Shown: one piece after another, positions 1 to 64,000 of the stretch
How positions within the stretch are numbered: position 1 is the first letter of the stretch
Layout of the letters: each line of letters opens with the position of its first letter
DNA from: Pseudotabrizicola algicola
Lineage (GTDB): Bacteria; Pseudomonadota; Alphaproteobacteria; Rhodobacterales; Rhodobacteraceae
Direction: 5' to 3'
Length of the DNA: 64,000 nucleotides
Assembly (NCBI RefSeq): GCF_010915705.1
Contig: NZ_JAAIKE010000002.1
Location: 372,001 to 436,000, forward strand
Position numbers and translations under genes: made by a program
The notes under the pieces: model-generated
What the model saw: the letters and a program-made list of their open reading frames with translations, nothing else
The model's database searches: none
What the model was told of the DNA's origin: nothing

Positions 1-95
1 CATTTAGCCGGAACGCGCCAGTTGCCCCGCGCGTCCGATTGCTCTATTCCCACCCGTGGCCCACCACGAAGTGAAAACCGAAGAAGGAACAAGGC

Positions 96-1541
96 ATGAG
101 ACGCCTTCGGAATGTTAAGATCGTGGCCACTCTGGGCCCGGCATCCAACGACTATGAAATGATCCGCGCGCTGTTCGAGGCGGGGGCAGACGTGTTCCGC
201 CTGAACATGAGCCACGGCACGCATGACGACATCCGCGCCCGCCACCAGATCATCCGGCAGGTCGAATCCGACACCGGACGCCCCATCGCCATTCTGGCCG
301 ACCTTCAGGGCCCGAAGCTGCGCGTCGGCACATTCGACGCCGATTCCTATGATCTGGCCGATGGCGACAAGTTCCGCCTCGATCTGGACCCGGCCCCCGG
401 CAACGCGACCCGCGTGCAACTCCCGCACCCCGAGATCTTTGCCGCGCTGGAACCGGGCGCCTCGCTTCTGGTCAATGATGGCAAGATCCGTCTGGTGGTC
501 GATGACTGCGGCAAGGACTTTGCCAATTGCACCGTCACCGTCGGCGGCACCATCTCCAACCGCAAGGGCGTGAACGTCCCCGATGTGGTCCTGCCGCTGG
601 CCGCGCTGTCGCAAAAAGACCTCAAGGACCTCGAGTTCGCCTGCGAACTGGGCGTCGACTGGCTGGCGCTTTCCTTCGTGCAGCGCGCCGAAGATGTGCT
701 GCAGGCCAAGGATCTCGCCCGTGGCCGCGCCGCCGTCCTCTCGAAAATCGAGAAACCCGCAGCGGTCAAAGCCTACGAATCCATCCTCGCCGTCTCCGAT
801 GGCATCATGGTGGCGCGGGGCGATCTGGGCGTCGAACTGCCGGTCTACTCGGTCCCGCCGATCCAGAAACGCCTCGTCCGCATGGCCCGCGCCGCCGCCA
901 AGCCGGTGATCGTCGCCACGCAGATGCTCGAATCGATGATCGAATCGCCGATGCCGACGCGCGCCGAAGTCTCGGACGTCGCCACCGCCATCTACGAAGG
1001 CGCCGATGCCGTCATGCTCTCGGCTGAATCCGCCGCCGGCAAGTTCCCGATCGAAGCGGTCGCCACGATGGACAACGTGGCCAAATCGGTCGAAAGCGAC
1101 ACCACCTACCGTCAGGTGATCGAGGCCAGCCGCACCGTCTCGCGCTCCACCGTGGCCGATGGCATCGTGGCTGCCGCGCGCGAAATCGCCGAATCCACCG
1201 ACATCAAGGCCATCGCCGTCTTCTCGCAATCGGGCACCACCGTCAGCCTCGTCGCCCGCGAACGGCCCCGCGTACCGATCATCGCGCTCACCCCGCTGAT
1301 GGGCACCGCCCGCCGCCTCTGCCTCACTTGGGGCACGCATTGCGTCATCACCGAAGAACAGGACCGCTTCAAGGGCGCTGTCATCTCGGCAGTGCGTGCC
1401 GCGCGCCAGCACGGTTTCGCCAAGGAAACCGACCAGATCGTGCTGACCGCCGGTGTGCCGTTCAACGTGCAGGGCACAACCAACATCCTGCGCGTCGCGC
1501 CTTGCGATGAACGGTTGATTTACAAGGCAGATCCGGAATAA
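96..1541 (+). CDS. pyk: Pyruvate kinase
   Basis: Converts phosphoenolpyruvate and ADP to pyruvate and ATP in the cytoplasm, the last step of lower glycolysis. The 481-residue product has the usual family length. It opens with the KIVATLGPAS block and carries the catalytic lysine region LSKIEKP (about residues 215-221), the metal and substrate loop MVARGDLGVELP (about 237-248) and the ATQMLESM helix. The C-terminal allosteric domain (about 340-475) is present. The ATG follows a purine-rich AAGAAGGAAC ribosome site. A small membrane protein gene follows 30 bases downstream and is probably cotranscribed. Family assignment is certain. Which effectors control it cannot be read from the sequence. 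Confidence 0.98.
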   Translation: MRRLRNVKIVATLGPASNDYEMIRALFEAGADVFRLNMSHGTHDDIRARHQIIRQVESDTGRPIAILADLQGPKLRVGTFDADSYDLADGDKFRLDLDPAPGNATRVQLPHPEIFAALEPGASLLVNDGKIRLVVDDCGKDFANCTVTVGGTISNRKGVNVPDVVLPLAALSQKDLKDLEFACELGVDWLALSFVQRAEDVLQAKDLARGRAAVLSKIEKPAAVKAYESILAVSDGIMVARGDLGVELPVYSVPPIQKRLVRMARAAAKPVIVATQMLESMIESPMPTRAEVSDVATAIYEGADAVMLSAESAAGKFPIEAVATMDNVAKSVESDTTYRQVIEASRTVSRSTVADGIVAAAREIAESTDIKAIAVFSQSGTTVSLVARERPRVPIIALTPLMGTARRLCLTWGTHCVITEEQDRFKGAVISAVRAARQHGFAKETDQIVLTAGVPFNVQGTTNILRVAPCDERLIYKADPE

Positions 1542-1571
1542 TCGCCGGAAGGCAAAGCGGAAGGGGCGGTG

Positions 1572-1796
1572 ATGGACTCTGACCTCATGTTCGTGATCGG
1601 GGCCATTCTCATGGCCCTTGCCATCCCCTCCATATTCTCGGCCCTGTCAGACAGCCGCCCCCCTCGGGCGGCTGCCATCATTGTGCTGATCGGCGGCACG
1701 CTCATCGTCATCGCCCTCAACCAGAAACCGGGGGGCGTCGCGCTGTCGCAAGTGCCGGATATCTTCTTTCGGGTCATCGGCCGCCTGCTGAACTGA
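1572..1796 (+). CDS. Small two-helix membrane protein, unknown function
   Basis: I do not recognise a named family. The product has 74 residues with two hydrophobic stretches, about residues 6-25 (FVIGAILMALAIPSIFSAL) and 32-50 (AAAIIVLIGGTLIVIAL), joined by a short charged loop SDSRPP, so a helical hairpin in the inner membrane is likely. A GTG sits directly before the ATG, and either could start translation; AAGGGG lies just upstream. It lies 30 bases after pyk on the same strand and ends before the L35 leader. Membrane location is inferred from hydrophobicity only. Confidence 0.7.
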   Translation: MDSDLMFVIGAILMALAIPSIFSALSDSRPPRAAAIIVLIGGTLIVIALNQKPGGVALSQVPDIFFRVIGRLLN

Positions 1797-1919
1797 CGGC
1801 GCCCTGCGCTTTTGCCTTGCGCCTGCGCCCGACCCCGCCTATAGGGGCCACTCTGGAAAGCCTGCGGGGCCGGCCAACTTAGGCATGCCGAGTCGCGCAT
1901 TTGACGATTGGAGATCGAA

Positions 1920-2120
1920 ATGCCCAAGATGAAGACCAAATCCGCCGCGAAGAAGCGCTTCAGCTTCACCGCCAGCGGTCGTGCAAAGGCTGGCGTCGCC
2001 GGCAAGCGTCACGGCATGATCAAGCGTACGACCAAGTTCATTCGCGATGCTTCTGGCACGATGTTGCTGTCCGCTTCGGACACCAAGATCGTCAAGAAGT
2101 ACATGCCCTACGACCGCTAA
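1920..2120 (+). CDS. rpmI: Large ribosomal subunit protein bL35
   Basis: Small basic protein of the 50S subunit, 66 residues, the exact family length. It opens with the diagnostic [14 protein letters not shown] block and ends in KKYMPYDR. The ATG at 1920 is chosen over an upstream in-frame TTG because MPKMKTKS is the universal L35 amino terminus; GGAG lies a few bases before it. The L20 gene follows 12 bases later, the classic rpmI-rplT pair. infC, which often precedes it, is not directly upstream here. Confidence 0.98.
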
Positions 2121-2132
2121 GGAGAGACACCC

Positions 2133-2498
2133 ATGGCTCGCGTTAAATCTGGTGTCGTCACGCACGCACGTCACCGCAAGGTCATCAAGAAAGCCGCCGG
2201 CTATTACGCCGCCCGCTCGACCAACTTCCGCACCGCCACTCAGGCCGTCGACAAGGCCCAGCAGTATGCGACCCGTGACCGCAAGGTCCGCAAGCGCCAG
2301 TTCCGCGCCCTGTGGATCCAGCGGATCAACGCCGCAGTCCGCCTGTTCGACATCGAGATGACCTATTCGCGCCTCATCAACGGCCTGTCCAAGGCTGGCA
2401 TCGAGGTGGACCGCAAGGTTCTCGCCGATCTCGCCGTTCACGAACCCGAGGCGTTCAACGCCATCGCGGCTCAGGCCAAATCGGCTCTGGCAGCCTGA
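2133..2498 (+). CDS. rplT: Large ribosomal subunit protein bL20
   Basis: Assembly protein of the 50S subunit that binds 23S rRNA and in many bacteria represses its own operon. The 121-residue product starts [20 protein letters not shown], typical of the family, with the long basic amino-terminal helix followed by a globular C-terminal half containing [25 protein letters not shown] precedes the ATG. It is the last gene of the rpmI-rplT unit; a strong hairpin terminator follows at about 2520-2546. Confidence 0.98.
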
Positions 2499-2518
2499 TA
2501 GGCGCGCCGATCTGATGC

Positions 2519-2547
2519 AAAGCCCCGCCCTTTGGCGGGGCTTTTTC
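2519..2547 (+). terminator. Rho-independent terminator after rplT
   Basis: Perfect 10-base stem AAGCCCCGCC / GGCGGGGCTT (2520-2529 with 2534-2543), a four-base loop and a run of T at 2542-2546. It lies 21 bases beyond the rplT stop codon, so it closes the L35/L20 unit. Confidence 0.93.
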
Positions 2548-2682
2548 ATATCTGGCGGACGGCAGGGCTGCCTGCTGCCCCGCGCTCTGGCTGCGGCTTG
2601 TGTTTTCTCCCCAACTGCGCGCAGCTATGCTAAACAGCCCTGACCCTTGCCGCCGCCCGCGCAACCACCGGAACCCGCCACC

Positions 2683-3435
2683 ATGACCATCACCCAGGAC
2701 GACGAGCTTGAATCCCTGCAGGCCATTGGCCGGATCGTGGCCAATACGCTGCAGGCGATGGCGGGGGCGATGGAACCGGGCATGACCACGCAAGAGCTTG
2801 ACGATATCGGCCGCGCCCATCTGGAACGCGAAGGCGCGGCCTCCGCCCCCGAAACCACCTATGGTTTTCCCGGTGCCACCTGCATCAGCGTGAACGAGGA
2901 AATCGCCCACGGCATACCGGGCGGGCGGGTGCTGCGCGCAGGCGATCTGGTCAACATCGATGTCTCCGCCTCCAAGGACGGGTATTTTGCCGATACGGGG
3001 GCCAGTTTCGGCCTTGGCGCGGTGCCGGCCGCGCTGCAAAAGCTTTGCCGCGACGGCAGGCGCGCCATGCAGATCGGCATCGAACAGGTCGGGCATGACA
3101 AACCGCTGGCGGGCATCGGCAATGCCATCGGCCAGTTCGCAACGGAGCGCGGCTATACGCTGATCCGCAATCTGGCCAGCCACGGCATCGGCCACGCGCT
3201 GCACGAAGAACCGACAGAGGTGCCAACATGGCCCAGTCGCGGCGATCGCCGCATCATGCACAAGGGCCTTGTGCTCACGGTAGAGCCGTTCCTCTCCAAC
3301 GGTGGACGCTGGGCCGAAACGGGGTCCGAAGATGACTGGACGCTCTACAGCCAACCGCCCGCATGGGTCGTGCAATACGAACACACTGTCGTCACCACCG
3401 ATCGCGGGGCCATCATTGTCACCTTGCCGGGCTGA
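2683..3435 (+). CDS. map: Type I methionine aminopeptidase (first of two)
   Basis: Removes the initiator methionine from nascent proteins. The 250-residue product keeps all metal ligands of the M24 fold: the aspartates in VNIDVS and YFADTG, the histidine in SHGIGHALHEEP, and the glutamates in LTVEPF and VQYEH; the substrate histidine is in EEIAHGIP. The ATG at 2683 is preferred over an upstream start that adds a proline-rich tail. A second, clearly different enzyme is encoded at 51458-52267. Here the histidine motif reads HGIGHALHEEP, there HGLGRVFHAPP, so the two belong to different subgroups. Which one is essential cannot be told from sequence. Confidence 0.9.
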   Translation: MTITQDDELESLQAIGRIVANTLQAMAGAMEPGMTTQELDDIGRAHLEREGAASAPETTYGFPGATCISVNEEIAHGIPGGRVLRAGDLVNIDVSASKDGYFADTGASFGLGAVPAALQKLCRDGRRAMQIGIEQVGHDKPLAGIGNAIGQFATERGYTLIRNLASHGIGHALHEEPTEVPTWPSRGDRRIMHKGLVLTVEPFLSNGGRWAETGSEDDWTLYSQPPAWVVQYEHTVVTTDRGAIIVTLPG

Positions 3436-3582
3436 ACCCGGCGCGGCGCGGCCGCGAGCGCGCGGGGGGGCTGCCGCCGCGGCACCGTCGCGCAAATCGT
3501 TAACAAATGGTAAATCCCGCAGTGCCAACCTGTTGATTTTACGTCATTCCTCCAGTTGCCCCCCGCGTTACAAAGGCCCCCC

Positions 3583-4335
3583 GTGCAGTTCCGCTTTCCC
3601 GACCAGACCATCACCGTGAACATCCCCGACCAGCCCCGCCTGCTGGCCGAGGTCAGGGCGCGGTTCCGGGCCGGGCAGGGCTTTTCCCTCGCCACGATCA
3701 ACCTCGACCACCTCGTGAAGCTCAGGGCCTCCGCCAGCTACAGGGCGACCTACGCGGCCCAGGACCTGATCGTGGCCGACGGGAACCCCATCGTCTGGCT
3801 GTCCCGCCTCGCCCGCCGCCCCGTCGCCCTCGTCCCCGGCTCCGACCTGCTGCGCCCCCTCCTCCGGCTGGCCGCCGAGGAAGGCATGCCCGTCGCCCTC
3901 TACGGCTCCACCCCCGAGGTGCTGGCCAAGGCCGGCGCGCGGCTTCAGGCCGAACTCCCCGCCCTGCGGCTGGCCTGGACGGGCGCGCCCCCGATGGGCT
4001 TTGACCCGACCGGCCCCGATGCCGCAGCCGCCCTGCACGCCATGCAGGCCGCCGGGGCGCGGCTCTGTATCGTCTCCCTCTCCGCCCCCCGTCAGGAGGC
4101 CTTCGCCGCCTTCGGCCGCACACAGGCCCCCCGGATCGGCTTCTGCGGCTTCGGAGCGGGTCTGGATTTCATCGCGGGCAATCAGCAGCGCGCCCCCCTC
4201 TGGATGCGCAGGCTGGCGCTGGAATGGCTGTGGCGCGCCCTGTCCGCACCGCGCCGCCTCCTGCCGCGCTACGCCGCCTGCGCGGCCATCCTGCCCGGTC
4301 AGGTCATCGCCGCCCTGCGCCTGCGGCAGGGCTGA
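3583..4335 (+). CDS. WecG/TagA/CpsF family glycosyltransferase
   Basis: Transfers a sugar, in known members N-acetylmannosamine or its uronic acid, onto a lipid-linked acceptor at the inner face of the membrane. About 250 residues, matching the GT26 length. Recognised by the ATINLDHLVKL block, the substrate aspartate in VADGNPIVWLSR, ALYGSTPEVL, and the family signature GFCGFGAGLDFIAG near residues 186-199, followed by basic amphipathic segments expected to touch the membrane. GTG at 3583 with AAAGG just upstream is chosen; TTG at 3556 is an alternative. It faces a GT2 gene ending three bases away, at the left edge of the exopolysaccharide region. The exact sugar is unknown. Confidence 0.85.
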   Translation: MQFRFPDQTITVNIPDQPRLLAEVRARFRAGQGFSLATINLDHLVKLRASASYRATYAAQDLIVADGNPIVWLSRLARRPVALVPGSDLLRPLLRLAAEEGMPVALYGSTPEVLAKAGARLQAELPALRLAWTGAPPMGFDPTGPDAAAALHAMQAAGARLCIVSLSAPRQEAFAAFGRTQAPRIGFCGFGAGLDFIAGNQQRAPLWMRRLALEWLWRALSAPRRLLPRYAACAAILPGQVIAALRLRQG

Positions 4336-4338
4336 CGG

Positions 4339-5289
4339 CTACTTGTACTCGATCAGCCCGGCCTGCCGCCCCAAGACCCGGTTGAGGTGATAGCCCAGAA
4401 CCCCGCGCGCCTCGGCAAAGCGGCCCACCACCGTCAGCAGTCCCCAGAGCAGACCCTCCCGCCGCGCCAGCCGCACCACCTGCGCCGGATAGGCCAGCGA
4501 CAAGGTCCAGCCCAGCGGGTGCAGCGCAGCGGCCACCACCACAACCACCGGCCCCGCCACGCCCCACATCAGAGCGCGGCGGGTCTCCAGCACCCAATGC
4601 CGCTCTGGTCCCGCGCCGTGCAGGTCCGCGCCCTGCGCAAAGGCATGCCCCGCGCGCACCATCCGCCGCCACCATTGCCCAAAACTCAGCAAGGCAGCGT
4701 CATGCAAGGTCATCTCTGCGTCGATCCGCCAGATCGTCCCGCCCGCGCGCCGCAGACGCAGGCACAGTTCCGGCTCCTCCCCGGCAATCAGATCATCGCG
4801 GTAGCCTCCGACAGCCATGACCGCGGGATAACGCATCAGGGCGTCGCCCCCGCAAGCCGTTGCCTGACCGACGGGGGTATCCCATTCGCTGTCCGCCATC
4901 CGGTTATACGGCGAGGCCTCGGGAAACCGCTCGCGCCGCCGCCCGCAGACGACCACCGCATCCGGATGCCGCGCAAAGGCTGCCAGAGCCGCGCCGATCC
5001 AGCTTGGATCGAGCACGCAATCCCCATCGATCAGTTGCACAAATTCTGGCGGGGCCGTGGCCAAGGCAAGCAGGCCCGCATTTCGCGCCCGTGCGGCGGT
5101 GAACGGCTTTTCCATGTCAAGCGCCACCACCTCGGCCCCCTCTGCCCGCGCCTTGGCGACCGAGCCATCGGTGGAGCCGCTGTCCACATAGACGATCCGA
5201 CGCACCCGCCCCTGCAGCGCAGCCAGACAGGCCACCAGACGCGCGCCCTCGTTTCGGCCGATCACCACAGCATCAACGATCACCGACAT
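4339..5289 (-). CDS. Family 2 glycosyltransferase, membrane-associated
   Basis: Inverting glycosyltransferase of GT-A fold, probably adding a sugar during exopolysaccharide assembly. The 316-residue product starts MSVIVDAVVIGRNEG, with the nucleotide-binding acidic block YVDSGSTDGS (about residues 36-45) and the metal-binding stretch LIDGDCVLDPSW (near residue 87). The acceptor region has GEEPELCLRLRRAG (the ED/EE-type motif). Hydrophobic segments toward the C terminus (GVAGPVVVVVAAALHPLGW) suggest membrane attachment. An open frame continues upstream of 5289 but the added residues do not resemble the family. The gene converges on the WecG-type gene and diverges from the BY-kinase gene. The 281 bases between the divergent starts probably hold both promoters. 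Confidence 0.85.
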   Translation of the reverse strand: MSVIVDAVVIGRNEGARLVACLAALQGRVRRIVYVDSGSTDGSVAKARAEGAEVVALDMEKPFTAARARNAGLLALATAPPEFVQLIDGDCVLDPSWIGAALAAFARHPDAVVVCGRRRERFPEASPYNRMADSEWDTPVGQATACGGDALMRYPAVMAVGGYRDDLIAGEEPELCLRLRRAGGTIWRIDAEMTLHDAALLSFGQWWRRMVRAGHAFAQGADLHGAGPERHWVLETRRALMWGVAGPVVVVVAAALHPLGWTLSLAYPAQVVRLARREGLLWGLLTVVGRFAEARGVLGYHLNRVLGRQAGLIEYK

Positions 5290-5570
5290 CTTTGCCAACC
5301 TTGCGATTTCCCGTTCCGATCCTAGATTCGAAGCACAGGCTTGACCATGCTTTACGGGCCCCGAGGCACGGGCAAAGCCTTTCATTTCGGAAGATAATCT
5401 GCTACCTATAACAACAACTGGACGGGGGTCTGGCAGGTCTGAAAAGTGACGATGCATCTTGGATGTGTTGGTATTTTTGCAGAAGCGCCAAAAATCGTGG
5501 CTTGCCAGGTGGCAGGTTTGGGTTTCGGTAGGCAGCCCCCGTGCTGCGCTTTTCAGGAGCGTGCCAGGCA

Positions 5571-6506
5571 ATGGCCCGACACAATAACTTGGCGCTACCT
5601 TCGGAAAACATACTGGATATGGGGATTTTGCCGATGGAAGGGGATGGCGGAGCCCCATCGCGGCGTGACCGCGCCGTGACGGTTTCGGTGTTTCGCCCCG
5701 GCCGCGCGTCGGAGCGCGACCTTGATCCGCTGAATGTTGACTTGGGGCGCGATATTTTTGCCGACCCCTTTCCCTTGGCGCTTTTCAACGCCGCACGTGT
5801 CTGGGAATCGCTGAATGCCATCAGCCTGAATGGCGATCATCTTGCCAGAAACGGTTTGTTTACCAATCCAGATCAAAGCCTTGCGGGCCCCGCTTTTGAT
5901 ATTTTGCGCACCCGGATTGCTCAGGCAATGGCCGAACGGGGATGGCGCCGGATTGGTGTGACCTCGCCCACACATGGATGTGGCAAGTCCTTTACCGCCG
6001 CCAATCTGGCAATGGCTTTGGCACGGCGACCGGGCAGCCGGACCGTGCTGCTCGATCTGGATTTGCGCCGCCCCAATCTGCACAGCCTCTTCGGGGTGAC
6101 GCCAGCGGGCGCGTTGCGCGATTTTCTGGATGGCACGCAACCCATGGAATCCTTGTTCATGCGGGTCGGCCAGACGCTCGCGATCGGCTTCAACGGAGAA
6201 GCTGTTCCCGATGCCGGGGACATCCTGCACAGTTCAGACACCACGCAGGCGCTGGATGCGATGGAGGTGCAGCTTGACCCCGAGATCACGGTGATGGACC
6301 TGCCGCCCGCTTTGGTGACCGACGATGTGCTGGCCATGAAGGGCAAGGTGGACGCCGTTCTGATCGTCGCAGATGGCACGCAGACCACTGCAAAAGACAT
6401 CCGGGCCTGCGAGACGCTGTTTGAAAACCGTATTCCCCTGATGGGGGTCGTCTTGAACCGTGCGCAAGATCTGGGTCTTGGGCGTCTGCGCTACGGGCGG
6501 GCCTGA
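5571..6506 (+). CDS. BY-kinase / CpsD-type tyrosine kinase ATPase for exopolysaccharide
   Basis: Cytoplasmic P-loop ATPase of the bacterial tyrosine kinase family that works with a Wzz-type copolymerase. The Walker A is TSPTHGCGKSFTAANLA (about residues 129-145, with F in place of the usual T after GKS), Walker A' is VLLDLDLRRP, and Walker B lies in ITVMDLPPAL. About 311 residues from the ATG at 5571; CAGGAG lies upstream. The tail ends LGRLRYGRA with one tyrosine, so the usual tyrosine cluster is missing or minimal. It precedes the copolymerase gene by three bases, so kinase and membrane parts are separate polypeptides, as in Gram-positive systems. Confidence 0.85.
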   Translation: MARHNNLALPSENILDMGILPMEGDGGAPSRRDRAVTVSVFRPGRASERDLDPLNVDLGRDIFADPFPLALFNAARVWESLNAISLNGDHLARNGLFTNPDQSLAGPAFDILRTRIAQAMAERGWRRIGVTSPTHGCGKSFTAANLAMALARRPGSRTVLLDLDLRRPNLHSLFGVTPAGALRDFLDGTQPMESLFMRVGQTLAIGFNGEAVPDAGDILHSSDTTQALDAMEVQLDPEITVMDLPPALVTDDVLAMKGKVDAVLIVADGTQTTAKDIRACETLFENRIPLMGVVLNRAQDLGLGRLRYGRA

Positions 6507-6509
6507 AGC

Positions 6510-7847
6510 ATGGGTCCGATCCAGACTGTCGAAGACCTGCTTGGCCTGATCCGCCGCAGATTCTGGCTGATCGCTGCGGTCAGTCTGTTCGGCACCCTGT
6601 TTGCCATCTGGTATGCCAAAACGCGTCCGGATGTTTTTGAAACCGCCGCTGTCTTGCAGGTCGAACTGCCGATGGTGACTGACGGCGGGCAGGCACCGGC
6701 CATGCCGGTGAATGTGCTGCAACTGCTGACCAGCATCGAACAGCGCCTGACCACCCGCGAAAACCTGATCGCGTTGATCGACCGGCATGGCCTGTTCGCC
6801 GATGCGCCTGCCATGTCGATCGAAGACAAGGTGATGGCGATGCGCGAGTCGATCCGGTTTCAAAGCGTGTCCGGCCCCTCCGGAGCCTTGTCGGCGCTGA
6901 TCATCTCGGCGCGGGCCGGAGAGGCAGAGAATGCCGCCCGCATCGCGAATGACTTGGCGCAAAGCGTGCTCGACATGGGGGCAGAGGGCAAGCGCGCAAC
7001 GGCCGAGGCAAGTTTCCAGTTCTTCAAGGAACAGGAAAATCGCCTCTGGACCCAGATCACCGCATTGGAAGAGCAGATTGCAAGCTACCGTGAAAGCAAT
7101 CGCAGTTCGCTTCCCGGCGTGCGCGAGGCGCGGCAGGACCAGATCGCAGAGCTGGAGACTTCGCTTCGGGCACTGGACCAGGAGATCACCGGACTTCGCA
7201 GCGAGGAGGCGCAGTTGAACGCGCTTCAGACCCAGCGGGCAACGGATCGGCGGCGGCTGGACGATATAGCGCAGCGGTTGGCTGTTCTGGCGGCGCAGCG
7301 CGCGCCTTTGGCGGAACGCAAGGCGGCGCTTGAAGCCACGGTGGGCGATACCGCCGAGGTAGAGCGGGCGCTGTCAGGCTATGAGCGGCAGTTGCGGCAG
7401 TTGCAGGACCAGTACACGGTGGTGTCACAGCGGATGGCAGAGGCGGAGACCGCGCAGAGCCTTGCTTCGCGCCGACAGACCGAACGGTTTTCGATGCTGG
7501 AGCGGGCGATTACCCCGGATTATCCGCTCGGTTCCGGTGCCAGGAAGATGGCCGTTGTCGGCTTGATCGGCAGCGCTGGTCTGGGGCTGGTGCTGGCCTT
7601 CTTGCTGGACCTGATGCATCCGGTTATCCGGACAGCCGCGCAGATGGAGCGAGAGTTGAACCTGCGCCCCGTGGTGTCGATCCCCGAAATCAAGCCGCAC
7701 AGCCGCAAGCCGCTCGGGCGGCGGGCGATCGCTTCGCTGATCGAGAATGAGGCGGGACGGCTGCCTGCAATAGAGGAGCTCCGCGGCAAACTTGTGCTGG
7801 GCGGGGCGCTTTTGGTGGTCTTGACGGCAATCGTCGCGATGTTCTGA
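6510..7847 (+). CDS. Wzz/GumC-type polysaccharide copolymerase (chain-length determinant)
   Basis: Inner-membrane protein expected to control polymer length and to partner the adjacent BY-kinase. The 445-residue product has a first membrane helix at about residues 18-36 (FWLIAAVSLFGTLFAIWYA), a periplasmic part with long coiled coils (about 155-330, rich in LETSLRALDQEITGLRSEE-like heptads), and a second helix near 350-368 (MAVVGLIGSAGLGLVLAFL). A third hydrophobic stretch forms the extreme C terminus (LVLGGALLVVLTAIVAMF), which is not part of the classical two-helix plan. There is no kinase domain. A strong terminator follows and serves the convergent exoY-like gene as well. Confidence 0.85.
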   Translation: MGPIQTVEDLLGLIRRRFWLIAAVSLFGTLFAIWYAKTRPDVFETAAVLQVELPMVTDGGQAPAMPVNVLQLLTSIEQRLTTRENLIALIDRHGLFADAPAMSIEDKVMAMRESIRFQSVSGPSGALSALIISARAGEAENAARIANDLAQSVLDMGAEGKRATAEASFQFFKEQENRLWTQITALEEQIASYRESNRSSLPGVREARQDQIAELETSLRALDQEITGLRSEEAQLNALQTQRATDRRRLDDIAQRLAVLAAQRAPLAERKAALEATVGDTAEVERALSGYERQLRQLQDQYTVVSQRMAEAETAQSLASRRQTERFSMLERAITPDYPLGSGARKMAVVGLIGSAGLGLVLAFLLDLMHPVIRTAAQMERELNLRPVVSIPEIKPHSRKPLGRRAIASLIENEAGRLPAIEELRGKLVLGGALLVVLTAIVAMF

Positions 7848-7866
7848 AAGTGGCAGGACAGAATGC

Positions 7867-7899
7867 AAAAGGCCCGCCCTACAGAGGGCGGGCCTTTTT
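7867..7899. terminator. Bidirectional terminator between convergent EPS genes
   Basis: Stem AAAAGGCCCGCCCT / AGGGCGGGCCTTTT around a short ACAG loop, with A run on the left and T run on the right (7867-7899). It lies between the copolymerase stop at 7847 and the stop of the minus-strand sugar transferase at 7920, so it can end transcription from both sides. Confidence 0.92.
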
Positions 7900-7919
7900 G
7901 TTCGGGCTGCATCGGAAAA

Positions 7920-8627
7920 TCAGCACCCGGTCCCGTTCATCACGACGCTGATGGTGCGCCACAGGATGCGCATGTCGGTCGTGAAGGCCAGACCTTCATC
8001 ATAGACCGTGTCATATTCGGCACGCGCCTGAAAGGTGGTGCGGTTGCGGCCTGCAGTCTGCCAATAGCCGGTGATGCCCGGCCGCAGGTTGTAATAAGCG
8101 GTGCCGGGATAAATATCGCGCTGGTCCACCATCATCGGACGCGGTCCGACCAGGCTCATATCCCCCGTCAGCACGTTCCACAGTTGCGGCAGTTCATCCA
8201 GCGACGAGCGCCGCAAAAGCTTGCCGAAACGGGTGATGCGTGGATCGTTGCGCAGCTTTTGCGTCGCCGCCCATTCCGCGCGCGCGGCGGGATCACGTTT
8301 CAAAACGTCTTGCAGCTGCGCGTCGGCATTGCGCACCATTGACCGCAGTTTCCACATGCGGAACTCTTTGCCGCCCTTGCCGATACGCAACTGGCTGTAG
8401 AACGGGTTGCTGCCATCCAAGGCAACACCGAGCGCAAGAACGGCAATCACCGGCACCACAACAGGTGCGGCCAGCGTCAACGCGGTGAGGTCAAGCACCC
8501 GTTTGAATACATTTCTATATAGCCCGAAAGGCTTTGTCTTCGGGCGCAGGACCAGCCCCGAAAAATCGGGTGGCGGCTTGACAGGTTGCGCTCTGCGGGG
8601 CGGAAACTCGGGGAAGGTAAAAGACAT
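7920..8627 (-). CDS. exoY: ExoY/WcaJ-type initiating sugar transferase
   Basis: Starts repeat-unit synthesis by moving a sugar phosphate to undecaprenyl phosphate. The 235-residue product is the short ExoY form: one amino-terminal membrane segment (about residues 43-68) and the catalytic domain, without the four extra helices of WbaP-like enzymes. Family blocks present are KLRSMV, RRSSLDELPQLWNVL, SLVGPRPMM and PGITGYWQTAGR. A charged cytoplasmic leader rich in proline precedes the helix. It is transcribed toward the copolymerase gene. The sugar (galactose or glucose in studied ExoY proteins) cannot be read from sequence. Confidence 0.88.
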   Translation of the reverse strand: MSFTFPEFPPRRAQPVKPPPDFSGLVLRPKTKPFGLYRNVFKRVLDLTALTLAAPVVVPVIAVLALGVALDGSNPFYSQLRIGKGGKEFRMWKLRSMVRNADAQLQDVLKRDPAARAEWAATQKLRNDPRITRFGKLLRRSSLDELPQLWNVLTGDMSLVGPRPMMVDQRDIYPGTAYYNLRPGITGYWQTAGRNRTTFQARAEYDTVYDEGLAFTTDMRILWRTISVVMNGTGC

Positions 8628-9113
8628 TACCCCGGCCCTCCGGTTTCCCGTAGCCCAGCCAGCAACAATGACGATCTGTCACGTCCCTGCCCGAGCGCGG
8701 AACCGGTCATCCGGCGCGCCCAGATTGGCAGCAAAACAAAAACCATATTCAGCACTCAGATCAAGCGCCCCCAGTCGTATTTTACCCGTTGTTGAGGACG
8801 TTTGACGACAGCCATTGTCTGGCCCGGCGCCCAATTCCGACCATAATTCAGAGGAAATTTTGTCGCATCTTTGACAGGGCTTTGCCGCACTCATCCTATG
8901 CGTGTATTGCTCGGAAAGTGATACCGCATAGGCATTCACAATGCGCCGCAATGATTCGCAGCAGCCCTTCTAAAGCGAGCATCACATGGCACACATCGCA
9001 GGGAAATCCGGCGTCTGCCCGCGTTGTGAAGTACTTAAAGATTATCGAAAATCTAGAAACAATGCCGCGGAACGGCTCCGGCCGAAACGGCAGGGAACAC
9101 GCCACGTTTCGCC
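8628..9113. other. Long non-coding spacer between divergent EPS genes
   Basis: About 485 bases without a convincing gene. Reading frames present (for example one at 8789-9124) show no family resemblance and have irregular composition. The stretch is lower in GC than its surroundings from about 8735 to 9060. It must contain the promoters of the exoY-like gene (minus) and of the GT4 operon (plus). A small inverted repeat GGTAA-N6-TTACC lies over the exoY start at about 8619-8634. Confidence 0.6.
8871..8899 (+). promoter_or_regulatory. Possible sigma-70 type promoter for the GT4 operon
   Basis: TTGACA at 8871-8876, then 17 bases, then TCCTAT at 8894-8899. The -35 element is perfect; the -10 is poor. 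It would give a leader of about 200 bases before the GT4 gene. Pattern match only. Confidence 0.3.
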
Positions 9114-10442
9114 GTGCGGCTTAAAAACATCGGGCTGTCAAAATCCTTGCATCCCCGCAGCGCAGTCGCGATGCTTGCAGCGGGTGCCCCAGCGGTGCCA
9201 AGCCTTGCGGAGCCCTCGTTGAAGATCGCTTATCTGGTGAACACCTATCCGCGCGGTTCGCAGACCTTTATCCGGCGCGAGATCATGGCGCTTGAACGGC
9301 TGGGATGGTCCATTCACCGCTTTGCACTGCGATCGGACAGGGCCGCACTGGTGGACCCTGCCGATATCGCCGAAGACGCGCGGACCGAGCATATTCTGCA
9401 AATCGGGGCGGGGCGGCTCCTGCTGTCGGCCCTCGGCTGGATGGCGCGCCATCCGACGGGGGCCGCGCGTGCCTTTGCGATGGCTTTGCGCTGCGGGGCG
9501 AAAGGGGCGGGCGGCGTTCCCGGAACAGGGGGACGGCTGCGGCATATGGTTTATCTGGCCGAAGCCGCGCATCTGGCGCGACGCTGTCATGCGTTGCGCC
9601 TTCCCCATCTGCATGCGCATTTCGGGACCAATTCTGCCACCGTCGCCATGCTTTGCGCCCTTATGGGCGGGCCGGCGTATTCCTTTACCGTTCACGGCCC
9701 GGAAGAATTTGACGCGCCGGTTGCGCTTGCCTTGGGCGCCAAGGCGGACCAGGCCTTGTTTACCGTCGCGATTTCAAGCTTCGGACGCAGCCAGCTTTAT
9801 CGCTGGGCGAGTGTCGACACTTGGCCGCGCCTGCATGTGGTGCATTGTGGGATTGAACCCTGGCGCTTTCCCGAACCGGCCGCCCTGCCCTCTGGCGGGC
9901 CTCATCTGGTGGCGATCGGGCGGCTGTCCGAGCAAAAGGGCTTTGCTCTGCTGGTTGAGGCGATCGCCAAGGCCGTCCCCGACCTGCCCGGACTGCACCT
10001 GACGCTCGTGGGGGACGGTCCGCTGCGGCCCCAGCTAGAGGAAGCGATGGCGCGGCACGATCTTGGCAGGCATGTCACGCTTGCGGGCTGGCTTGACGAA
10101 GGGCGGGTGCGGGACAGTCTGGCCGCAGCGCAGGCGCTGATCGTGCCATCCTTTGCCGAGGGGTTGCCTGTCGTGATCATGGAGGCGATGGCAGCGGGGC
10201 GCGCGGTTATTGCCACCACCATCGCCGGTGTGCCGGAACTGGTGACGGCAGAAACCGGATGGCTGGTCCCCGCAGGTGACGCCGAGGCGCTTGCGCAGGC
10301 GATCAGGCAGCTTGCCGCGACCCCGCCGGCCCGGCTTGTCCAGATGGGGCAGGCTGCACGCCAGCGTGCGTTTGAACGCCATGACATCGACCGCGAGGCC
10401 GAAAAACTGACCGTCCTTTTCGCCAGCAAAGGCAACCCCTGA
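9114..10442 (+). CDS. Family 4 glycosyltransferase (GT-B fold)
   Basis: Retaining glycosyltransferase, probably building the exopolysaccharide repeat unit. The recognisable domain begins at LKIAYLVNTYPRGSQTFIRRE and continues through the amino-terminal Rossmann half (LHAHFGTNSATVA, FTVHGPEEFD) to the nucleotide-sugar half (VAIGRLSEQKGF, LVGDGPLRPQLEEA). The EX7E motif is in PSFAEGLPVVIMEAMAAG. Up to 442 residues. The start is uncertain: GTG at 9114 or ATG at 9171 are both upstream of the conserved domain, and neither has a strong ribosome site. The next gene starts inside its stop codon (TGATG), so the two are translationally coupled. Confidence 0.85.
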   Translation: MRLKNIGLSKSLHPRSAVAMLAAGAPAVPSLAEPSLKIAYLVNTYPRGSQTFIRREIMALERLGWSIHRFALRSDRAALVDPADIAEDARTEHILQIGAGRLLLSALGWMARHPTGAARAFAMALRCGAKGAGGVPGTGGRLRHMVYLAEAAHLARRCHALRLPHLHAHFGTNSATVAMLCALMGGPAYSFTVHGPEEFDAPVALALGAKADQALFTVAISSFGRSQLYRWASVDTWPRLHVVHCGIEPWRFPEPAALPSGGPHLVAIGRLSEQKGFALLVEAIAKAVPDLPGLHLTLVGDGPLRPQLEEAMARHDLGRHVTLAGWLDEGRVRDSLAAAQALIVPSFAEGLPVVIMEAMAAGRAVIATTIAGVPELVTAETGWLVPAGDAEALAQAIRQLAATPPARLVQMGQAARQRAFERHDIDREAEKLTVLFASKGNP

Positions 10443-11233
10443 TGTCAGCCCTGTTTCAAATCGCCTGTGCCAGCAATTCCGATGCGATCCTTGCCGCAAA
10501 TCTTGCCGCCTCGCCCTGCCTTGCAAATGGCGTTCCGTTGCATGTCGAGCGCAATGCACCGTCGGCGGCCATAGCCTATAATCGCGCGCTGGATGCGACG
10601 CAGAGCGAGATCGTGGTCTTTGCCCATCATGATGTGTTTTTGCCCAAAGGGTGGGACGCGCTGCTGCACGCGCGGCTTGCCGAACTGACGCGCCATTGCC
10701 CCGACTGGGCCTTGGCAGGCGCGTTTGGCATCGGGGCCGATTACCGGCAGTTCGGGCCGGTCTGGACCTCTTCCTTGGGTCAGATCATCGGGCGGGTGCC
10801 GTCGCAACCGGAACCGGTGATCAGCTTTGACGAAATGCTGATCGTGCTGCGCCGATCATCCGGCCTGCGGTTCGACGACAGCCAACCGGGGTGGCACATG
10901 TATGGCACAGACATCGTCTGCCGCGCCCGCAGCGCGGGCAAGGGAGCCTTTGCCATCGGGCTTCCCTGCATTCACAACGACCGCTTTCACGGGGCGCTTG
11001 GCCCCGATTTCACCGAAAGCTATCGCTGGATGCAGGCAAAATGGCCGCAATACCTGCCAATCCAGACCCCCGTGACCAAGATCAGCCGATCTGGTCTGCA
11101 CCTGATGCGCGAACGCTGGAACATGCGAAAATCGCTTGCCCTGCGCGAGACAGATGCCGTTGACACCGCAGCACCTGCGCCAGATCTTGCGCGGCGCTGC
11201 GGGTGGGCCGACCTGACGGCATCGGTGGGTTAA
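10442..11233 (+). CDS. Glycosyltransferase-like protein (GT2-like, Glyco_tranf_2_5 type)
   Basis: Likely glycosyltransferase of GT-A fold. The 263-residue product has IACASNSDAILAANL at the amino terminus, then AAIAYNRALD and VVFAHHDVFLPKGWD (about residues 55-75), which resembles the acidic metal-binding region of the 'glycosyltransferase like family' also found next to GT4 enzymes. Further on come GWHMYGTDIVCRA and the conserved CIHNDRFHG. No membrane helices are visible. Coupled to the upstream GT4 gene by a one-base overlap, and its stop overlaps the convergent esterase gene by three bases. The family call is moderate; donor and acceptor are unknown. Confidence 0.65.
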   Translation: MSALFQIACASNSDAILAANLAASPCLANGVPLHVERNAPSAAIAYNRALDATQSEIVVFAHHDVFLPKGWDALLHARLAELTRHCPDWALAGAFGIGADYRQFGPVWTSSLGQIIGRVPSQPEPVISFDEMLIVLRRSSGLRFDDSQPGWHMYGTDIVCRARSAGKGAFAIGLPCIHNDRFHGALGPDFTESYRWMQAKWPQYLPIQTPVTKISRSGLHLMRERWNMRKSLALRETDAVDTAAPAPDLARRCGWADLTASVG

Positions 11234-11865
11234 AGCTGGCGAATAGCTTCGGCAACGGCAAGGCCAAGCGCGGCATGCGCTTCGGGTTCGAAGTGAATGC
11301 CATCCTGCGGGCTGACCGCGATCACCTCACCCGCATCCAGAAAGCCGATGTCGCGGGTCCGAGCCAAGGCACGGTAGCGTTCGGCCAGACCTTCGCTGCG
11401 TGCCGCCGCCCCAAGAAACTCTCCTGCGATCGGCCCCACCTCGACCACGGGCGGCGGGCAGATCAGCAACAGCTTGAAGCCGCCATGCCGTGCCTGCATC
11501 TCAAGGCTGAGCGCGATATCGACCAGCCCTGCCACCCCTGCTGTCACCGCCTCGGGCGTTGCAGAGAACCGCGCCTTCACGTCATTGGTGCCGAGCATGA
11601 TGGTCAGCACATCCACCGGACCATGACTTTGCAACGCGATCTTGAGCCCGTCCTGCCCGTTCATATGCCCGCCCATCACCGGATCGGGGAATTGGGCGGT
11701 GCGGCCCGGCAACCCTTCCTCGGCCAGTTCCCAACCCACGCCCAAGGCCCGTGCGCACACCTGCGGCCAGCGAACCCCCGGCCCGAAGCGGTGATACTCC
11801 CCCCGAGTTACAATCGGCGGGGTGCCATGTGTGTTGCTGTCGCCAAAGGTCATCAGAAACGGCAT
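11230..11865 (-). CDS. SGNH/GDSL-family esterase
   Basis: Serine hydrolase, probably an esterase or carbohydrate deacetylase, 211 residues. Block I is MTFGDSNTHG with the nucleophilic serine near residue 8, block II includes the glycine of EEGLPGRT, block III is MLGTNDVK, and block V is DGIHFEPEAH carrying the catalytic Asp and His. No signal peptide is seen, so it is probably cytoplasmic. The ATG at 11865 is chosen because GGGAGA lies six bases upstream. The ExoY/GT genes next door make a role in trimming acyl groups from polysaccharide possible, but this is only context. Confidence 0.85.
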   Translation of the reverse strand: MPFLMTFGDSNTHGTPPIVTRGEYHRFGPGVRWPQVCARALGVGWELAEEGLPGRTAQFPDPVMGGHMNGQDGLKIALQSHGPVDVLTIMLGTNDVKARFSATPEAVTAGVAGLVDIALSLEMQARHGGFKLLLICPPPVVEVGPIAGEFLGAAARSEGLAERYRALARTRDIGFLDAGEVIAVSPQDGIHFEPEAHAALGLAVAEAIRQL

Positions 11866-11995
11866 CGCATTCTCCCTGTCCTGCGCCACCCAAGGCTAAG
11901 GGCAGAAACCGCCGCCGTAAATGCCCCTTCCCCCTTGGCCTTTTCCCGCGCTGTGCGCATATAAGGGGCAGAGTTTCAGCCGGATGAGGGATCAG

Positions 11996-12904
11996 ATGTT
12001 CAGCCTTGGTGAAAAGCCAGCCACAGCGCCCAAAAGCAACCTGATCAAGGATACGACAGAGGCCACGTTCATGGCCGATGTGATCGAGGCAAGCCGCGAA
12101 GTTCCGGTGATCGTCGACTTCTGGGCGCAGTGGTGCGGCCCTTGCAAAACGCTCGGTCCGGCGCTTGAGGCGGCGGTGATCGCCGAAGGCGGCAAGGTCC
12201 GCATGGTCAAGGTCAATGTGGACGAGAACCAGATGATCGCGGGCCAGATGCGGGTGCAGTCTATCCCGACCGTGTTCGCCTTCTGGCAAGGCCAGCCGGT
12301 GGATGGCTTCCAAGGTGCTCTGCCGGGGTCCGAGATCAAGAAGTTCATCGACCGCATCAAGGGCCTGGGCGGTGACGGCGGTCTGGCCGAGGCGATCGAG
12401 GCAGCCGAGCAGATGCTGGCCGAAGGCGCTGCGGTGGATGCGGCAGAAACCTTTGCGGCCATTCTGGAGGAAGAGGCCGAAAATGCGCCAGCCTATGGCG
12501 GTCTGATCCGCAGCCATCTGGCGCTTGGCAATCTGGAACAGGCCGAGGTGCTGGCCGCGAATGCGCCCAAGGCCATCGCCACCTCGAAGGAAGTGGAGGC
12601 TGCCCGCGCACAGATCGCATTGGCCAAGCAGGCCGCCAATGCCGGGCCGGAACAGGACCTGCGCAACGCGGTCGAGGCCGATCCGTCCAACCATCAGGCG
12701 CGCTTTGACTTTGCCGCCGCCTTGCTTGCCGCAGGCAAGACCGAAGAAGCGGTAGACCAGCTGCTTGAGTTGTTCCGGCGCGACCGCGAGTGGAACGACG
12801 GGGCAGCACGGGCGCAACTTTTCACCATCTTTGATGCGCTGCCCGCCAAGGACCCCATCGTGCTCAAGGGCCGCCGCAAGCTCTCGTCGATGATATTTGC
12901 CTGA
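11996..12904 (+). CDS. ybbN: Thioredoxin-TPR co-chaperone, YbbN/CnoX type
   Basis: Cytoplasmic holdase or redox chaperone. The 302-residue product has a thioredoxin domain (about residues 15-115) with active site W46-C47-G48-P49-C50, the full CGPC motif. The conserved cis-proline is in QSIPTVFAFWQG. An alpha-helical tetratricopeptide-like region follows (about 125-290) with repeated AAETFAAILEEEAEN and QARFDFAAALLAAGKTEEA elements. The E. coli protein lacks one of the two cysteines; this one has both. ATG at 11996 with AGGG upstream is preferred over an ATG 12 bases earlier. A LON-domain gene follows 27 bases later on the same strand. Confidence 0.9.
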   Translation: MFSLGEKPATAPKSNLIKDTTEATFMADVIEASREVPVIVDFWAQWCGPCKTLGPALEAAVIAEGGKVRMVKVNVDENQMIAGQMRVQSIPTVFAFWQGQPVDGFQGALPGSEIKKFIDRIKGLGGDGGLAEAIEAAEQMLAEGAAVDAAETFAAILEEEAENAPAYGGLIRSHLALGNLEQAEVLAANAPKAIATSKEVEAARAQIALAKQAANAGPEQDLRNAVEADPSNHQARFDFAAALLAAGKTEEAVDQLLELFRRDREWNDGAARAQLFTIFDALPAKDPIVLKGRRKLSSMIFA

Positions 12905-12931
12905 TGCCATTTGCGGTCTAGGTAACGGAAC

Positions 12932-13576
12932 ATGATCACAGTATCCGACCTGCCCGACACGATCCCGGTCTTTCCGTTGCCCGGCGCCCTTATGCTGCCG
13001 CGCGCGCGACTGCCGCTGCACATTTTCGAGCCACGCTATCTGGCGATGGTCGAAGATTGCATGAAAACCAAGACGCGGCTGATCGGTATGATCCAGCCGC
13101 GCGAGACGCCGGGCGGGGAAAAGCGGCTTCAGGCCATCGGTTGTGCCGGTAGGCTGACCGGATTTTCCGAGACCGAGGATGGGCGCTACATGATTACCCT
13201 CTCGGGCATGTCGCGCTTTCGTATCCGCGAAGAAGTGCAGGGTTTCACCCCCTATCGCCGCTGCTTGGTCGACTGGTCGCCCTTTGGCCGTGACCTGAAC
13301 CGCGAGGATGAGGCCGATCCGGCCTTTGACCGTTCGGCTTTTCTGGCGCTGCTGGGGCGGTATCTGACCACGCTGAACCTGTCGACAGACTGGGACAGCC
13401 TGAAGGAAGCCGAAACGGAGCTTCTGATAAACTCGCTATCCATGCTGTGCCCTTTCTCGCCCGAGGACAAGCAGGCCTTGCTGGAAGCGCCCTCTTTGTC
13501 CACCCGGCGCGAAACGCTGGTGACGTTGATTGAATTTGCCTTGCGCGGCGGCGCGAGTGACGAGGTGATGCAGTGA
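12932..13576 (+). CDS. LON substrate-binding domain protein
   Basis: Stand-alone amino-terminal domain of Lon protease, 214 residues, without ATPase or protease parts. The domain runs through nearly the whole protein, with the opening block [21 protein letters not shown] and [13 protein letters not shown], then the GCAGRLTGF strand and the helical bundle ending [11 protein letters not shown]. Such proteins are widespread in alphaproteobacteria and have no settled function; substrate recognition for a protease is an inference from homology. Its stop codon overlaps the GTG start of the Trm112-like gene (GTGA). Confidence 0.87.
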
Positions 13577-13791
13577 CGCCTACCGACGAAATCAGCGGCG
13601 CATCGCCAGACGCTCCGGCCCAGTCTGTCGACCCGCGCATGCTCGAAAGTCTGGTCTGTCCGGTGTCACACGCGGTTCTGACATATGACGCGGCCACGCA
13701 AGAGCTTGTGTCAAAGGCCGCACGGCTTGCCTTTCCCATACGGGACGGCATCCCTGTCATGCTGCTTTCCGAGGCACGCGCGCTGGACTGA
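13573..13791 (+). CDS. Trm112-like zinc-ribbon family protein (YcaR type)
   Basis: Small protein of 72 residues with the Trm112/UPF0434 core [16 protein letters not shown] and the closing [11 protein letters not shown]. In eukaryotes Trm112 activates methyltransferases; the bacterial role is unclear. Only one cysteine remains where classical members have CPxC pairs, so zinc binding is unlikely. A 20-residue variable amino terminus precedes the core. Starts with GTG inside the stop of the LON-domain gene, which indicates translational coupling. Confidence 0.8.
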
Positions 13792-13908
13792 GCAACTGTT
13801 TTTGCCGATGACGTTCACGTGATTTGCGGGCAGCCGGCAACAGCTTCACCTTCAAGGTGCATGACCCTGACGTAATTGTTGTGTGTATTCAGCCGGGAGC
13901 GAGAAACG

Positions 13909-14343
13909 ATGAAGTTGTTGACCAAAAGCCTGATCGCCGGATGCCTTTTGTTTGCCGGTGTTGCTGTCGCAAAAGAAGGCGTGCAAGACCCCACCGTCAA
14001 GGCGCGTATGGATTTGATGGGCAGCATCGGCATGAACGTCAGGGTTCTTGGCGATATGGCCACGGAAAAGGTGGCCTTTGATGCCGCCGCTGCCGCCGCC
14101 GCGCAGCAGGCGCTGGTTGCGGCCTCTGCCGATATCGCCGCCAAGTTCGAGCCGCAGGCCACCGACCCTGTGTCAGAGGCCAAGCCCGAAATCTGGTCGA
14201 ACTGGGATGATTTCGTCGCCAAGGCGCAAGCCCTGAACACTGCGGCCACCAACCTGGGCGCGGCTTCGCTCGACGATGTCAAGGCAGGCATGGGCGCGAT
14301 TGGCGGCACCTGCCGCGACTGCCATTCCACCTACCGGATGTAG
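13909..14343 (+). CDS. Cytochrome c' / c-556 type protein
   Basis: Periplasmic four-helix-bundle c-type cytochrome of 144 residues. It begins with a signal peptide (MKLLTKSLIAGCLLFAGVAVA, about 21 residues). The single haem-binding site C135-R-D-C138-H139 is near the C terminus in GTCRDCHSTYRM, the position typical of class II cytochromes c. The first helix has the VKARMDLMGSIGMN pattern. Roles in this family include nitric oxide binding and electron transfer. CGGGAG precedes the ATG. A strong bidirectional terminator follows. An upstream extension of the frame lacks a signal peptide and is not used. Confidence 0.92.
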   Translation: MKLLTKSLIAGCLLFAGVAVAKEGVQDPTVKARMDLMGSIGMNVRVLGDMATEKVAFDAAAAAAAQQALVAASADIAAKFEPQATDPVSEAKPEIWSNWDDFVAKAQALNTAATNLGAASLDDVKAGMGAIGGTCRDCHSTYRM

Positions 14344-14366
14344 GTCCGCCGCGACCGGTCTTCGGC

Positions 14367-14394
14367 AAAGGCCCCCGCGACCCGGGGGCCTTTA
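14367..14394. terminator. Bidirectional terminator between cytochrome c' and I78 gene
   Basis: Perfect 11-base stem AAAGGCCCCCG / CGGGGGCCTTT with a five-base loop (14367-14377 with 14383-14393). A's on the left and T's on the right let it act for both the plus-strand cytochrome gene and the minus-strand inhibitor genes. Confidence 0.9.
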
Positions 14395-14413
14395 TAACCT
14401 TGCTGTGAAAAGT

Positions 14414-14683
14414 TTAGCCGCAATAGACCCGCGAGATACGCTCCGCACGGTCTATATCGATGTTCAGCCGTTCGGCGCGATAATCCATCGTGACGGCCAT
14501 ATCGGGACGGATCACGCGCGTATCGGTGCCAAAGCGCATCGTCTCCAGCGCCGATGCAGGCTGTCCGACCAGCCCCTGCAACGCGGTCGCGCCACAGCTT
14601 GCAAGGTCCGGTCCTTCTGACACCACGGGTTGGCAGGCGGCCAGAAAGGCCACGGCACATCCGGCCAAGGCTGCGTGTTTCAT
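14414..14683 (-). CDS. I78-family peptidase inhibitor lipoprotein
   Basis: Predicted small lipoprotein of 89 residues. A lipobox LAAC puts the lipidated cysteine at residue 17. The remainder matches the I78 inhibitor layout: an opening cysteine in LASCGATALQGLVGQPAS, the middle DTRVIRPDMAVTMDYRAERL, and a closing RVYCG, consistent with the disulfide-pinned wedge of potato-inhibitor-like I78 proteins. It would protect the periplasm against serine proteases; that is family knowledge, not shown here. It lies downstream of a second related gene on the same strand, separated by about 15 bases. Confidence 0.83.
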   Translation of the reverse strand: MKHAALAGCAVAFLAACQPVVSEGPDLASCGATALQGLVGQPASALETMRFGTDTRVIRPDMAVTMDYRAERLNIDIDRAERISRVYCG

Positions 14684-14698
14684 AGCATTCTCCGTTGT

Positions 14699-15067
14699 TC
14701 AGCCACAAAAAAGCTTCAGGATCAGACCTGATCCATTGACTTGGGCATTCAACCTGTCGGGCATCAAGTCCCGTGTCACGGCCTGATCGGGATAAAGCAC
14801 CCGCAACTGTCCCGGCAGGCGGTAATCCGCCAGTGCGACAAAAGGCTTGCCGTTCAGATGGGCCAGTTGGTCTTTGCCGCAACCCTGAAGACCTTGGTCT
14901 ACCAGCGCGGATACGGGAAGCATCTGGGGCCCTGATGGTGCGAAAGGCGGGGCGAGACAACCGCAAAGCCCGCCGCACAGGGCAAAGGCACGCACAAGTC
15001 GCAAGCGCGAGAAGAGACTGGGTTCTGACACGACAGGCCACTTGTGATACGCGCGAGGGACAGTCAT
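14699..15067 (-). CDS. Second I78-like inhibitor, diverged
   Basis: The 122-residue product shares the architecture of its downstream neighbour: [19 protein letters not shown], then [21 protein letters not shown], and a closing LKLFCG. The amino terminus has an extra basic part before a hydrophobic segment ([14 protein letters not shown]) that could be a signal peptide with a lipobox-like end. GGAGGAGT lies directly before the ATG at 15067, so this start is well supported over a longer frame. The sequence is much diverged from the first copy, which suggests an old duplication. Confidence 0.7.
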
Positions 15068-15183
15068 TCCTACTCCTCCGCCCTGCACCCTTGCAAGCCG
15101 AGCCATTGAAATTAGCGCGTCTGGGTCTTGCTTTGCCGGGCCGTTTCGCCCAGCCTGCACGCAAATTGAACGAGGAGAAACCC

Positions 15184-16314
15184 ATGCGCACCCGTGCCGC
15201 CGTCGCCCTTGCCCCCGGCAAACCGCTGACCGTGATGGAGGTCAATCTGGCCGACCCCAAGGAAGGTGAGGTTCTGGTTGAAATCAAGGCCACGGGCATT
15301 TGCCACACGGATGAATTCACGCTTTCGGGCGCTGATCCCGAAGGTCTTTTTCCGGCCATTCTGGGCCATGAAGGGGCGGGCGTGGTCATAGCCGTCGGTC
15401 CGGGTGTCAAAAGCCTGAAGGTCGGCGATCATGTCATCCCGCTTTACACGCCCGAATGCCGCGAATGCCCAAGCTGTCTGAGCCAGAAGACCAACCTGTG
15501 CACCGCGATCCGCTCGACACAGGGACAGGGCCTGCTGCCCGATGGCACCACGCGTTTCTCGATGCTGGATGGCACGCCGATCCACCACTACATGGGCTGC
15601 TCGACCTTTGCCAACCATACCGTCGTGCCGGAAATCGCGCTTGCCAAGGTGCGGGACGATGCTCCGTTCGACAAGATCTGCTACATCGGCTGCGGTGTCA
15701 CGACAGGCATCGGTGCCGTGCTGAACACTGCCAAGGTGGAAATCGGGGCCAAGGCGGTGGTGTTCGGGCTGGGCGGGATCGGCCTGAACGTCATTCAGGG
15801 CCTGAAGATGGCCGGAGCCGATATGATCATCGGTGTCGACCTGAACAACGACAAGAAGGAATGGGGCGAGCGGTTCGGTATGACCCATTTCGTCAATCCG
15901 ACGGAAATCGAAGGCTCGATTGTCCAGCATATCGTCAACCTCACCAAAACGCCCTTCGATCAGATCGGCGGGGCAGACTACAGTTTTGACTGCACCGGCA
16001 ATGTGAAGGTAATGCGCGATGCGCTGGAATGCACCCATCGTGGATGGGGCGTGTCGGTGGTCATCGGCGTGGCGCCTGCTGGCGCAGAAATCCAGACCCG
16101 TCCTTTCCAGCTTGTCACCGGGCGCGTCTGGAAAGGAACTGCCTTTGGCGGGGCACGGGGACGGACGGACGTTCCGAAAATCGTCGACTGGTATATGGAC
16201 GGCAAGATCGAGATCGACCCGATGATCACCCATATCCTGAGCCTCGATGACATCAACAAAGGGTTTGACTTGATGCATGAGGGCAAGTCCATCCGGTCCG
16301 TCGTCGTTTACTGA
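15184..16314 (+). CDS. adhC: S-(hydroxymethyl)glutathione dehydrogenase / class III alcohol dehydrogenase
   Basis: Oxidises S-hydroxymethylglutathione to S-formylglutathione using NAD, the main formaldehyde detoxification step; also reduces S-nitrosoglutathione. The 376-residue product has the full family length. Catalytic zinc ligands include C40 in GICHTDEF and the histidine of GHEGAG, with the third cysteine in [10 protein letters not shown]; the structural zinc cysteines are C92, C95, C98 and C106. The Rossmann fingerprint is [24 protein letters not shown] lies just before the ATG; a longer open frame upstream overlaps the inhibitor gene antisense and is not real coding. No glutathione synthase or formylglutathione hydrolase lies next to it in this window. 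Confidence 0.96.
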
Positions 16315-16367
16315 GGCGGAACCGGTCAGGGGCAGACCCTTGACGACGCCAAACCCGCCGGGCCGGA

Positions 16368-16868
16368 ATGAAACCTGCAAAAGAAACAGCCAAGGCCATG
16401 ACCTCGACCCCCGGCTTGCGACAACTTGCGCAGGCCGGGGTGGCAGTAACGCTGCACCCCTATGACTATGATCCGGCCGCCGATGCGGTCGGTTTGGCCG
16501 CCGCCCGCGCGCTCGGGCTCGATCCGGGCCTGACGCTCAAGACGCTGATGGTGGAAGTGGATGGCACGCCCGCCTGCTGTGTCATCCCGTCAGACCGCCA
16601 GCTTTCCATGAAACGGGTGGCGAGTGCCTTCGGCGGCAAGTCCGCCTCCATGATGCTGCCCGCCAAGGCTGAACGGCTGACAGGCTATCGTGTGGGGGGC
16701 ATCAGCCCCTTCGGCCAGAAGAAGCCTGTTCCCACCGCGATAGAGGCCAGTGTTTGCGCCGTCGGGCGGGTCTGGATCAACGCAGGCGCGCGGGGATTAC
16801 TGCTCGGCACGGATCCGCAAGAGGCCCTGCGGGTGCTTGCCGCCCGTCCCGCCGACTTGCTGGCATGA
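16368..16868 (+). CDS. ybaK: YbaK-type Cys-tRNA(Pro)/aminoacyl-tRNA deacylase
   Basis: Trans-editing enzyme that hydrolyses cysteine mischarged onto tRNA-Pro. About 156-166 residues, the family size. Conserved blocks are GLDPGLTLKTLMVEVDG, CCVIPSDRQLSMKRVA and RLTGYRVGGISPFGQKK (the GGISP loop is diagnostic), followed by the closing WINAGARGLLLGTDP. ATG at 16368 or 16398 could start it; neither has a strong ribosome site. It follows the formaldehyde dehydrogenase gene by 53 bases on the same strand. Confidence 0.9.
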   Translation: MKPAKETAKAMTSTPGLRQLAQAGVAVTLHPYDYDPAADAVGLAAARALGLDPGLTLKTLMVEVDGTPACCVIPSDRQLSMKRVASAFGGKSASMMLPAKAERLTGYRVGGISPFGQKKPVPTAIEASVCAVGRVWINAGARGLLLGTDPQEALRVLAARPADLLA

Positions 16869-17213
16869 TCCGATAGTTCGTGAGGGCCCCGCTCGGAGAG
16901 AGGACCACCTCGACGCCAGCCCGGCGCGAGCGCGACCCGTTATCGCCTCGGATGATTCCCTTTGGCCCGAAAATCCACCCGGCGCTTGCGTGCTTTTCCC
17001 CTCATGGCAACATAGCCCCTGCATGGAACGCATGGCCCTCGCAAAATCGGGCGCCGTTCCCTTGATGGTTGCAGCGACCTCTCTCGCGGACACATCGCCG
17101 AGTTGAATACGATCGCAAAGCCGGGGATGCGGGCCAAATTGCCCTGACGCGCCCCGCAAAGCTGTGCTTTGCTGCAAGGACCGCACTGGCTTTTGCGCGC
17201 AAAGAGGTCGGTC
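16869..17213. other. Spacer of about 345 bases without a supported gene
   Basis: Open frames here (such as one on the minus strand at 16797-17186) have no recognisable family and no ribosome site. I see no tRNA, no strong hairpin with a T run and no repeat. It probably holds the promoter of the gene starting at 17214. Confidence 0.5.
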
Positions 17214-17552
17214 GTGACGGTAAGCGAAGAGGAAATGATCGAAACAGCAATCGGCGCCCTGCTGTCACAAAAGCGGGATGCGCGCGTGCTTGTGGGCCAG
17301 CTTGTCAGCAGATGGCCCGAGGTGTCGGCGCTGCAGGTGATCTATGTGCTGGCGATGTCTGCAGGCTCGCTTGAACATATGCTGTCCGGACCAGAGGTCG
17401 CACTGGCCGCGCAAGAGGCGTGGCGGATGGCAGGGCTGGTCGGGGTCGATCTGCACATGATGGAACATCTGGCCTTACCCCACCAGACAGCAGGAGACCT
17501 GCTTGCCTATTGGCTGGCCCATGACGGCTTCTTTTTGCCCCCGCCCGCATGA
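17214..17552 (+). CDS. Conserved-looking protein of unknown function
   Basis: I do not recognise the family. The 112-residue product is mostly helical and acidic at the start (VSEEEMIETAIGALLSQKR), with PEVSALQVIYVLAMSAGSLE and WRMAGLVGVDLHMMEHLA in the middle and a hydrophobic tail ending FFLPPPA. GTG at 17214 is chosen because AAAGAGG lies six bases upstream; a longer frame starts at 17169. Its stop codon lies in an ATGA overlap with an in-frame ATG of the NYN-LOTUS gene, so the two may be cotranscribed. No membrane segment or signal peptide is clear. Confidence 0.65.
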   Translation: MTVSEEEMIETAIGALLSQKRDARVLVGQLVSRWPEVSALQVIYVLAMSAGSLEHMLSGPEVALAAQEAWRMAGLVGVDLHMMEHLALPHQTAGDLLAYWLAHDGFFLPPPA

Positions 17553-17605
17553 GCCTTTCCCTTCGCGCCGCAAAATGCGACAAGCGGCAGGGAGTGGAGA
17601 AACCG

Positions 17606-18355
17606 ATGGCCGAAACGCGAACCCCCCGTCTTTGTGTCCTGATCGATGCAGACAACGTGCCGGCAAGCTATGCCGAGGCGATCTTCGAGGAGATCGCCGC
17701 CTTGGGAGAGGCATCGGTGCGCCGCATCTACGGCGACTGGTCAGCACAGCGTCTGGCAGGTTGGGCGAAGAAAGTGGCGGCGCTTGGCCTTGTCGCCGAT
17801 CAGCAGTTTTCCAACACCAAGGGCAAGAACGCCTCTGACATCGGCCTTGTCATCGCAGCAATGGATTTCCTGCACTCGGGGTTGTTTGACGGCTTTGTTC
17901 TGGTGAGTTCCGACAGCGATTTCACGCGTCTGGCCGCGCGCATCCGCGAACAGGGCCTGGATGTCTACGGCATCGGCGAGAAGAAGACGCCAGAGGCCTT
18001 TCGCATGGCCTGCAAGCGCTTTATCTATGTCGAAAACCTGAACGCCCCTGCCGAAGACCCGCCGCGCGCCGCAACCCGCAATGACACGCAGGAAAGCTCT
18101 GGCACGGCCAAGCCCGGCACCAAGGAAGCCCCCTCCAAGGCCATTCCGCTGATTGTCGCAGCGATGCGTGCCATCGACCCGGATGGTGAATGGTATACAC
18201 TCGGGCCGTTGGGACAATTCATCACGCAGGCCAACCCCGATTTTGACACGCGCACCTATGGCGCGCCCAAACTGTCGGATCTTGTGCGTCGGCTGCCCCG
18301 GTTCGAGGTGCGGCAAGGTCCGGGTGGCCAGCTGGAATTGCGCGACATTTCCTGA
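17606..18355 (+). CDS. NYN-domain (PIN-like) RNase candidate with C-terminal LOTUS/OST-HTH
   Basis: Two-domain protein of 249 residues. The amino-terminal NYN domain (about residues 8-145) belongs to the PIN-like nuclease fold and shows the acidic residues expected at its metal centre: LIDADNVPA, KNASDIGLVIAAMD and VLVSSDSDFTRLA. The C-terminal part (about 175-248) matches the OST-HTH/LOTUS RNA-binding domain: EWYTLGPLGQFI, then YGAPKLSDLVRRLPRFEV. Between them is a low-complexity linker. Proposed role: RNA cleavage or RNA binding; no substrate is known. ATG at 17606 has GGAGTGGAG upstream; an ATG at 17549, overlapping the previous stop, is an alternative start. Confidence 0.85.
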   Translation: MAETRTPRLCVLIDADNVPASYAEAIFEEIAALGEASVRRIYGDWSAQRLAGWAKKVAALGLVADQQFSNTKGKNASDIGLVIAAMDFLHSGLFDGFVLVSSDSDFTRLAARIREQGLDVYGIGEKKTPEAFRMACKRFIYVENLNAPAEDPPRAATRNDTQESSGTAKPGTKEAPSKAIPLIVAAMRAIDPDGEWYTLGPLGQFITQANPDFDTRTYGAPKLSDLVRRLPRFEVRQGPGGQLELRDIS

Positions 18356-18437
18356 TCGCGCACAGTTGCCGTGCAAGGCCGCGCCTTTGCGCCGGCCCAT
18401 CCATCCCCTATGTTGGCACAAAGAACAGGAGGCCGGT

Positions 18438-19484
18438 ATGGCAGATATTTCTTTGGGGCTGGACACGTTCGGGGATGTCAGCCGTGGCGCGAACGGGCAA
18501 CTTCTGCCGATGGATCAGGTGCTGCGCGATGTGGTCGAGCAAGCCGTGCTTGCCGACGAAGTTGGCATCGACTTCATCGGCCTTGGCGAACATCACCGCG
18601 ATGACTTTGCCATTTCCGCGCCAGAGATCGTGCTGGCCACCATTGCCGGACGCACCTCCCGCATTCATCTGGGAACGGCGGTGACAGTGCTGTCATCGGA
18701 CGATCCGGTGCGTGCGTTTCAGCGGTTTTCGACGCTCAACGCGCTGTCAAATGGCCGCGCCGAGGCAATTCTGGGTCGGGGCTCGTTCAGCGAAAGCTAT
18801 GCGCTTTTCGGTTATGACATGGCGAATTACGATCAGCTTTTCGAGGAAAAGCTCGATCTTTTCGCGCGGCTCCTGCGCGAGAAGAAGGTCACATGGCAGG
18901 GCAAGACGCGCGCGCCATTGAAAAATCAGACTGTCTATCCTCCCTTGGGGCCGAAGGGTCTGACAACATGGGTAGGCGTCGGGGGCAGCCCCGAGTCGGT
19001 CGTGCGCGTCGTGCGGCAGGATCTTCAGCTGATGCTTGCGATCATCGGCGGCGATCCCGCGCGCTTTGCGCCTTATGTCGATCTCTATCATCGCGCAGCG
19101 GCCTCGATGGACGCCAAGGTGCGCCCGATCGGTGTCCATTCCCCCGGTTTTGTCGCGGCGACTGACGAAGCCGCACGCGAAGGATTGTGGCCGCATTACC
19201 GTGACATGTTCGGCCGCATCGGCCGCGAGCGTGGCTGGCCTCCGGTGACCAAAGACAGGTTTCTGGCCGAGGTGGAACATGGCTCCCTCTATGTCGGCAG
19301 CCCGGAAACCGTTGCGAAGAAGATCGCAAAGACGATAAAGACGCTGAACATCCAGCGCTTTGATCTGAAATACGCGACCGGCCCGCAGCCCCACGCCGAC
19401 CTGATGGAGTGCATCCGGCTTTACGGGGAAAGCGTCATCCCGATGGTGCGCGACATCCTCTCGCGCGGGCGTGCGGTGGCCTGA
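18438..19484 (+). CDS. Luciferase-like flavin monooxygenase
   Basis: TIM-barrel monooxygenase of the bacterial luciferase-like class, 348 residues, using reduced FMN or F420. Recognised by GIDFIGLGEHHRDDFAISAP near residue 45, the RIHLGTAVTVLSSDDPVR strand, LNALSNGRAEAILGRGSF and the C-terminal YVGSPETVAKKIAKTI. The substrate is unknown; members act on alkanesulfonates, alkanes, or small organic compounds. ACAGGAGG before the ATG is a strong ribosome site. It stands alone on the plus strand between the NYN gene and the minus-strand acetyltransferase. Confidence 0.88.
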   Translation: MADISLGLDTFGDVSRGANGQLLPMDQVLRDVVEQAVLADEVGIDFIGLGEHHRDDFAISAPEIVLATIAGRTSRIHLGTAVTVLSSDDPVRAFQRFSTLNALSNGRAEAILGRGSFSESYALFGYDMANYDQLFEEKLDLFARLLREKKVTWQGKTRAPLKNQTVYPPLGPKGLTTWVGVGGSPESVVRVVRQDLQLMLAIIGGDPARFAPYVDLYHRAAASMDAKVRPIGVHSPGFVAATDEAAREGLWPHYRDMFGRIGRERGWPPVTKDRFLAEVEHGSLYVGSPETVAKKIAKTIKTLNIQRFDLKYATGPQPHADLMECIRLYGESVIPMVRDILSRGRAVA

Positions 19485-19552
19485 CGGCAGCGCCGTGGGG
19501 CCAGTCTGGCGCCCTGCCGCCGAGCATCACGGCGATGTAAATGTTGGTGTCG

Positions 19553-19972
19553 CTACAGCGCCAGGACCATGTCGCGATGTTCTATGCCGGCATCCAGATA
19601 GACCGGGCCTTCCGCGACAAACCCGAGGCGTTCATAAAACCCGAGCGCATGGGTTTGCGCGCCGAGCTTGGCGCGCAAGACCCCCGGCTGGCGGCGCAAT
19701 TCGTCCAGCGCCGCCCGCATCACAGCGGCGCCCAGACCGGTGCCACGCGCAGCGGGCAGCACACACACACGCCCGATTTTGCCCGTCTCGCCCTGCACCA
19801 GCAGGCGCGCAGACCCCATCGGCACCCCGTCCACCGTGGCAAGCAGGTGGATCGCCTCTGCATCCTTGTCGTCGAGTTCCTCGGCCTCCGGCACACTCTG
19901 CTCCTCGATGAACACAACGCGGCGCAGGTGCAGGCAGGTGCTGATGTCGCGGGTGGGGGCGATATGGATCAT
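19553..19972 (-). CDS. GNAT-family N-acetyltransferase (ElaA-like)
   Basis: Acetyl-CoA dependent acetyltransferase of 139 residues. The start [27 protein letters not shown] resembles the ElaA/YjdJ amino terminus with the conserved VFxxEQ. The acetyl-CoA binding loop is [19 protein letters not shown] (the RxxGxG/A pattern), and the C terminus has [16 protein letters not shown]. It starts inside the dapE stop (ATGA overlap), so the two genes are translationally coupled. The substrate is unknown. Confidence 0.87.
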
Positions 19973-21117
19973 GCGAAGTAATCCCGCAGAATGCGGCCAT
20001 AAATGGCCTTGAGTTGATGGATCTGCGCCACCTCGACCCGTTCATCGACCTGATGCATGGTCTTGCCGACCAGACCGAATTCCACCACCGGACAGTGATC
20101 CTTGACAAAGCGCGCGTCCGACGTGCCGCCCGAGGTGGATTCCACCGGAACGCGCCCGGTTTCGGCCTCGACCGCGCGCGCGATCATCGCGGAAAACGCA
20201 CCGGGCGGGGTCAGAAAGCTTTCGCCCGAGACAGAGACCTTAAGGTCGATCTGCACGCCGGTCGCCTCTGTCACCGCGCGGGCGTGTGCGTGCAGCCAAT
20301 CGCTCAGGCTGGCGCCACTGTGCAGGTCATTGAAACGGATGTTCACCGTGGCCTGCCCGCGCGCAGGGATCACGTTATTGGCCGGGTTGCCGCAATCGAT
20401 GGTGGTGATGGCCAAGGTCGAGGCGTCAAAATGCGCGCTGCCTTCATCCAGCGGTTTCTCCTCAAGCCGCGCGAGAAAGCGGACCAGGGCCGACATCGGG
20501 TTTTTGGCGCGGTGCGGATAGGCCGAGTGGCCCTGCACACCGGTTGCGGTGATATAGGCCGTCATGCTGCCACGTCGGCCAATCTTCATCATCTCGCCCA
20601 TCTCGTTCGGGCAGGTCGGCTCGCCGACGAGGCAATGTGTCATGCGTTCGCCCTGCGCCCCCATCCAGTCGAGGAGCGCGCGGGTGCCATCGACGGATGC
20701 ACCCTCTTCATCGCCCGTTATGGTCACGATCAGCGCACCGTCTGGCGGGAATTGGCGCACGAAATCGACCGCAGCGGCCACAAAGGCTGCAACGCCCGAC
20801 TTCATGTCGGTGGTGCCGCGCCCATACATCCAGCCATCCACGACCGCAGCCCCGAAAGGATCGTGCGTCCAGGCAGAGGCGTCGCCAACAGGCACCACGT
20901 CGGTATGCCCGTTGAAGCCAAAGCTGCGGTTCGCCCCACGCGCACCCCAGCGGGCAAACAGGTTGGCCACCCCGCCCCGGTCTACTCGCGTGCAGGCAAA
21001 GCCGGCTTCTGCCAGCACCTCTTCAAGCACGACAAGTGCCCCGCCCTCTGCCGGCGTCACCGAGGGGCAACGCACCAGAGCGGCAGTCAGGGCGACAGGA
21101 TCGACAGGATTTGACAT
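19969..21117 (-). CDS. dapE: N-succinyl-L,L-diaminopimelate desuccinylase
   Basis: Hydrolyses N-succinyl-LL-diaminopimelate to LL-diaminopimelate, the step before epimerisation to meso-DAP for peptidoglycan and lysine. The 382-residue product is typical for the M20 di-zinc family. Zinc-ligand regions are visible: [11 protein letters not shown], the [11 protein letters not shown] aspartate, ITGDEEGAS and the LVGEPTCPN glutamate, with the final histidine in GKTMHQVDE. The dimerisation insert has [23 protein letters not shown] at 21117 begins [20 protein letters not shown], as in relatives. An acetyltransferase gene is coupled downstream. dapD lies about 4 kb away on the same strand. Confidence 0.96.
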
Positions 21118-21398
21118 CTGCAGGCTCCGAAAGGGGACGCCGCAGGCATAGCCACAGATGCCCCGCCCTGCAACTGCCTGTTGCACGTCCGCCACGCTTT
21201 GCCCCCGGCAAAATCGGCAGCCGCAACATAACGGCCAAAATAAGGATGACTTGCGTTCAAACTCTGTTAATCCTTCAAAAAACGACAAGTCCCAGAGGCA
21301 GGGCAGAGCAGGGTCAACGCACCCGATCCATCCAAAAGCTCCGGCAGGCACCCGCCTGACCGACCGTGATGCTCTGCCTTCTGGCGAGGGAGGCAGTC

Positions 21399-22979
21399 TT
21401 GGCGACAGGCGCAGAACTGAGTTACAATGTCACCGCGAACGCGATGACGATGGCGAATGCGATGTTTGGCAGCGGCGTGACCGTGGTCGGCGCCAGCTAT
21501 ACCGGTCCGCGCGACAGCTCGGCCGTGTTTACTAACGGTCAGCTTGCCCCCGGTGTCCTCGCCTCCTCGACGGGGGTTATCCTGTCGACGGGCGATGTGC
21601 GGGATTTCACGCAAAGCAGCGGCGATCCGAACCGCAGCGCCAGCACATCGACCGACACGGCCGGCGTGGACAATAACAGCCAGTTCAACGCGATTGCCGG
21701 TGCGCGAACCTTTGACGCGGTCTGGATTGACGTCGATTTCATCCCGACGGGCGATTTTCTGTCGATGCGCTTTGTCTTCAGTTCGGAAGAATACCCCGAA
21801 TACGTGAACTCCAATTTCAACGACGTGATGGGGGTTTGGATCAATGGCGCCTATGTGCCGGTCAGTATCGGCAACGGCACATCATCGATCAACAACATCA
21901 ACCCGCTGACCCAGCCAAACCTGTTCGTCAACAATACCGCTGACGCCTTCAACACCGAGATGGATGGCTTTACCGTAACCCTGACCCTGACCATTCCTGT
22001 CCGGTCCGGTGTGGTGAACTCGATCCGCATCGGTATCGCCGATACCTCTGACGCGCAGTATGATTCAAATCTCATCATCATGGGCGACAGTCTTCAGACC
22101 ACACTGGTCGCGCGGGACGATGTCGGAACCATGTTCGCAACCGGTGAAAAGACTTTCAACGTTCTGGCGAATGACATCTATCAAGGCAGCGGCACACTGC
22201 GCATCAGCCAGATCAACGGCATCAACGTGGTGGCCGGACAGGTCATTACCCTGCCCTCCGGGCAAAGGGTGCGCCTGAACGCGGACGGCACGATCACTGT
22301 GATCGGCAATGGCGATATCGAACAGGTGAACTTCACCTATACCGTCGTGTCGTCACTGGGTGGCCATATCGACACCGGACTTATCAAGATCACCACCATC
22401 CCCTGCTTTGTGGCGGGAACCATGATCCTGACCGAGAATGGCGAATGTCCGGTCGAGCGATTGCGGGCAGGCGATATGGTGATGACCAAGGACGACGGGC
22501 CACAGCCCCTGCGCTGGATCGGGCGCAGGCTGGTGCCTGCACTTGGCGCGTTGGCCCCCATCGAGATCAGGGCCGGAACCTTTGGCGATCATCGGCGGCT
22601 GCTGGTTTCGCCGCAGCACAGAGTCTTGGTGCGCGATGCCGTGGCCGAATTGCTGTTCGGCGAAACGGAAGTGCTGGTTTCGGCCAAGGATCTGGTCAAC
22701 GGCAAATCCGTGCGGGTGATCGAAGGCGGCGAGGTGGAATATGTCCATCTGTTGTTCGACAAACACCAGATCATTTCCTCCGAAGGGCTTGCCACCGAGA
22801 GCTTCCTGCCCGGTCCGCAATCCACCCGCATGTTCGAGGCCGAGATCATCGACGAGATTTGCACGCTGTTCCCCGAGTTGAACCCCAAGACGGGCGACGG
22901 CTACAGTCCGGCCGTGCGGCGGACCTTGCGCCCCTTTGAAGCGCAACTCCTGTTCGCCGCCGCCGAAAAGGCTGCCTAG
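21399..22979 (+). CDS. Choice-of-anchor-L and Hint-domain protein
   Basis: Large protein of 526 residues. The amino-terminal part (about residues 5-235) has the choice-of-anchor-L signature: [20 protein letters not shown], the [10 protein letters not shown] segment and [16 protein letters not shown] short cadherin- or Ig-like domain follows (about 240-330, [17 protein letters not shown]). The Hint_2 domain (from about 335) has the nucleophilic cysteine C336 in [11 protein letters not shown] and the [19 protein letters not shown] core. TTG at 21399 is the likely start: GAGGGAGG stands five bases upstream, and [10 protein letters not shown] matches the family amino terminus. It would be exported by an unknown route; no classical signal peptide is seen. 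A second Hint gene follows after three bases. Confidence 0.82.
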
Positions 22980-22982
22980 CGC

Positions 22983-23972
22983 ATGACAGACTGGCTTGCC
23001 CTTTCAGACATGATCCTGCCGGGGGGCCCGGTTGCGCCTTTGGAGGAAGGGCTGTTCATCTGTGAGGTGGCCCTGCCCTTGGGGGAAGGCACGGTGCTGC
23101 TGGAATGGCATCAGGACCAGAACGGCACGCAGCGCAGCTTTTCCATCTTTGCCGATCCGCAGGCGGGTCTGGTGCTGCTGCACCGCAAGGATCAACTGGT
23201 GCGGCGGCATATCCTGCCGGGCCCGCTGCCCTTTGGGCTTGGCACGGCGCGGGTCGTCTATGGCTGGAACCGGCGGACGGGGCGCTGGACGCTCAGCTTT
23301 GGCCGCATCGGGATGGGCGAGGAATGCATCAGCACCGGCATCGGGCCGATTGCGCTGTCGATGGATGAGCTCTCGGGCCTGTGTCCGCGGGACGGGTCGG
23401 CGCTGCGGCATGCCTCGCTTTTGTGGTTCGGGGTGACGCAAGGGGCGCGCCCCCCCGAACGCGCGCCTTGGCTGGGTCTGCGCACCCCGATCGAAACCGC
23501 GCGCGGTCCGGTCGCGGCGGGCAGTTTGCGGCCCGGCGATCTGGTCCAGACGAAGGACAACGGATTGCAGCCGGTCTTGCGGGTCAACCGCCTGCGCCTG
23601 CCGGGGCGGGGCAGCTTTGCCCCCGTCATCCTGCGCGCGCCCTTTCTGGGACAGGGGAGCGACGTTCTGGTGTCCGCCGATCAGCTGGTCGGGCTGAGCG
23701 GGGCGGAGGTGGAGTATATGTTCGGCGAGGAAGAGGTGCTGGTACGGGCCGATGCCCTCGCGAATGGCAGCATCGGGCGCAAGGACGCGCGGCAGGCGGC
23801 GGTGGACTGTGTCGCGGTCGACCTTGGCCTGCCGGAACTGCTTCTGGTCGACGGGTTGCGGCTGCTGAGCCACGGGGTCAGGGCCGCGCCGCCACGGACG
23901 GTCTTGCTGGCCTTCGAGGCGCAGCAACTGGTCAGCCTGATGGCGCGGCGCAGCCTGTTCGGGGCGGCGTGA
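22983..23972 (+). CDS. Hint-domain-like protein without the catalytic cysteine
   Basis: The 329-residue product has an unassigned amino-terminal beta-rich domain (about residues 20-140, LEEGLFICEVALPLGEGTVL) and a C-terminal Hint-like domain from about residue 163. The Hint core is recognisable as LRPGDLVQTKDNGLQPVLRV. Where the upstream Hint protein has its nucleophilic cysteine, aligning the cores puts W163, so self-splicing or self-cleavage chemistry is unlikely. Starts three bases after the first Hint gene, so the pair probably forms a unit. Its stop abuts the stop of the next convergent gene. Confidence 0.75.
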   Translation: MTDWLALSDMILPGGPVAPLEEGLFICEVALPLGEGTVLLEWHQDQNGTQRSFSIFADPQAGLVLLHRKDQLVRRHILPGPLPFGLGTARVVYGWNRRTGRWTLSFGRIGMGEECISTGIGPIALSMDELSGLCPRDGSALRHASLLWFGVTQGARPPERAPWLGLRTPIETARGPVAAGSLRPGDLVQTKDNGLQPVLRVNRLRLPGRGSFAPVILRAPFLGQGSDVLVSADQLVGLSGAEVEYMFGEEEVLVRADALANGSIGRKDARQAAVDCVAVDLGLPELLLVDGLRLLSHGVRAAPPRTVLLAFEAQQLVSLMARRSLFGAA

Positions 23973-24308
23973 TCAGTCGTAGAGGGCGGTCATCTGGGCC
24001 ACGATGACCGAGTTTTCCTCGAGCGCCCGCATCATCAGGGCCTCTTCTTCGGGGTCGATCTCCACCCCGGCTTCTTTCTGCTCGTCAAGGGAGCCGTGGC
24101 CTTCCACCTCGAGCACGGCGAGGTCGGCCTGTTTGAGGATGGCCACCGTCTCGCGGACGGCCTCGGCCTCGTCCACGCCGCTGGCGTAGCACATCAGGGC
24201 GCCGCCGGTGGCCTTGGGGGGGAGGTCGTCGCCGGGTTTGCGGCCGACCTGGACGAGCAGGGTATAGACCTGCTGGCGGCTGGGCTTGGCGGGCTTTTCA
24301 TCGCTCAT
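23973..24308 (-). CDS. Conserved-looking acidic protein, unknown function
   Basis: Not recognised as a named family. The 111-residue product starts MSDEKPAKPSRQQVYTLLVQ and continues VGRKPGDDLPPKATGGALMC and EAVRETVAILKQADLAVLEV, an alternating helix-strand pattern with an acidic helical tail (EEEALMMRALEENSVIVAQM). It is soluble with no signal peptide. It lies between dapD and the Hint gene pair and is on the same strand as dapD, so it may belong to the dap transcription unit; its function there is unknown. Confidence 0.65.
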   Translation of the reverse strand: MSDEKPAKPSRQQVYTLLVQVGRKPGDDLPPKATGGALMCYASGVDEAEAVRETVAILKQADLAVLEVEGHGSLDEQKEAGVEIDPEEEALMMRALEENSVIVAQMTALYD

Positions 24309-24442
24309 GGGACAGCCTTTCGGGGCGCTGCCCCTGTGTTACAGGCGGGGCGTGTAACACAGGGATCAATTCATGGAATCCTTATATATCAGAACCTTGA
24401 TACTGCGGGATTCACCATTTCTTAACGTCTCGGCGCGGCCTG

Positions 24443-25270
<828 letters not shown>

Positions 25271-25435
25271 GCTCGACTCCCTAAAGACTATGACAGGGCG
25301 GGTCATACGCGGCAGAGCCGCACCGCACAAGCATTTGCCTTATGCATATGAAAAAAGCGGCGCTGGATCACCCGCCGCTGGAATGCGCGCCCCAGAGCGT
25401 CGCAGAACGAATTGCGGGCACGGACAGATAGGGAA

Positions 25436-25463
25436 CGGCGCGCCCATTTGCATGAGCGCGCCG
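25436..25463 (-). terminator. Hairpin after the Thr-rich protein gene, possible terminator
   Basis: An 8-base inverted repeat CGGCGCGC / GCGCGCCG (25436-25443 with 25456-25463) lies about 27 bases past the minus-strand stop at 25491. The T run expected on the minus strand is short, so termination is only possible. Confidence 0.3.
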
Positions 25464-25490
25464 CAAAACCATGCCGTTAAACCTGTGCGA

Positions 25491-26132
25491 TCAGTTGCAC
25501 TGTTCGTTGTTGCAGGGCGTTGTCTCGACCACGGTCTCGGTGGTGGTGCCGGTCACAGTGGTGGAGCTGCCGGTGACAACTTCGGATTTGGTGTCGATCA
25601 ACTCTTTGAACTCGGTGGTGACGGAATCGCCGACAACAACGATGTCTTCCGGCTGACCTTCAGGCGCTTGGTTCTTGTCCTGCGAACGGCCGGGATCGAT
25701 GTCATAAACATCGGTCGTTGTGACGTTCGTCTTGGTGGTTTCGGTCACCAGATAAGTCTCGGTGGTTTTGACCGTTTCGGTGCCCACAGTGGTGTAGACA
25801 TCATAGGTCACAGCGTAGGTGGTCTGAAGGTTGCCCGGCTTGTTTTTGCCTGCACCCACAATTCTGGTGTCAACAACGACACGCCCGGTTTCTTGGGTCG
25901 TGGTCGTCGTGGAAACCACAACAGGTTCGCCCGTCGACGTATCGGTCGTGGTGGTGGTGGATGTGGTGGTCACGACGTTCGTCGTGGTGGCCCCGATCTG
26001 GTCTTCCGTCCCGTTGCCGCCGCCGGCATTGGACTTGATGCCGTTCTTGCCGGCGTTGAGCGGCTTTGCATACGCAACCGGAGCGACTGCGATAGCCAGC
26101 GCTGTTGCGGCGATACCAAGTACCTTGAACAT
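25491..26132 (-). CDS. Secreted threonine-rich low-complexity protein
   Basis: Function unknown. The 213-residue precursor opens with a clear signal peptide (MFKVLGIAATALAIAVAPVAYA, cleavage after about residue 22). The mature part is extremely rich in threonine, valine and acidic residues, with runs such as VVTTTSTTTTTDTS and TGSSTTVTGTTTETVVETTP, and ends PCNNEQCN with two cysteines. A perfect GGAGG lies eight bases before the ATG. A beta-rich surface or matrix protein is plausible from composition, but this is inference. The 290-base region upstream is notably AT-rich for this genome. Confidence 0.75.
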   Translation of the reverse strand: MFKVLGIAATALAIAVAPVAYAKPLNAGKNGIKSNAGGGNGTEDQIGATTTNVVTTTSTTTTTDTSTGEPVVVSTTTTTQETGRVVVDTRIVGAGKNKPGNLQTTYAVTYDVYTTVGTETVKTTETYLVTETTKTNVTTTDVYDIDPGRSQDKNQAPEGQPEDIVVVGDSVTTEFKELIDTKSEVVTGSSTTVTGTTTETVVETTPCNNEQCN

Positions 26133-26234
26133 TGTGTGAACCTCCAAAAGGGCGAAACTCGCGTTGCATCCTTTTGTCACAGTTTTGCCATCCTTTCGAT
26201 AGTCTTGTGCCCAATTGGCCATCCAAAGGATAAC

Positions 26235-26246
26235 TTTTAGCTAAAA
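26235..26246. promoter_or_regulatory. Perfect AT-rich palindrome between Thr-rich and LOG genes
   Basis: TTTTAGCTAAAA at 26235-26246 is a perfect 12-base palindrome in the AT-rich divergent spacer 26133-26422. Its position upstream of both genes would fit a regulator site. No matching regulator is known to me. Confidence 0.35.
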
Positions 26247-26422
26247 ATCTTCGCGTTTTACAATCAGAATAGTTTATTAGTATTCGATAAACATTCTTCA
26301 GGTTGCATCAGGTTTTACGTCAGTACCGATCACAGCGAATCGTTTTCCCGTCTAAGGGCGTAAGTGCTGGCAAATACACGTTTTTCGCGATAAGTTCGGG
26401 TTTTACAGATCAGGAGCAGGAT

Positions 26423-27229
26423 ATGAAGGACGAACCCCGCGCGCATCCCTTTCGCGACAGTGTCGAGGATGTGAAGGCCGCCGATCTTTGCCCCGATACG
26501 CCACAAACCCGCGCCCCGGCCTATCGCCTGGCCTTCGCCGATGCCGATTTCATGACGCGCGAGGAATTGCGACCGGTGCGGTTGCAACTGGAATTGCTGA
26601 AGCCGCAAATGGTGATGGACGAGCGCGGGATTGAATCGACCATCGTCCTTTTTGGCGGCGCGCGGATTCCGCCCACGCCAGAGGCGGGGCGTACGCCCGC
26701 GCTGGCGGCATTGTCGGCCTATTACGAGGAGGCGCGGCGGTTTTCGCGGCTGATGACCGAGCGCAGCATGGCCAGTTACGGGCGCGAGAACGTGATCGTG
26801 ACCGGAGGCGGGCCGGGGGTGATGGAGGCGGGCAATCTGGGCGCGCATGAGGCGGGGGGCCAGTCGATTGGCCTGAACATCGTGCTGCCGCATGAGCAGG
26901 CCCCGAATGCCTATGTGACGCCGGACCTGTGTTTCAACTTCCACTACTTTGCCATCCGCAAGATGCATTTCCTGATGCGGGCCAAGGCGATCTGCGTGTT
27001 TCCCGGCGGGTTCGGCACGCTGGACGAGATGTTCGAGACGCTGACGCTGATCCAGACCCAGCGGATGAAGCCGATCCCGTTCCTGCTGTTCGGGCGGGCG
27101 TTCTGGGAGAAGATCATCAACTGGGAGGCGCTGGCCGAGGCCGGCACCATCAGCCCCGAAGATCTGGCGCTGTTCCGCTTTGTCGAGACGGCGGAGGAGG
27201 CGATGGCGGCGATCGACGGCTGGGTGTAG
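26423..27229 (+). CDS. LOG-family nucleotide hydrolase (TIGR00730 Rossmann protein)
   Basis: Probably a nucleoside 5'-monophosphate phosphoribohydrolase; plant LOG makes free cytokinin this way, bacterial roles differ. The 268-residue product has the two signature blocks: GGGPGVMEAGNLGAHEAGG and PGGFGTLDEMFETLTL, the latter with the catalytic glutamate and the family PGGxGTxxE motif. A 60-residue amino-terminal extension precedes the Rossmann fold. CAGGAGCAGG before the ATG at 26423 supports this start. It converges on tamB with 11 bases between the stops. Confidence 0.9.
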   Translation: MKDEPRAHPFRDSVEDVKAADLCPDTPQTRAPAYRLAFADADFMTREELRPVRLQLELLKPQMVMDERGIESTIVLFGGARIPPTPEAGRTPALAALSAYYEEARRFSRLMTERSMASYGRENVIVTGGGPGVMEAGNLGAHEAGGQSIGLNIVLPHEQAPNAYVTPDLCFNFHYFAIRKMHFLMRAKAICVFPGGFGTLDEMFETLTLIQTQRMKPIPFLLFGRAFWEKIINWEALAEAGTISPEDLALFRFVETAEEAMAAIDGWV

Positions 27230-27240
27230 CTGCGCCTGCG

Positions 27241-30200
27241 TCAGTAGTCGCGTTCGTAGAAGATGCCGATGCCGGTATCGCCCTTGGCCCCGACGCGTCC
27301 CTTGAGCGTGACGTTGTCGGTGATGTCGAGGTTGAGGTTGATCTGGCTTTTGCCGTTCTGGTCGACCACGATCTCGGAATAGACATTCTCGGACAGGTAT
27401 TTGCCTGCCGTGAGCTGGGTGGTGCCCTCGGCGGTGGTCTGCACGTCGAGGTCATCGAGGCCGAAGCCCTGACGCAGGCGGCCCACGATGCCTTCGCCGC
27501 CGCGCCCCGCAAGGGTGGCGACCGCATTGGCCAGTTGCAACGCCTGAAGCGCCGAGAGCGATTCAAGGCGGCGACCGAAGAGGAGTTGCGAGAGCACTTC
27601 CTCTTGCGGGAGTTGCGGGTTGGAGGTGAAGCGCACCTCGGGCTCGGCAGCGGTGCCTTCGATGATCACGTTGCTGGTGATGCTGTCATTGGTGCTGCTG
27701 GCGACGATGTTGAGGATGGCATCGAAATCGCCTTCGAGCGAGAGCGATGCCTCGGTCAGGGTGAGGCGGCGGCCGAGGATGTCGAGGCGGCCACGGATGA
27801 GGTTGAAGGCACCCGAGGGGATGATGTTGTCGGTGGTGCCGGTGATGCGCAGGGTGCCGCCCAGTTCGGCATCGAGGCCCCTGCCCCGGATGAAAAGCTG
27901 GTTGGGGGCCGAGATTTCGACATCAAGCTCGTAGGGGCGGCGCGGGGTGGAGGGGCCGGTGCCGTTCGGGTCGGCGATGAGGCCCGCGCGGCGGCGGGTT
28001 TCGCGCACGGCGGCGGGTTCGCCGACGTGGCGCAGGCCGTCGAGCAGTTCCTGACCGCCAAGGCCGGTGGGGGCGATGCGGATTTCGGTCTGCGGCAGGG
28101 CGATGCGGCCCGCAATCAGCGCGCCGCCTGCCAGCGGGCCGGTGATGCGAAGCTGGCCGTTGGCGAGGGTTTCGTAGAGTTGCGGGTCGCGCAGCACGAC
28201 GCCCGAGAGGGTCAGGCCAAACTCGGCCCGGTAGGGGGCGGTGAGGCTGACGGGGCCGCTGAGCACGGCGCGCCCGCCGCTGGAGACGGCAGCGGTGGTG
28301 GTGATCTGCGCCGATCCTCCGGAGAGTGTGGCGCTGGCCTCGATCGCCTGCAGGCCGAAGGGCAGCGTGGGGTCGGCGAAGGTGCCGCCCGCAAGGCCGA
28401 TGCGCCCCGAAAGCGAGGAAAGTTGCAGCGGGCCGTTGAGCGCGAGGTCCACGCTCAGCGGGCCGGAGACGACGCGATTGCCGAGGAAGGGGTTGGCAAG
28501 CCCCGCCTGCGCGCTGCCGCGCAGGGTGAGGTTGGCGCTGCCGAGGTCGGAGGCGATCTGGCCTGCGATGCGGGCGTCGATGCTGCCGGGGCCGGTGCCG
28601 GTGAGCGCGAGCGTGTAGGCTCTGCCGGTGTCGACGGCGGTGCCGGACAGGGTGACCGGACCGGGGTATTCGGGCAACAGAAGGCCAAGATTGGCCAGCC
28701 GCGCGGTCAGGTCGATCTCGCGTCTTGTGTCTGTCACGCGGCCCGTGGCCTGCGCGGTGAGTTGCGGGTTGGAAAGCGTGAAGCTGTCGACCCTGATCTG
28801 GCCCTCCTCGAGCCGCAGGGCGGCAGCGAGTTGCGAGGTGCCAGCAAGGATGCGATCGGCGTCGGTCACACCGACACGCAGGTTGGCAGCCTCGGCATCA
28901 AGGGTGAGCGCGGCCGCATCGGCGGTTCCGGCAAAACGGGCATTGGCGCGAAGGCTGCCGCCGTAATCGGGGCGCAGGCGCGACAGGTCTTGCAGCGCGA
29001 GTTGCGCGGTGATGTCGCTGCCTGCCGTGGCGAGGGTGCCGGTGGCCGATGCGGTGGCGCCGGGGGCGGTGAGGGTGAACTGCTCGACGATCAGGGAATT
29101 GTCGATCAGGTCCGCGCGCAGGGCCAGTTGCGAGGTGCCTGTGAGCAGGCGGTCTGCCTCGGGCTGGCCGATGCGCAGGGCGGTGGCGGTCAGGTCCGTC
29201 TCTAGCCGCGCCTGCCCTGTGGTGAGCGGTCCGGTAAGGCGCAGGCTGCCCGCGATGCTGCCGCCGTAATCGGGGCCAAGGCGCGAGAGGTCTGTCATGC
29301 CGAGCGTCAGGGTCAGGTCGGCGCTGTCGGAGGTGAGCGTGCCGGAGCCATCGGCGGCAAGGTCGGCGGCGCGGACGGCAAAGCTGCGCAGGACGGTGCC
29401 GGTGGTGTCACGGCGGATGTCAACGGCGATGCTGGCCGCGCCGCGCAGCAGGTTGTCGGCCTGCGGGATGTCGACGGTCAGGTCTTGCCCGTCGATGCGC
29501 CCTTGCACGTCAAAATCGCCTGCCAGCGGGCTGCCTTGGCCCGAGGCGGTGACCGTGCCGCGCCCCGAAAGAGGACGACCGGCAAGGCCGGACAGCGGCG
29601 CGAGATCGGACGCCTCGAGCGTCAGGCGGCCACGGGCGCGGAAGCCTTCGGACAGGCCCGCGATTTCGCCTCCGCCCGAGAGGGTGAGCGGGCCTGCGGC
29701 GAGATCGAGCGCGCCGATGCGGGTGACGCCGGTGCCTTCCTGCCAGAACAGCCGCGCGCTGGCGGTCACGCTGTCGCCCAGTGCCTGAGACAAGGCGGGG
29801 TCTTGCAGGGCGATGCCGCTGCCGTTCAAGGTGAAGCTGCCGCCGACCACATTGCCTGCGGGCGTGCGCGAGATGCGGCCAGAGCCGCGCAGAGCCAAGG
29901 TTTCAAGGCGCGCTTCGGGGGTGACGACGCCTTCGGCCTCGATCACGGCGCGCCACGAGTCGTCGGTTATGGCATTGTAGCCCACATCGAGCCGCGCCGA
30001 ACGGACCGAAACCCCCGCATCGAAACCGGGGATCAGAACCGGATTGTTGTCCGGATCACGCAGAAAACCGCTGAGCGCGATCACCTCGGGCAGGCCATCG
30101 GGGGCGAGGGTGGTCTGCCCGCGCAATTCCACCGAGCGCGCGCGCAGATCGAGCGCCGACAGGTCGAGCCGTCCGGCGGCGCTGCGGGTGCCGGTGACGT

Positions 30201-31092
30201 TCAGGCTGACAGCATCGCCCAGAAAATCCGCGTATTCGGGGATGAACAGCGGGGCGAGATCGCCCGAGAGATCGGCGTTGAATTGCGTGCCGCCCGCGTC
30301 GGTGCCCATCAGGGTGACGGTTCCGGCAAGACGTTCTTCGCCGTCGCTGGACAGGGCAATGGTGGAGGCGAAGCTATCAAGCGGGCCTGCGCCTTCGATA
30401 TGCAGGGCCACGGCTGGCGCACCGGGCAGATCGAGCAGGGTTGCCGCGATGCCGCCCGCATCTTCGACGGCATCGAGCGTCAGCGTGAGTTGCCGCGTAT
30501 CATTGGCATAGGCCGCCGAAAGTTCGATGCGGCCATCGGGGCCGGAGTCGGTGCGGTTGATCGAGAGATCCGCCGCGCCGTTTCCATCGGCCAGCGACAG
30601 CGAGGCTTCGATGGTGCCTTCGACGGGCTGGCCGAGCAGCGACTCTCCGAGCACCACGCGGTCGGCGGCGATGCGCGAGATTTCGACCGATACGGGAAGA
30701 TTGGGCAGCGCAAAGCCCGATGCCTCGGGCGTGGGGGCCGTCTGTTCGGACAGGGGCGCGCGGGCGACGATGATTTCGGCGGCGGTCAGTTCGGTGACCG
30801 AGAACCGTCCGGCCAGCAGTGACGAGCGCGACCAGTCGAGCACGATGTCATTCAGCGTCAGCCAGATGCCGTCATCATCGGCGATGGTCAGTTGGCTGGC
30901 GGTGGCGCGCGAGGACAGCGCGCCCTGAAAGCCGCGCAGCGTGACCTGACGCCCCGCCCCCGACAGGTTGTCTTCGAGAAAGGCGACGATGGTGCCACGG
31001 TCGGTGCGTTCCGCCTCGGTCTCGGGTTCGGCCTGCTGGGCGAGGGCGAGCGTGGGGGCGGCGATGAGGGCGAGGGGAAGGAGCCAGCGCAT
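27241..31092 (-). CDS. tamB: Translocation and assembly module protein TamB
   Basis: Inner-membrane anchored periplasm-spanning beta-helix protein that works with TamA in outer-membrane protein assembly and phospholipid transport. The 1283-residue product starts with a signal anchor (MRWLLPLALIAAPTLALA), has long beta-repeat sequence, and ends with the DUF490/TamB domain (about residues 960-1283, with RGRLDILGRRLTLTEAS and IGIFYERDY). Three tandem copies of a unit of about 100 residues lie at about residues 500-810, each marked by a version of LSRLGPDYGG. Overlaps the tamA stop by one base (TGATG), so the two are coupled. Confidence 0.93.
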   Translation of the reverse strand: MRWLLPLALIAAPTLALAQQAEPETEAERTDRGTIVAFLEDNLSGAGRQVTLRGFQGALSSRATASQLTIADDDGIWLTLNDIVLDWSRSSLLAGRFSVTELTAAEIIVARAPLSEQTAPTPEASGFALPNLPVSVEISRIAADRVVLGESLLGQPVEGTIEASLSLADGNGAADLSINRTDSGPDGRIELSAAYANDTRQLTLTLDAVEDAGGIAATLLDLPGAPAVALHIEGAGPLDSFASTIALSSDGEERLAGTVTLMGTDAGGTQFNADLSGDLAPLFIPEYADFLGDAVSLNVTGTRSAAGRLDLSALDLRARSVELRGQTTLAPDGLPEVIALSGFLRDPDNNPVLIPGFDAGVSVRSARLDVGYNAITDDSWRAVIEAEGVVTPEARLETLALRGSGRISRTPAGNVVGGSFTLNGSGIALQDPALSQALGDSVTASARLFWQEGTGVTRIGALDLAAGPLTLSGGGEIAGLSEGFRARGRLTLEASDLAPLSGLAGRPLSGRGTVTASGQGSPLAGDFDVQGRIDGQDLTVDIPQADNLLRGAASIAVDIRRDTTGTVLRSFAVRAADLAADGSGTLTSDSADLTLTLGMTDLSRLGPDYGGSIAGSLRLTGPLTTGQARLETDLTATALRIGQPEADRLLTGTSQLALRADLIDNSLIVEQFTLTAPGATASATGTLATAGSDITAQLALQDLSRLRPDYGGSLRANARFAGTADAAALTLDAEAANLRVGVTDADRILAGTSQLAAALRLEEGQIRVDSFTLSNPQLTAQATGRVTDTRREIDLTARLANLGLLLPEYPGPVTLSGTAVDTGRAYTLALTGTGPGSIDARIAGQIASDLGSANLTLRGSAQAGLANPFLGNRVVSGPLSVDLALNGPLQLSSLSGRIGLAGGTFADPTLPFGLQAIEASATLSGGSAQITTTAAVSSGGRAVLSGPVSLTAPYRAEFGLTLSGVVLRDPQLYETLANGQLRITGPLAGGALIAGRIALPQTEIRIAPTGLGGQELLDGLRHVGEPAAVRETRRRAGLIADPNGTGPSTPRRPYELDVEISAPNQLFIRGRGLDAELGGTLRITGTTDNIIPSGAFNLIRGRLDILGRRLTLTEASLSLEGDFDAILNIVASSTNDSITSNVIIEGTAAEPEVRFTSNPQLPQEEVLSQLLFGRRLESLSALQALQLANAVATLAGRGGEGIVGRLRQGFGLDDLDVQTTAEGTTQLTAGKYLSENVYSEIVVDQNGKSQINLNLDITDNVTLKGRVGAKGDTGIGIFYERDY

Positions 31093-32936
31093 CAGAAGGA
31101 CTGCCCCAGACCGACGTAGATCTGCACGCCCTTTTCGGTGGTGCTTTTGCGCCCGCCCGCGGGGGCGGCGATATCGAGCCGGATCGGGCCGAAGCCGGTG
31201 GCGTAACGCAGGCCAAGACCCGCGCCCGCGTGCCAGTCGCCCGGGCCGTCGAAGAAGCTGCCCACGTCGATGCGGGCGGCATCGACGAAGCCGACCACGC
31301 CGATGGTGCGGGTGACGCGGGTGCGCAACTCGAGCGAGCCGCCGAGGAAATGGTTGCCGCCGATCTGGTAGTTGATCGGGCCGCGCAGCACGTTGACGCC
31401 GAGCGACTGGAAGGGCTGGCCGCGCACAGTGCCGCCGCCGCCGGAAAAGAACAGATCATCGCGCGGGGTGTCCAGAAGGTCGGCCCCCTTGATGATGCCC
31501 GCCTGTGCGCGGGCCGCGATGACAAAGCGGTCATCGCCGCCAAAGCCGCGATAGCCGCGCAGGTCGGCCGTGGCCCGCACACCCGATCCGGTGGTGCCGA
31601 AGCCGAGGAAGGGTTTGACCTCGGCCTCTATGTAATAGCCGCGGGTGGCGTCGGCGCGGTCGTTGCGCCGATCCCAGACGGCGCCGACCGGCAGGGACAG
31701 GCTGCGGAACTGGAAATCGCGGCCGAAGGTCCGGTTGTCGGAGAACTCGGTGCCGTCGATGATGCTGTAGGCCAGATCGACGCGTCCTGTCAGGCTGTCG
31801 GAAAACACATGGGTGAAGCCGATGCCGAAGCGGAAGGAATTCGCGCGGTAATTGGGTTCGTCAAGGCGGTCGAGTTCGGTGACGAGGCGCGCGGTGGTGT
31901 CCGGGGTGATGGTGGCGGGACGGTCGATGTTGAGCTTGAGCCCGTAATCGACACCGTTGCCGCTGGCACCGATGTTGCCGATGCGGCCTTCGATGCGCAG
32001 GCGTTCGGCGCCGCCCAGAAGGTTGCGGTGCAGCCATGCCGCAGTCAGGTCGAGCCCCTCGAGGCTGGAGACCTCGGCCCCGAAGCTGAGTCGGCGGGGC
32101 TTTTCCTCGACCACGGTGATGGTGGTGCCCAGAAGGTCGGGCGGGGTGATGCCCTCGTCCTCGGTGACGGTGGCCGAGGCGAAGGTGCCGGTGCGGCGCA
32201 GGCGGTTCTCGGCGCGGGCGACCTCGGCGGGATCGAAGGTTTCGCCCTGCGGGATGCCGGCGATCTTGCGGATGCGGTTTTCACGCGTGCGCTGGTTGCC
32301 CACCACATCGACCGGGCCAAAGCGCAGGCGCGGGCCGGGGGTGAGCGTGACGCGGGCCGCAAGGGTGCGGTTCGGGTGATCGGCGACGACATCCTGACCG
32401 GAGACGCGGGCCTTGGCATGGCCCTGCGCGCGCCAGCCGTCGACGCCTGCGGTGACCGCCTGCCGCACGAGCCCGCTTTGCGCGGGCTGGCCGGGGGCGA
32501 AGTCTTCGGGCAGGTCGGTGCCGGGGGCGAGCGGGGTGACGCTGGTTTGCGAGAAGCGGAATTGCGGACCGGGGTCGACGCGCACCTCGATGCGGGCGAC
32601 GCGCTGCGGGGCGTCGAGCGGGGCGATATTGGCCGCCTCGCGCCCGTCGAGCAGGACGGAGACGACGGCGGAGTAATGACCCTGCGCGTATAGCGCGCCG
32701 ACGATGCGGCCATATTCGGCGCGGGCGGCGGCAAGCACCTGATCGGGCTGGTCTTCCTCGTTCGACAGGGCAAGCAGCGCCGAGGCCGCGCGCAGGGCGC
32801 TGCCAAGGTCCGCGTCGCCCCCCGCGACGGTGAATTGCACGCGGTCAAGCGCATGGCCGGTCTGGCCGATGGTCAGCCCCGCCGCGAGGCAGAGGGCGAA
32901 GGGCAGGCGGGACAGGGCGTGTCTGCGCTGTGTCAC
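31092..32936 (-). CDS. tamA: Omp85-family outer-membrane assembly protein TamA
   Basis: Outer-membrane barrel partner of TamB. The 614-residue product has a signal peptide (about residues 1-30), POTRA-type domains (about 30-270, for example RIEVRVDPGPQFRFSQTSV and GPVDVVGNQRTRENRIRKIAG) and a C-terminal barrel with the surface-antigen motif FSGGGGTVRGQPFQSLG and a terminal phenylalanine in VGLGQSF. GTG at 32936 is chosen because AAAGAGG lies five bases upstream; a longer frame adds residues without sense. The gene pair tamA-tamB runs toward the LOG gene. Confidence 0.92.
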   Translation of the reverse strand: MTQRRHALSRLPFALCLAAGLTIGQTGHALDRVQFTVAGGDADLGSALRAASALLALSNEEDQPDQVLAAARAEYGRIVGALYAQGHYSAVVSVLLDGREAANIAPLDAPQRVARIEVRVDPGPQFRFSQTSVTPLAPGTDLPEDFAPGQPAQSGLVRQAVTAGVDGWRAQGHAKARVSGQDVVADHPNRTLAARVTLTPGPRLRFGPVDVVGNQRTRENRIRKIAGIPQGETFDPAEVARAENRLRRTGTFASATVTEDEGITPPDLLGTTITVVEEKPRRLSFGAEVSSLEGLDLTAAWLHRNLLGGAERLRIEGRIGNIGASGNGVDYGLKLNIDRPATITPDTTARLVTELDRLDEPNYRANSFRFGIGFTHVFSDSLTGRVDLAYSIIDGTEFSDNRTFGRDFQFRSLSLPVGAVWDRRNDRADATRGYYIEAEVKPFLGFGTTGSGVRATADLRGYRGFGGDDRFVIAARAQAGIIKGADLLDTPRDDLFFSGGGGTVRGQPFQSLGVNVLRGPINYQIGGNHFLGGSLELRTRVTRTIGVVGFVDAARIDVGSFFDGPGDWHAGAGLGLRYATGFGPIRLDIAAPAGGRKSTTEKGVQIYVGLGQSF

Positions 32937-33096
32937 TGGAACCTCTTTGGCGATTGTCGCGAGTATCGCAACAGCCGGGGCGATGTGCAATCAACAGCTT
33001 GCGTCATGCGCGCGTAGGACCATCAGATTTCGCGTCTTTCCGCCATTATGGCGTATCTGGCGGAAAACCGTTTGTCCTGTGACATTTCTCAGGCAG

Positions 33097-34377
33097 CTAT
33101 TGTGCGGCAATCTCGCGTCCGGCCGAGAGTTGGCTTTCACTCACGGCGGCCAGCGCGAGGGCCGCCGCGCCATGCGCCCACATCCGCACCCCCCATGCGT
33201 GGATTTCGATGGGCGGGCGGGGGCGGCCGGAATTGACGATGAGATTGTCCATCTCGGCCAGCGTTTCTGCGGCATAGAGATAGTCGTATCGCATTCTTTC
33301 GCCCGACAGGATGATGAGCGCGGGATCGAAGAGGTTCACCACATTGGACAGGCCGACGGCCAGATAGCGACCGGCGCGGCGGAAGATGCTGCGCGCGGTG
33401 GCATTGCCTGCCTTGGCATGGTCATAGAGGCTTTCAAGGAGGACGGTCATGTTCTGCCCTTCCTTGTGGCCCCAGTTCAGCGCCGTAGTCGCCTCGCGCG
33501 CGAGGGCGTAGTCGGCGACATAGGCCTCGAGACAGCCGCGCTGGCCGCAGCGGCAGAGCGCGCCATCGAGTTGCACCTTGGTGTGGCCGAGTTCCAGCCC
33601 GACCCGCTGCGCGCCGCGATAGATGCGGTGGTTCATGACAAAGCCCATGCCGACGCCATGTTCGATGGTGACCACGGCGAAGTCGGACAGGCCCCGCCCC
33701 GCGCCGAACCAGAGTTCGGCCATCGCGACGAGGTTGGTGTCATTGTCGACCCAGACGGGCAGGCCGACGCGCTGGCTGGTGAGCGCGGCAAGCGCGACAT
33801 GGCGGGTGTCGAGCAGCGGGGTCCAGAGCACCAGACCTTCGGCATTGTCGATGAAACCGGGAAGGCCCATGCCGATGCCCGACAGATCGGCGCGGGTCAG
33901 CCCCGCCTTGGCGCAGACGCGGTCGAGCAGGGTTTCGATGACGGTGAGGAGTTCCGGCACCGTCATCGGGCCATAGCGGCGGGGGATGCTGTCTTCGGCG
34001 ATCAGTTTTCCCGCAAAATCGACGATGACCGCGGTTTCGCCGCGATCCGAAATCTTCATGCCCACCACGCGATGCGCCGAGGCGCGCACGCCCAGCGCCA
34101 CGGCAGGGCGGCCGCGCACGGTTTCGCCGTCACGCGGGGGGGCCGCCACCTCTTCGATCAGCCCTGATTCGAGCAGTTCCGACGTGATCGTGGTGACAGA
34201 GGCGGGGCTGACGCCGAGATCCTTGGCGACCTGCACACGGGGAATCAGACCTGCTGCGCGGACCCGTTCAAACACCTGCTGGCGCAGCGGGCGCTGCGTA
34301 TCGGGCAAGGGCGGAATCAGCGGGCCGACACCCCGGCGCCCCTCGCCCGCCTCTTCCGCTGTGTAATGCGTGAGCAT
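33097..34377 (-). CDS. xylR: ROK-family transcriptional regulator of the xylose operon
   Basis: Winged-helix repressor with a sugar-kinase-like ligand domain. The 426-residue product has an HTH at about residues 30-75 (RVQVAKDLGVSPASVTTITS) and a ROK domain with the zinc-binding CRCGQRGCLEAYV motif, the phosphate loop VVTIEHGVGMGF and MGLPGFID. ROK repressors of this type use xylose or a related sugar as inducer. It is transcribed divergently from xylF; the 213 bases between the starts should hold its operators. Assignment as xylose regulator rests on position. Confidence 0.85.
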   Translation of the reverse strand: MLTHYTAEEAGEGRRGVGPLIPPLPDTQRPLRQQVFERVRAAGLIPRVQVAKDLGVSPASVTTITSELLESGLIEEVAAPPRDGETVRGRPAVALGVRASAHRVVGMKISDRGETAVIVDFAGKLIAEDSIPRRYGPMTVPELLTVIETLLDRVCAKAGLTRADLSGIGMGLPGFIDNAEGLVLWTPLLDTRHVALAALTSQRVGLPVWVDNDTNLVAMAELWFGAGRGLSDFAVVTIEHGVGMGFVMNHRIYRGAQRVGLELGHTKVQLDGALCRCGQRGCLEAYVADYALAREATTALNWGHKEGQNMTVLLESLYDHAKAGNATARSIFRRAGRYLAVGLSNVVNLFDPALIILSGERMRYDYLYAAETLAEMDNLIVNSGRPRPPIEIHAWGVRMWAHGAAALALAAVSESQLSAGREIAAQ

Positions 34378-34486
34378 TTCTTTGGTGTCCTAACAAATTA
34401 CCAGCCATATCTTTCATATGGCGCCCGAATATTGCTGCGGAGCAGCATGAAAACGGTCGATCCTTACTCTCCCCTAGATTTCATCA

Positions 34487-34528
34487 CAATTTTTATTTTG
34501 ACAACTGAAATTAATACAGGCAATTTTT
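34487..34528 (+). promoter_or_regulatory. Candidate xylF promoter flanked by direct repeats
   Basis: TTGACA at 34498-34503, 17 bases, then CAATTT at 34521-34526. The octamer CAATTTTT occurs twice, at 34487-34494 and 34521-34528, on either side of the -35 element, which could be operator halves for the divergent ROK repressor. A GCTGC-GGA-GCAGC inverted repeat lies further upstream at about 34434-34446. Promoter pattern is good at -35, weak at -10. Confidence 0.45.
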
Positions 34529-34590
34529 GCCCGTCTCGGCGAATCTGCCGAACCAGCCATACGCTGGCTGCATCCATAGGGAGGATACAC

Positions 34591-35616
34591 ATGCGTAACG
34601 CAATCGTGCTCGCCGTGATCGCGGCGACGGGATTCTCTTCTGCCGCCTTGGCAGAGGGCAAAAAGATCGGCGTGTCTTGGGGAAGCTTTCAGGAAGAGCG
34701 CTGGAAAATCGACGAAGCCGCCGTCAAGGCAGCCCTGGAAGCCGCTGGCAACGAGTATGTTTCGGCTGATGCCGAATCGTCTTCGGCCAAGCAGCTGACC
34801 GACATCGAAGCACTGATTGCACAGGGTGTTGACGCCCTGATCATCAACGCTTGGGACAAGGACGCCATCGGGCCGGCCATCGAGGCTGCTGCCAACGAAG
34901 GCATTCCGGTTGTGGGCTATGACCGTCTGATCGAAGATGACCGCACCTTCTATCTGACCTTCGACAACGTGGGCGTGGGCCGGATCATCGCGGAAAGCGT
35001 GTTCGCCGAAGCGCCGACCGGCAACTATGCCATCGTCAAGGGCGACCCGGGCGACCCGAACACCGGCTTCCTGCTGCAAGGCATGATGTCGGTCATTCAG
35101 GGCGCTGTGGATTCGGGCGACATCAAGATCGTCGGCGAAGCGTTCTCGGACGGCTGGAAGCCGGAAAATGCCCAGAAGAACATGGAGCAGATCCTGACCG
35201 CCAACAACAACGACGTTGACGCGGTTCTGAGCCAGAACGACGGCATGGCCGGCGGCGTTGTCGCAGCACTGGGCGCGCAGGGCCTGACCGTTCCGGTCGG
35301 CGGCCAGGACGGCGACCATGCCGCGATCAACCGTGTGGCACGCGGCACCCAGACCGTTTCGGTCTGGAAGGACGCACGCCAGCTTGGCAAGGCAGCAGGC
35401 GAGATCGCCTCGGCTCTGGCCGCCGGTGCATCGCTCGACTCGATCGAGGGTGCGACCAAGTTCTCGGGCGGCGAGAAGGGTGTCGAAATGAACGCCATCC
35501 TGCTGGCTCCGACCCCGCTGACCCGTGCGAACCTGAACGTCGCCATCGACGCTGGCCACATCACCAAGGAAGCCGCCTGCGAAGGCGCGATTGCCGGTGT
35601 GGTGGGCTGCGAATAA
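34591..35616 (+). CDS. xylF: Xylose ABC transporter periplasmic binding protein
   Basis: Periplasmic xylose receptor of the ribose-type (CUT2) family. The 341-residue precursor has a signal peptide (MRNAIVLAVIAATGFSSAALA). Binding-protein blocks include GVSWGSFQEERWKIDEAAV, IEALIAQGVDALIINAWD, IPVVGYDRLIED and DAVLSQNDGMAGGVV, closely as in XylF. GGGAGGA before the ATG is strong. It is the first gene of the operon and is followed by a hairpin terminator before xylH, so it is probably expressed more than the membrane parts. Confidence 0.95.
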   Translation: MRNAIVLAVIAATGFSSAALAEGKKIGVSWGSFQEERWKIDEAAVKAALEAAGNEYVSADAESSSAKQLTDIEALIAQGVDALIINAWDKDAIGPAIEAAANEGIPVVGYDRLIEDDRTFYLTFDNVGVGRIIAESVFAEAPTGNYAIVKGDPGDPNTGFLLQGMMSVIQGAVDSGDIKIVGEAFSDGWKPENAQKNMEQILTANNNDVDAVLSQNDGMAGGVVAALGAQGLTVPVGGQDGDHAAINRVARGTQTVSVWKDARQLGKAAGEIASALAAGASLDSIEGATKFSGGEKGVEMNAILLAPTPLTRANLNVAIDAGHITKEAACEGAIAGVVGCE

Positions 35617-35627
35617 GCCTGTGACGC

Positions 35628-35664
35628 GGCGCGGCGCCTCCGGGTGCCGCGCCCTTTCTTTTTT
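35628..35664 (+). terminator. Strong hairpin with T run between xylF and xylH
   Basis: GGCGCGGC (35628-35635) pairs with GCCGCGCC (35646-35653), the stem extends inward by further pairs, and a pyrimidine-rich run ending TTCTTTTTT follows. It lies within the 155-base gap between xylF and xylH. It fits partial termination that keeps binding protein in excess over the permease. Confidence 0.8.
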
Positions 35665-35771
35665 GCGGCAGATTGCGGACGCGGCGGCCTGATGGCCCCC
35701 CTTTTGCGGCACGCGCTTGGCGCGGCCCCTGTCTCGCGGCTTGCCTTGTCCCCTCAGCGTTGGACGATGCC

Positions 35772-37085
35772 ATGACCAATACTCCCCTATCCGCCCCTCC
35801 TGCTGCGCCCGGCCATACGGCTGCGGGCGGCAATCCGGTAAAGCGCTTTCTCTCGGCCACCGAGATCGACACGCGCCTGCTGGGCATGCTGGCCGCCCTG
35901 CTGCTGATCTGGGGGGGGTTCCATTTGTACGGTGCCATCGTGAACGGGAATGGCGCCTTCCTGACCCCGCGCAACCTGTGGAACCTGTCGGTGCAGACCT
36001 CGAGCATCGGGATCATGGCGACGGGGATGGTGCTGGTCATCATCACGCGCAACATTGACCTGTCGGTGGGATCGCTGATCGGGGTCACGGGCATGACTAT
36101 GGGGATCCTGCAGGTGGATATCCTGCCGCCGATCCTCGGGCTGGGGCATTGGTCGATCTGGATCATCACCTGTGTGGTGGGGATCAGCCTTGGTGCGCTG
36201 ATCGGCGCGTTCCATGGCTGGCTGATCGCCTATCGCGGCATCCCGTCCTTTATCGTGACGCTGGGCGGGCTGATGGTCTGGCGCGGCATGGCGTTCATCG
36301 CCAATGGCGGCAAGACGATTTCGCCAGTGGACAGCACCTTTGCGCTGCTGGGCGGCGGTCCGGGCGGCAATGTGGGGGCGACGGGAAGCTGGATCGTCGG
36401 GCTTCTGGCCTGTGCCGGCGTGATCTGGCTGCTGGTCAACGGGCGGCGGCAGCGCATCAAGCACGAGTTTCCGCTGCGCCCGATGTGGGCCGAGGCGACA
36501 CTGGGCGCGATCGGCTGCGGCGCGATCCTTGGCGCGGTGGTGCTGATGAACGCCTATCCGCTGCCACGCGGCATCCTGCGCCAGATGAACCTGCCCGATG
36601 ATGCCTTTGTCTCGCACGGCTTTGCCATTCCGGTGCTGATCATGATCGCCGTTGGGATCGGGATGACCATCCTGATGACCCGCACCCGCTTTGGCCGCTA
36701 TGTCTTTGCCATCGGCGGCAACCCCGAGGCGGCGGCATTGGCCGGGATCAACACCCGCTGGATGACGCTGAAGATCTTCGCGCTGATGGGCGCGCTGAGC
36801 GGGCTGGCGGCGATCATCGCCTCGGCGCGTCTGAACAGCGCCACCAACGCGCTGGGCACCCTTGACGAATTGTATGTGATCGCGGCGGCGGTCATCGGCG
36901 GCACCTCGCTGGCTGGCGGTGTCGGCACTATTTACGGGGCCATTCTGGGCGCGCTGGTGATGCAGTCGCTGCAATCGGGGATGGTGCTGATCGGCTTTGA
37001 TGCTGCGATCCAGCGGATCGTGGTGGGCGTGGTTCTGGTCCTCGCCGTTTATCTTGACAACCTTTACCGCGCCCGCACGAAGTGA
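35772..37085 (+). CDS. xylH: Xylose ABC transporter permease
   Basis: Inner-membrane permease of the CUT2 type, 437 residues with about ten hydrophobic segments. Conserved features are [14 protein letters not shown] near the first third, [40 protein letters not shown] and [19 protein letters not shown]. The amino terminus has a proline-rich cytoplasmic tail. ATG at 35772 is chosen; a longer frame runs through the terminator region upstream. Ten bases separate it from xylG, with GAGGAGG before that start. Confidence 0.94.
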
Positions 37086-37095
37086 GGAGGCAGAT

Positions 37096-37857
37096 ATGAC
37101 CACGAACAAGGGAACACCTCTGGTCGAGATGCGCGACATCTCGATTTCATTCGGCGGGATCAAGGCGGTTGACCATGTCAGCATCGACCTGCATCCGGGC
37201 GAGGTTGTGGGCCTGCTGGGCCACAACGGCGCGGGCAAATCCACGCTGATCAAGTGCCTGTCGGGCGCGTATCAGAAGGACTCGGGCGAGATTTACGTGA
37301 ACGGCCAACGCGCCGAGATCAACAATCCGCGCGACGCCCGCGACTACAACATCGAGACGATCTACCAGACGCTGGCGCTTGCCGACAATCTGGACGCGGC
37401 ATCGAACCTGTTTCTGGGCCGCGAGCTGGTGACGGCGGCGGGGTTCGTCGATGACGCCCAGATGGAGGCCGAGACGCGCAAGATCATGGCGCGGCTGAAC
37501 CCCAACTTCCGCAAGTTCAACGTGCCGGTGTCGGCGCTGTCGGGCGGGCAGCGGCAATCGGTGGCGATTGCGCGGGCGGTCTATTTCAACGCCAAGATCC
37601 TGATCATGGACGAACCCACGGCGGCGCTTGGCCCGCAGGAAACCCAGATGGTGGCCGAGCTGATCCAGGAGCTGAAGCGGCAGGGCCTCGGCATTTTCCT
37701 GATCGAGCATGACATCCATGCCGTGATGGACCTGTGCGACCGCGCGGTGGTGATGAAGAACGGCCAGCGGGTCGGCACGGTGAATGTGAACGAGGTCACC
37801 GATGACGACATCCTTGGCATGATCATCATGGGCAAGAAACCGGCAAAGGCCTACTGA
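37096..37857 (+). CDS. xylG: Xylose ABC transporter ATP-binding protein, single-domain form
   Basis: ATPase of the xylose importer. The 253-residue product contains one nucleotide-binding domain only: Walker [10 protein letters not shown], signature LSGGQRQS, Walker [14 protein letters not shown], and H-loop LIEHDIHAV. XylG of E. coli has two fused domains (about 510 residues), so this is the half-size version that must dimerise. It overlaps the xylB start by one base (TGATG). Confidence 0.93.
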
Positions 37858-39293
37858 TGTATATCGGGCTTGATCTGGGCACCTCGGGGCTGAAAGGCAT
37901 TCTGATGACCGAGGCGCAGGAGGTGGTGGCGGAAGCCACCGCCCCCCTGACCGTGCAGCGCCCGCACGAGGGCTGGAGCGAGCAGGGACCGAACACTTGG
38001 ATCGCCGCCGCCGAAACCGTGCTGGATGCGCTGTCGGCGCATGGGCTTGGCGCAGTGCGGGGCATCGGCCTTTCGGGCCATATGCACGGGGCGACGCTGC
38101 TGGATGCCTCCGATCAGGTCTTGCGGCCCTGCATCCTGTGGAACGACAGCCGCAGCCATGTGGAAGCGGCCGAACTGGACGACGACCCGATGTTCCGCCG
38201 CCTGACCGGCAACATCGTCTTTCCCGGCTTCACCGCGCCCAAGCTGATGTGGGTGCAGGCGCATGAGCCTGCGCTGTGGGACAAAGTGGCAAAGGTCTTG
38301 CTGCCCAAGGATTACCTGCGCCTGTGGCTGACGGGCGAGGCTGTCAGCGAAATGTCGGATGCGGCGGGGACCGCGTGGCTGGACACCGGCGCGCGGGACT
38401 GGTCTGACGATCTGCTGGCGGCGACGGGGCTGACGCGGGGCCACATGCCCGCGCTGGTCGAAGGCTCGGCGGTTTCCGGCACCTTGCGGGCCGGACTGGC
38501 CGCGCGCTGGGGCCTGCCTGCGGGCGTGGTGGTGGCGGGCGGCGGCGGCGACAATGCGGCCTCGGGCGTCGGCGTGGGTGTGGTGCGCGCCGGAGAGGCC
38601 TTCGTGAGCCTTGGCACCAGCGGCGTGCTCTTTGCCGCGAATGACGGTTACCAGCCTGATCCCGCGACGGCGGTGCATACCTTCTGCCACGCGCTGCCGG
38701 ACACATGGCATCAGATGGGGGTCATTCTGGCCTGCACCGATGCGCTGAACTGGTTTGCGGGGTTGACGGGCAGCGATGCCGCCAGCCTGACCGGCGATCT
38801 GGGGGCGTTGCAGGCCCCCGGCAAGACGCTGTTCCTGCCCTATCTGGGGGGCGAGCGCACGCCGCTGAACTCGGCCTCGGTGCGCGGGGCCTTTGTGGGG
38901 CTGGAGCATGCGACCGACCGTGCGGCGGCAACGCGGGCGCTGCTGGAGGGCGTGACCTTTGCTTTCCGCGACTGCCGCGACGCGCTGGCAGCGACCGGCA
39001 CGCGGCTGGACAGCCTCTTGGCCGTGGGCGGCGGGTCGAAGTCGGACTACTGGCTGCGCGCGATTGCCACGGCGCTGAACTGCCCCGTGCAGGTGCCGGT
39101 GGCGGGCGATTTCGGCGGTGCCTTCGGCGCGGCACGTCTGGCGCTGATGGCGGCGACCGGAGCCGGCGCCGAGGTGGCCAGCCTGCCCGCGATTGCACGG
39201 GTGATCGAACCGGATGCGGCGTTGAAAGACGCCTTCGACGCGGGCCATGCCCGCCATATTCAAGCACAATCTGCCATCAAGGGCCTGACATGA
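37857..39293 (+). CDS. xylB: Xylulokinase
   Basis: Phosphorylates D-xylulose to xylulose 5-phosphate for the pentose phosphate pathway. The 478-residue product is a typical FGGY kinase: [17 protein letters not shown] at the start (ATPase phosphate loop 1), the [12 protein letters not shown] substrate region, PCILWNDSR, the adenosine loop [17 protein letters not shown] and the [12 protein letters not shown] end. Both catalytic aspartates appear in GLDLGTSG and [12 protein letters not shown]. Start overlaps the xylG stop, and its stop overlaps the xylA start (ATGA), so xylG-xylB-xylA are coupled. Confidence 0.95.
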
Positions 39294-40591
39294 CCGAGTT
39301 TTTCAAGAACATCCCCGCCATCAGATACGAAGGCCCGGATGCCACCAGCGAATTTGCCTTCCGCTATTACAACCCCGACGAAGTGATCCTTGGCAAGCGG
39401 ATGGAAGACCATCTGCGCTTTGCCGTCGCCTATTGGCACAGCTTTGCCTGGCCCGGCGGTGACCCGTTCGGCGGCCAGACCTTTGACCGCCCGTGGTTCG
39501 GCGACAGCATGGATCTGGCGCGGCTGAAGGCCGATGTGGCCTTCGAGATGTTCGACATTCTGGGCGTGCCATTCTACTGCTTCCACGATGCCGACATGCG
39601 GCCCGAAGGCGCCACCTTTGCCGAGAGCAAGCGCAATCTGGACGCGATGGTGGATTACCTTGGCCAGAAGCAGGCCGACCACAAGACGCAGCTTTTGTGG
39701 GGAACCGCCAACATGTTCTCGAACCGCCGCTGGATGAGCGGGGCGGCGACGAACCCCGACCCCGATGTTTACGCCTATGCCGCCGCGACGGTGAAGGCGA
39801 ACATGGATGCAACGCTTACGCTGGGCGGGCAGAACTATGTGCTGTGGGGCGGGCGTGAAGGCTACGAGACGCTGCTGAACACCGATCTGGCGGCAGAGCG
39901 CGCCCATGCGGGGCGGTTCCTGCAGCAGGTGGTGGAATACAAGCACAAGATCGGCTTCAAGGGAGCGATCCTGATCGAGCCGAAGCCGCAGGAGCCGAGC
40001 AAGCATCAGTATGATTACGATGTGGCGACGGTTTACGGCTTCCTCAAGGATTTCGGGCTGGAAAAGGAAGTTCAGGTCAATATCGAGCAAGGTCACGCCA
40101 TTCTGGCGGGTCATTCCTTCGAGCATGAGATCGCGATGGCGGCGAGCCTCGGGATCTTCGGGTCGATCGACATGAACCGGAACGATTACCAGTCGGGCTG
40201 GGATACCGACCAGTTCCCGAACAACCATGCCGAGAAGGCGCTGGCCTTCTACGAGATCCTGCGGGCGGGGGGGTATACCACTGGCGGCACCAACTTTGAC
40301 GCCAAGGTGCGGCGGCAAAGCCTTGATGCCGAAGACCTGATCCTTGCGCATGTCGGCGGGATGGACACCTGCGCGCGGGCGCTGAAATGCGCGGCAGCGA
40401 TGCTGGAGTCTGACGAGCTGGAGGCCAACCGGCGGGCGCGCTATGCGGGCTGGGAAACCGATGCGGCCAAGGCGATGCTGGAGGGCGGGCTGGAAGCCGC
40501 AGCCGCCCGCGTGACCGCCGAAGGGCTGGAGCCGCAGCCGGTGTCTGGCCGTCAGGAGCGGCTGGAGAACCTTTGGAACAAGTATATCTGA
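39290..40591 (+). CDS. xylA: Xylose isomerase
   Basis: Converts D-xylose to D-xylulose with two divalent metals in a TIM barrel. The 433-residue product shows the catalytic histidine in [13 protein letters not shown], the [15 protein letters not shown] block, the metal glutamates in [17 protein letters not shown] and [17 protein letters not shown], and the final metal site [17 protein letters not shown]. The larger size places it in the class II xylose isomerases. The haloperoxidase-like gene starts 11 bases after its stop on the same strand. Confidence 0.97.
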
Positions 40592-40601
40592 GGGGGTGAC
40601 G

Positions 40602-41909
40602 ATGCACCGGCGCGGGTTCATGCTATTGGGGGGGGCGGCCTTGGCCGCGCCCCTTTTGCCCGCGCAGGCGCGGGCGGGGAGTGATCCTCTGCCGGTTCTG
40701 ACGAACTGGTACAAGCTGACGCTGCAACTGGTGCGGCACACGGCGACCTATTCGCCGCCCGTCGCCGCGCGCGCCTTTGGCTATCTGGGCGTCACCGGCT
40801 ATGAGGCGGTGGCGGCCTGTGACGCTGGGCTGACCAGCCTTGCCGGACAGGTGAACGGGCTGACGCCGCTGCCGCGCCCTGCGGCGGGTGCGCATGACGC
40901 GGCGGTGGTGTTGCAGGCGGCGCTGTCGGCGGCGGTGGCGCATTTCTTTTCCAACACCGGACCGTCGGGGCAGCGCGCGCTGGCGACGATGACGCGCAAG
41001 CTGGACGAGCAGGTGAGCGCGGGACTGTCCGCCGATGTGGTGGCGCGCAGCCGCGATCTGGGTCTGGCGATTGCCGCGCATGTCTGCGGCTGGGCCGATG
41101 GCGATGGCGGCGCGGTGATTGCCAACATGGGCTTTCCCGAAACCTATGTGCCCCCCGCCGATCCGGCGGCATGGGTGCCGACGAGCCTTGTGCGGCAACA
41201 GCAGGCGCCCTTGTTGCCCGACTGGGGGCGGGTGCGGACCTTTGCGATGCCTGCGGGCGACGCCTGCCGCCTGCCGCCGCCGCCTGCCTATAGCGAAGAC
41301 CCGTCTTCGGCCTTTTATGCCGAGGCGATGGAGGTTTACACCACCACCACGACGCTGACCCCCGAGCAAAAGCTGATTGCGCGGTTCTGGTCGGATGATC
41401 CGATGCTGTCTTCCACCCCGCCGGGGCACTGGATTTTCGTGGCCAATGACCTGATCGCGCGGCGACAGATGCCGCTGGCGGTCGGCGTGGATGTGATGGC
41501 GCGGCTGGGCATCGGGATGGCCGATGCCTTTATCGGCTGCTGGCATGAAAAGACGGAATACAACCTGCTGCGCCCGATCACCTATATCCGGCGTGTGATC
41601 GACAAGGGCTGGACGCCCCTTCTCAATACGCCACCTTTCCCCGAATATCCTTCGGGCCATTCCACGGTGTCGGGGGCGGCGGCGACGGTGCTGACGGCGG
41701 CCTTGGGCGAAAACTACGCTTTTGAGGATTTCACCCATGAACGGGAAGGTCTGCCCGCCCGCGCCTATGGCAGTTTCTGGCAGGCGGCCGAAGAGGCCGG
41801 GATTTCACGGCTGTATGGCGGCATCCATTTCCGGTCAGCGATCGAGCAGGGGCTTGCGCAGGGGCGCTGCATCGGGGCCTATGCCGTGGCGCTGAGGACG
41901 CTGGCATGA
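40602..41909 (+). CDS. Vanadium haloperoxidase / PAP2-superfamily enzyme with Tat signal
   Basis: Secreted phosphatase-fold enzyme, 435 residues. A twin-arginine signal MHRRGFMLLGGAALAAPLL opens the protein, so export in folded form is likely. The three vanadate/phosphate motifs are present: KTEYNLLRP (K-x6-RP), PEYPSGHS with the histidine, and SRLYGGIHFRSA (SR-x5-H). The layout is that of vanadium chloroperoxidase-like members of PAP2, so haloperoxidase or acid phosphatase activity is possible; sequence cannot decide. Its stop overlaps the start of the CRTAC1 gene by four bases (ATGA). Confidence 0.85.
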   Translation: MHRRGFMLLGGAALAAPLLPAQARAGSDPLPVLTNWYKLTLQLVRHTATYSPPVAARAFGYLGVTGYEAVAACDAGLTSLAGQVNGLTPLPRPAAGAHDAAVVLQAALSAAVAHFFSNTGPSGQRALATMTRKLDEQVSAGLSADVVARSRDLGLAIAAHVCGWADGDGGAVIANMGFPETYVPPADPAAWVPTSLVRQQQAPLLPDWGRVRTFAMPAGDACRLPPPPAYSEDPSSAFYAEAMEVYTTTTTLTPEQKLIARFWSDDPMLSSTPPGHWIFVANDLIARRQMPLAVGVDVMARLGIGMADAFIGCWHEKTEYNLLRPITYIRRVIDKGWTPLLNTPPFPEYPSGHSTVSGAAATVLTAALGENYAFEDFTHEREGLPARAYGSFWQAAEEAGISRLYGGIHFRSAIEQGLAQGRCIGAYAVALRTLA

Positions 41910-43435
41910 GGCTGGTCTGGATATTGGCGCTGCTGGCGGGACCGGTGGCCGCGCAGGAGGTGCCGCAGTTTGTCGAGGAGACAGACGCGGCGGGTCTGGC
42001 GCATCAGTTCACCGGCGAGTGGGAATACATGGTGGGCGGCGGCGTCGCGGCATTCGACTGCAACGGCGATGCCCTGCCCGATCTGGCGCTGTCGGGTGGA
42101 ACCGCGCCCGCGGCGATGCTGGTGAACCAGAGCGCGGCGGGCGGCACGCTGCGCTTTGCTCCGGCAGAGAGCGGGATCGAGATGGAGGGGGTAACCGGCA
42201 CCTACCCTATCGACATCGACAGCGACGGCATCACCGATCTGTTGCTGCTGCGCGTGGGGGAAAACGTGCTGATGCGGGGCCTTGGTGATTGCCGCTTTGC
42301 CCGCGCGAACGAGGATTGGGGCTTTGACGGTGGCGATGCATGGTCGACCGCCTTTGCCGCGACGTGGGAGCCGGGGGCGGAGTGGCCGACGCTGGCCATC
42401 GGAAATTACATCAACCAGCGCGAGGAAGCCTATCCCTGGGGGTCATGCACCGACAACTGGCTGCATCGCCCCGAAGGCACCGGATATGCGCCCCCCCTGC
42501 CCCTGACGCCAAGTTTCTGCGCGCTGTCGATGTTGTTCACCGATTGGAACAATTCGGGGCGCAAGGCGCTGCGGGTGTCGAATGACCGCGAGTATTACGA
42601 GGGCGGGCAGGAGCAGATGTGGCATCTGGAGCCGGGCCAGCCGCCACGGCTTTACACCGAGGCCGAGGGCTGGAAGCGGTTGCGCATCTGGGGGATGGGG
42701 ATTGCCAGCACCGATCTGGATGCCGATGGCTATCCCGAGTTTTACCTGACCAGCATGGCCGACAACAAGTTGCAGCGGCTGGTGACCCCCGGCCCCGAGG
42801 CGCTGCCCGATTACACCGATGTGGCATGGGCCAAGGGCGTGACCGCGCATCGCCCCTTCATGGGCGAAGACCTGCGCCCCTCGACCGGATGGCATGCGCA
42901 ATTTGCCGATGTGAACAATGACGGGCGGGCCGATCTGTTTGTCGCCAAGGGCAATGTCTGGGAAATGCCGGATTTCGCGATGGCCGACCCCAACAACCTG
43001 TTGCTGCAAGGTGCGGATGGCGTCTTTGCCGAAAGCGCGGACAAGGCGGGTGTGGCCAGCACCCATGCCGCGCGCGGCGGCGCGGTGGTGGACCTGAACG
43101 GCGACGGGGCGCTGGACCTTGTGGTGGTCAATCGCAACGGTCCGGCGCAGGTGTGGCGCAATGCGGGGCCGGTGGGCAACTGGCTTGGGGTGGACTTGCG
43201 CCAGACGGGGCCCAACCCGACAGCAATCGGCGCTTGGGTGGAAGTGCGGGCGGGCGAGGCCCTGCAACGGCACGAGGTGACCTCGGGCGGGGGGCATGTC
43301 AGCGGCATCTGGGGGCCGCAGCATTTCGGCCTTGGTGCGGCGGCGGAGGCCGAGGTGCGGGTGATCTGGCCCGATGGCCAGGTGACGGAGTGGCAGCCGG
43401 CGGCGGCGGGCGCGGTGGTGACGATCAGTCGCTGA
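41906..43435 (+). CDS. CRTAC1-type FG-GAP / ASPIC-UnbV repeat protein
   Basis: Secreted beta-propeller-type protein of 509 residues with a signal peptide (MRLVWILALLAGPVAAQ). It has calcium-binding FG-GAP/VCBS-like turns of the D-x-D-x-DG-x-x-D type: AFDCNGDALPDLALSG, DIDSDGITDLLLL, STDLDADGYPEFYLTS, FADVNNDGRADLFVAKG and DLNGDGALDLVVVNR. The C-terminal ASPIC/UnbV domain has IGAWVEVRAG, then SGGGHVSGIW and VRVIWPDGQVTEW. It is coupled to the upstream haloperoxidase-like gene. Binding of ligands or a chaperone-like role for the enzyme is a guess. The stop region overlaps the convergent BrkB-type gene by 11 bases. Confidence 0.86.
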   Translation: MRLVWILALLAGPVAAQEVPQFVEETDAAGLAHQFTGEWEYMVGGGVAAFDCNGDALPDLALSGGTAPAAMLVNQSAAGGTLRFAPAESGIEMEGVTGTYPIDIDSDGITDLLLLRVGENVLMRGLGDCRFARANEDWGFDGGDAWSTAFAATWEPGAEWPTLAIGNYINQREEAYPWGSCTDNWLHRPEGTGYAPPLPLTPSFCALSMLFTDWNNSGRKALRVSNDREYYEGGQEQMWHLEPGQPPRLYTEAEGWKRLRIWGMGIASTDLDADGYPEFYLTSMADNKLQRLVTPGPEALPDYTDVAWAKGVTAHRPFMGEDLRPSTGWHAQFADVNNDGRADLFVAKGNVWEMPDFAMADPNNLLLQGADGVFAESADKAGVASTHAARGGAVVDLNGDGALDLVVVNRNGPAQVWRNAGPVGNWLGVDLRQTGPNPTAIGAWVEVRAGEALQRHEVTSGGGHVSGIWGPQHFGLGAAAEAEVRVIWPDGQVTEWQPAAAGAVVTISR

Positions 43436-44309
43436 CGGGGGTTTCGGCGGCGGGGGTTTTGGCAAGCTTGGCATCGCCGAACTTGGCTTCGGTCAGTTCG
43501 GCATTGACCGCCCCGCCCAGCAGAACCGCCAGCACGCCAAGGTAAAGCCACATCAGAAGCGCGACCACTGCCCCGATGGAGCCGTAGATGCGGTTGTAGC
43601 TGTCGAAATTCGCCAGATAGGCGGAAAAGGCAAAGCTGACCGCCGACCATGTGATCGCCGCCACCACCACGCCGACAGAGACGCGCGGCCTGCCGTTGCC
43701 CGAAGGCACATTTGGGCCGAAGTGGTAAAGGATCGACAGGCAACTGAGCACCAGCACGAACATCGCGACCCAAGGCAGGACGCCGAGAAACCATTCCTCG
43801 GCCGGACCGAAGTCGAAGAGTTGCAGCACCAGCGGCACGAGCACGATGGTGCCCAGCCCGACGATGATGGCGAAGATCAGCGCAAGGGTCAGCGCGATAT
43901 CGACGACCCAGCCCCAGAGCCAGCCGCGCGGCGTGGCGCGGTTGACAACATCAAGCCCGGTGATCAGCGCCGAGACGCCTGCGCGGGCCGAGTAAAGCGC
44001 GATCATCACGGAAACGAAGGTGGCCCAGCCCAGCGTTGCGCGCGGGGTGGAGAGCAGGCCCATCACCTGATCGTGCACCAGAAGCGCGGCATCGGCGGGC
44101 AGGAACTGCTCTCCCACCTCGAGGTATTCCTCGATCACCTTGGGGTCGGCCATCAGGCTCCAGATGGCGACGCTGGCGGCAAGGCCGGGAAAGACCGCGA
44201 ACATGGCATAAAAGGCGACGCCCGCCGCGATCAGGCCGAAATGCCCGTCATTGATGCGGCCCCAGACGGCCCCTGCGAATCCGAAAAGGTCTGTGAGCCG
44301 CTGCATCAT
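43425..44309 (-). CDS. YihY/BrkB-family integral membrane protein
   Basis: Predicted inner-membrane protein with about six hydrophobic segments, historically mis-annotated as RNase BN. Recognised by GLIAAGVAFYAMFAVFPGLA near the start, the WGWVVDIALTLALIFAIIVG region, and WSAVSFAFSAYLANFDSYN followed by YGSIGAVVALLMWLYLGV. About 294 residues from ATG at 44309; in-frame starts further upstream (44369, 44432) exist but read into the divergent promoter region. Function of the family is unsettled; transport has been proposed. It diverges from the aldo/keto reductase gene. Confidence 0.82.
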   Translation of the reverse strand: MMQRLTDLFGFAGAVWGRINDGHFGLIAAGVAFYAMFAVFPGLAASVAIWSLMADPKVIEEYLEVGEQFLPADAALLVHDQVMGLLSTPRATLGWATFVSVMIALYSARAGVSALITGLDVVNRATPRGWLWGWVVDIALTLALIFAIIVGLGTIVLVPLVLQLFDFGPAEEWFLGVLPWVAMFVLVLSCLSILYHFGPNVPSGNGRPRVSVGVVVAAITWSAVSFAFSAYLANFDSYNRIYGSIGAVVALLMWLYLGVLAVLLGGAVNAELTEAKFGDAKLAKTPAAETPVSD

Positions 44310-44421
44310 CCATCCATCCAAAGGGTCTGCTTGCGATAGGGCAACGTGCGCGGGGCGCTTTGGGTTCATCTTGCGCTGGCTGTTTGCCAATGAAAAGATA
44401 GCGCCAACAGGAGGATCACCC

Positions 44422-45450
44422 ATGTCATACACCGCCCATCCCGACCGCTACTCGCGCATGACCTATCGCCGCTGCGGGGCTTCGGGGCTGAAGCTGCCAG
44501 CGATCAGTCTGGGGCTGTGGCACAATTTCGGACATGACACCCCGCATCAGGTCAAGCGCGACATCTGCCGCACCGCCTTTGACCACGGGATCACGCATTT
44601 CGATCTGGCCAACAATTACGGCCCGCCCCCCGGCAGCGCCGAGGAGGCGTTTGGCGAGATCCTGCGGACGGATTTCGCGGGGCATCGGGATGAGCTGATC
44701 ATCAGCTCCAAGGCCGGATACCACATGTGGAACGGCCCCTATGGTGAATGGGGAAGCCGGAAATACGTGATCGCCTCCTGTGACCAGAGCCTGAAGCGGC
44801 TGGGGCTCGACTATGTGGATATCTTCTATTCCCACCGCTTCGACCCCGACACGCCGCTGGAGGAAACCATGGGCGCGCTGGACCAGATCGTGCGGTCGGG
44901 CCGCGCGCTCTATGTGGGGATTTCCAGCTATTCCAGCGCCAAGACGCGGGAAGCGGCGGCCATTCTGCGCGATCTGGGCACGCCCTGCGTGATCCACCAG
45001 CCGAGCTACAACATCCTGAACCGCTGGGTGGAAAAGGATGGCTTGCGCGAGACGCTGGCCGAACTGGGGATCGGGTCCATCGCCTTTACGCCCTTGGCGC
45101 AGGGGATTTTGACGCGCAAATATCTGGGCGGCATTCCAGAGGGCAGCCGCGCCGCACAGGGCAAGAGCCTGAACCCCGGCACCATCACCCCGCGCGCGAT
45201 CGAGAGCGTGAAGGCGCTCGATGCGATTGCGCAGGCGCGGGGGCAGACCTTGGCGCAGATGGCGATTGCATGGGTCCTGCGCGAGGAGAAGATCACCACC
45301 GCGCTGATCGGCGCATCAAGGCCCGAGCAGGTGGTGGATTGCGCTGGGGCCATCGGCAATCTGGACTTCACGCCCGAGGAACTGGCCGAGATCGACCGGG
45401 TTTCGGCGGAAGAGGACATCAACCTGTGGGCGCGCTCTTCGGCGGAATAG
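44422..45450 (+). CDS. Aldo/keto reductase of the YghZ type
   Basis: NADPH-dependent reductase in a TIM barrel, 342 residues. The AKR catalytic tetrad is visible: Asp and Tyr in HFDLANNYG, Lys in ISSKAGYHMW and His in FYSHRFDPD. The family closing block IAWVLREEKITTALIGASR binds the cofactor. E. coli YghZ (Gpr) reduces L-glyceraldehyde 3-phosphate and methylglyoxal, a plausible role here. ACAGGAGGATCACCC precedes the ATG. The next downstream gene, motB, is separated by a notable nested inverted repeat. Confidence 0.92.
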   Translation: MSYTAHPDRYSRMTYRRCGASGLKLPAISLGLWHNFGHDTPHQVKRDICRTAFDHGITHFDLANNYGPPPGSAEEAFGEILRTDFAGHRDELIISSKAGYHMWNGPYGEWGSRKYVIASCDQSLKRLGLDYVDIFYSHRFDPDTPLEETMGALDQIVRSGRALYVGISSYSSAKTREAAAILRDLGTPCVIHQPSYNILNRWVEKDGLRETLAELGIGSIAFTPLAQGILTRKYLGGIPEGSRAAQGKSLNPGTITPRAIESVKALDAIAQARGQTLAQMAIAWVLREEKITTALIGASRPEQVVDCAGAIGNLDFTPEELAEIDRVSAEEDINLWARSSAE

Positions 45451-45479
45451 ACGCCGGAACAGGGCCGAAAATACCTAAA

Positions 45480-45534
45480 ACACCCGTCTTTAAGCCCCGG
45501 TTTACCGCACCCCTGTAAACCCGGAGACGGGTGT
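45480..45534. repeat. Nested inverted repeat upstream of motB
   Basis: Outer arms ACACCCGTCT (45480-45489) and AGACGGGTGT (45525-45534) are perfect complements, 10 bases each. Inside them GGTTTAC (45499-45505) pairs with GTAAACC (45515-45521). There is no T run in either direction, so a classical terminator is not obvious. It lies between the aldo/keto reductase stop and motB and may be a regulator site or leader structure. Confidence 0.7.
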
Positions 45535-45550
45535 GAAACATGGGTGTGTG

Positions 45551-46390
45551 ATGGCAGGGCAATCAAATGCCGCGCCAGTCATCATCAAGCGGAAGAAGAA
45601 GGTCAGCGGCGGCGGCCACCACGGGGGGGCGTGGAAGGTTGCCTATGCCGATTTTGTGACGGCCATGATGGCCTTCTTCATGCTGATGTGGCTGCTGAAC
45701 GCGACGACGGAACAACAGCGCAAGGGGATTTCGGATTACTTCAGCCCGACCATCCCCATCAACCGGGTGTCGGGCGGCGGCGATGGTGCCTTTGGCGGCG
45801 ATTCCGTGATGTCGGAAAACACGCTGGCGCAAAATGGCACCGGCGCGTCCGAGACGCGCCCCACGCAAGAGCGGCAGGCGCGGGGTGATTCTGCCGCCGA
45901 GGGCGAGGCGCGGGCCGAGGAAGAGGAGCGGCTGGCCGAAGTGCAAAAGGCGCTTCTGGCGCGCAGCGGCGAAAGCATGACGATGGAACGGCTGCTGCGC
46001 CATGTCATCACCCGCGTGACCGACGAGGGGCTGGTGATCGAACTCTTCGATCTGGAACAGGCCCCGTTGTTCGAAGCCGATACCGCCCGCCCGACACAAA
46101 CGCTCAGGGACCTGTCCACCGTGCTGGCCGAGGTGCTGCAGGCCACGCGCAACGATCTGGCGATCGGCGGGCATGTGCGCAGCTATCCCCTGATGATGAA
46201 GGAAAATCCGGTCTGGCCGCTTTCGGCCAGCCGTGCGCAGGCGGGCCGCGATCTGCTGCGCGGCGACGGGATTCCCGATGTCCGCTTTGCCCGCGTGACC
46301 GGATTTGCCGACCGCAAACCGCTGACACCTGATCCGTCGGTGATCCGCAACAACCGGCTGGAGGTGGTCTTGCTGCGCCGCAACCGCTAG
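45551..46390 (+). CDS. motB: Flagellar motor stator protein MotB
   Basis: Stator subunit that anchors the motor to peptidoglycan and forms the ion channel with MotA. The 279-residue product has a cytoplasmic basic start (APVIIKRKKKVSGGGHHGGA), a single membrane helix with the essential proton-binding D34 (YADFVTAMMAFFMLMWLLNA), a charged linker and a C-terminal OmpA-like peptidoglycan-binding domain (about 180-275). ATG at 45551 begins MAGQSNAAP; GTG at 45533 with GGAG upstream is a possible alternative start. motA is not in this window. The flgE gene follows after 97 bases. Confidence 0.92.
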   Translation: MAGQSNAAPVIIKRKKKVSGGGHHGGAWKVAYADFVTAMMAFFMLMWLLNATTEQQRKGISDYFSPTIPINRVSGGGDGAFGGDSVMSENTLAQNGTGASETRPTQERQARGDSAAEGEARAEEEERLAEVQKALLARSGESMTMERLLRHVITRVTDEGLVIELFDLEQAPLFEADTARPTQTLRDLSTVLAEVLQATRNDLAIGGHVRSYPLMMKENPVWPLSASRAQAGRDLLRGDGIPDVRFARVTGFADRKPLTPDPSVIRNNRLEVVLLRRNR

Positions 46391-46487
46391 GCGGCTTCGT
46401 CAAATTGTCGGTATTAGCGGGCTGTTAATCGCCATGCTGCAGGGTGCGAGGCACATAGAGGCATCGACCTGTAGAAAGGCGGCACAG

Positions 46488-47807
46488 ATGACCATTACTT
46501 CCTCGCTGAATGCGGGCGTGGCAGGCTTGAACGCGAATGCAACCCGGCTTGCCACCATTTCCGACAACATCGCCAATTCCTCGACCTTCGGCTACAAACG
46601 CGCGACCACCGATTTCGAAAGCATGGTGATCGGCAATTCGCGCGGCGCGGGCAAGTATTCGGCCGGCGGGGTTCGCGCATCGAGCCACCGGCTGATCGAC
46701 GAACGCGGCGGCATTGTCGGCACGGCAAATGCGCTTGATCTGGCGGTGTCGGGGCGCGGGATGCTGCCGGTGATGCCGTCAGTCAAGCTGTCGGATGACG
46801 GGATCGGCACGCAGGCGATGATGATGACCACCACCGGCTCTTTCCGGATGGATGAGGACGGGGTGGTCAAAACCCAGTCGGGGCTGGTTTTGCTCGGCTG
46901 GCCCGCGAATGTGAACGGCGACATCCCGACACAGCCGCGCAATTCCATGTCGGGCCTGCGACCGGTGGTGATCGACGCCAACCAAACCGCCGCCGACCCC
47001 ACCACGCAGGTCAGCCTCGGGGTGAACCTGCCGGCGACCGATACCTACGTCGGCGCGGACGGCACGCCGATTCCCCTGTCGGTGGAGTATTACAGCAACC
47101 TTGGCACCACCGAGACGCTGTCCATCAGCTTTACGCCGTCGGTGCCTGTGGCCCCCGCAACGGCCCCGTCGAACGCATGGTCTATGGTGATCCGCGACAG
47201 CGCCTCGAACGGGGCGGTCGTGGGGGAATATGCGCTGCAATTTGATGCAACGCGCGGCGCGGGCGGCACGCTTGCCAGCGTGACGGGGGTAACGGGGGGG
47301 CCGTATGATGCGGCCACCGGCACCGTCGAGGTGAACGTCGCGGGCGGGCCGATCAACATGGCGCTGGGACGCCCCGGCCTGCCCGGCGGCCTGACCCAGC
47401 TGGCCGACAATTTCGTGCCGGCCGCCGTCACCCGCAACGGTGCGCCCACCGGCACGCTGACAGCGGTGGAGGTGGACGAAAACGGCTATATCCTTGCCAC
47501 CTATGACACCGGATTCATCCGGCGCATCTACCAGATTCCGCTGGTCGATGTGCCCAATGTCAACGGGTTGACCCCGCTGGGGGACCAGACCTTTCAGGTC
47601 TCGCCGCAATCGGGCGGGTTCCTTCTTTGGGACGCTGGCGACGGGCCGACGGGCAGCGTGATGGGCTTTGCCCGCGAAGGATCGGCCACCGATGTCGCGG
47701 CGGAACTGACCGCCCTGATCACCACGCAGCGCGCCTATTCGTCCAACGCCAAGGTGATCCAGACCGTGGACGAGATGCTGCAGGAAACCACCAATATCAA
47801 GCGGTGA
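46488..47807 (+). CDS. flgE: Flagellar hook protein FlgE
   Basis: Builds the hook joining basal body and filament. The 439-residue product has the conserved amino-terminal rod/hook block (MTITSSLNAGVAGLNANATR and ISDNIANSSTFGYKR) and the C-terminal coiled-coil block ELTALITTQRAYSSNAKVI with the closing EMLQETTNIKR. The central part is a variable beta-rich region. ATG at 46488 is chosen, with AAAGGC upstream. It is followed nine bases later by flgK, so motB-flgE-flgK-flgL-flgI form one operon-like series. Confidence 0.95.
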   Translation: MTITSSLNAGVAGLNANATRLATISDNIANSSTFGYKRATTDFESMVIGNSRGAGKYSAGGVRASSHRLIDERGGIVGTANALDLAVSGRGMLPVMPSVKLSDDGIGTQAMMMTTTGSFRMDEDGVVKTQSGLVLLGWPANVNGDIPTQPRNSMSGLRPVVIDANQTAADPTTQVSLGVNLPATDTYVGADGTPIPLSVEYYSNLGTTETLSISFTPSVPVAPATAPSNAWSMVIRDSASNGAVVGEYALQFDATRGAGGTLASVTGVTGGPYDAATGTVEVNVAGGPINMALGRPGLPGGLTQLADNFVPAAVTRNGAPTGTLTAVEVDENGYILATYDTGFIRRIYQIPLVDVPNVNGLTPLGDQTFQVSPQSGGFLLWDAGDGPTGSVMGFAREGSATDVAAELTALITTQRAYSSNAKVIQTVDEMLQETTNIKR

Positions 47808-47816
47808 GGGTAAAAG

Positions 47817-49274
47817 ATGAGCATTACCACGGCTTTGTCATCCGCCTTCTCCGGGCTGACGGCCACCTCGCGGATGGCCGAGGCCACGGCTGCGAATGTC
47901 TCTAACGCCCTGACCGAAGGCTATGCCCGGCGTGAGGTGCAACTGGCGGCCCGCCACCTTGGCAAGACCGGTGCAGGTGTGGCGGTGACCGGAGTTTCGC
48001 GGCAGATCAACGGATTGTTGTTGCAAGACCTGCGCCTTGCCTCGGCCAGCCAGGGCGGGCGCGCCGTGACCTCGGATGCGCTGCTGCGTATGGAGCAGGC
48101 CTATGGCACCCCCGATCAGGCCGGGTCCATCGCGGCGCGGATCGCCCGGCTGGAGGGCGCGGTGATCGAGGCCGCGGCCCGCCCCGAAACCGATGCGCGG
48201 CTCGCTGCGGTGGTGGATGCAGCGCGCAGCCTGACCGACGGGCTTGCGCAGGTGTCAGAGGTGATCGGCACCGAACGCCAGTCGGCGGACCGCCAGATCG
48301 GGGTGGAGGTGAAGCGGCTGAACGACTCGCTGGCTGGTGTGGCAGAGTTGAACACGCGGATCAGGGCTTTCGCCAGTGCCGGACGCGATGCGACGGTGCT
48401 GATGGACCAGCGGCAGCAGTTGATCGACAAGATTGCCGAAGCCGTGCCGATCCGCGAAATCGCCCGCGAAAATGGCCAGATCGCGCTTTATACGGCGGCT
48501 GGCACGGTGCTGCTGGATGGCCGCCCCGCGCAATTCGGCTTCACGCCCACGGGGCTGGTTACCCCCGATATGACGCTGGCGGGCGGTGGCCTGTCCGGCC
48601 TGACGCTGAACGGCCAGCCGATCGCCACCGCTCCCGCAGGCGGGCGTCTGGGAGAGGGGCGTCTGACGGCCCTGTTCGATTTGCGCGACAGGATCGCGCC
48701 CGAGGCGCAGGCCAATCTGGATGCGCTGGCCCGTGATCTGATCGAACGGGTCACCGACCCGGCCACCGACCCCACACGCGCGGCCACAGCGCCGGGCCTG
48801 TTCACCGACCTCGGCCGCAGCTTCGATCCGGCGGAGGAGGCGGGGCTGGCCGGACGCATCCGGCTGAACGGGCTGGTGGTGCCGGAAGAGGGTGGCGCGC
48901 TCTGGCGGCTGAGGGAGGGTTTGGGCGCCACCGCGCCCGGTCCGGGCGGCTTTGCCGAACGGCTCGGCGCGCTGGCGGGCGCCCTGTCGGCTGCGCGGGT
49001 CCAGAGCTCGGGCACGCTGTCGCCGGGCGCGCGCAGCCTGTCGGGCTTTGCCGCGCAGATCACCTCGGCCCAGACCGTGGCCCGGCTTGGCGCGGAATCG
49101 GAAACCGCCTTTGCCGCCGCCCGCAGCGACGCGCTGCGCAGCGAGATGCTGCGTGACGGGGTGGATACCGATCAGGAAATGCAGACGCTGTTGCTGATCG
49201 AACAGGCCTATGCGGCCAACGCCAAGGTGTTCAAGGCGGCGGATGACATGATGAAAACATTGCTGGGGATATAG
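47817..49274 (+). CDS. flgK: Flagellar hook-associated protein 1
   Basis: First hook-filament junction protein, 485 residues, secreted by the flagellar type III system. Conserved amino terminus TALSSAFSGLTATSRMAEATA, then AANVSNALTEGYARREV, and C-terminal DQEMQTLLLIEQAYAANAKV with FKAADDMMKTLLGI. There is no signal peptide, as expected for type III export. The flgL start follows almost directly after the stop codon. Confidence 0.93.
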   Translation: MSITTALSSAFSGLTATSRMAEATAANVSNALTEGYARREVQLAARHLGKTGAGVAVTGVSRQINGLLLQDLRLASASQGGRAVTSDALLRMEQAYGTPDQAGSIAARIARLEGAVIEAAARPETDARLAAVVDAARSLTDGLAQVSEVIGTERQSADRQIGVEVKRLNDSLAGVAELNTRIRAFASAGRDATVLMDQRQQLIDKIAEAVPIREIARENGQIALYTAAGTVLLDGRPAQFGFTPTGLVTPDMTLAGGGLSGLTLNGQPIATAPAGGRLGEGRLTALFDLRDRIAPEAQANLDALARDLIERVTDPATDPTRAATAPGLFTDLGRSFDPAEEAGLAGRIRLNGLVVPEEGGALWRLREGLGATAPGPGGFAERLGALAGALSAARVQSSGTLSPGARSLSGFAAQITSAQTVARLGAESETAFAAARSDALRSEMLRDGVDTDQEMQTLLLIEQAYAANAKVFKAADDMMKTLLGI

Positions 49275-49275
49275 G

Positions 49276-50280
49276 ATGGCACTGATTTCACTGGGTGATC
49301 TGGCGCAATCCTTTCTTTTGAAGTCACAGACGGGGCGGCTGAAGGGCGAGGCGGGCCGGATCACGCGCGAACTCGCCTCGGGACAGGTGGCCGATGTGGG
49401 CGCGACGCTGTCCGGCGATATGGCGCGGCTGATGTCTGAATCGCGCGCGCGCGTCGTGACGGCGGGGTATCAATCCGCCGCACGCGAAGCCGCCGCACAG
49501 GCAGGCGCCACACAGGCGGCGCTGGAACTGATTTCGGGCACCGCGCAGGCAATGGTGTCGCCGTTGCTGGGGGCGTCGCAACTCAACCTGCTGGATCAGA
49601 TCGGTCTGGCGACAGAAAACGCGCGCGGGCGGCTGGAGACGGTGCTGGCCACCCTGAACACCTCTGTCGGGGGGCGGTCGCTGTTCGCGGGGCAGGCCGT
49701 TGACCGCCCCGCGGTGGCAGGGGCCGAGACGATCCTGACCGCGCTGCGCGGCAATCTGGCGGGGGCGAACACCGCCGGAGAGGCGATGGCCCGGATCGAG
49801 GCGTGGTTTGACGCGCCCGGCGGCTATGCCGCCACAACCTATCAGGGTGGTGCGGCCCTCGGCGATGTGGCCATCTCGGCCAAGGACCGGGTCTGGCTTG
49901 GCGTCACCGCCGAAGACCCTGCGCTGCGCCATGTGCTGGGCGGATTGGCTGCGGCGGCACTGATCACCGACAGCGCCCTTGGCCTGCCCTTGCAGGAGGC
50001 AAAGGCGCTGGCGCGTCTCTCGGCCGAAAGGCTTCTGGGCGGGCAGGAAAAGGTGACGACCCTCGCCGCGCGGGTGGGCATCAGCGAAGGCCGGATCGAG
50101 GCGGCGCAAAGCCGCAACGCGGCAGACCTGCTGATGCATGAAATGGCGCAGGCGGACCTGATCCGCAGCGATCCGGAACGGCTGGCAATGGAGTTGGAGG
50201 CGGTGCAGACCAATCTGGAAACCATGTTCGCGATCACTGCCCGCCTCTCGCGGCTGTCCTTGACGGATTTCCTGCGATGA
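49276..50280 (+). CDS. flgL: Flagellar hook-associated protein 3
   Basis: Second junction protein, 334 residues, flagellin-like. Amino-terminal coiled-coil helix with SFLLKSQTGRLKGEAGRITR and ELASGQVADVGA, C-terminal helix with QNRNAADLL-like SRNAADLLMHEMAQADLIRS and LETMFAITARLSRLSLTDFL. Its stop overlaps the flgI start (ATGA), giving translational coupling. Identity rests on the flagellin-type ends together with its place after flgK. Confidence 0.9.
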   Translation: MALISLGDLAQSFLLKSQTGRLKGEAGRITRELASGQVADVGATLSGDMARLMSESRARVVTAGYQSAAREAAAQAGATQAALELISGTAQAMVSPLLGASQLNLLDQIGLATENARGRLETVLATLNTSVGGRSLFAGQAVDRPAVAGAETILTALRGNLAGANTAGEAMARIEAWFDAPGGYAATTYQGGAALGDVAISAKDRVWLGVTAEDPALRHVLGGLAAAALITDSALGLPLQEAKALARLSAERLLGGQEKVTTLAARVGISEGRIEAAQSRNAADLLMHEMAQADLIRSDPERLAMELEAVQTNLETMFAITARLSRLSLTDFLR

Positions 50281-51377
50281 TCGGGCGACTGATGCTGCTG
50301 CTGACACTGTTGTGCTGCGGCCCTGCGCTGGCCGATGCGGTGCGGATCAAGGATCTGGTCGAGTTTGACGGCGTGCGCGGCAATGATCTGGTGGGATACG
50401 GGCTGGTCGTCGGTCTGAACGGCACCGGGGATGGCATCCGCAATGCCCCCTTTACCGAAGAGATCATGTCAAACCTGCTGGAACGGCTGGGCGTGAACGT
50501 GGCCGGAGAAGCGTATCGCCCCAAGAATGTGGCAGCGGTTTTCGTCACCGCCAGCCTGCCCCCCTTTGCGCGGGCGGGCGGGCGGATTGATGTAACCGTC
50601 TCGGCCATCGGCGATTCCAAGAGCCTGTTGGGCGGCACGCTGGTGATGACCCCTCTCAACGGGGCCGACGGGCAGATCTATGCGGTGGCGCAAGGCACCA
50701 TCATCGCAGGCGGGATAGCCGCCGAGGGACAGGCGGCGCGTGTGGTGCAAGGGGTGCCGACGGCGGGGGTCATCCCGTCAGGCGCGCGGGTGGAGCGGGA
50801 GATCGATTTTGATTTCACCACGCTGCAATCGGTGCGGCTGGCCCTGCGCAGCCCCGACTTCACCACCGCAGCGCGGATCGAGGCGGTGCTGAACCGCGAA
50901 TTCGGTCGGCGCATCGCGATGATGCTGGACGCAGGCACGGTGGAGCTGAATGTGGAGGCGGCGGGGATGCGATCCCCCGCGCATGTGATCGGGCGGGTCG
51001 AGAACCTGCTGCTGACGCCCGAGACGCGGGCACGGGTGGTTGTCGACCAGCGGTCCGGCACCATCGTGATCGGGCAGGACGTGCGGATCAGCCGGGTCGC
51101 GGTGGCACAGGGCAACCTGACGCTGCGGATCGAGGAGGCGCCGATGGTGGTGCAGCCCAACCCCTTTGCCGAAGGCGAGACGATGGTGGTGCCGCGCACC
51201 AATGCCAATATCAACCGTGACCCGGGCACCGGCCTGGCAGAGGTTTCGGGCGGCACGTCGCTGTCAGAACTGGTGGCGGGGCTGAATGCGCTGGGTGTCG
51301 CCCCGCATGACATGATCGACATTCTGAAAAGCATAAAGGCGGCGGGCGCGCTTCACGCTGATTTTGTGGTCAATTGA
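50277..51377 (+). CDS. flgI: Flagellar P-ring protein
   Basis: Forms the periplasmic P-ring bushing around the rod. The 366-residue precursor has a signal peptide (MIGRLMLLLTLLCCGPALA). Strong family blocks are VRIKDLVEFDGVRGNDLVGYG, then GLVVGLNGTGDGIRNAPFT, FARAGGRIDVTVSAIGDSKS and the closing GTSLSELVAGLNALGVAP. It is the last gene of the flagellar series and faces a minus-strand methionine aminopeptidase gene; the gap of 80 bases has a hairpin without a T run. Confidence 0.95.
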   Translation: MIGRLMLLLTLLCCGPALADAVRIKDLVEFDGVRGNDLVGYGLVVGLNGTGDGIRNAPFTEEIMSNLLERLGVNVAGEAYRPKNVAAVFVTASLPPFARAGGRIDVTVSAIGDSKSLLGGTLVMTPLNGADGQIYAVAQGTIIAGGIAAEGQAARVVQGVPTAGVIPSGARVEREIDFDFTTLQSVRLALRSPDFTTAARIEAVLNREFGRRIAMMLDAGTVELNVEAAGMRSPAHVIGRVENLLLTPETRARVVVDQRSGTIVIGQDVRISRVAVAQGNLTLRIEEAPMVVQPNPFAEGETMVVPRTNANINRDPGTGLAEVSGGTSLSELVAGLNALGVAPHDMIDILKSIKAAGALHADFVVN

Positions 51378-51457
51378 TGGGCTCCCGCGGTGTCTTGCGG
51401 AGATTGTGGGCCGCCCTCTGCGCGCTGTTCGGGGGCGGCACAAGACGCGCCCGCCCG

Positions 51458-52267
51458 TCAGCCCCAGGTGGGGTGTAAGCGCCCGGCGGGGGAGAGGGTG
51501 AAAATCTCGCAGCCCGTGGCGGTGACACCGACCGAATGTTCGAACTGCGCGGAAAGCGATTTGTCGCGGGTGACCGCCGTCCAGTCGTCGGAAAGCACCT
51601 TGGTCTCCGGCCGGCCAAGGTTCACCATCGGCTCGATGGTGAAGAACATGCCCTCCTCGAGCACCGGCCCGCTGCCGGGGCGCCCGTAATGCAGCACGTT
51701 GGGCGGTGCGTGGAAGACGCGGCCAAGCCCGTGGCCGCAGAAATCGCGCACCACCGACATGCGGTTCGCCTCGACATAGGCCTGAATGGCGTGGCCGATG
51801 TCGCCAAAGGTGTTGCCGGGTTTCACGGCGGCGATGCCGCGCATCAGACCTTCATGCGTGACATCGATCAGCCGTTCCGCCTTGCGCGGCAGGGTTCCGG
51901 CCACATACATCCGGCTGGTATCGCCGAACCAGCCGTCCACGATCACGGTGACGTCGATGTTGAGGATATCGCCGTCCGCCAGAACCTTGGCCCCCGGGAT
52001 CCCGTGGCAGACCACATGGTTGACCGAGATGCAGGAGGCGTGCTGATAGCCCTTGTAGCCGATGGTGGCCGAGGTGACCCCGCGCCGGACGATGTCTTCG
52101 CGGATGAAGTCGTCAAGCTGCGCCGTGGTGACACCCGGTGTGACAAGAGGGGCGACCGCATCCAGAATCTCGGCCGCGACCCGCCCGGCAGCGCGCATGC
52201 CCGCGAAATCGGCGGAGTCATAAATGCGGATTCCGTCTTTGGTGACGCGTCCGTGTGTGTCGTTCAT
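51458..52267 (-). CDS. map: Type I methionine aminopeptidase (second copy)
   Basis: Removes amino-terminal methionine, 269 residues. All metal ligands are present: NIDVTVIVDGWFGD, the CGHGLGRVFHAPP histidine, FTIEPMVN and AQFEHSVGV; substrate histidine in HVVCHGIPG. This is the subgroup usual for alphaproteobacteria and is my preferred housekeeping copy. ATG at 52267 begins MNDTHGRVTKDGIRIYDS; a much longer open frame upstream is not coding. The first enzyme at 2683-3435 is shorter and has a different histidine motif. Confidence 0.93.
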   Translation of the reverse strand: MNDTHGRVTKDGIRIYDSADFAGMRAAGRVAAEILDAVAPLVTPGVTTAQLDDFIREDIVRRGVTSATIGYKGYQHASCISVNHVVCHGIPGAKVLADGDILNIDVTVIVDGWFGDTSRMYVAGTLPRKAERLIDVTHEGLMRGIAAVKPGNTFGDIGHAIQAYVEANRMSVVRDFCGHGLGRVFHAPPNVLHYGRPGSGPVLEEGMFFTIEPMVNLGRPETKVLSDDWTAVTRDKSLSAQFEHSVGVTATGCEIFTLSPAGRLHPTWG

Positions 52268-52486
52268 GCCAGAATTCCTTTGCCTGCTGTCTGCATAGGC
52301 AAAATAGCCCCGAAAGACCAGAGGGGCAGGAGGCTGCAGCGTCCGGGTCAGGCCGGCGCGCCGCAGGAGGGGGCTTCCATCGCTGCCTCTGTGCGGACCG
52401 GAATCCCGCAGAGGGGCATTTGCGTGGATTGAAACCACGCGGGCAAGGTCTATACCCGTGCGAGGCAACTGCGAAGGAGGGGCAGA

Positions 52487-53206
52487 ATGGCAAACCCAAC
52501 GGCGGCAATGTTGGTGATCGGCGACGAAATCCTCTCGGGGCGGACGCGCGATTCCAACATGCATTATCTGGCGGGCGAATTGACCCGGCACGGGATCCGG
52601 CTGATGGAGGCGCGGGTGGTGGCCGATGAGGCACCCGCCATCATCGCGGCGGTCAACACCTTGCGGGCCAGCCATGACCATGTGTTCACCAGTGGCGGGA
52701 TCGGGCCGACGCATGACGACATCACCGCCGAGGCGATTGCTGCGGCCTTTGGTGTGGGCATCAGCCAGCGGGCGGACGCGCTGGCCTTGCTTGCGGCGCA
52801 TTACGAACGTGCAGGGCTGGAGTTCAATGCGGCGCGGCGGCAGATGGCGCGCATCCCCGATGGCGCGACGCTGATCGACAACCCCGTAAGCACGGCACCG
52901 GGGTTCACGCTGGGCAATGTGCATGTGATGGCAGGGGTTCCGAACATCTTTCAGGCGATGGTGGCCAGCGTGATGCCGACGCTGACCGGAGGCGCTCCCC
53001 TGCTGAGCCAGTCGCTGCGCGTCAACCGGGGCGAAGGCGAGGTGGCGGGGCCGTTCGGGGCGCTGGCGGCGGAATATCCGGATCTGAGCATGGGGTCTTA
53101 CCCGTTTATCCAGAACGGCGCGCATGGCACCAATCTGGTGATCCGCGGGACCGATGCCGCGCGGATCGATGAGGCGATGACGCGTCTGGCGGCCCTGTTC
53201 GGATGA
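52487..53206 (+). CDS. CinA-type molybdopterin-binding domain protein
   Basis: The 239-residue product carries the MoCF/MoaB-like domain found at the amino terminus of CinA (competence/damage-inducible protein). Recognised by AMLVIGDEILSGRTRDSNMH, FTSGGIGPTHDDITAEAIAA and NPVSTAPGFTLGNVHVMAGVP. The nicotinamide-nucleotide deamidase domain of full CinA is missing, so this is the short form. GAAGGAGGGG precedes the ATG. Its stop overlaps the acetyltransferase start (ATGA). The ligand is unknown. Confidence 0.87.
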   Translation: MANPTAAMLVIGDEILSGRTRDSNMHYLAGELTRHGIRLMEARVVADEAPAIIAAVNTLRASHDHVFTSGGIGPTHDDITAEAIAAAFGVGISQRADALALLAAHYERAGLEFNAARRQMARIPDGATLIDNPVSTAPGFTLGNVHVMAGVPNIFQAMVASVMPTLTGGAPLLSQSLRVNRGEGEVAGPFGALAAEYPDLSMGSYPFIQNGAHGTNLVIRGTDAARIDEAMTRLAALFG

Positions 53207-53913
53207 CGCCGGAGGCGCTGGCCGAAGCGATGGAGCAGACATGGCCCCCCGCGCGGACCTTTGCGCTGGGGCCGTGGTGCATTCGCGACGGCCAAGGCGG
53301 CGGCAAGCGGGTTTCGGCGGCCACCGCCGGACCCACGTGGCGGGACGAGGACATTCCGGAGGCCGAGGCGGCGATGGCGGCGCTGGGGCAAGCGCCGTTG
53401 TTCGCCATCCGCGAGGGGGATGTCCTGCTGGATCAGGCCTTGCAGGCGCGTGGCTACCGGGTGGTGGACCCGGTGGTGGCCTATGCCGCCCCTTGTGCCG
53501 CGCTGGCCGATCCGCCCGCCCCGCCGATGAGCGGCTTTGCGCATTGGCCGCCGCTGGCGATCTGCGCCGAGATCTGGGCAGAGGCCGGGGTCGGTCCGGC
53601 ACGCCTTGCGGTGATGCACAGGGCGGCAGGTCCGAAATCTGCGGTTCTGGGCCGCACGGGGGACGCACCCTCGGGCGTGGCCTTCGTGGCGATCAGCGGC
53701 GATGTGGCGATGTTGCACGCGCTGGAGGTGCGGCCTGCGCGGCGTCGGCAGGGTTCCGCGCACAACATTTTGCGCAGTGCCGCCGCTTGGGCGCAAGAAA
53801 ACGGGGCGACGCGGCTGGCTTTGGTCGTCACGGTCGCTAACGCGCCTGCCCGCAAGCTCTATGCTTCCCTGGGGATGCAAGTTGTGGGAGGATATCACTA
53901 TCGGCAGAGATAG
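53203..53913 (+). CDS. GNAT-family acetyltransferase
   Basis: N-acetyltransferase of 236 residues with the GNAT core in the second half. The acetyl-CoA loop is VRPARRRQGSAHNILRSAA, with strand ALEVR before it and ENGATRLALVVTVANAPARK, then YASLGMQVVGGYHYR after it. The first half (about residues 1-100) is a second, weaker GNAT-like fold. The substrate is unknown. Coupled to the CinA-type gene by an ATGA overlap; an OmpA-family gene follows 21 bases later. Confidence 0.8.
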   Translation: MTPEALAEAMEQTWPPARTFALGPWCIRDGQGGGKRVSAATAGPTWRDEDIPEAEAAMAALGQAPLFAIREGDVLLDQALQARGYRVVDPVVAYAAPCAALADPPAPPMSGFAHWPPLAICAEIWAEAGVGPARLAVMHRAAGPKSAVLGRTGDAPSGVAFVAISGDVAMLHALEVRPARRRQGSAHNILRSAAAWAQENGATRLALVVTVANAPARKLYASLGMQVVGGYHYRQR

Positions 53914-53934
53914 GCCCGAAGAGGCGCACGGCAG

Positions 53935-54948
53935 GTGAAGCAGACCGGAACGACCCTATGCGCAGTGCTTGCGCTCACGCTGCTGGCCGCTGCGGAGCGG
54001 GCCGGGGCGATTACGCTGGACATGCCCTTTGCGGCGGTGCCCAGCGCGGGAAAGTCCGAAGCGCTGACCTCTTATGCGCTGCCGATTGCCGCCTTTTCTG
54101 ACGGGAAAGTCCCGACACGGATGGTCGAGGGGCCGCTGCACCAGACCGCGTGGCGGATCGATGCGGCGGGACTGACGACGCTTGAATTGCTGGCGCCGCT
54201 GCGGGCGCAGCTTCTGGCGGCCGGGTTCCGGCCCGTGTTCGAATGCGAGGCGGCAAGCTGCGGCGGGTTCGATTTCCGCTATGGCATCCTGATCTTGCCA
54301 GAGCCGGAAATGCATGTCGATCTGGGCGATTACCGTTACTTCGCGGCAGAGCGCGGGGCAGAGGTGGTGAGCCTGATCGTCAGCCGCACGGCGGCAGCGG
54401 GGTTTGTGCAGATGATCCATGTCGGCGGCGCGGCTGGAACAGCTCCGCTGCTGAGCGCCTCGACCAAGGCGGCCAATGCGGCGGCGGGCGCAGGCACCGC
54501 CCCCGTTGCGGCGACGCCCACGGTGCAACCCGCACCCGACGGGGGCAGGGATGTGACAGGCACCGCTTTGGGAGAGCGGTTGTTGACCGGCGGCGCGGTG
54601 GCGCTGGAGGATCTGGTGTTTGCCTCGGGTTCGGCAGCCCTGGTCGAAGGGCAATATGCGTCCTTGCAGGAGTTGGCAGACTGGCTGCGGGAAAATCCGG
54701 CGCTGACGGTGGCGTTGGTCGGGCATACCGATGCCTCGGGCGGGCTGGAGGGCAATATCGCCCTGTCGCGCAAGCGGGCCGATGCGGTGCGGCAATATCT
54801 GATCCGGCAGGCGGGGATTCCGGCCGCGCAGATTGAGGCGCAGGGCGTCGGCTATCTGTCGCCGCGCGCAAGCAATCTGGACGAGGCGGGACGCGAGAAA
54901 AACAGAAGGGTCGAGGTCATGGTGACCTCGACCCAAGTCGCGCCTTGA
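53935..54948 (+). CDS. OmpA-family protein
   Basis: Predicted periplasmic or outer-membrane associated protein that binds peptidoglycan through its C-terminal OmpA domain (about residues 215-335, with VALVGHTDASGGLEGNIALS, then RKRADAVRQYLI and GREKNRRVEVMV). The 337-residue precursor has a signal peptide (about residues 1-25). A unique amino-terminal domain (about 30-170) contains two cysteines in FECEAASCGGFDF; a low-complexity Ala/Thr/Pro linker follows. Starts with GTG at 53935 and GAGGCGC upstream. The function of the amino-terminal domain is not known. Confidence 0.87.
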   Translation: MKQTGTTLCAVLALTLLAAAERAGAITLDMPFAAVPSAGKSEALTSYALPIAAFSDGKVPTRMVEGPLHQTAWRIDAAGLTTLELLAPLRAQLLAAGFRPVFECEAASCGGFDFRYGILILPEPEMHVDLGDYRYFAAERGAEVVSLIVSRTAAAGFVQMIHVGGAAGTAPLLSASTKAANAAAGAGTAPVAATPTVQPAPDGGRDVTGTALGERLLTGGAVALEDLVFASGSAALVEGQYASLQELADWLRENPALTVALVGHTDASGGLEGNIALSRKRADAVRQYLIRQAGIPAAQIEAQGVGYLSPRASNLDEAGREKNRRVEVMVTSTQVAP

Positions 54949-54967
54949 GGATGGCGGGGGGAAGGCG

Positions 54968-55873
54968 TTACCAGGCGTCGGGGCCCTTGTCGGCATAACG
55001 ACGCGCCAGAAAATCGATGAAGGCCCTCACCTTGGGCTGGGTGAAGCGGCCCGGCGGGTAGACGGCATAGATGCCCAGAACTTCGGTCGGCAGACCCGGC
55101 AGCGCCTCTTCCACCAGACCGTCCTTCATCGCGTCGGCATAGAGGAAGCTGGGCAGATAGGCGATGCCAAGACCGGAAATCGCAGCGTTCAGAAGCGATT
55201 GCCCGTCATTGACCGTCAGCCAGCCCGCCGTGCGGACCTGCCGCTTTTCGCCCGAGGGCGCGGTGATTTTCCACACGTTGCCGTTGGCCTGATTGGAATA
55301 GTGCAGCAATTTGTGTTCGTTCAGGTCGTCGATCTTCATCGGACGGCCGTAGCGCTGGAAATAGCTGGGCGATGCGATCATCCGCTTGGTGGTGTCGGTC
55401 AGCTTGCGGGCACGCAGGCTGCTGTCTTCCAGATCGCCCACGCGGATGGCCATGTCGAAGCCTTCGCTGATGAGTTCGACATAGCGGTTGTTCAGCACCA
55501 TGTTCACGGTGATATCGGGGTATTCGAGCAGGAAATCCCCCAGAATGGGCGAAAGCAGGTTCACGCCGAAATCTGTCGCCACCGAAATGCGCAGCAGGCC
55601 CGAGGGGGCAGATTGCATGGAGGTGACAAGGGCATCTGCCTCGCCAGCATCGTTGAGAACGCGGCGGGCGCGGTCGTAATAGGCAAGGCCAATTTCCGTG
55701 GGCGATACGCGACGTGTCGTGCGGTTCAAAAGCCGCGCCCCCAAGCGCGCCTCCAGAGCCGAGACATGCTTCGAGACGGCAGATTTGGAAATCCCCATCT
55801 TCTTGGCAGCGTCGGTAAAGCCGCCCTGGTCTACGACCGTGGCAAAGGCTTCCATTTCAGTCAGTCGGTCCAT
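54968..55873 (-). CDS. LysR-type transcriptional regulator
   Basis: DNA-binding regulator, 301 residues. The winged HTH (about residues 2-60) reads MEAFATVVDQGGFTDAAKKM, then SKSAVSKHVSALEARLGARL and RTTRRVSPTE. The effector-binding domain (about 88-290) has RISVATDFGVNLLSPIL and NDGQSLLNAAISGLGIAYLP. The target genes are unknown; it is divergent from the transglutaminase/ATP-grasp cluster across 293 bases, so it may control that cluster, which is inference from position. ATG at 55873 is used; a GTG directly before it is possible. Confidence 0.9.
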   Translation of the reverse strand: MDRLTEMEAFATVVDQGGFTDAAKKMGISKSAVSKHVSALEARLGARLLNRTTRRVSPTEIGLAYYDRARRVLNDAGEADALVTSMQSAPSGLLRISVATDFGVNLLSPILGDFLLEYPDITVNMVLNNRYVELISEGFDMAIRVGDLEDSSLRARKLTDTTKRMIASPSYFQRYGRPMKIDDLNEHKLLHYSNQANGNVWKITAPSGEKRQVRTAGWLTVNDGQSLLNAAISGLGIAYLPSFLYADAMKDGLVEEALPGLPTEVLGIYAVYPPGRFTQPKVRAFIDFLARRYADKGPDAW

Positions 55874-56166
55874 CACTTTTCCCCAGCTGGCAGCTCTATG
55901 GGTTTATCCGCCTGTTAGTGACGCTCAATTCGGGCAGGATCGCGGCGTTGATGCGTTCTATCCGAGGAATTCGGAGGGATCGTTGATGAGGCGGAAACAG
56001 GTGGGGGCGGGTGTTTGTTTGCGCGGCGCCCAAGTTTTGTGCAGAGTTTCGGCTTTCGGGAGAGTTTTGGGCGACATCCGCGCGCAAGACGTGCCATACA
56101 AGGCGATATCCAGACCCAGGCCGCGCCTGCTGTTATTCAGGGCCAGACCTTACGAGAAGTGACCGA

Positions 56167-59100
56167 ATGTCGATCAAGGCCGCGATCCACCATCTGACCC
56201 ATTACAAATACGATCGCCCGGTGACGCTGGGGCCGCAGGTCATCCGCCTGCGCCCTGCCCCGCACAGCCGGACGCGGGTGATTTCCCATTCCCTGAAGGT
56301 CAGCCCGGGCGGGCATTTCGTGAACCATCAGCAGGACCCGTTCGGCAACTGGCTGGCGCGGTTCGTGTTTCCCGAACCGGTGACAGAGTTCAAGATAGAG
56401 GTCGATCTGGTCGCCGACATGACGGTGTACAATCCGTTCGATTTCTTTGTCGAGGAAGCGGCCGAGCATTGGCCGTTCGAATATCCGGCCGATCTGGTCG
56501 AGGATCTGGAGATCTACCGCCGCAAGGACGTGGCGGGGCCGCTGTTGCAGGCGTTTCTTGCGTCGGTGCCGAAGGACCGGGTGCGCAGCGTCGATTTCGT
56601 GGTGAACCTGAATGCGCGGGTGGCCAATACGCTGCGCTATACCATCCGGATGGAGCCGGGCGTGCAGACGCCCGAGGAGACGCTGGGGCTGCAAAGCGGA
56701 TCGTGCCGGGATTCGAGCTGGCTTCTGGTTCAGGCGCTGCGGCATTTCGGTTTTGCGGCGCGCTTTGTGTCGGGCTATCTGATCCAGCTGAAACCGGACC
56801 TGAAGGCGCTGGACGGGCCTTCGGGGACCGAGGTGGATTTCACCGACCTGCACGCATGGTGCGAGGTCTATCTGCCCGGCGCGGGTTGGGTGGGGCTGGA
56901 CCCGACCAGCGGGTTGCTGGCGGGCGAGAGCCATATTCCGCTGGCCGCGACGCCCCATTACCGCAACGCCGCGCCGATTTCGGGCATGGCGAGCTTTGCC
57001 GAGGTGGACTTCGCCTTTGACATGACGGTGGCGCGGGTGGCCGAGCATCCGCGCATCACCAAGCCGTTCAGCGATGAGGCCTGGGAGGAGTTGAACGCGC
57101 TGGGGCAGAAGGTGGATGCCGCGCTGGAGACGGGCGATGTGCGCCTGACGATGGGTGGCGAGCCGACCTTTGTTTCCATTGATGATTTCGAGGCGGACGA
57201 GTGGAACACCGCCGCCGTGGGCCCGACCAAGCGGGTGCTGGCCGACAGGCTGATCCGGCGCTTGCGGGATCGCTTCGCGCCGGGGGGGTTCCTGCATTAC
57301 GGGCAGGGCAAGTGGTATCCGGGGGAGAGCCTGCCGCGCTGGACGTTTTCGCTTTACTGGCGGACCGACGGGCATCCGATCTGGTCGGACCCTGCGCTGA
57401 TCGCCGAAGAAGGCGCGCAGACGGGGGTGACGACAGCGGATGCGGAACGGCTGCTCCGGCAGATCGCGGATGATCTGGCGCTGGAGCCGGAGTGCATTCT
57501 GCCCGCCTATGAAGACCCCGCGCAATGGCTGGTGAAAGAGGCGAACCTGCCCGACAACGTGACGCCCGCCAATTCAAAGCTGAAGGACCCCGAGGAGCGG
57601 CACCGTCTGGCCACCGTGTTCAATCGCGGGCTGACCAACCCTTCGGGCTTTGTGCTGCCGGTGCAAAGCTGGCAAAGCCGCGCGTCGGGGCGGCGGTGGC
57701 GCACCGAGAAGTGGCGGCTGCGGCGCGGGCATATGTTCCTTGTGCCGGGGGACAGTCCGGTGGGATACCGTTTGCCGCTGGAAAGCCTGCCGTGGCTGCC
57801 TGCGTCGCAATACCCCTACATCAATCCGGTGGACCCGACGGTGGAGCGCCCGCCCCTGCCGGTGCCAAACAGCCCGGAAGTGACGGAGTCGCGCCCGCAA
57901 GCCTCGGCCAGTTTTACGGCCAGCGGGGCGCAGGGCGCGCAGGTGGAACAGGGATCGCCCGCCTTCGAGGTGGACGGGCATATCCGCACTGCCCTGTCGG
58001 TGGAACCGCGCGACGGGCGGCTGTGCGTGTTCATGCCGCCGGTGGTGTCGGTCGAGGATTATCTCGATCTGGTGCGCGCGGCGGAGGCTGCCGCGAAGAA
58101 ACTGGGGCTTCAGGTGCATATCGAGGGCTATGCGCCGCCGCATGATCCGCGCCTGAACGTGATCCGCGTGGCCCCCGATCCGGGGGTGATCGAGGTGAAC
58201 GTGCATCCGGCGCAGAACTGGCAGGAGTGCGTGGACATCACGAGCGCGATCTATGAGGAGGCGCGGCTCTGCCGCCTTGGCGCCGACAAGTTCATGATCG
58301 ACGGCAAGCACGCCGGAACGGGAGGCGGCAACCATGTGGTGGTCGGCGGGGCGACGCCGAATGACAGCCCCTTCCTGCGGCGGCCAGACCTGTTGCGCAG
58401 CCTGATCCTGCACTGGAACCGGCACCCGTCGCTGTCTTACCTGTTCTCGGGGCTGTTCATCGGGCCGACATCACAGGCCCCGCGCATCGACGAGGCGCGG
58501 CATGATGCGCTCTATGAGATGGAGATCGCGCTGGCGCAGATCCCCGCGCCGGGCGAAGGCACCCCGCCGATGCCGTGGCTGGTGGACCGTTTGCTGCGCA
58601 ACATGCTGACGGATGTGACGGGCAACACCCATCGCGCCGAGATTTGCATCGACAAGCTGTATTCCCCCGACGGGCCGACGGGGCGTCTGGGTCTGGTCGA
58701 GTTCCGCGGGTTCGAGATGCCGCCGGATGCGCGCATGAGCCTGTCGCAGCAATTGCTGATCCGGGCGCTGATCGCGCGGTTCTGGGCCAACCCGGCCAAG
58801 GGGGAGCTGACCCGCTGGGGCACGGCCCTGCATGACCGTTTCATGCTGCCGCATCACGTCTGGCAGGATTTCCGCGACGTGCTGGCCGATCTGGCGCAGC
58901 ACGGGTTTCCGCTGCGCGAGGACTGGTTCAAGGCGCAGGCCGAGTTCCGCTTTCCGTTCTGCGGCGAGGTCGAATACGAGGGCGTGCATCTGGAATTGCG
59001 GCAGGCGCTGGAGCCTTGGCATGTGCTGGGCGAGACCGGCGCGATTGGCGGCACGGTGCGCTATACCGACAGTTCGACCGAGCGGCTTCAGGTCAAGCTG

Positions 59101-59499
59101 CGCGCGCCCGACCCGACCCGTTATCAGGTGCTGTGCAACGGGCGCGTTGCCCCGCTGACGTCGGTGGGTGCGGGCGAAGCGGTGGCGGGTGTGCGCTACA
59201 AGGCGTGGCAGCCGTCATCCGCGATGCACCCCGTGCTGCCGGTCGATGCGCCGCTGGCCTTCGACATCTTCGACACATGGTCAGGGCGGCCCTTGGGCGG
59301 CTGCGTCTATCATGTGGCGCATCCGGGCGGGCGCAATTACGACACCTTCCCGGTGAACGGCAACGAGGCCGAGGCGCGCCGCCTTGCACGGTTCGAGCCG
59401 AACGGGCATCGGCCCGGGCATCATGTGCGCCCGCAGGCCGAGCGCCCGCACCGCGAGTTTCCGCTGACCCTTGACCTGCGGCGGCCGATCGGGCTGTAG
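56167..59499 (+). CDS. Transglutaminase fused to DUF2126 putative amidoligase
   Basis: Very large protein of 1110 residues. The amino-terminal part (about 1-310) is a bacterial transglutaminase-like domain with its N-terminal beta domain ([20 protein letters not shown]) and the Cys-His-Asp triad: C180 in [10 protein letters not shown]229 in DLHAWCEVY and D245 in GLDPTSG. The rest is DUF2126, a predicted amidoligase of the glutamine-synthetase-like kind ([61 protein letters not shown]). The two activities may form or remodel an amide bond in an unknown peptide. No signal peptide is seen. The ATP-grasp/alpha-E gene starts seven bases after its stop. Confidence 0.88.
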
Positions 59500-59506
59500 T
59501 CCGGCG

Positions 59507-61915
59507 ATGGACAGCACCGGGACGGCAAAGGCAGCGACAGGCAGGCCGGGCAAGACGCGGGATCGCGGGTTGTCCGCCTATCGGGCCTTGCCGGGGGTGC
59601 CAGACGAGTTGGTGACTGCCGATGGCTCTTTGCGGCCTTTGTGGCAGCCGCTGGTCGCGCATCTGCAATCGCTGTCGGATGATGCCCTGACCCGCGCCAC
59701 AGGGCGGGCGGACCAGTACCTGCGCGATTCCGGCGTGTTTTATCGCCAATACGGGTCCGGCCAGTCGGTCGAGCGGCCTTGGCCGCTGAGCCATGTGCCG
59801 GTGCTGATCCACGAGGCGGATTGGGCCGAGCTGGCCCCCGCGCTGATCCAGCGGGCCGACCTGCTGGAAGCGGTGATGGCCGATCTGTATGGCGAGAACC
59901 GGCTGGTGGCCGACGGGCATCTGCCCGCCGCGCTGGTCGCGGGCAATCCGGAATGGCTGCGGCCCTTGGTGGGGGTGCGTCCGGCCTCGGGGCATTTCCT
60001 GCATTTTCTGGCCTTTGAAATCGGGCGGGGGCCGGACGGGCGCTGGTGGGTGCTGGCCGACCGCACGCAAGCGCCTTCGGGTGCAGGTTACGCGCTGGAA
60101 AACCGCGTGGCGACCGCACGGGCCTATTCCGATGTGTTTGACGCGCTGAACGTGCATCGGCTGGCCGGATTTTTCCGCGATTTCCGCGATGCGCTGCTGG
60201 GTCTGCGCGGCGCGCGCGACGGGCGCGTGGCGATCATGACACCGGGGCCTCTGAACGAGACCTATTTCGAGCAGGCGTGGATCGCGCGCTATATGGGCGT
60301 GAGCCTTGTCGAGGGAGAGGACCTGACGGTTGCCGACGGGCGGCTGATGGTGCGGACCGTGTCGGGGTTGCGGCCGCTGGATGTGCTGTGGCGGCGGCTG
60401 GATGGCAGCTATGCCGACCCGCTGGAACTGGACCCTGCCTCGCGCATCGGCACGCCGGGCATGGTGGCGGCGCTGCGGCAGGGCGGGCTGACCATGGTCA
60501 ACTCGCTCGGCTCGGGCGTGCTCGAGACGCGGGCGCTGATGGCCTTTTTGCCGAGCCTGTCGCTGCACCTGACAGGCGCGCCGCTGGCGATTCCGAACAT
60601 CGCCACATGGTGGTGCGGCGGGGCGGCGGAGCGGGCGCAGGTGATGGCGGCGCAGGACCGTCTGGTGCTGTCGGCGGCGCTGGGCACAGGCTTGCCCTTT
60701 GACAGGCAGGGTGAAAGCACGGCGGCGGCAACACTGGCCCCCGAGGCGCTGGCCGCGCGGCTTGCGACGCAGGGGGCGGACCTTGTGGCGCAAGAGGCGG
60801 TGACACTGTCGACCACGCCCGCGCTGATCGACGGGCAGATCGTGCCGCGCCCGATGAGCCTGCGGGTGTTTCTGGCACGCACCGCCGCAGGGTGGCAGGT
60901 GATGCAGGGCGGCTTTGCCCGCATCGGTGCATCACAGGACCCGACCGCGCTGGCCATGCAGCGCGGCGGCAGCGCGGCGGATGTCTGGATCGTCAGCAAG
61001 GACGAGGTGCCCGCCGTCAGCATGGTTGCGCCGGCCGAGCCCTATCTGCGCAGCACGCCGGGGGCGCTTCCCGCGCGGGCGGCGGACAACCTGTTCTGGC
61101 TGGGCCGCTATGTGGAGCGGACCGAGGGCATCATCCGGCTGCTCCGCGCGCGACACAACCGCTTGGCCGAAGGCGGGCGGGCGGCGCTGCCGCTGCAGAG
61201 GCAGATGGATGCGCTGCTGGCGACCTATGATGTGGATGGCGCGGCCGGGCTGTCGCCGGGGTTGCTGACCACGCTGGGCGCGGCGGTGGCCACCGCAGGG
61301 CAGGTGCGCGACCGCTTTTCGCCCGATGGCTGGTCGGCGCTGAACGATCTGGACAAGACCGCGCGGCGGATGGCCGGGCAGGTGGAACCGGGTGATGATG
61401 CCGCGCGGGCTCTGTCTGCCCTGCTGCGCAAACTGGCGGGGTTCTCGGGGCTGGTGCATGAGAACATGTATCGCTTTTTCGGCTGGCGGTTCCTGTCGAT
61501 CGGGCGGCAACTCGAACGCGCCCTGGCGATGTGCGGAGCCTTGGCGGTATTTGCCGACGAGAAGGCACCTGTGGGCGGTCTGGACCTGTGCATCGAGCTT
61601 GGCGACAGCGTGCTGACGCATCGCCGCCGCTTCAGCGTGGGATCGTCCCGCGAGACCGTGATTGACCTTCTGGCGCTGGACCCGATGAACCCGCGTTCGC
61701 TGCGGCACCTCATCGACGGTCTGAGCGCGCAGGTGCAGGCGCTGCCGGGGGCGGCGACACATGGCCAGTTGTCCGAACTGGGCCGCGCGATGCTGCGCAC
61801 GCAGGTGGAGATTGCGACGGCCACGCCGGAGACGCTGACGACCGAGAGCTTGCAGGCCTTGCGGGGCAATCTGGCGGCGATCTCGGACCTGCTGACCGGA
61901 GCCTACTTGCGATGA
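59507..61915 (+). CDS. Circularly permuted ATP-grasp fused to alpha-E domain
   Basis: Protein of 802 residues. The first part (about 60-480) is a circularly permuted ATP-grasp ligase (DUF404/407 type): DSGVFYRQYGSGQSVERPWP, the ADLYGENRLVADGHLP block and VNSLGSGVLETRALMAFLPS. The C-terminal part (about 520-800) is the alpha-E helical domain: PARAADNLFWLGRYVERTEG, LVHENMYRFFGWRFLSIGRQ, ending EIATATPETLTTESLQALRG. ATG at 59507 starts the protein; the family starts variably. A transglutaminase gene follows, with its start inside this gene's stop (ATGA). Confidence 0.88.
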   Translation: MDSTGTAKAATGRPGKTRDRGLSAYRALPGVPDELVTADGSLRPLWQPLVAHLQSLSDDALTRATGRADQYLRDSGVFYRQYGSGQSVERPWPLSHVPVLIHEADWAELAPALIQRADLLEAVMADLYGENRLVADGHLPAALVAGNPEWLRPLVGVRPASGHFLHFLAFEIGRGPDGRWWVLADRTQAPSGAGYALENRVATARAYSDVFDALNVHRLAGFFRDFRDALLGLRGARDGRVAIMTPGPLNETYFEQAWIARYMGVSLVEGEDLTVADGRLMVRTVSGLRPLDVLWRRLDGSYADPLELDPASRIGTPGMVAALRQGGLTMVNSLGSGVLETRALMAFLPSLSLHLTGAPLAIPNIATWWCGGAAERAQVMAAQDRLVLSAALGTGLPFDRQGESTAAATLAPEALAARLATQGADLVAQEAVTLSTTPALIDGQIVPRPMSLRVFLARTAAGWQVMQGGFARIGASQDPTALAMQRGGSAADVWIVSKDEVPAVSMVAPAEPYLRSTPGALPARAADNLFWLGRYVERTEGIIRLLRARHNRLAEGGRAALPLQRQMDALLATYDVDGAAGLSPGLLTTLGAAVATAGQVRDRFSPDGWSALNDLDKTARRMAGQVEPGDDAARALSALLRKLAGFSGLVHENMYRFFGWRFLSIGRQLERALAMCGALAVFADEKAPVGGLDLCIELGDSVLTHRRRFSVGSSRETVIDLLALDPMNPRSLRHLIDGLSAQVQALPGAATHGQLSELGRAMLRTQVEIATATPETLTTESLQALRGNLAAISDLLTGAYLR

Positions 61916-62796
61916 CGCTTTATGCCCTGCGGCAGACGATCCGCTATGACTTCAACCGCCCGACCGGGGCTGGGCGGCAGTTGTTCCGCATTCTGCCCGC
62001 CGATATTCCGGGGGTGCAGCGCGTGCGGGACGTGCATTACGACTTTGCCCCCGAGGTGGGCGAGCGCGGCACGTTCCGCGATTTCTTCGGCACCCGCGTG
62101 ATCGAAGCCGCGATGCCGCCGGGACTGGTCAGTCTGGACCTGACGATGCAGGCGGTGGTGGAACGGGCGGTGGATGACAGCCTGCTGGATCTGTCGCCGC
62201 CGCTGGAAGGTCTGGCCGCCGAGGTGGCGGCCTGTCGTGGCGTCGGGCCGGACTCGCCGCATCATTTCACGCAACCCTCGCGCCGGATTGCCGCCGCGCC
62301 GCGCATTGCCGATTTTGCCCGCGCCCATGCTGCCGCGGGGTTGACCGTGCGCGGGTTGGTCGAGGCGCTGGGGCGCGCGGTTCATGCGCATATGGCGTTC
62401 GATGCCGAGGCCACCCATGTGGACACCGCGCCAGAGGCGGCCTTTGCCCTGCAACGCGGGGTCTGTCAGGATTTCGCGCAGATCATGGTGGGGGGATTGC
62501 GCGCGCTGGGGGTGCCTGCGGCCTATGTGGCGGGCTATCTGCGCACCCTGCCGCCACCGGGGCAACCGCGCCTGATCGGCGCGGATGCCATGCATGCCTG
62601 GGTGCGGGCCTGGGCGGGGGCGGAAACGGGCTGGATCGATTACGACCCGACCAATGCCTGCTTTGTCCGCAATGACCACATCGACGTGGGTTTTGGACGC
62701 GATTATGACGATGTGGCCCCTGTCACGGGCCGGCTGCGGCTGGACGGACACCACTCCGGCAGCCACAGCGTCGATATCGAGGAAATCGCCGCCTAG
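61912..62796 (+). CDS. Transglutaminase-like cysteine peptidase/transferase
   Basis: Stand-alone transglutaminase-fold protein of 294 residues with the same Cys-His-Asp triad: C185 in GVCQDFAQIM, H228 in AMHAWVRAW and D245 in YDPTNACF. The amino-terminal part (about 1-100) is the family beta domain (YALRQTIRYDFNRPTGAG). It has no signal peptide, so it is probably cytoplasmic. Coupled to the ATP-grasp/alpha-E gene. The bacterial proteasome-like Anbu gene that accompanies this set in many genomes is not found next to it here; the neighbour is a convergent aldehyde dehydrogenase. Confidence 0.87.
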   Translation: MTLYALRQTIRYDFNRPTGAGRQLFRILPADIPGVQRVRDVHYDFAPEVGERGTFRDFFGTRVIEAAMPPGLVSLDLTMQAVVERAVDDSLLDLSPPLEGLAAEVAACRGVGPDSPHHFTQPSRRIAAAPRIADFARAHAAAGLTVRGLVEALGRAVHAHMAFDAEATHVDTAPEAAFALQRGVCQDFAQIMVGGLRALGVPAAYVAGYLRTLPPPGQPRLIGADAMHAWVRAWAGAETGWIDYDPTNACFVRNDHIDVGFGRDYDDVAPVTGRLRLDGHHSGSHSVDIEEIAA

Positions 62797-62806
62797 CGAA
62801 GGTCGC

Positions 62807-64000
62807 CTAGCGCAGATCGGCGGGCAGCAGCGCCTCGGGCAGGTTCTGGTAGCAGACCGGACGCAGCCAGCGGCGGATGGACAGGGTGCCGACCGAGGTG
62901 GCGCCAAAGTTGGTGCTAGCCGGATAGGGACCGCCGTGGACCATGCTGTCGGCCACCTCGACGCCCGTCGGGAAGCCGTTGGCAAGGATGCGGCCCGCCT
63001 TGCGCTCCAGAACGGGCAGAAGGGTTTGGCCGAGGGCGGTGTCGGCCTCATCCAGATGCAGGGTGCAGGTCAACTGGCCCTGCAGGCTTTCGGCAATCGC
63101 CTGCATTTCCGAGGCATCCTTTACCCGCAGGATCAGGCCGAGCGGGCCGAACACCTCTTCTGCCAGCATGTGGTCGGCAAGCCAGTCGGTGCCTGACACC
63201 TCGAACAGGTTGGGGGTTGCGGCACGCCCGTCGCAGGTGGTGGCCAGCAGGCTGCGCACCCCGGCGGCTGCGGCGACACGGTCGCGCCCTGCGCGGTAGG
63301 CCTCGGCCATGCCATCGGTGAGCATGGTCTGCGCGGCCACGGGTTCAAGCGCGCTGCGGGCGGCGGCGGCGAAGGCATCGGCCTGCGGCCCGTCGATCAG
63401 CACGGCGATGCCGGGGTTGGTGCAGAACTGGCCTGCGCCCATCGTCAGGCTGGCGGCCCAGCCCTTGGCGATGGCATCGCCCCGCGCCTCCAGCGCGGCG
63501 GGCAGGAGGAACATCGGGTTCACGCTGCCCAGTTCGCCGAAGAAGGGGATCGGGTCGGGGCGTTGGGCGCAGAGGTTGAAAAGCGCGCGCCCTCCGCCGA
63601 GCGAGCCGGTGAAGCCGACCGCGCGGATCGCGGGATGCTGCACCAGCGCCTCGCCCACGTCACGCTTGCCGCCTTGCACGAGGCTGAACACGCCCGCAGG
63701 CATGTTGCAGGATTTCCGCGCCGCGTCGATGGCTTGCGCCACGATCTCGCCGGTGCCGGGGTGGGCAGAGTGGCCCTTGACCACGACAGGGCATCCGGCG
63801 GCGAGGGCGCTTGCGGTGTCGCCCCCCGCCACCGAGAAGGCGAGCGGGAAGTTGGAGGCCCCGAACACCGCGACGGGACCGATGGGGCGCTGCACCATCT
63901 TCAGGTCAGGGCGCGGGAGCGGCTGACGGTCTGGCAGGGCGGCATCGTGGCGGCGGTCGAGGTAGCCCCCCGCGCGGATGTGGCTGGCAAAGAGGCGCAA
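62807..64000 (-). CDS. Aldehyde dehydrogenase, 2-oxoglutarate semialdehyde type (partial)
   Basis: Amino-terminal end lies beyond the right edge; 397 residues are visible to the stop at 62807. Catalytic cysteine is in TMGAGQFCTNPG and glutamate in FFGELGSVNP. Blocks FGASNFPLAFSVAGGDTASA, VGFTGSLGGGRALF and MVHGGPYPASTNFGATSVG are characteristic of the 2,5-dioxovalerate (alpha-ketoglutaric semialdehyde) dehydrogenase group, which oxidises that aldehyde to 2-oxoglutarate at the end of several sugar-acid pathways, including the Weimberg xylose route. Which pathway it serves here is unknown; the upstream genes are outside the window. Confidence 0.85.
   Translation of the reverse strand: MRLFASHIRAGGYLDRRHDAALPDRQPLPRPDLKMVQRPIGPVAVFGASNFPLAFSVAGGDTASALAAGCPVVVKGHSAHPGTGEIVAQAIDAARKSCNMPAGVFSLVQGGKRDVGEALVQHPAIRAVGFTGSLGGGRALFNLCAQRPDPIPFFGELGSVNPMFLLPAALEARGDAIAKGWAASLTMGAGQFCTNPGIAVLIDGPQADAFAAAARSALEPVAAQTMLTDGMAEAYRAGRDRVAAAAGVRSLLATTCDGRAATPNLFEVSGTDWLADHMLAEEVFGPLGLILRVKDASEMQAIAESLQGQLTCTLHLDEADTALGQTLLPVLERKAGRILANGFPTGVEVADSMVHGGPYPASTNFGATSVGTLSIRRWLRPVCYQNLPEALLPADLR

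Follow-up and report, generated by a model that had tools for sequence, protein, structure and literature searches.

A DUF2126 gene cluster of Pseudotabrizicola algicola encodes a degenerate ATP-grasp protein and may be one module of a two-locus amide-bond system

The DNA analysed, referred to below as the window, is a stretch of 64,000 nucleotides from Pseudotabrizicola algicola (contig NZ_JAAIKE010000002.1, positions 372,001 to 436,000). Three genes on its + strand occupy positions 56167-62796. The first, TGD (56167-59499, 1110 aa), is a fusion of a transglutaminase-like domain (about 56182-56904) with the putative amidoligase domain DUF2126 (56998-59481). The second, AGE (59507-61915, 802 aa), joins a circularly permuted ATP-grasp part (59798-60925) to an alpha-E domain (61067-61909), and the third, TG3 (61912-62796, 294 aa), is a second transglutaminase-like protein. 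TGD and AGE are spaced by 7 bp, while AGE and TG3 share an ATGA in which the start of TG3 overlaps the stop of AGE. Profile searches, carried out with the longest frames, showed that TGD carries PF09899 (DUF2126) with PF01841 and PF08379 in one protein (Bact_transglu_N, E 1e-28; Transglut_core, E 2e-15; DUF2126, 1330 bits for a cut-off of 27). AGE scored 423 bits with CP_ATPgrasp_2 and 181 bits with Alpha-E, and TG3 matched Transglut_core (E 2e-15) and Bact_transglu_N (E 1e-10); none of the three proteins matched an NCBIfam model at E 0.001. The sequence-only reading of the window had called three coupled genes with these lengths and domains and had suggested profile searches for DUF2126, CP-ATPgrasp, alpha-E and transglutaminase; all of these domains were assigned, and the lengths and the coupling proved right.

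DUF2126 sets are encoded by at least 593 stretches in named genomes, and DUF2126 was present in 44 genomes of a class sample of 289, itself drawn from a larger group. In the named loci, which are the best 80 of at least 593 and come almost exclusively from Alphaproteobacteria, the order TGD-AGE-TG3 was retained at 68 of the 72 loci for which 5 kb or more of downstream sequence was available, indicating that the three-gene set is not due to chance. The divergent LysR-type regulator gene noted earlier is indeed present (54968-55876, - strand), but a LysR homologue was divergent and adjacent in only 2/81 loci, those of P. algicola and its closest relative, and we therefore reject it as a dedicated regulator of the cluster. 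A crude clustering of neighbours at the named loci (greedy ORFs, frames of at least 60 aa) brought out no fourth conserved gene next to the three; antisense frames confounded this picture, so that partner genes were counted by tblastn. A role in anti-phage defence was also considered and dropped: TGD, AGE and TG3 had no PADLOC match at E 0.01, and DUF2126 had 0 matches among 50,697 phage records.

The Cys-His-Asp triad expected of a transglutaminase-fold cysteine hydrolase or transferase was present in both TGD (Cys180-His229-Asp245) and TG3 (Cys185-His228-Asp245). It was complete in 81/81 TGD sequences; in TG3, Cys and His were found in 71/71 sequences and Asp in 70/71, with one gap. The DUF2126 part has eight residues that are invariant in all 81 sequences (E332, E345, E676, N678, H723, E845, R847 and E850). 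The TGD model matched the glutamine synthetase family with Foldseek E values of 0.026-0.09 and probabilities up to 0.96, a range of E values shared by unrelated toxin chains, which weakly suggests a glutamine-synthetase-like nature of DUF2126. Profile comparison of DUF2126 with glutamine synthetase by hhalign gave no significant match (E 0.085, probability 0.7%), and a relationship was not accepted on that basis.

AGE, which had been implied to be a working ligase, was compared with stand-alone ATP-grasps, with one of these, P0002, serving as reference for residue numbering. The stand-alone set was chosen by score alone, irrespective of motif, and then widened by 20 divergent sequences (49-56% identity) as a check. 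Residues E156, N158 and K364, putative Mg and ATP ligands by analogy with glutathione and glutathionylspermidine synthetases, were found in 39/39 stand-alone proteins (38 distinct, 30 of them best-scoring class matches) and in 20/20 of the check set, hence in 59/59 overall. In contrast, all three were kept in 0/82 fused AGE relatives, a set that may under-represent fusions whose site is intact, since it was collected with P. algicola AGE as query (>250 bits) and AGE was not recovered at 8 named loci, 4 of which (L081, L097, L101 and L120) are short or truncated close to the gene. None of the three residues was kept in 75/82 fused proteins, and the Asn of the E-x-N motif was lost in 82/82. AGE of P. 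algicola has A184-D185-R186 in place of E-D-N (60056-60064, + strand) and S389 in place of Lys (60671-60673, + strand), and the Gly-rich loop downstream of S389 is also degenerate, so that it lacks the E-x-N motif, the Lys and the Gly-rich loop of its stand-alone relatives.

The fold of AGE is retained in the predicted model (pLDDT 87.9), whose best PDB matches were 3n6x (Foldseek E 8e-29), glutathione synthetases and a glutathionylspermidine synthetase; no significant candidate for a solved alpha-E structure was found among the matches listed (matches 38-50, E of at least 0.23). AGE may still bind a nucleotide or substrate to some extent, since it keeps many conserved residues (D157, R172, R271, D279, R426 and D464). 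The residue losses contradict the idea that AGE is a working ligase, and the protein, though it keeps its fold, probably no longer activates carboxylates. Seven class genomes among the matches listed have AGE-like fusions without DUF2126, which shows that AGE is not exclusive to the DUF2126 module; in these, E, N and K were all lost in 7/7.

The absence of Anbu from either flank within the window was confirmed, a whole-genome search finding the sole Anbu match on another contig (G000:C24, 252719-253441). This locus, called C24 below, is an ATP-grasp/alpha-E/transglutaminase/Anbu operon, distinct from the stretch 56167-62796, which is not itself an Anbu operon. The search of the rest of the genome suggested by the sequence-only reading thus located Anbu next to an intact ATP-grasp, which is the only intact one of the two CP_ATPgrasp_2 genes in the genome. 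The lack of Anbu beside the cluster is not a distinctive trait, as Anbu was found by tblastn in the available flanks of 0/80 named relatives (best 80 of at least 593). In 4/44 DUF2126 genomes of the class sample (G025, G091, G160 and G255), Anbu shared a contig with DUF2126 at a distance of at most 12 kb, which is a lower bound because contigs are broken. Divergent Anbu could be missed in these searches, since the query was one protein (E 1e-8).

An ATP-grasp was considered intact if its best match to P0002 exceeded 400 bits, one contig-edge match with 62% identity (G127) being included. Such a protein was present in 41/44 DUF2126 genomes vs 65/245 others (p=2e-17), and Anbu in 32/44 vs 49/245 (p=2e-11), both with n=289 and shared ancestry uncorrected. 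Yet, among the 106 genomes with intact ATP-grasp, Anbu was found in 30/41 with DUF2126 vs 49/65 without (p=0.82). This independence of Anbu and DUF2126, given intact ATP-grasp, gives both the appearance of separate additions to a single ligase core, and the three-gene set looks like an add-on to the C24 set because AGE has lost residues that the stand-alone relatives kept. Three named genomes have TGD, no AGE match anywhere and one stand-alone-type ATP-grasp each (544-560 bits). Conversely, a stand-alone ATP-grasp was missing among the matches listed for G099 and G255 (completeness 84% and 63%) and for G264, which is 100% complete and has TGD, AGE and Anbu. The DUF2126 match of G264 contains one stop. 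As to physical linkage, a stand-alone ATP-grasp lay within about 4 kb of TGD in 14/17 plasmid-record loci (taken from 25 records with DUF2126 and selected for organism spread). In a second phylum sample, fused AGE occurred in 3/148 genomes, one of which was the sample centre, chosen for having the cluster, and the stand-alone type lay within about 5 kb in 3/3. An intact ATP-grasp within 12 kb of TGD was found in only 7/41 genomes of the class sample.

The regulation of related genes points to nitrogen. A related Burkholderia cenocepacia cluster, I35_5080-83, is described as being under NtrC/sigma54 control, with expression lowered by 6.0 to 9.4 when ntrC is mutated (PMC5491218), and Pseudomonas putida is reported to raise its Anbu-operon genes in nitrogen limitation, PP_2685/PP_2688 being up by log2 4.4/4.0 on nitrate vs ammonium (PMC8050072). 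Sigma54-like sites scoring at least 9/11 were present in 12/13 upstream regions scanned vs 2.1% of random windows, in a test that covered 13 of the 17 plasmid-record loci, was set up after some sites were known and includes matches that are homologous within genera. These sites were located in Burkholderia, Caballeronia and Acidithiobacillus caldus (Burkholderiaceae and Acidithiobacillus). At 10/11, the 17 loci had 7 sites vs 3.5 expected, with no more than 6 in any of 20 shuffles. Of 79 upstream regions from the alphaproteobacterial and named set, 7 reached score 9 vs 2.4 expected (reverse strand 1), with no fixed position; a sigma54 promoter was rejected for this set as being near background, and the region upstream of the P. 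algicola cluster was not among the 22 that scored at least 8. By analogy with these relatives, the expression data and sigma54-like sites point to nitrogen limitation, and such control may extend to the P. algicola lineage itself.

We hypothesize that amide bonds are made and cleaved in the cytoplasm by a two-part system, of which TGD-AGE-TG3 is the DUF2126 module and whose working ATP-grasp ligase would be encoded at C24; we consider the chances of this explanation to be about even. The core ligase would join a carboxylate to an amine or a peptide, and one stand-alone ATP-grasp has been published to release phosphate from ATP. TGD would provide a second candidate amide ligase, the proposed glutamine-synthetase-like DUF2126, joined to a cysteine amidase or transamidase; DUF2126 might extend or re-ligate the core product. 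TG3 would be a second cysteine amidase/transamidase, and AGE may assist the intact ATP-grasp/alpha-E pair, either as a scaffold or by holding the substrate. The transglutaminase-fold proteins, together with Anbu where present, would then cut the product so that nitrogen is stored, scavenged or routed, the likely setting being nitrogen limitation. The cytoplasmic site, the partnership, the order of steps and the nature of the product are what we infer; in a published pull-down, no specific complex of Anbu-operon proteins was seen (PMC6376114). Put more generally, and with confidence evenly divided, AGE of DUF2126 clusters may be a pseudo-ligase, the DUF2126 module and Anbu may be alternative accessories to a shared nitrogen-controlled ATP-grasp/alpha-E core, and here both loci may rely on one intact ATP-grasp, that of the Anbu operon, and so form a single split system.

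We considered the possibility that the three genes form an independent pathway with a product of their own, AGE ligating through altered residues and the Anbu operon being a separate paralogous system. This agrees with the conserved gene order, with the scarcity of stand-alone ATP-grasps near TGD in the class sample and with the retained fold and partial pocket of AGE, in which the neighbouring acids D185 and E171 could hold a metal. Yet no fused relative keeps E, N and K together and most have lost all of them, nearly all DUF2126 genomes retain an intact ATP-grasp, and three genomes combine TGD and intact ATP-grasp with no AGE match, which makes this pathway unlikely in our opinion.

Protein tagging, in which proteins would receive a peptide from the ligases, the tag being removed again or the tagged protein degraded by Anbu or the transglutaminases, appears similarly improbable. 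It is the hypothesis published for the Anbu operon (PMC5666114, PMC6376114), and ligase and Cys hydrolase folds do occur in one set. Against it, no small conserved tag gene was seen, with crude frames of at least 60 aa that a short peptide could escape, Anbu is independent of DUF2126 given ATP-grasp, and one of these studies detected no peptidase or amidase activity of Anbu (PMC6376114). Slightly less doubtful is catabolism of amines by temporary amidation, whereby the ligases would cap an amine nitrogen source and transglutaminase-fold amidases would release it, as likened to glutathionylspermidine or gamma-glutamyl-amine routes. In its favour, glutathionylspermidine synthetase/amidase is among the matches of the ATP-grasp model, and the TGD model has a weak match to gamma-glutamylmethylamide synthetase (E 0.026). 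Relatives show control by nitrogen limitation, and in Caballeronia and A. caldus annotated amidase genes are found close to the cluster. However, no oxidase, transporter or amine gene was prominent beside the alphaproteobacterial cluster by crude clustering, and fold matches do not fix substrates.

DUF2126 sets are thus common, and, in agreement with the earlier statement, no product for them was found in the literature searched. Should the three genes belong to the Anbu ligase core as one of its modules, experiments on either locus alone may miss a part. What is new here is the degenerate ATP-grasp together with the shared core; the cluster itself is of a known, widespread kind.

It has the make-up of a DUF2126 set, with PF09899 fused to a transglutaminase core and followed by CP_ATPgrasp_2-Alpha-E and a second transglutaminase, and we know of no architectural difference from the sets already in print. 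The latter, the transglutaminase/DUF2126/CP-ATP-grasp/alpha-E sets of Iyer et al. 2009, have the same domain types and are treated as peptide synthesis or modification systems in papers citing that work. The term 'undescribed system' was therefore too strong, as related sets are covered there and the Pfam entry for DUF2126 is already called putative amidoligase. The Anbu operon, with its copy at C24, has homologous ATP-grasp, alpha-E and transglutaminase parts; the cluster differs from it by having DUF2126 and a second transglutaminase but no Anbu, by the fusion of its alpha-E and by the degeneracy of its ATP-grasp. Glutathione and glutathionylspermidine synthetases (solved relative 3n6x) share the circularly permuted ATP-grasp fold with AGE, which, unlike them, is devoid of the E-x-N and Lys positions and has an added alpha-E domain. 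The transglutaminase-like protein 3isr of Cytophaga hutchinsonii, deposited under the label of putative cysteine protease, matches the TGD model (Foldseek E 7e-13) and the TG3 profile (E 1e-21), but is only 293 aa long and has no DUF2126 part. Finally, in the RloABC/RimBK systems of Pseudomonas an ATP-grasp likewise shares its operon with transglutaminase-like or protease partners, but there the ATP-grasp is RimK-like, the transglutaminase is membrane-bound and inactive, and the protease is a secreted aspartic protease (PMC12239564).

Three coupled genes had been proposed at 56167-62796 of the window, and they lie there. Pfam searches assigned all the domains claimed for them: Bact_transglu_N, Transglut_core and DUF2126 (1330 bits) in the first (TGD), CP_ATPgrasp_2 and Alpha-E in the second (AGE), and Transglut_core and Bact_transglu_N in the third (TG3). 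NCBIfam models gave no match to the three proteins at E 0.001. The AGE start follows the TGD stop with a spacing of 7 bp, and the start of TG3 is overlapped by the AGE stop. The transglutaminase triad is intact in all 81 TGD sequences; in TG3, Cys and His are found in 71/71 sequences and Asp in 70/71, with one gap. This three-gene set is not very unusual. A scan of named genomes with the gene 1 alignment yielded at least 593 encoding stretches, the best 80 of which were retained. Where 5 kb or more of downstream sequence is available (72 loci, of which 71 are named and one is this genome's), 68 keep the order TGD-AGE-TG3. DUF2126 is present in 50/149 family-sample and 44/289 class-sample genomes. 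The divergent LysR gene mentioned in the sequence-only reading is real at the window locus, but it is divergent and adjacent in 2/81 loci.

The ATP-grasp part of AGE is degenerate. Magnesium is held by an E-x-N motif in glutathione and glutathionylspermidine synthetases, and ATP by a Lys and the Gly-rich loop. When aligned to the solved relative 3n6x, the window AGE shows A-D-R where 3n6x and the stand-alone protein encoded on contig C24 of the same genome have E-D-N, and a Ser replaces their Lys ahead of the Gly-rich loop. The corresponding residues, E156, N158 and K364 in the stand-alone reference P0002, are invariant in 39/39 stand-alone ATP-grasps, taken from 42 loci with score as the sole criterion (38 are distinct and 30 are the best-scoring class matches). 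As this set is biased to close relatives, 20 divergent sequences (49-56% identity to P0002) were added, and all 20 keep the three residues. By contrast, the three never occur together in the 82 fused AGE sequences, of which 73 come from the 81 named and own loci and 9 from plasmid records; 75 have lost every one of them, E survives in one and K in six. Among the matches listed, AGE-like fusions, each with an alpha-E part, also occur in seven class genomes without DUF2126 (G012, G044, G057, G073, G190, G247 and G285; L245-L251), and 7/7 keep none of the residues. The loss thus goes with the fusion. AGE is nonetheless predicted to keep the ATP-grasp fold, its model (pLDDT 87.9) matching 3n6x, glutathione synthetases and glutathionylspermidine synthetase; the lower-ranked rows (38 onward), in which a match of the alpha-E part could lie, all had E of at least 0.23.

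The cluster had been described as lacking Anbu. None is indeed present at the locus, yet this is not distinctive, as 0/80 named loci (the best 80 of the stretches found; flanks up to 10 kb where contigs permit) have an Anbu match either. Nor does the absence extend to the genome, which encodes a 241-aa Anbu on C24, in an operon whose other members, on the same strand, are a CP-ATP-grasp (470 aa), an alpha-E protein (316 aa), a transglutaminase and an open frame of 222 aa. PF00227 has one further match, on contig C27. At E 0.001, CP_ATPgrasp_2 and alpha-E each occur twice in the genome, once in the window cluster and once on C24, and transglutaminase cores three times. The 222-aa frame (L006:5532-6200, between transglutaminase and Anbu) shows by eye a hydrophobic stretch near its C-terminus.

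DUF2126 and the intact, stand-alone ATP-grasp are found together across genomes. In one 289-genome class sample searched for DUF2126, Anbu and intact ATP-grasp, the latter was present in 41/44 DUF2126 genomes versus 65/245 others (Fisher p 1.9e-17), and Anbu in 32/44 versus 49/245 (Fisher p 1.7e-11); these and the following comparison take no account of shared ancestry. Within the 106 genomes with intact ATP-grasp, however, Anbu occurred in 30/41 with DUF2126 and 49/65 without (p 0.82), indicating that the shared ATP-grasp accounts for the DUF2126-Anbu link. The DUF2126 genomes without intact ATP-grasp are G099 (84% complete), G255 (63%) and G264 (100%). In G264, the sole 100%-complete miss, the DUF2126 match (G264:C20:45560-48019) has an in-frame TAG.

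AGE and TG3 matches were missing from 4/80 named loci despite 10 kb downstream: Boseongicola (L090), Mangrovicella (L105), Lichenibacterium (L126) and a Rhizobiales MAG (L073). Searches of the whole genomes of the first three gave no AGE match and one stand-alone-type ATP-grasp each (544-560 bits; assembly completeness not stated). In the phylum of a Nitrospirales MAG (L139), CP-ATP-grasp is found in 38/148 genomes and fused AGE in 3/148, centre genome included (frames of 863-888 aa); all three also have the stand-alone type, about 5 kb away or less. Among the loci fetched from 17 of the 25 plasmid records matching the DUF2126 query, 14 have a stand-alone ATP-grasp within about 4 kb of TGD, the others being Granulicella (L150), Azospirillum (L151) and one Caballeronia (L215). 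Caballeronia sp. Lep1P3 (L141:11528-12574) retains TGD along with the stand-alone ATP-grasp/alpha-E pair but shows only fragmentary AGE matches and no match to TG3; this seems another case of AGE being dispensable. The 90-kb IncFII plasmid p1_120063 of Enterobacter roggenkampii (L147, 6769-15960) carries a five-gene ATP-grasp, alpha-E, TGD, AGE and transglutaminase set amid IS elements and near arsC, a setting that suggests mobility.

Eight DUF2126 residues (E332, E345, E676, N678, H723, E845, R847 and E850) are invariant in 81/81 sequences, which favours an enzyme. Iyer et al. in 2009 reportedly claimed a glutamine-synthetase fold for this domain. Our TGD model (pLDDT 77.7) lends this weak support, with Foldseek matches to gamma-glutamylmethylamide and other glutamine synthetases at E 0.026-0.09 (aligned range not shown) alongside clearly unrelated chains at similar E but low probability. 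Profile comparison of DUF2126 with glutamine synthetase was not significant, and by sequence the solved structures matched gene 1 in its transglutaminase part only.

Links to nitrogen come from other species. In PMC5491218, the Burkholderia cenocepacia cluster I35_5080-83 is among the common targets of sigma54 and NtrC (ntrC mutant: -8.2, -9.4, -9.4 and -6.0); the B. cenocepacia locus L143 has the gene order ATP-grasp, alpha-E, transglutaminase, TGD, AGE, TG3, which makes TGD the most likely identity of the 'large protein' I35_5083. In Pseudomonas putida, PMC8050072 has PP_2685 (Anbu) and PP_2688 (ATP-grasp) up by log2 4.4 and 4.0 on nitrate versus ammonium, together with urea and nitrate uptake genes, and PMC3325844 has PP2685-2687 likewise up. 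In marine metagenomes, Bact_transglu_N, DUF403, DUF404 and DUF407 are associated with urea metabolism domains (PMC3597751).

A -24/-12 scan of the 250 bp 5' of the operon start (in Acidithiobacillus caldus, 5' of the ATP-grasp gene) at 13 of the 17 plasmid-record loci found a match of at least 9/11 in 12 regions versus 2.1% of random windows, a count that includes three sites known before the test was framed and matches homologous within genera, thus about three lineages. Burkholderia (4/4), Caballeronia (7/7) and A. caldus had matches and Enterobacter did not; the site lies about 70-80 bp upstream in Burkholderia and A. caldus (68 bp in the latter) and about 210-240 bp in Caballeronia. Two results count against a sigma54 promoter. 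At 10/11, the 17 loci together gave 7 sites versus 3.5 expected. In a set of 79 upstream regions, 78 of them from named loci and one from this genome, only 7 reached score 9 versus 2.4 expected, at no fixed position, and a score of at least 8 was reached by 22, the window's region not included; nitrogen control in this lineage is therefore only putative. On the A. caldus megaplasmid mpAca1.1 (L148, 579-15171), ntrC and glnL adjoin two Anbu matches, a two-piece TGD, a stand-alone ATP-grasp with a sigma54-like site upstream, and alpha-E, so that a nitrogen regulator adjoins a system it may control. In L141, L142, L213 and L216, a divergent gene between alpha-E and TGD is annotated as a putative zinc metallopeptidase, a possible extra component; the Caballeronia site (9-10/11) is directed away from TGD in 7/7 scanned loci, three of them unannotated.

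The reading we favour, at about even odds, is an amide ligase and hydrolase system active in nitrogen limitation, to which the window locus would contribute the DUF2126 module, while the ATP-grasp core common to both loci would come from the C24 operon. Architecture, degenerate ATP-grasp and co-distribution were observed directly; the partnership of the two loci, the order of steps and the product are what we infer. Several observations count against a two-locus system: most class genomes in the sample have the loci unlinked (an ATP-grasp lies 12 kb or less from TGD in 7/41, and Anbu in 4/32); fused AGE occurs in the seven listed genomes without DUF2126, though all seven have a stand-alone ATP-grasp; and PMC6376114 reports no specific interaction among Anbu-operon proteins in pull-downs.

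The literature searched, which did not include Iyer et al. 2009, lacked the term 'DUF2126' and gave no product for such sets; the degenerate ATP-grasp may already have been reported in that paper. The window set, once put forward as a candidate undescribed system, belongs to a known kind that had been predicted and is common in named genomes. Mycobacterial Rv2569c is presumably the transglutaminase of such a set. Serine-protease activity was reported for Rv2569c in 2024 (PMC11081392). The four-gene Anbu operon, as described in PMC6376114, differs from the C24 operon in being without the 222-aa frame.
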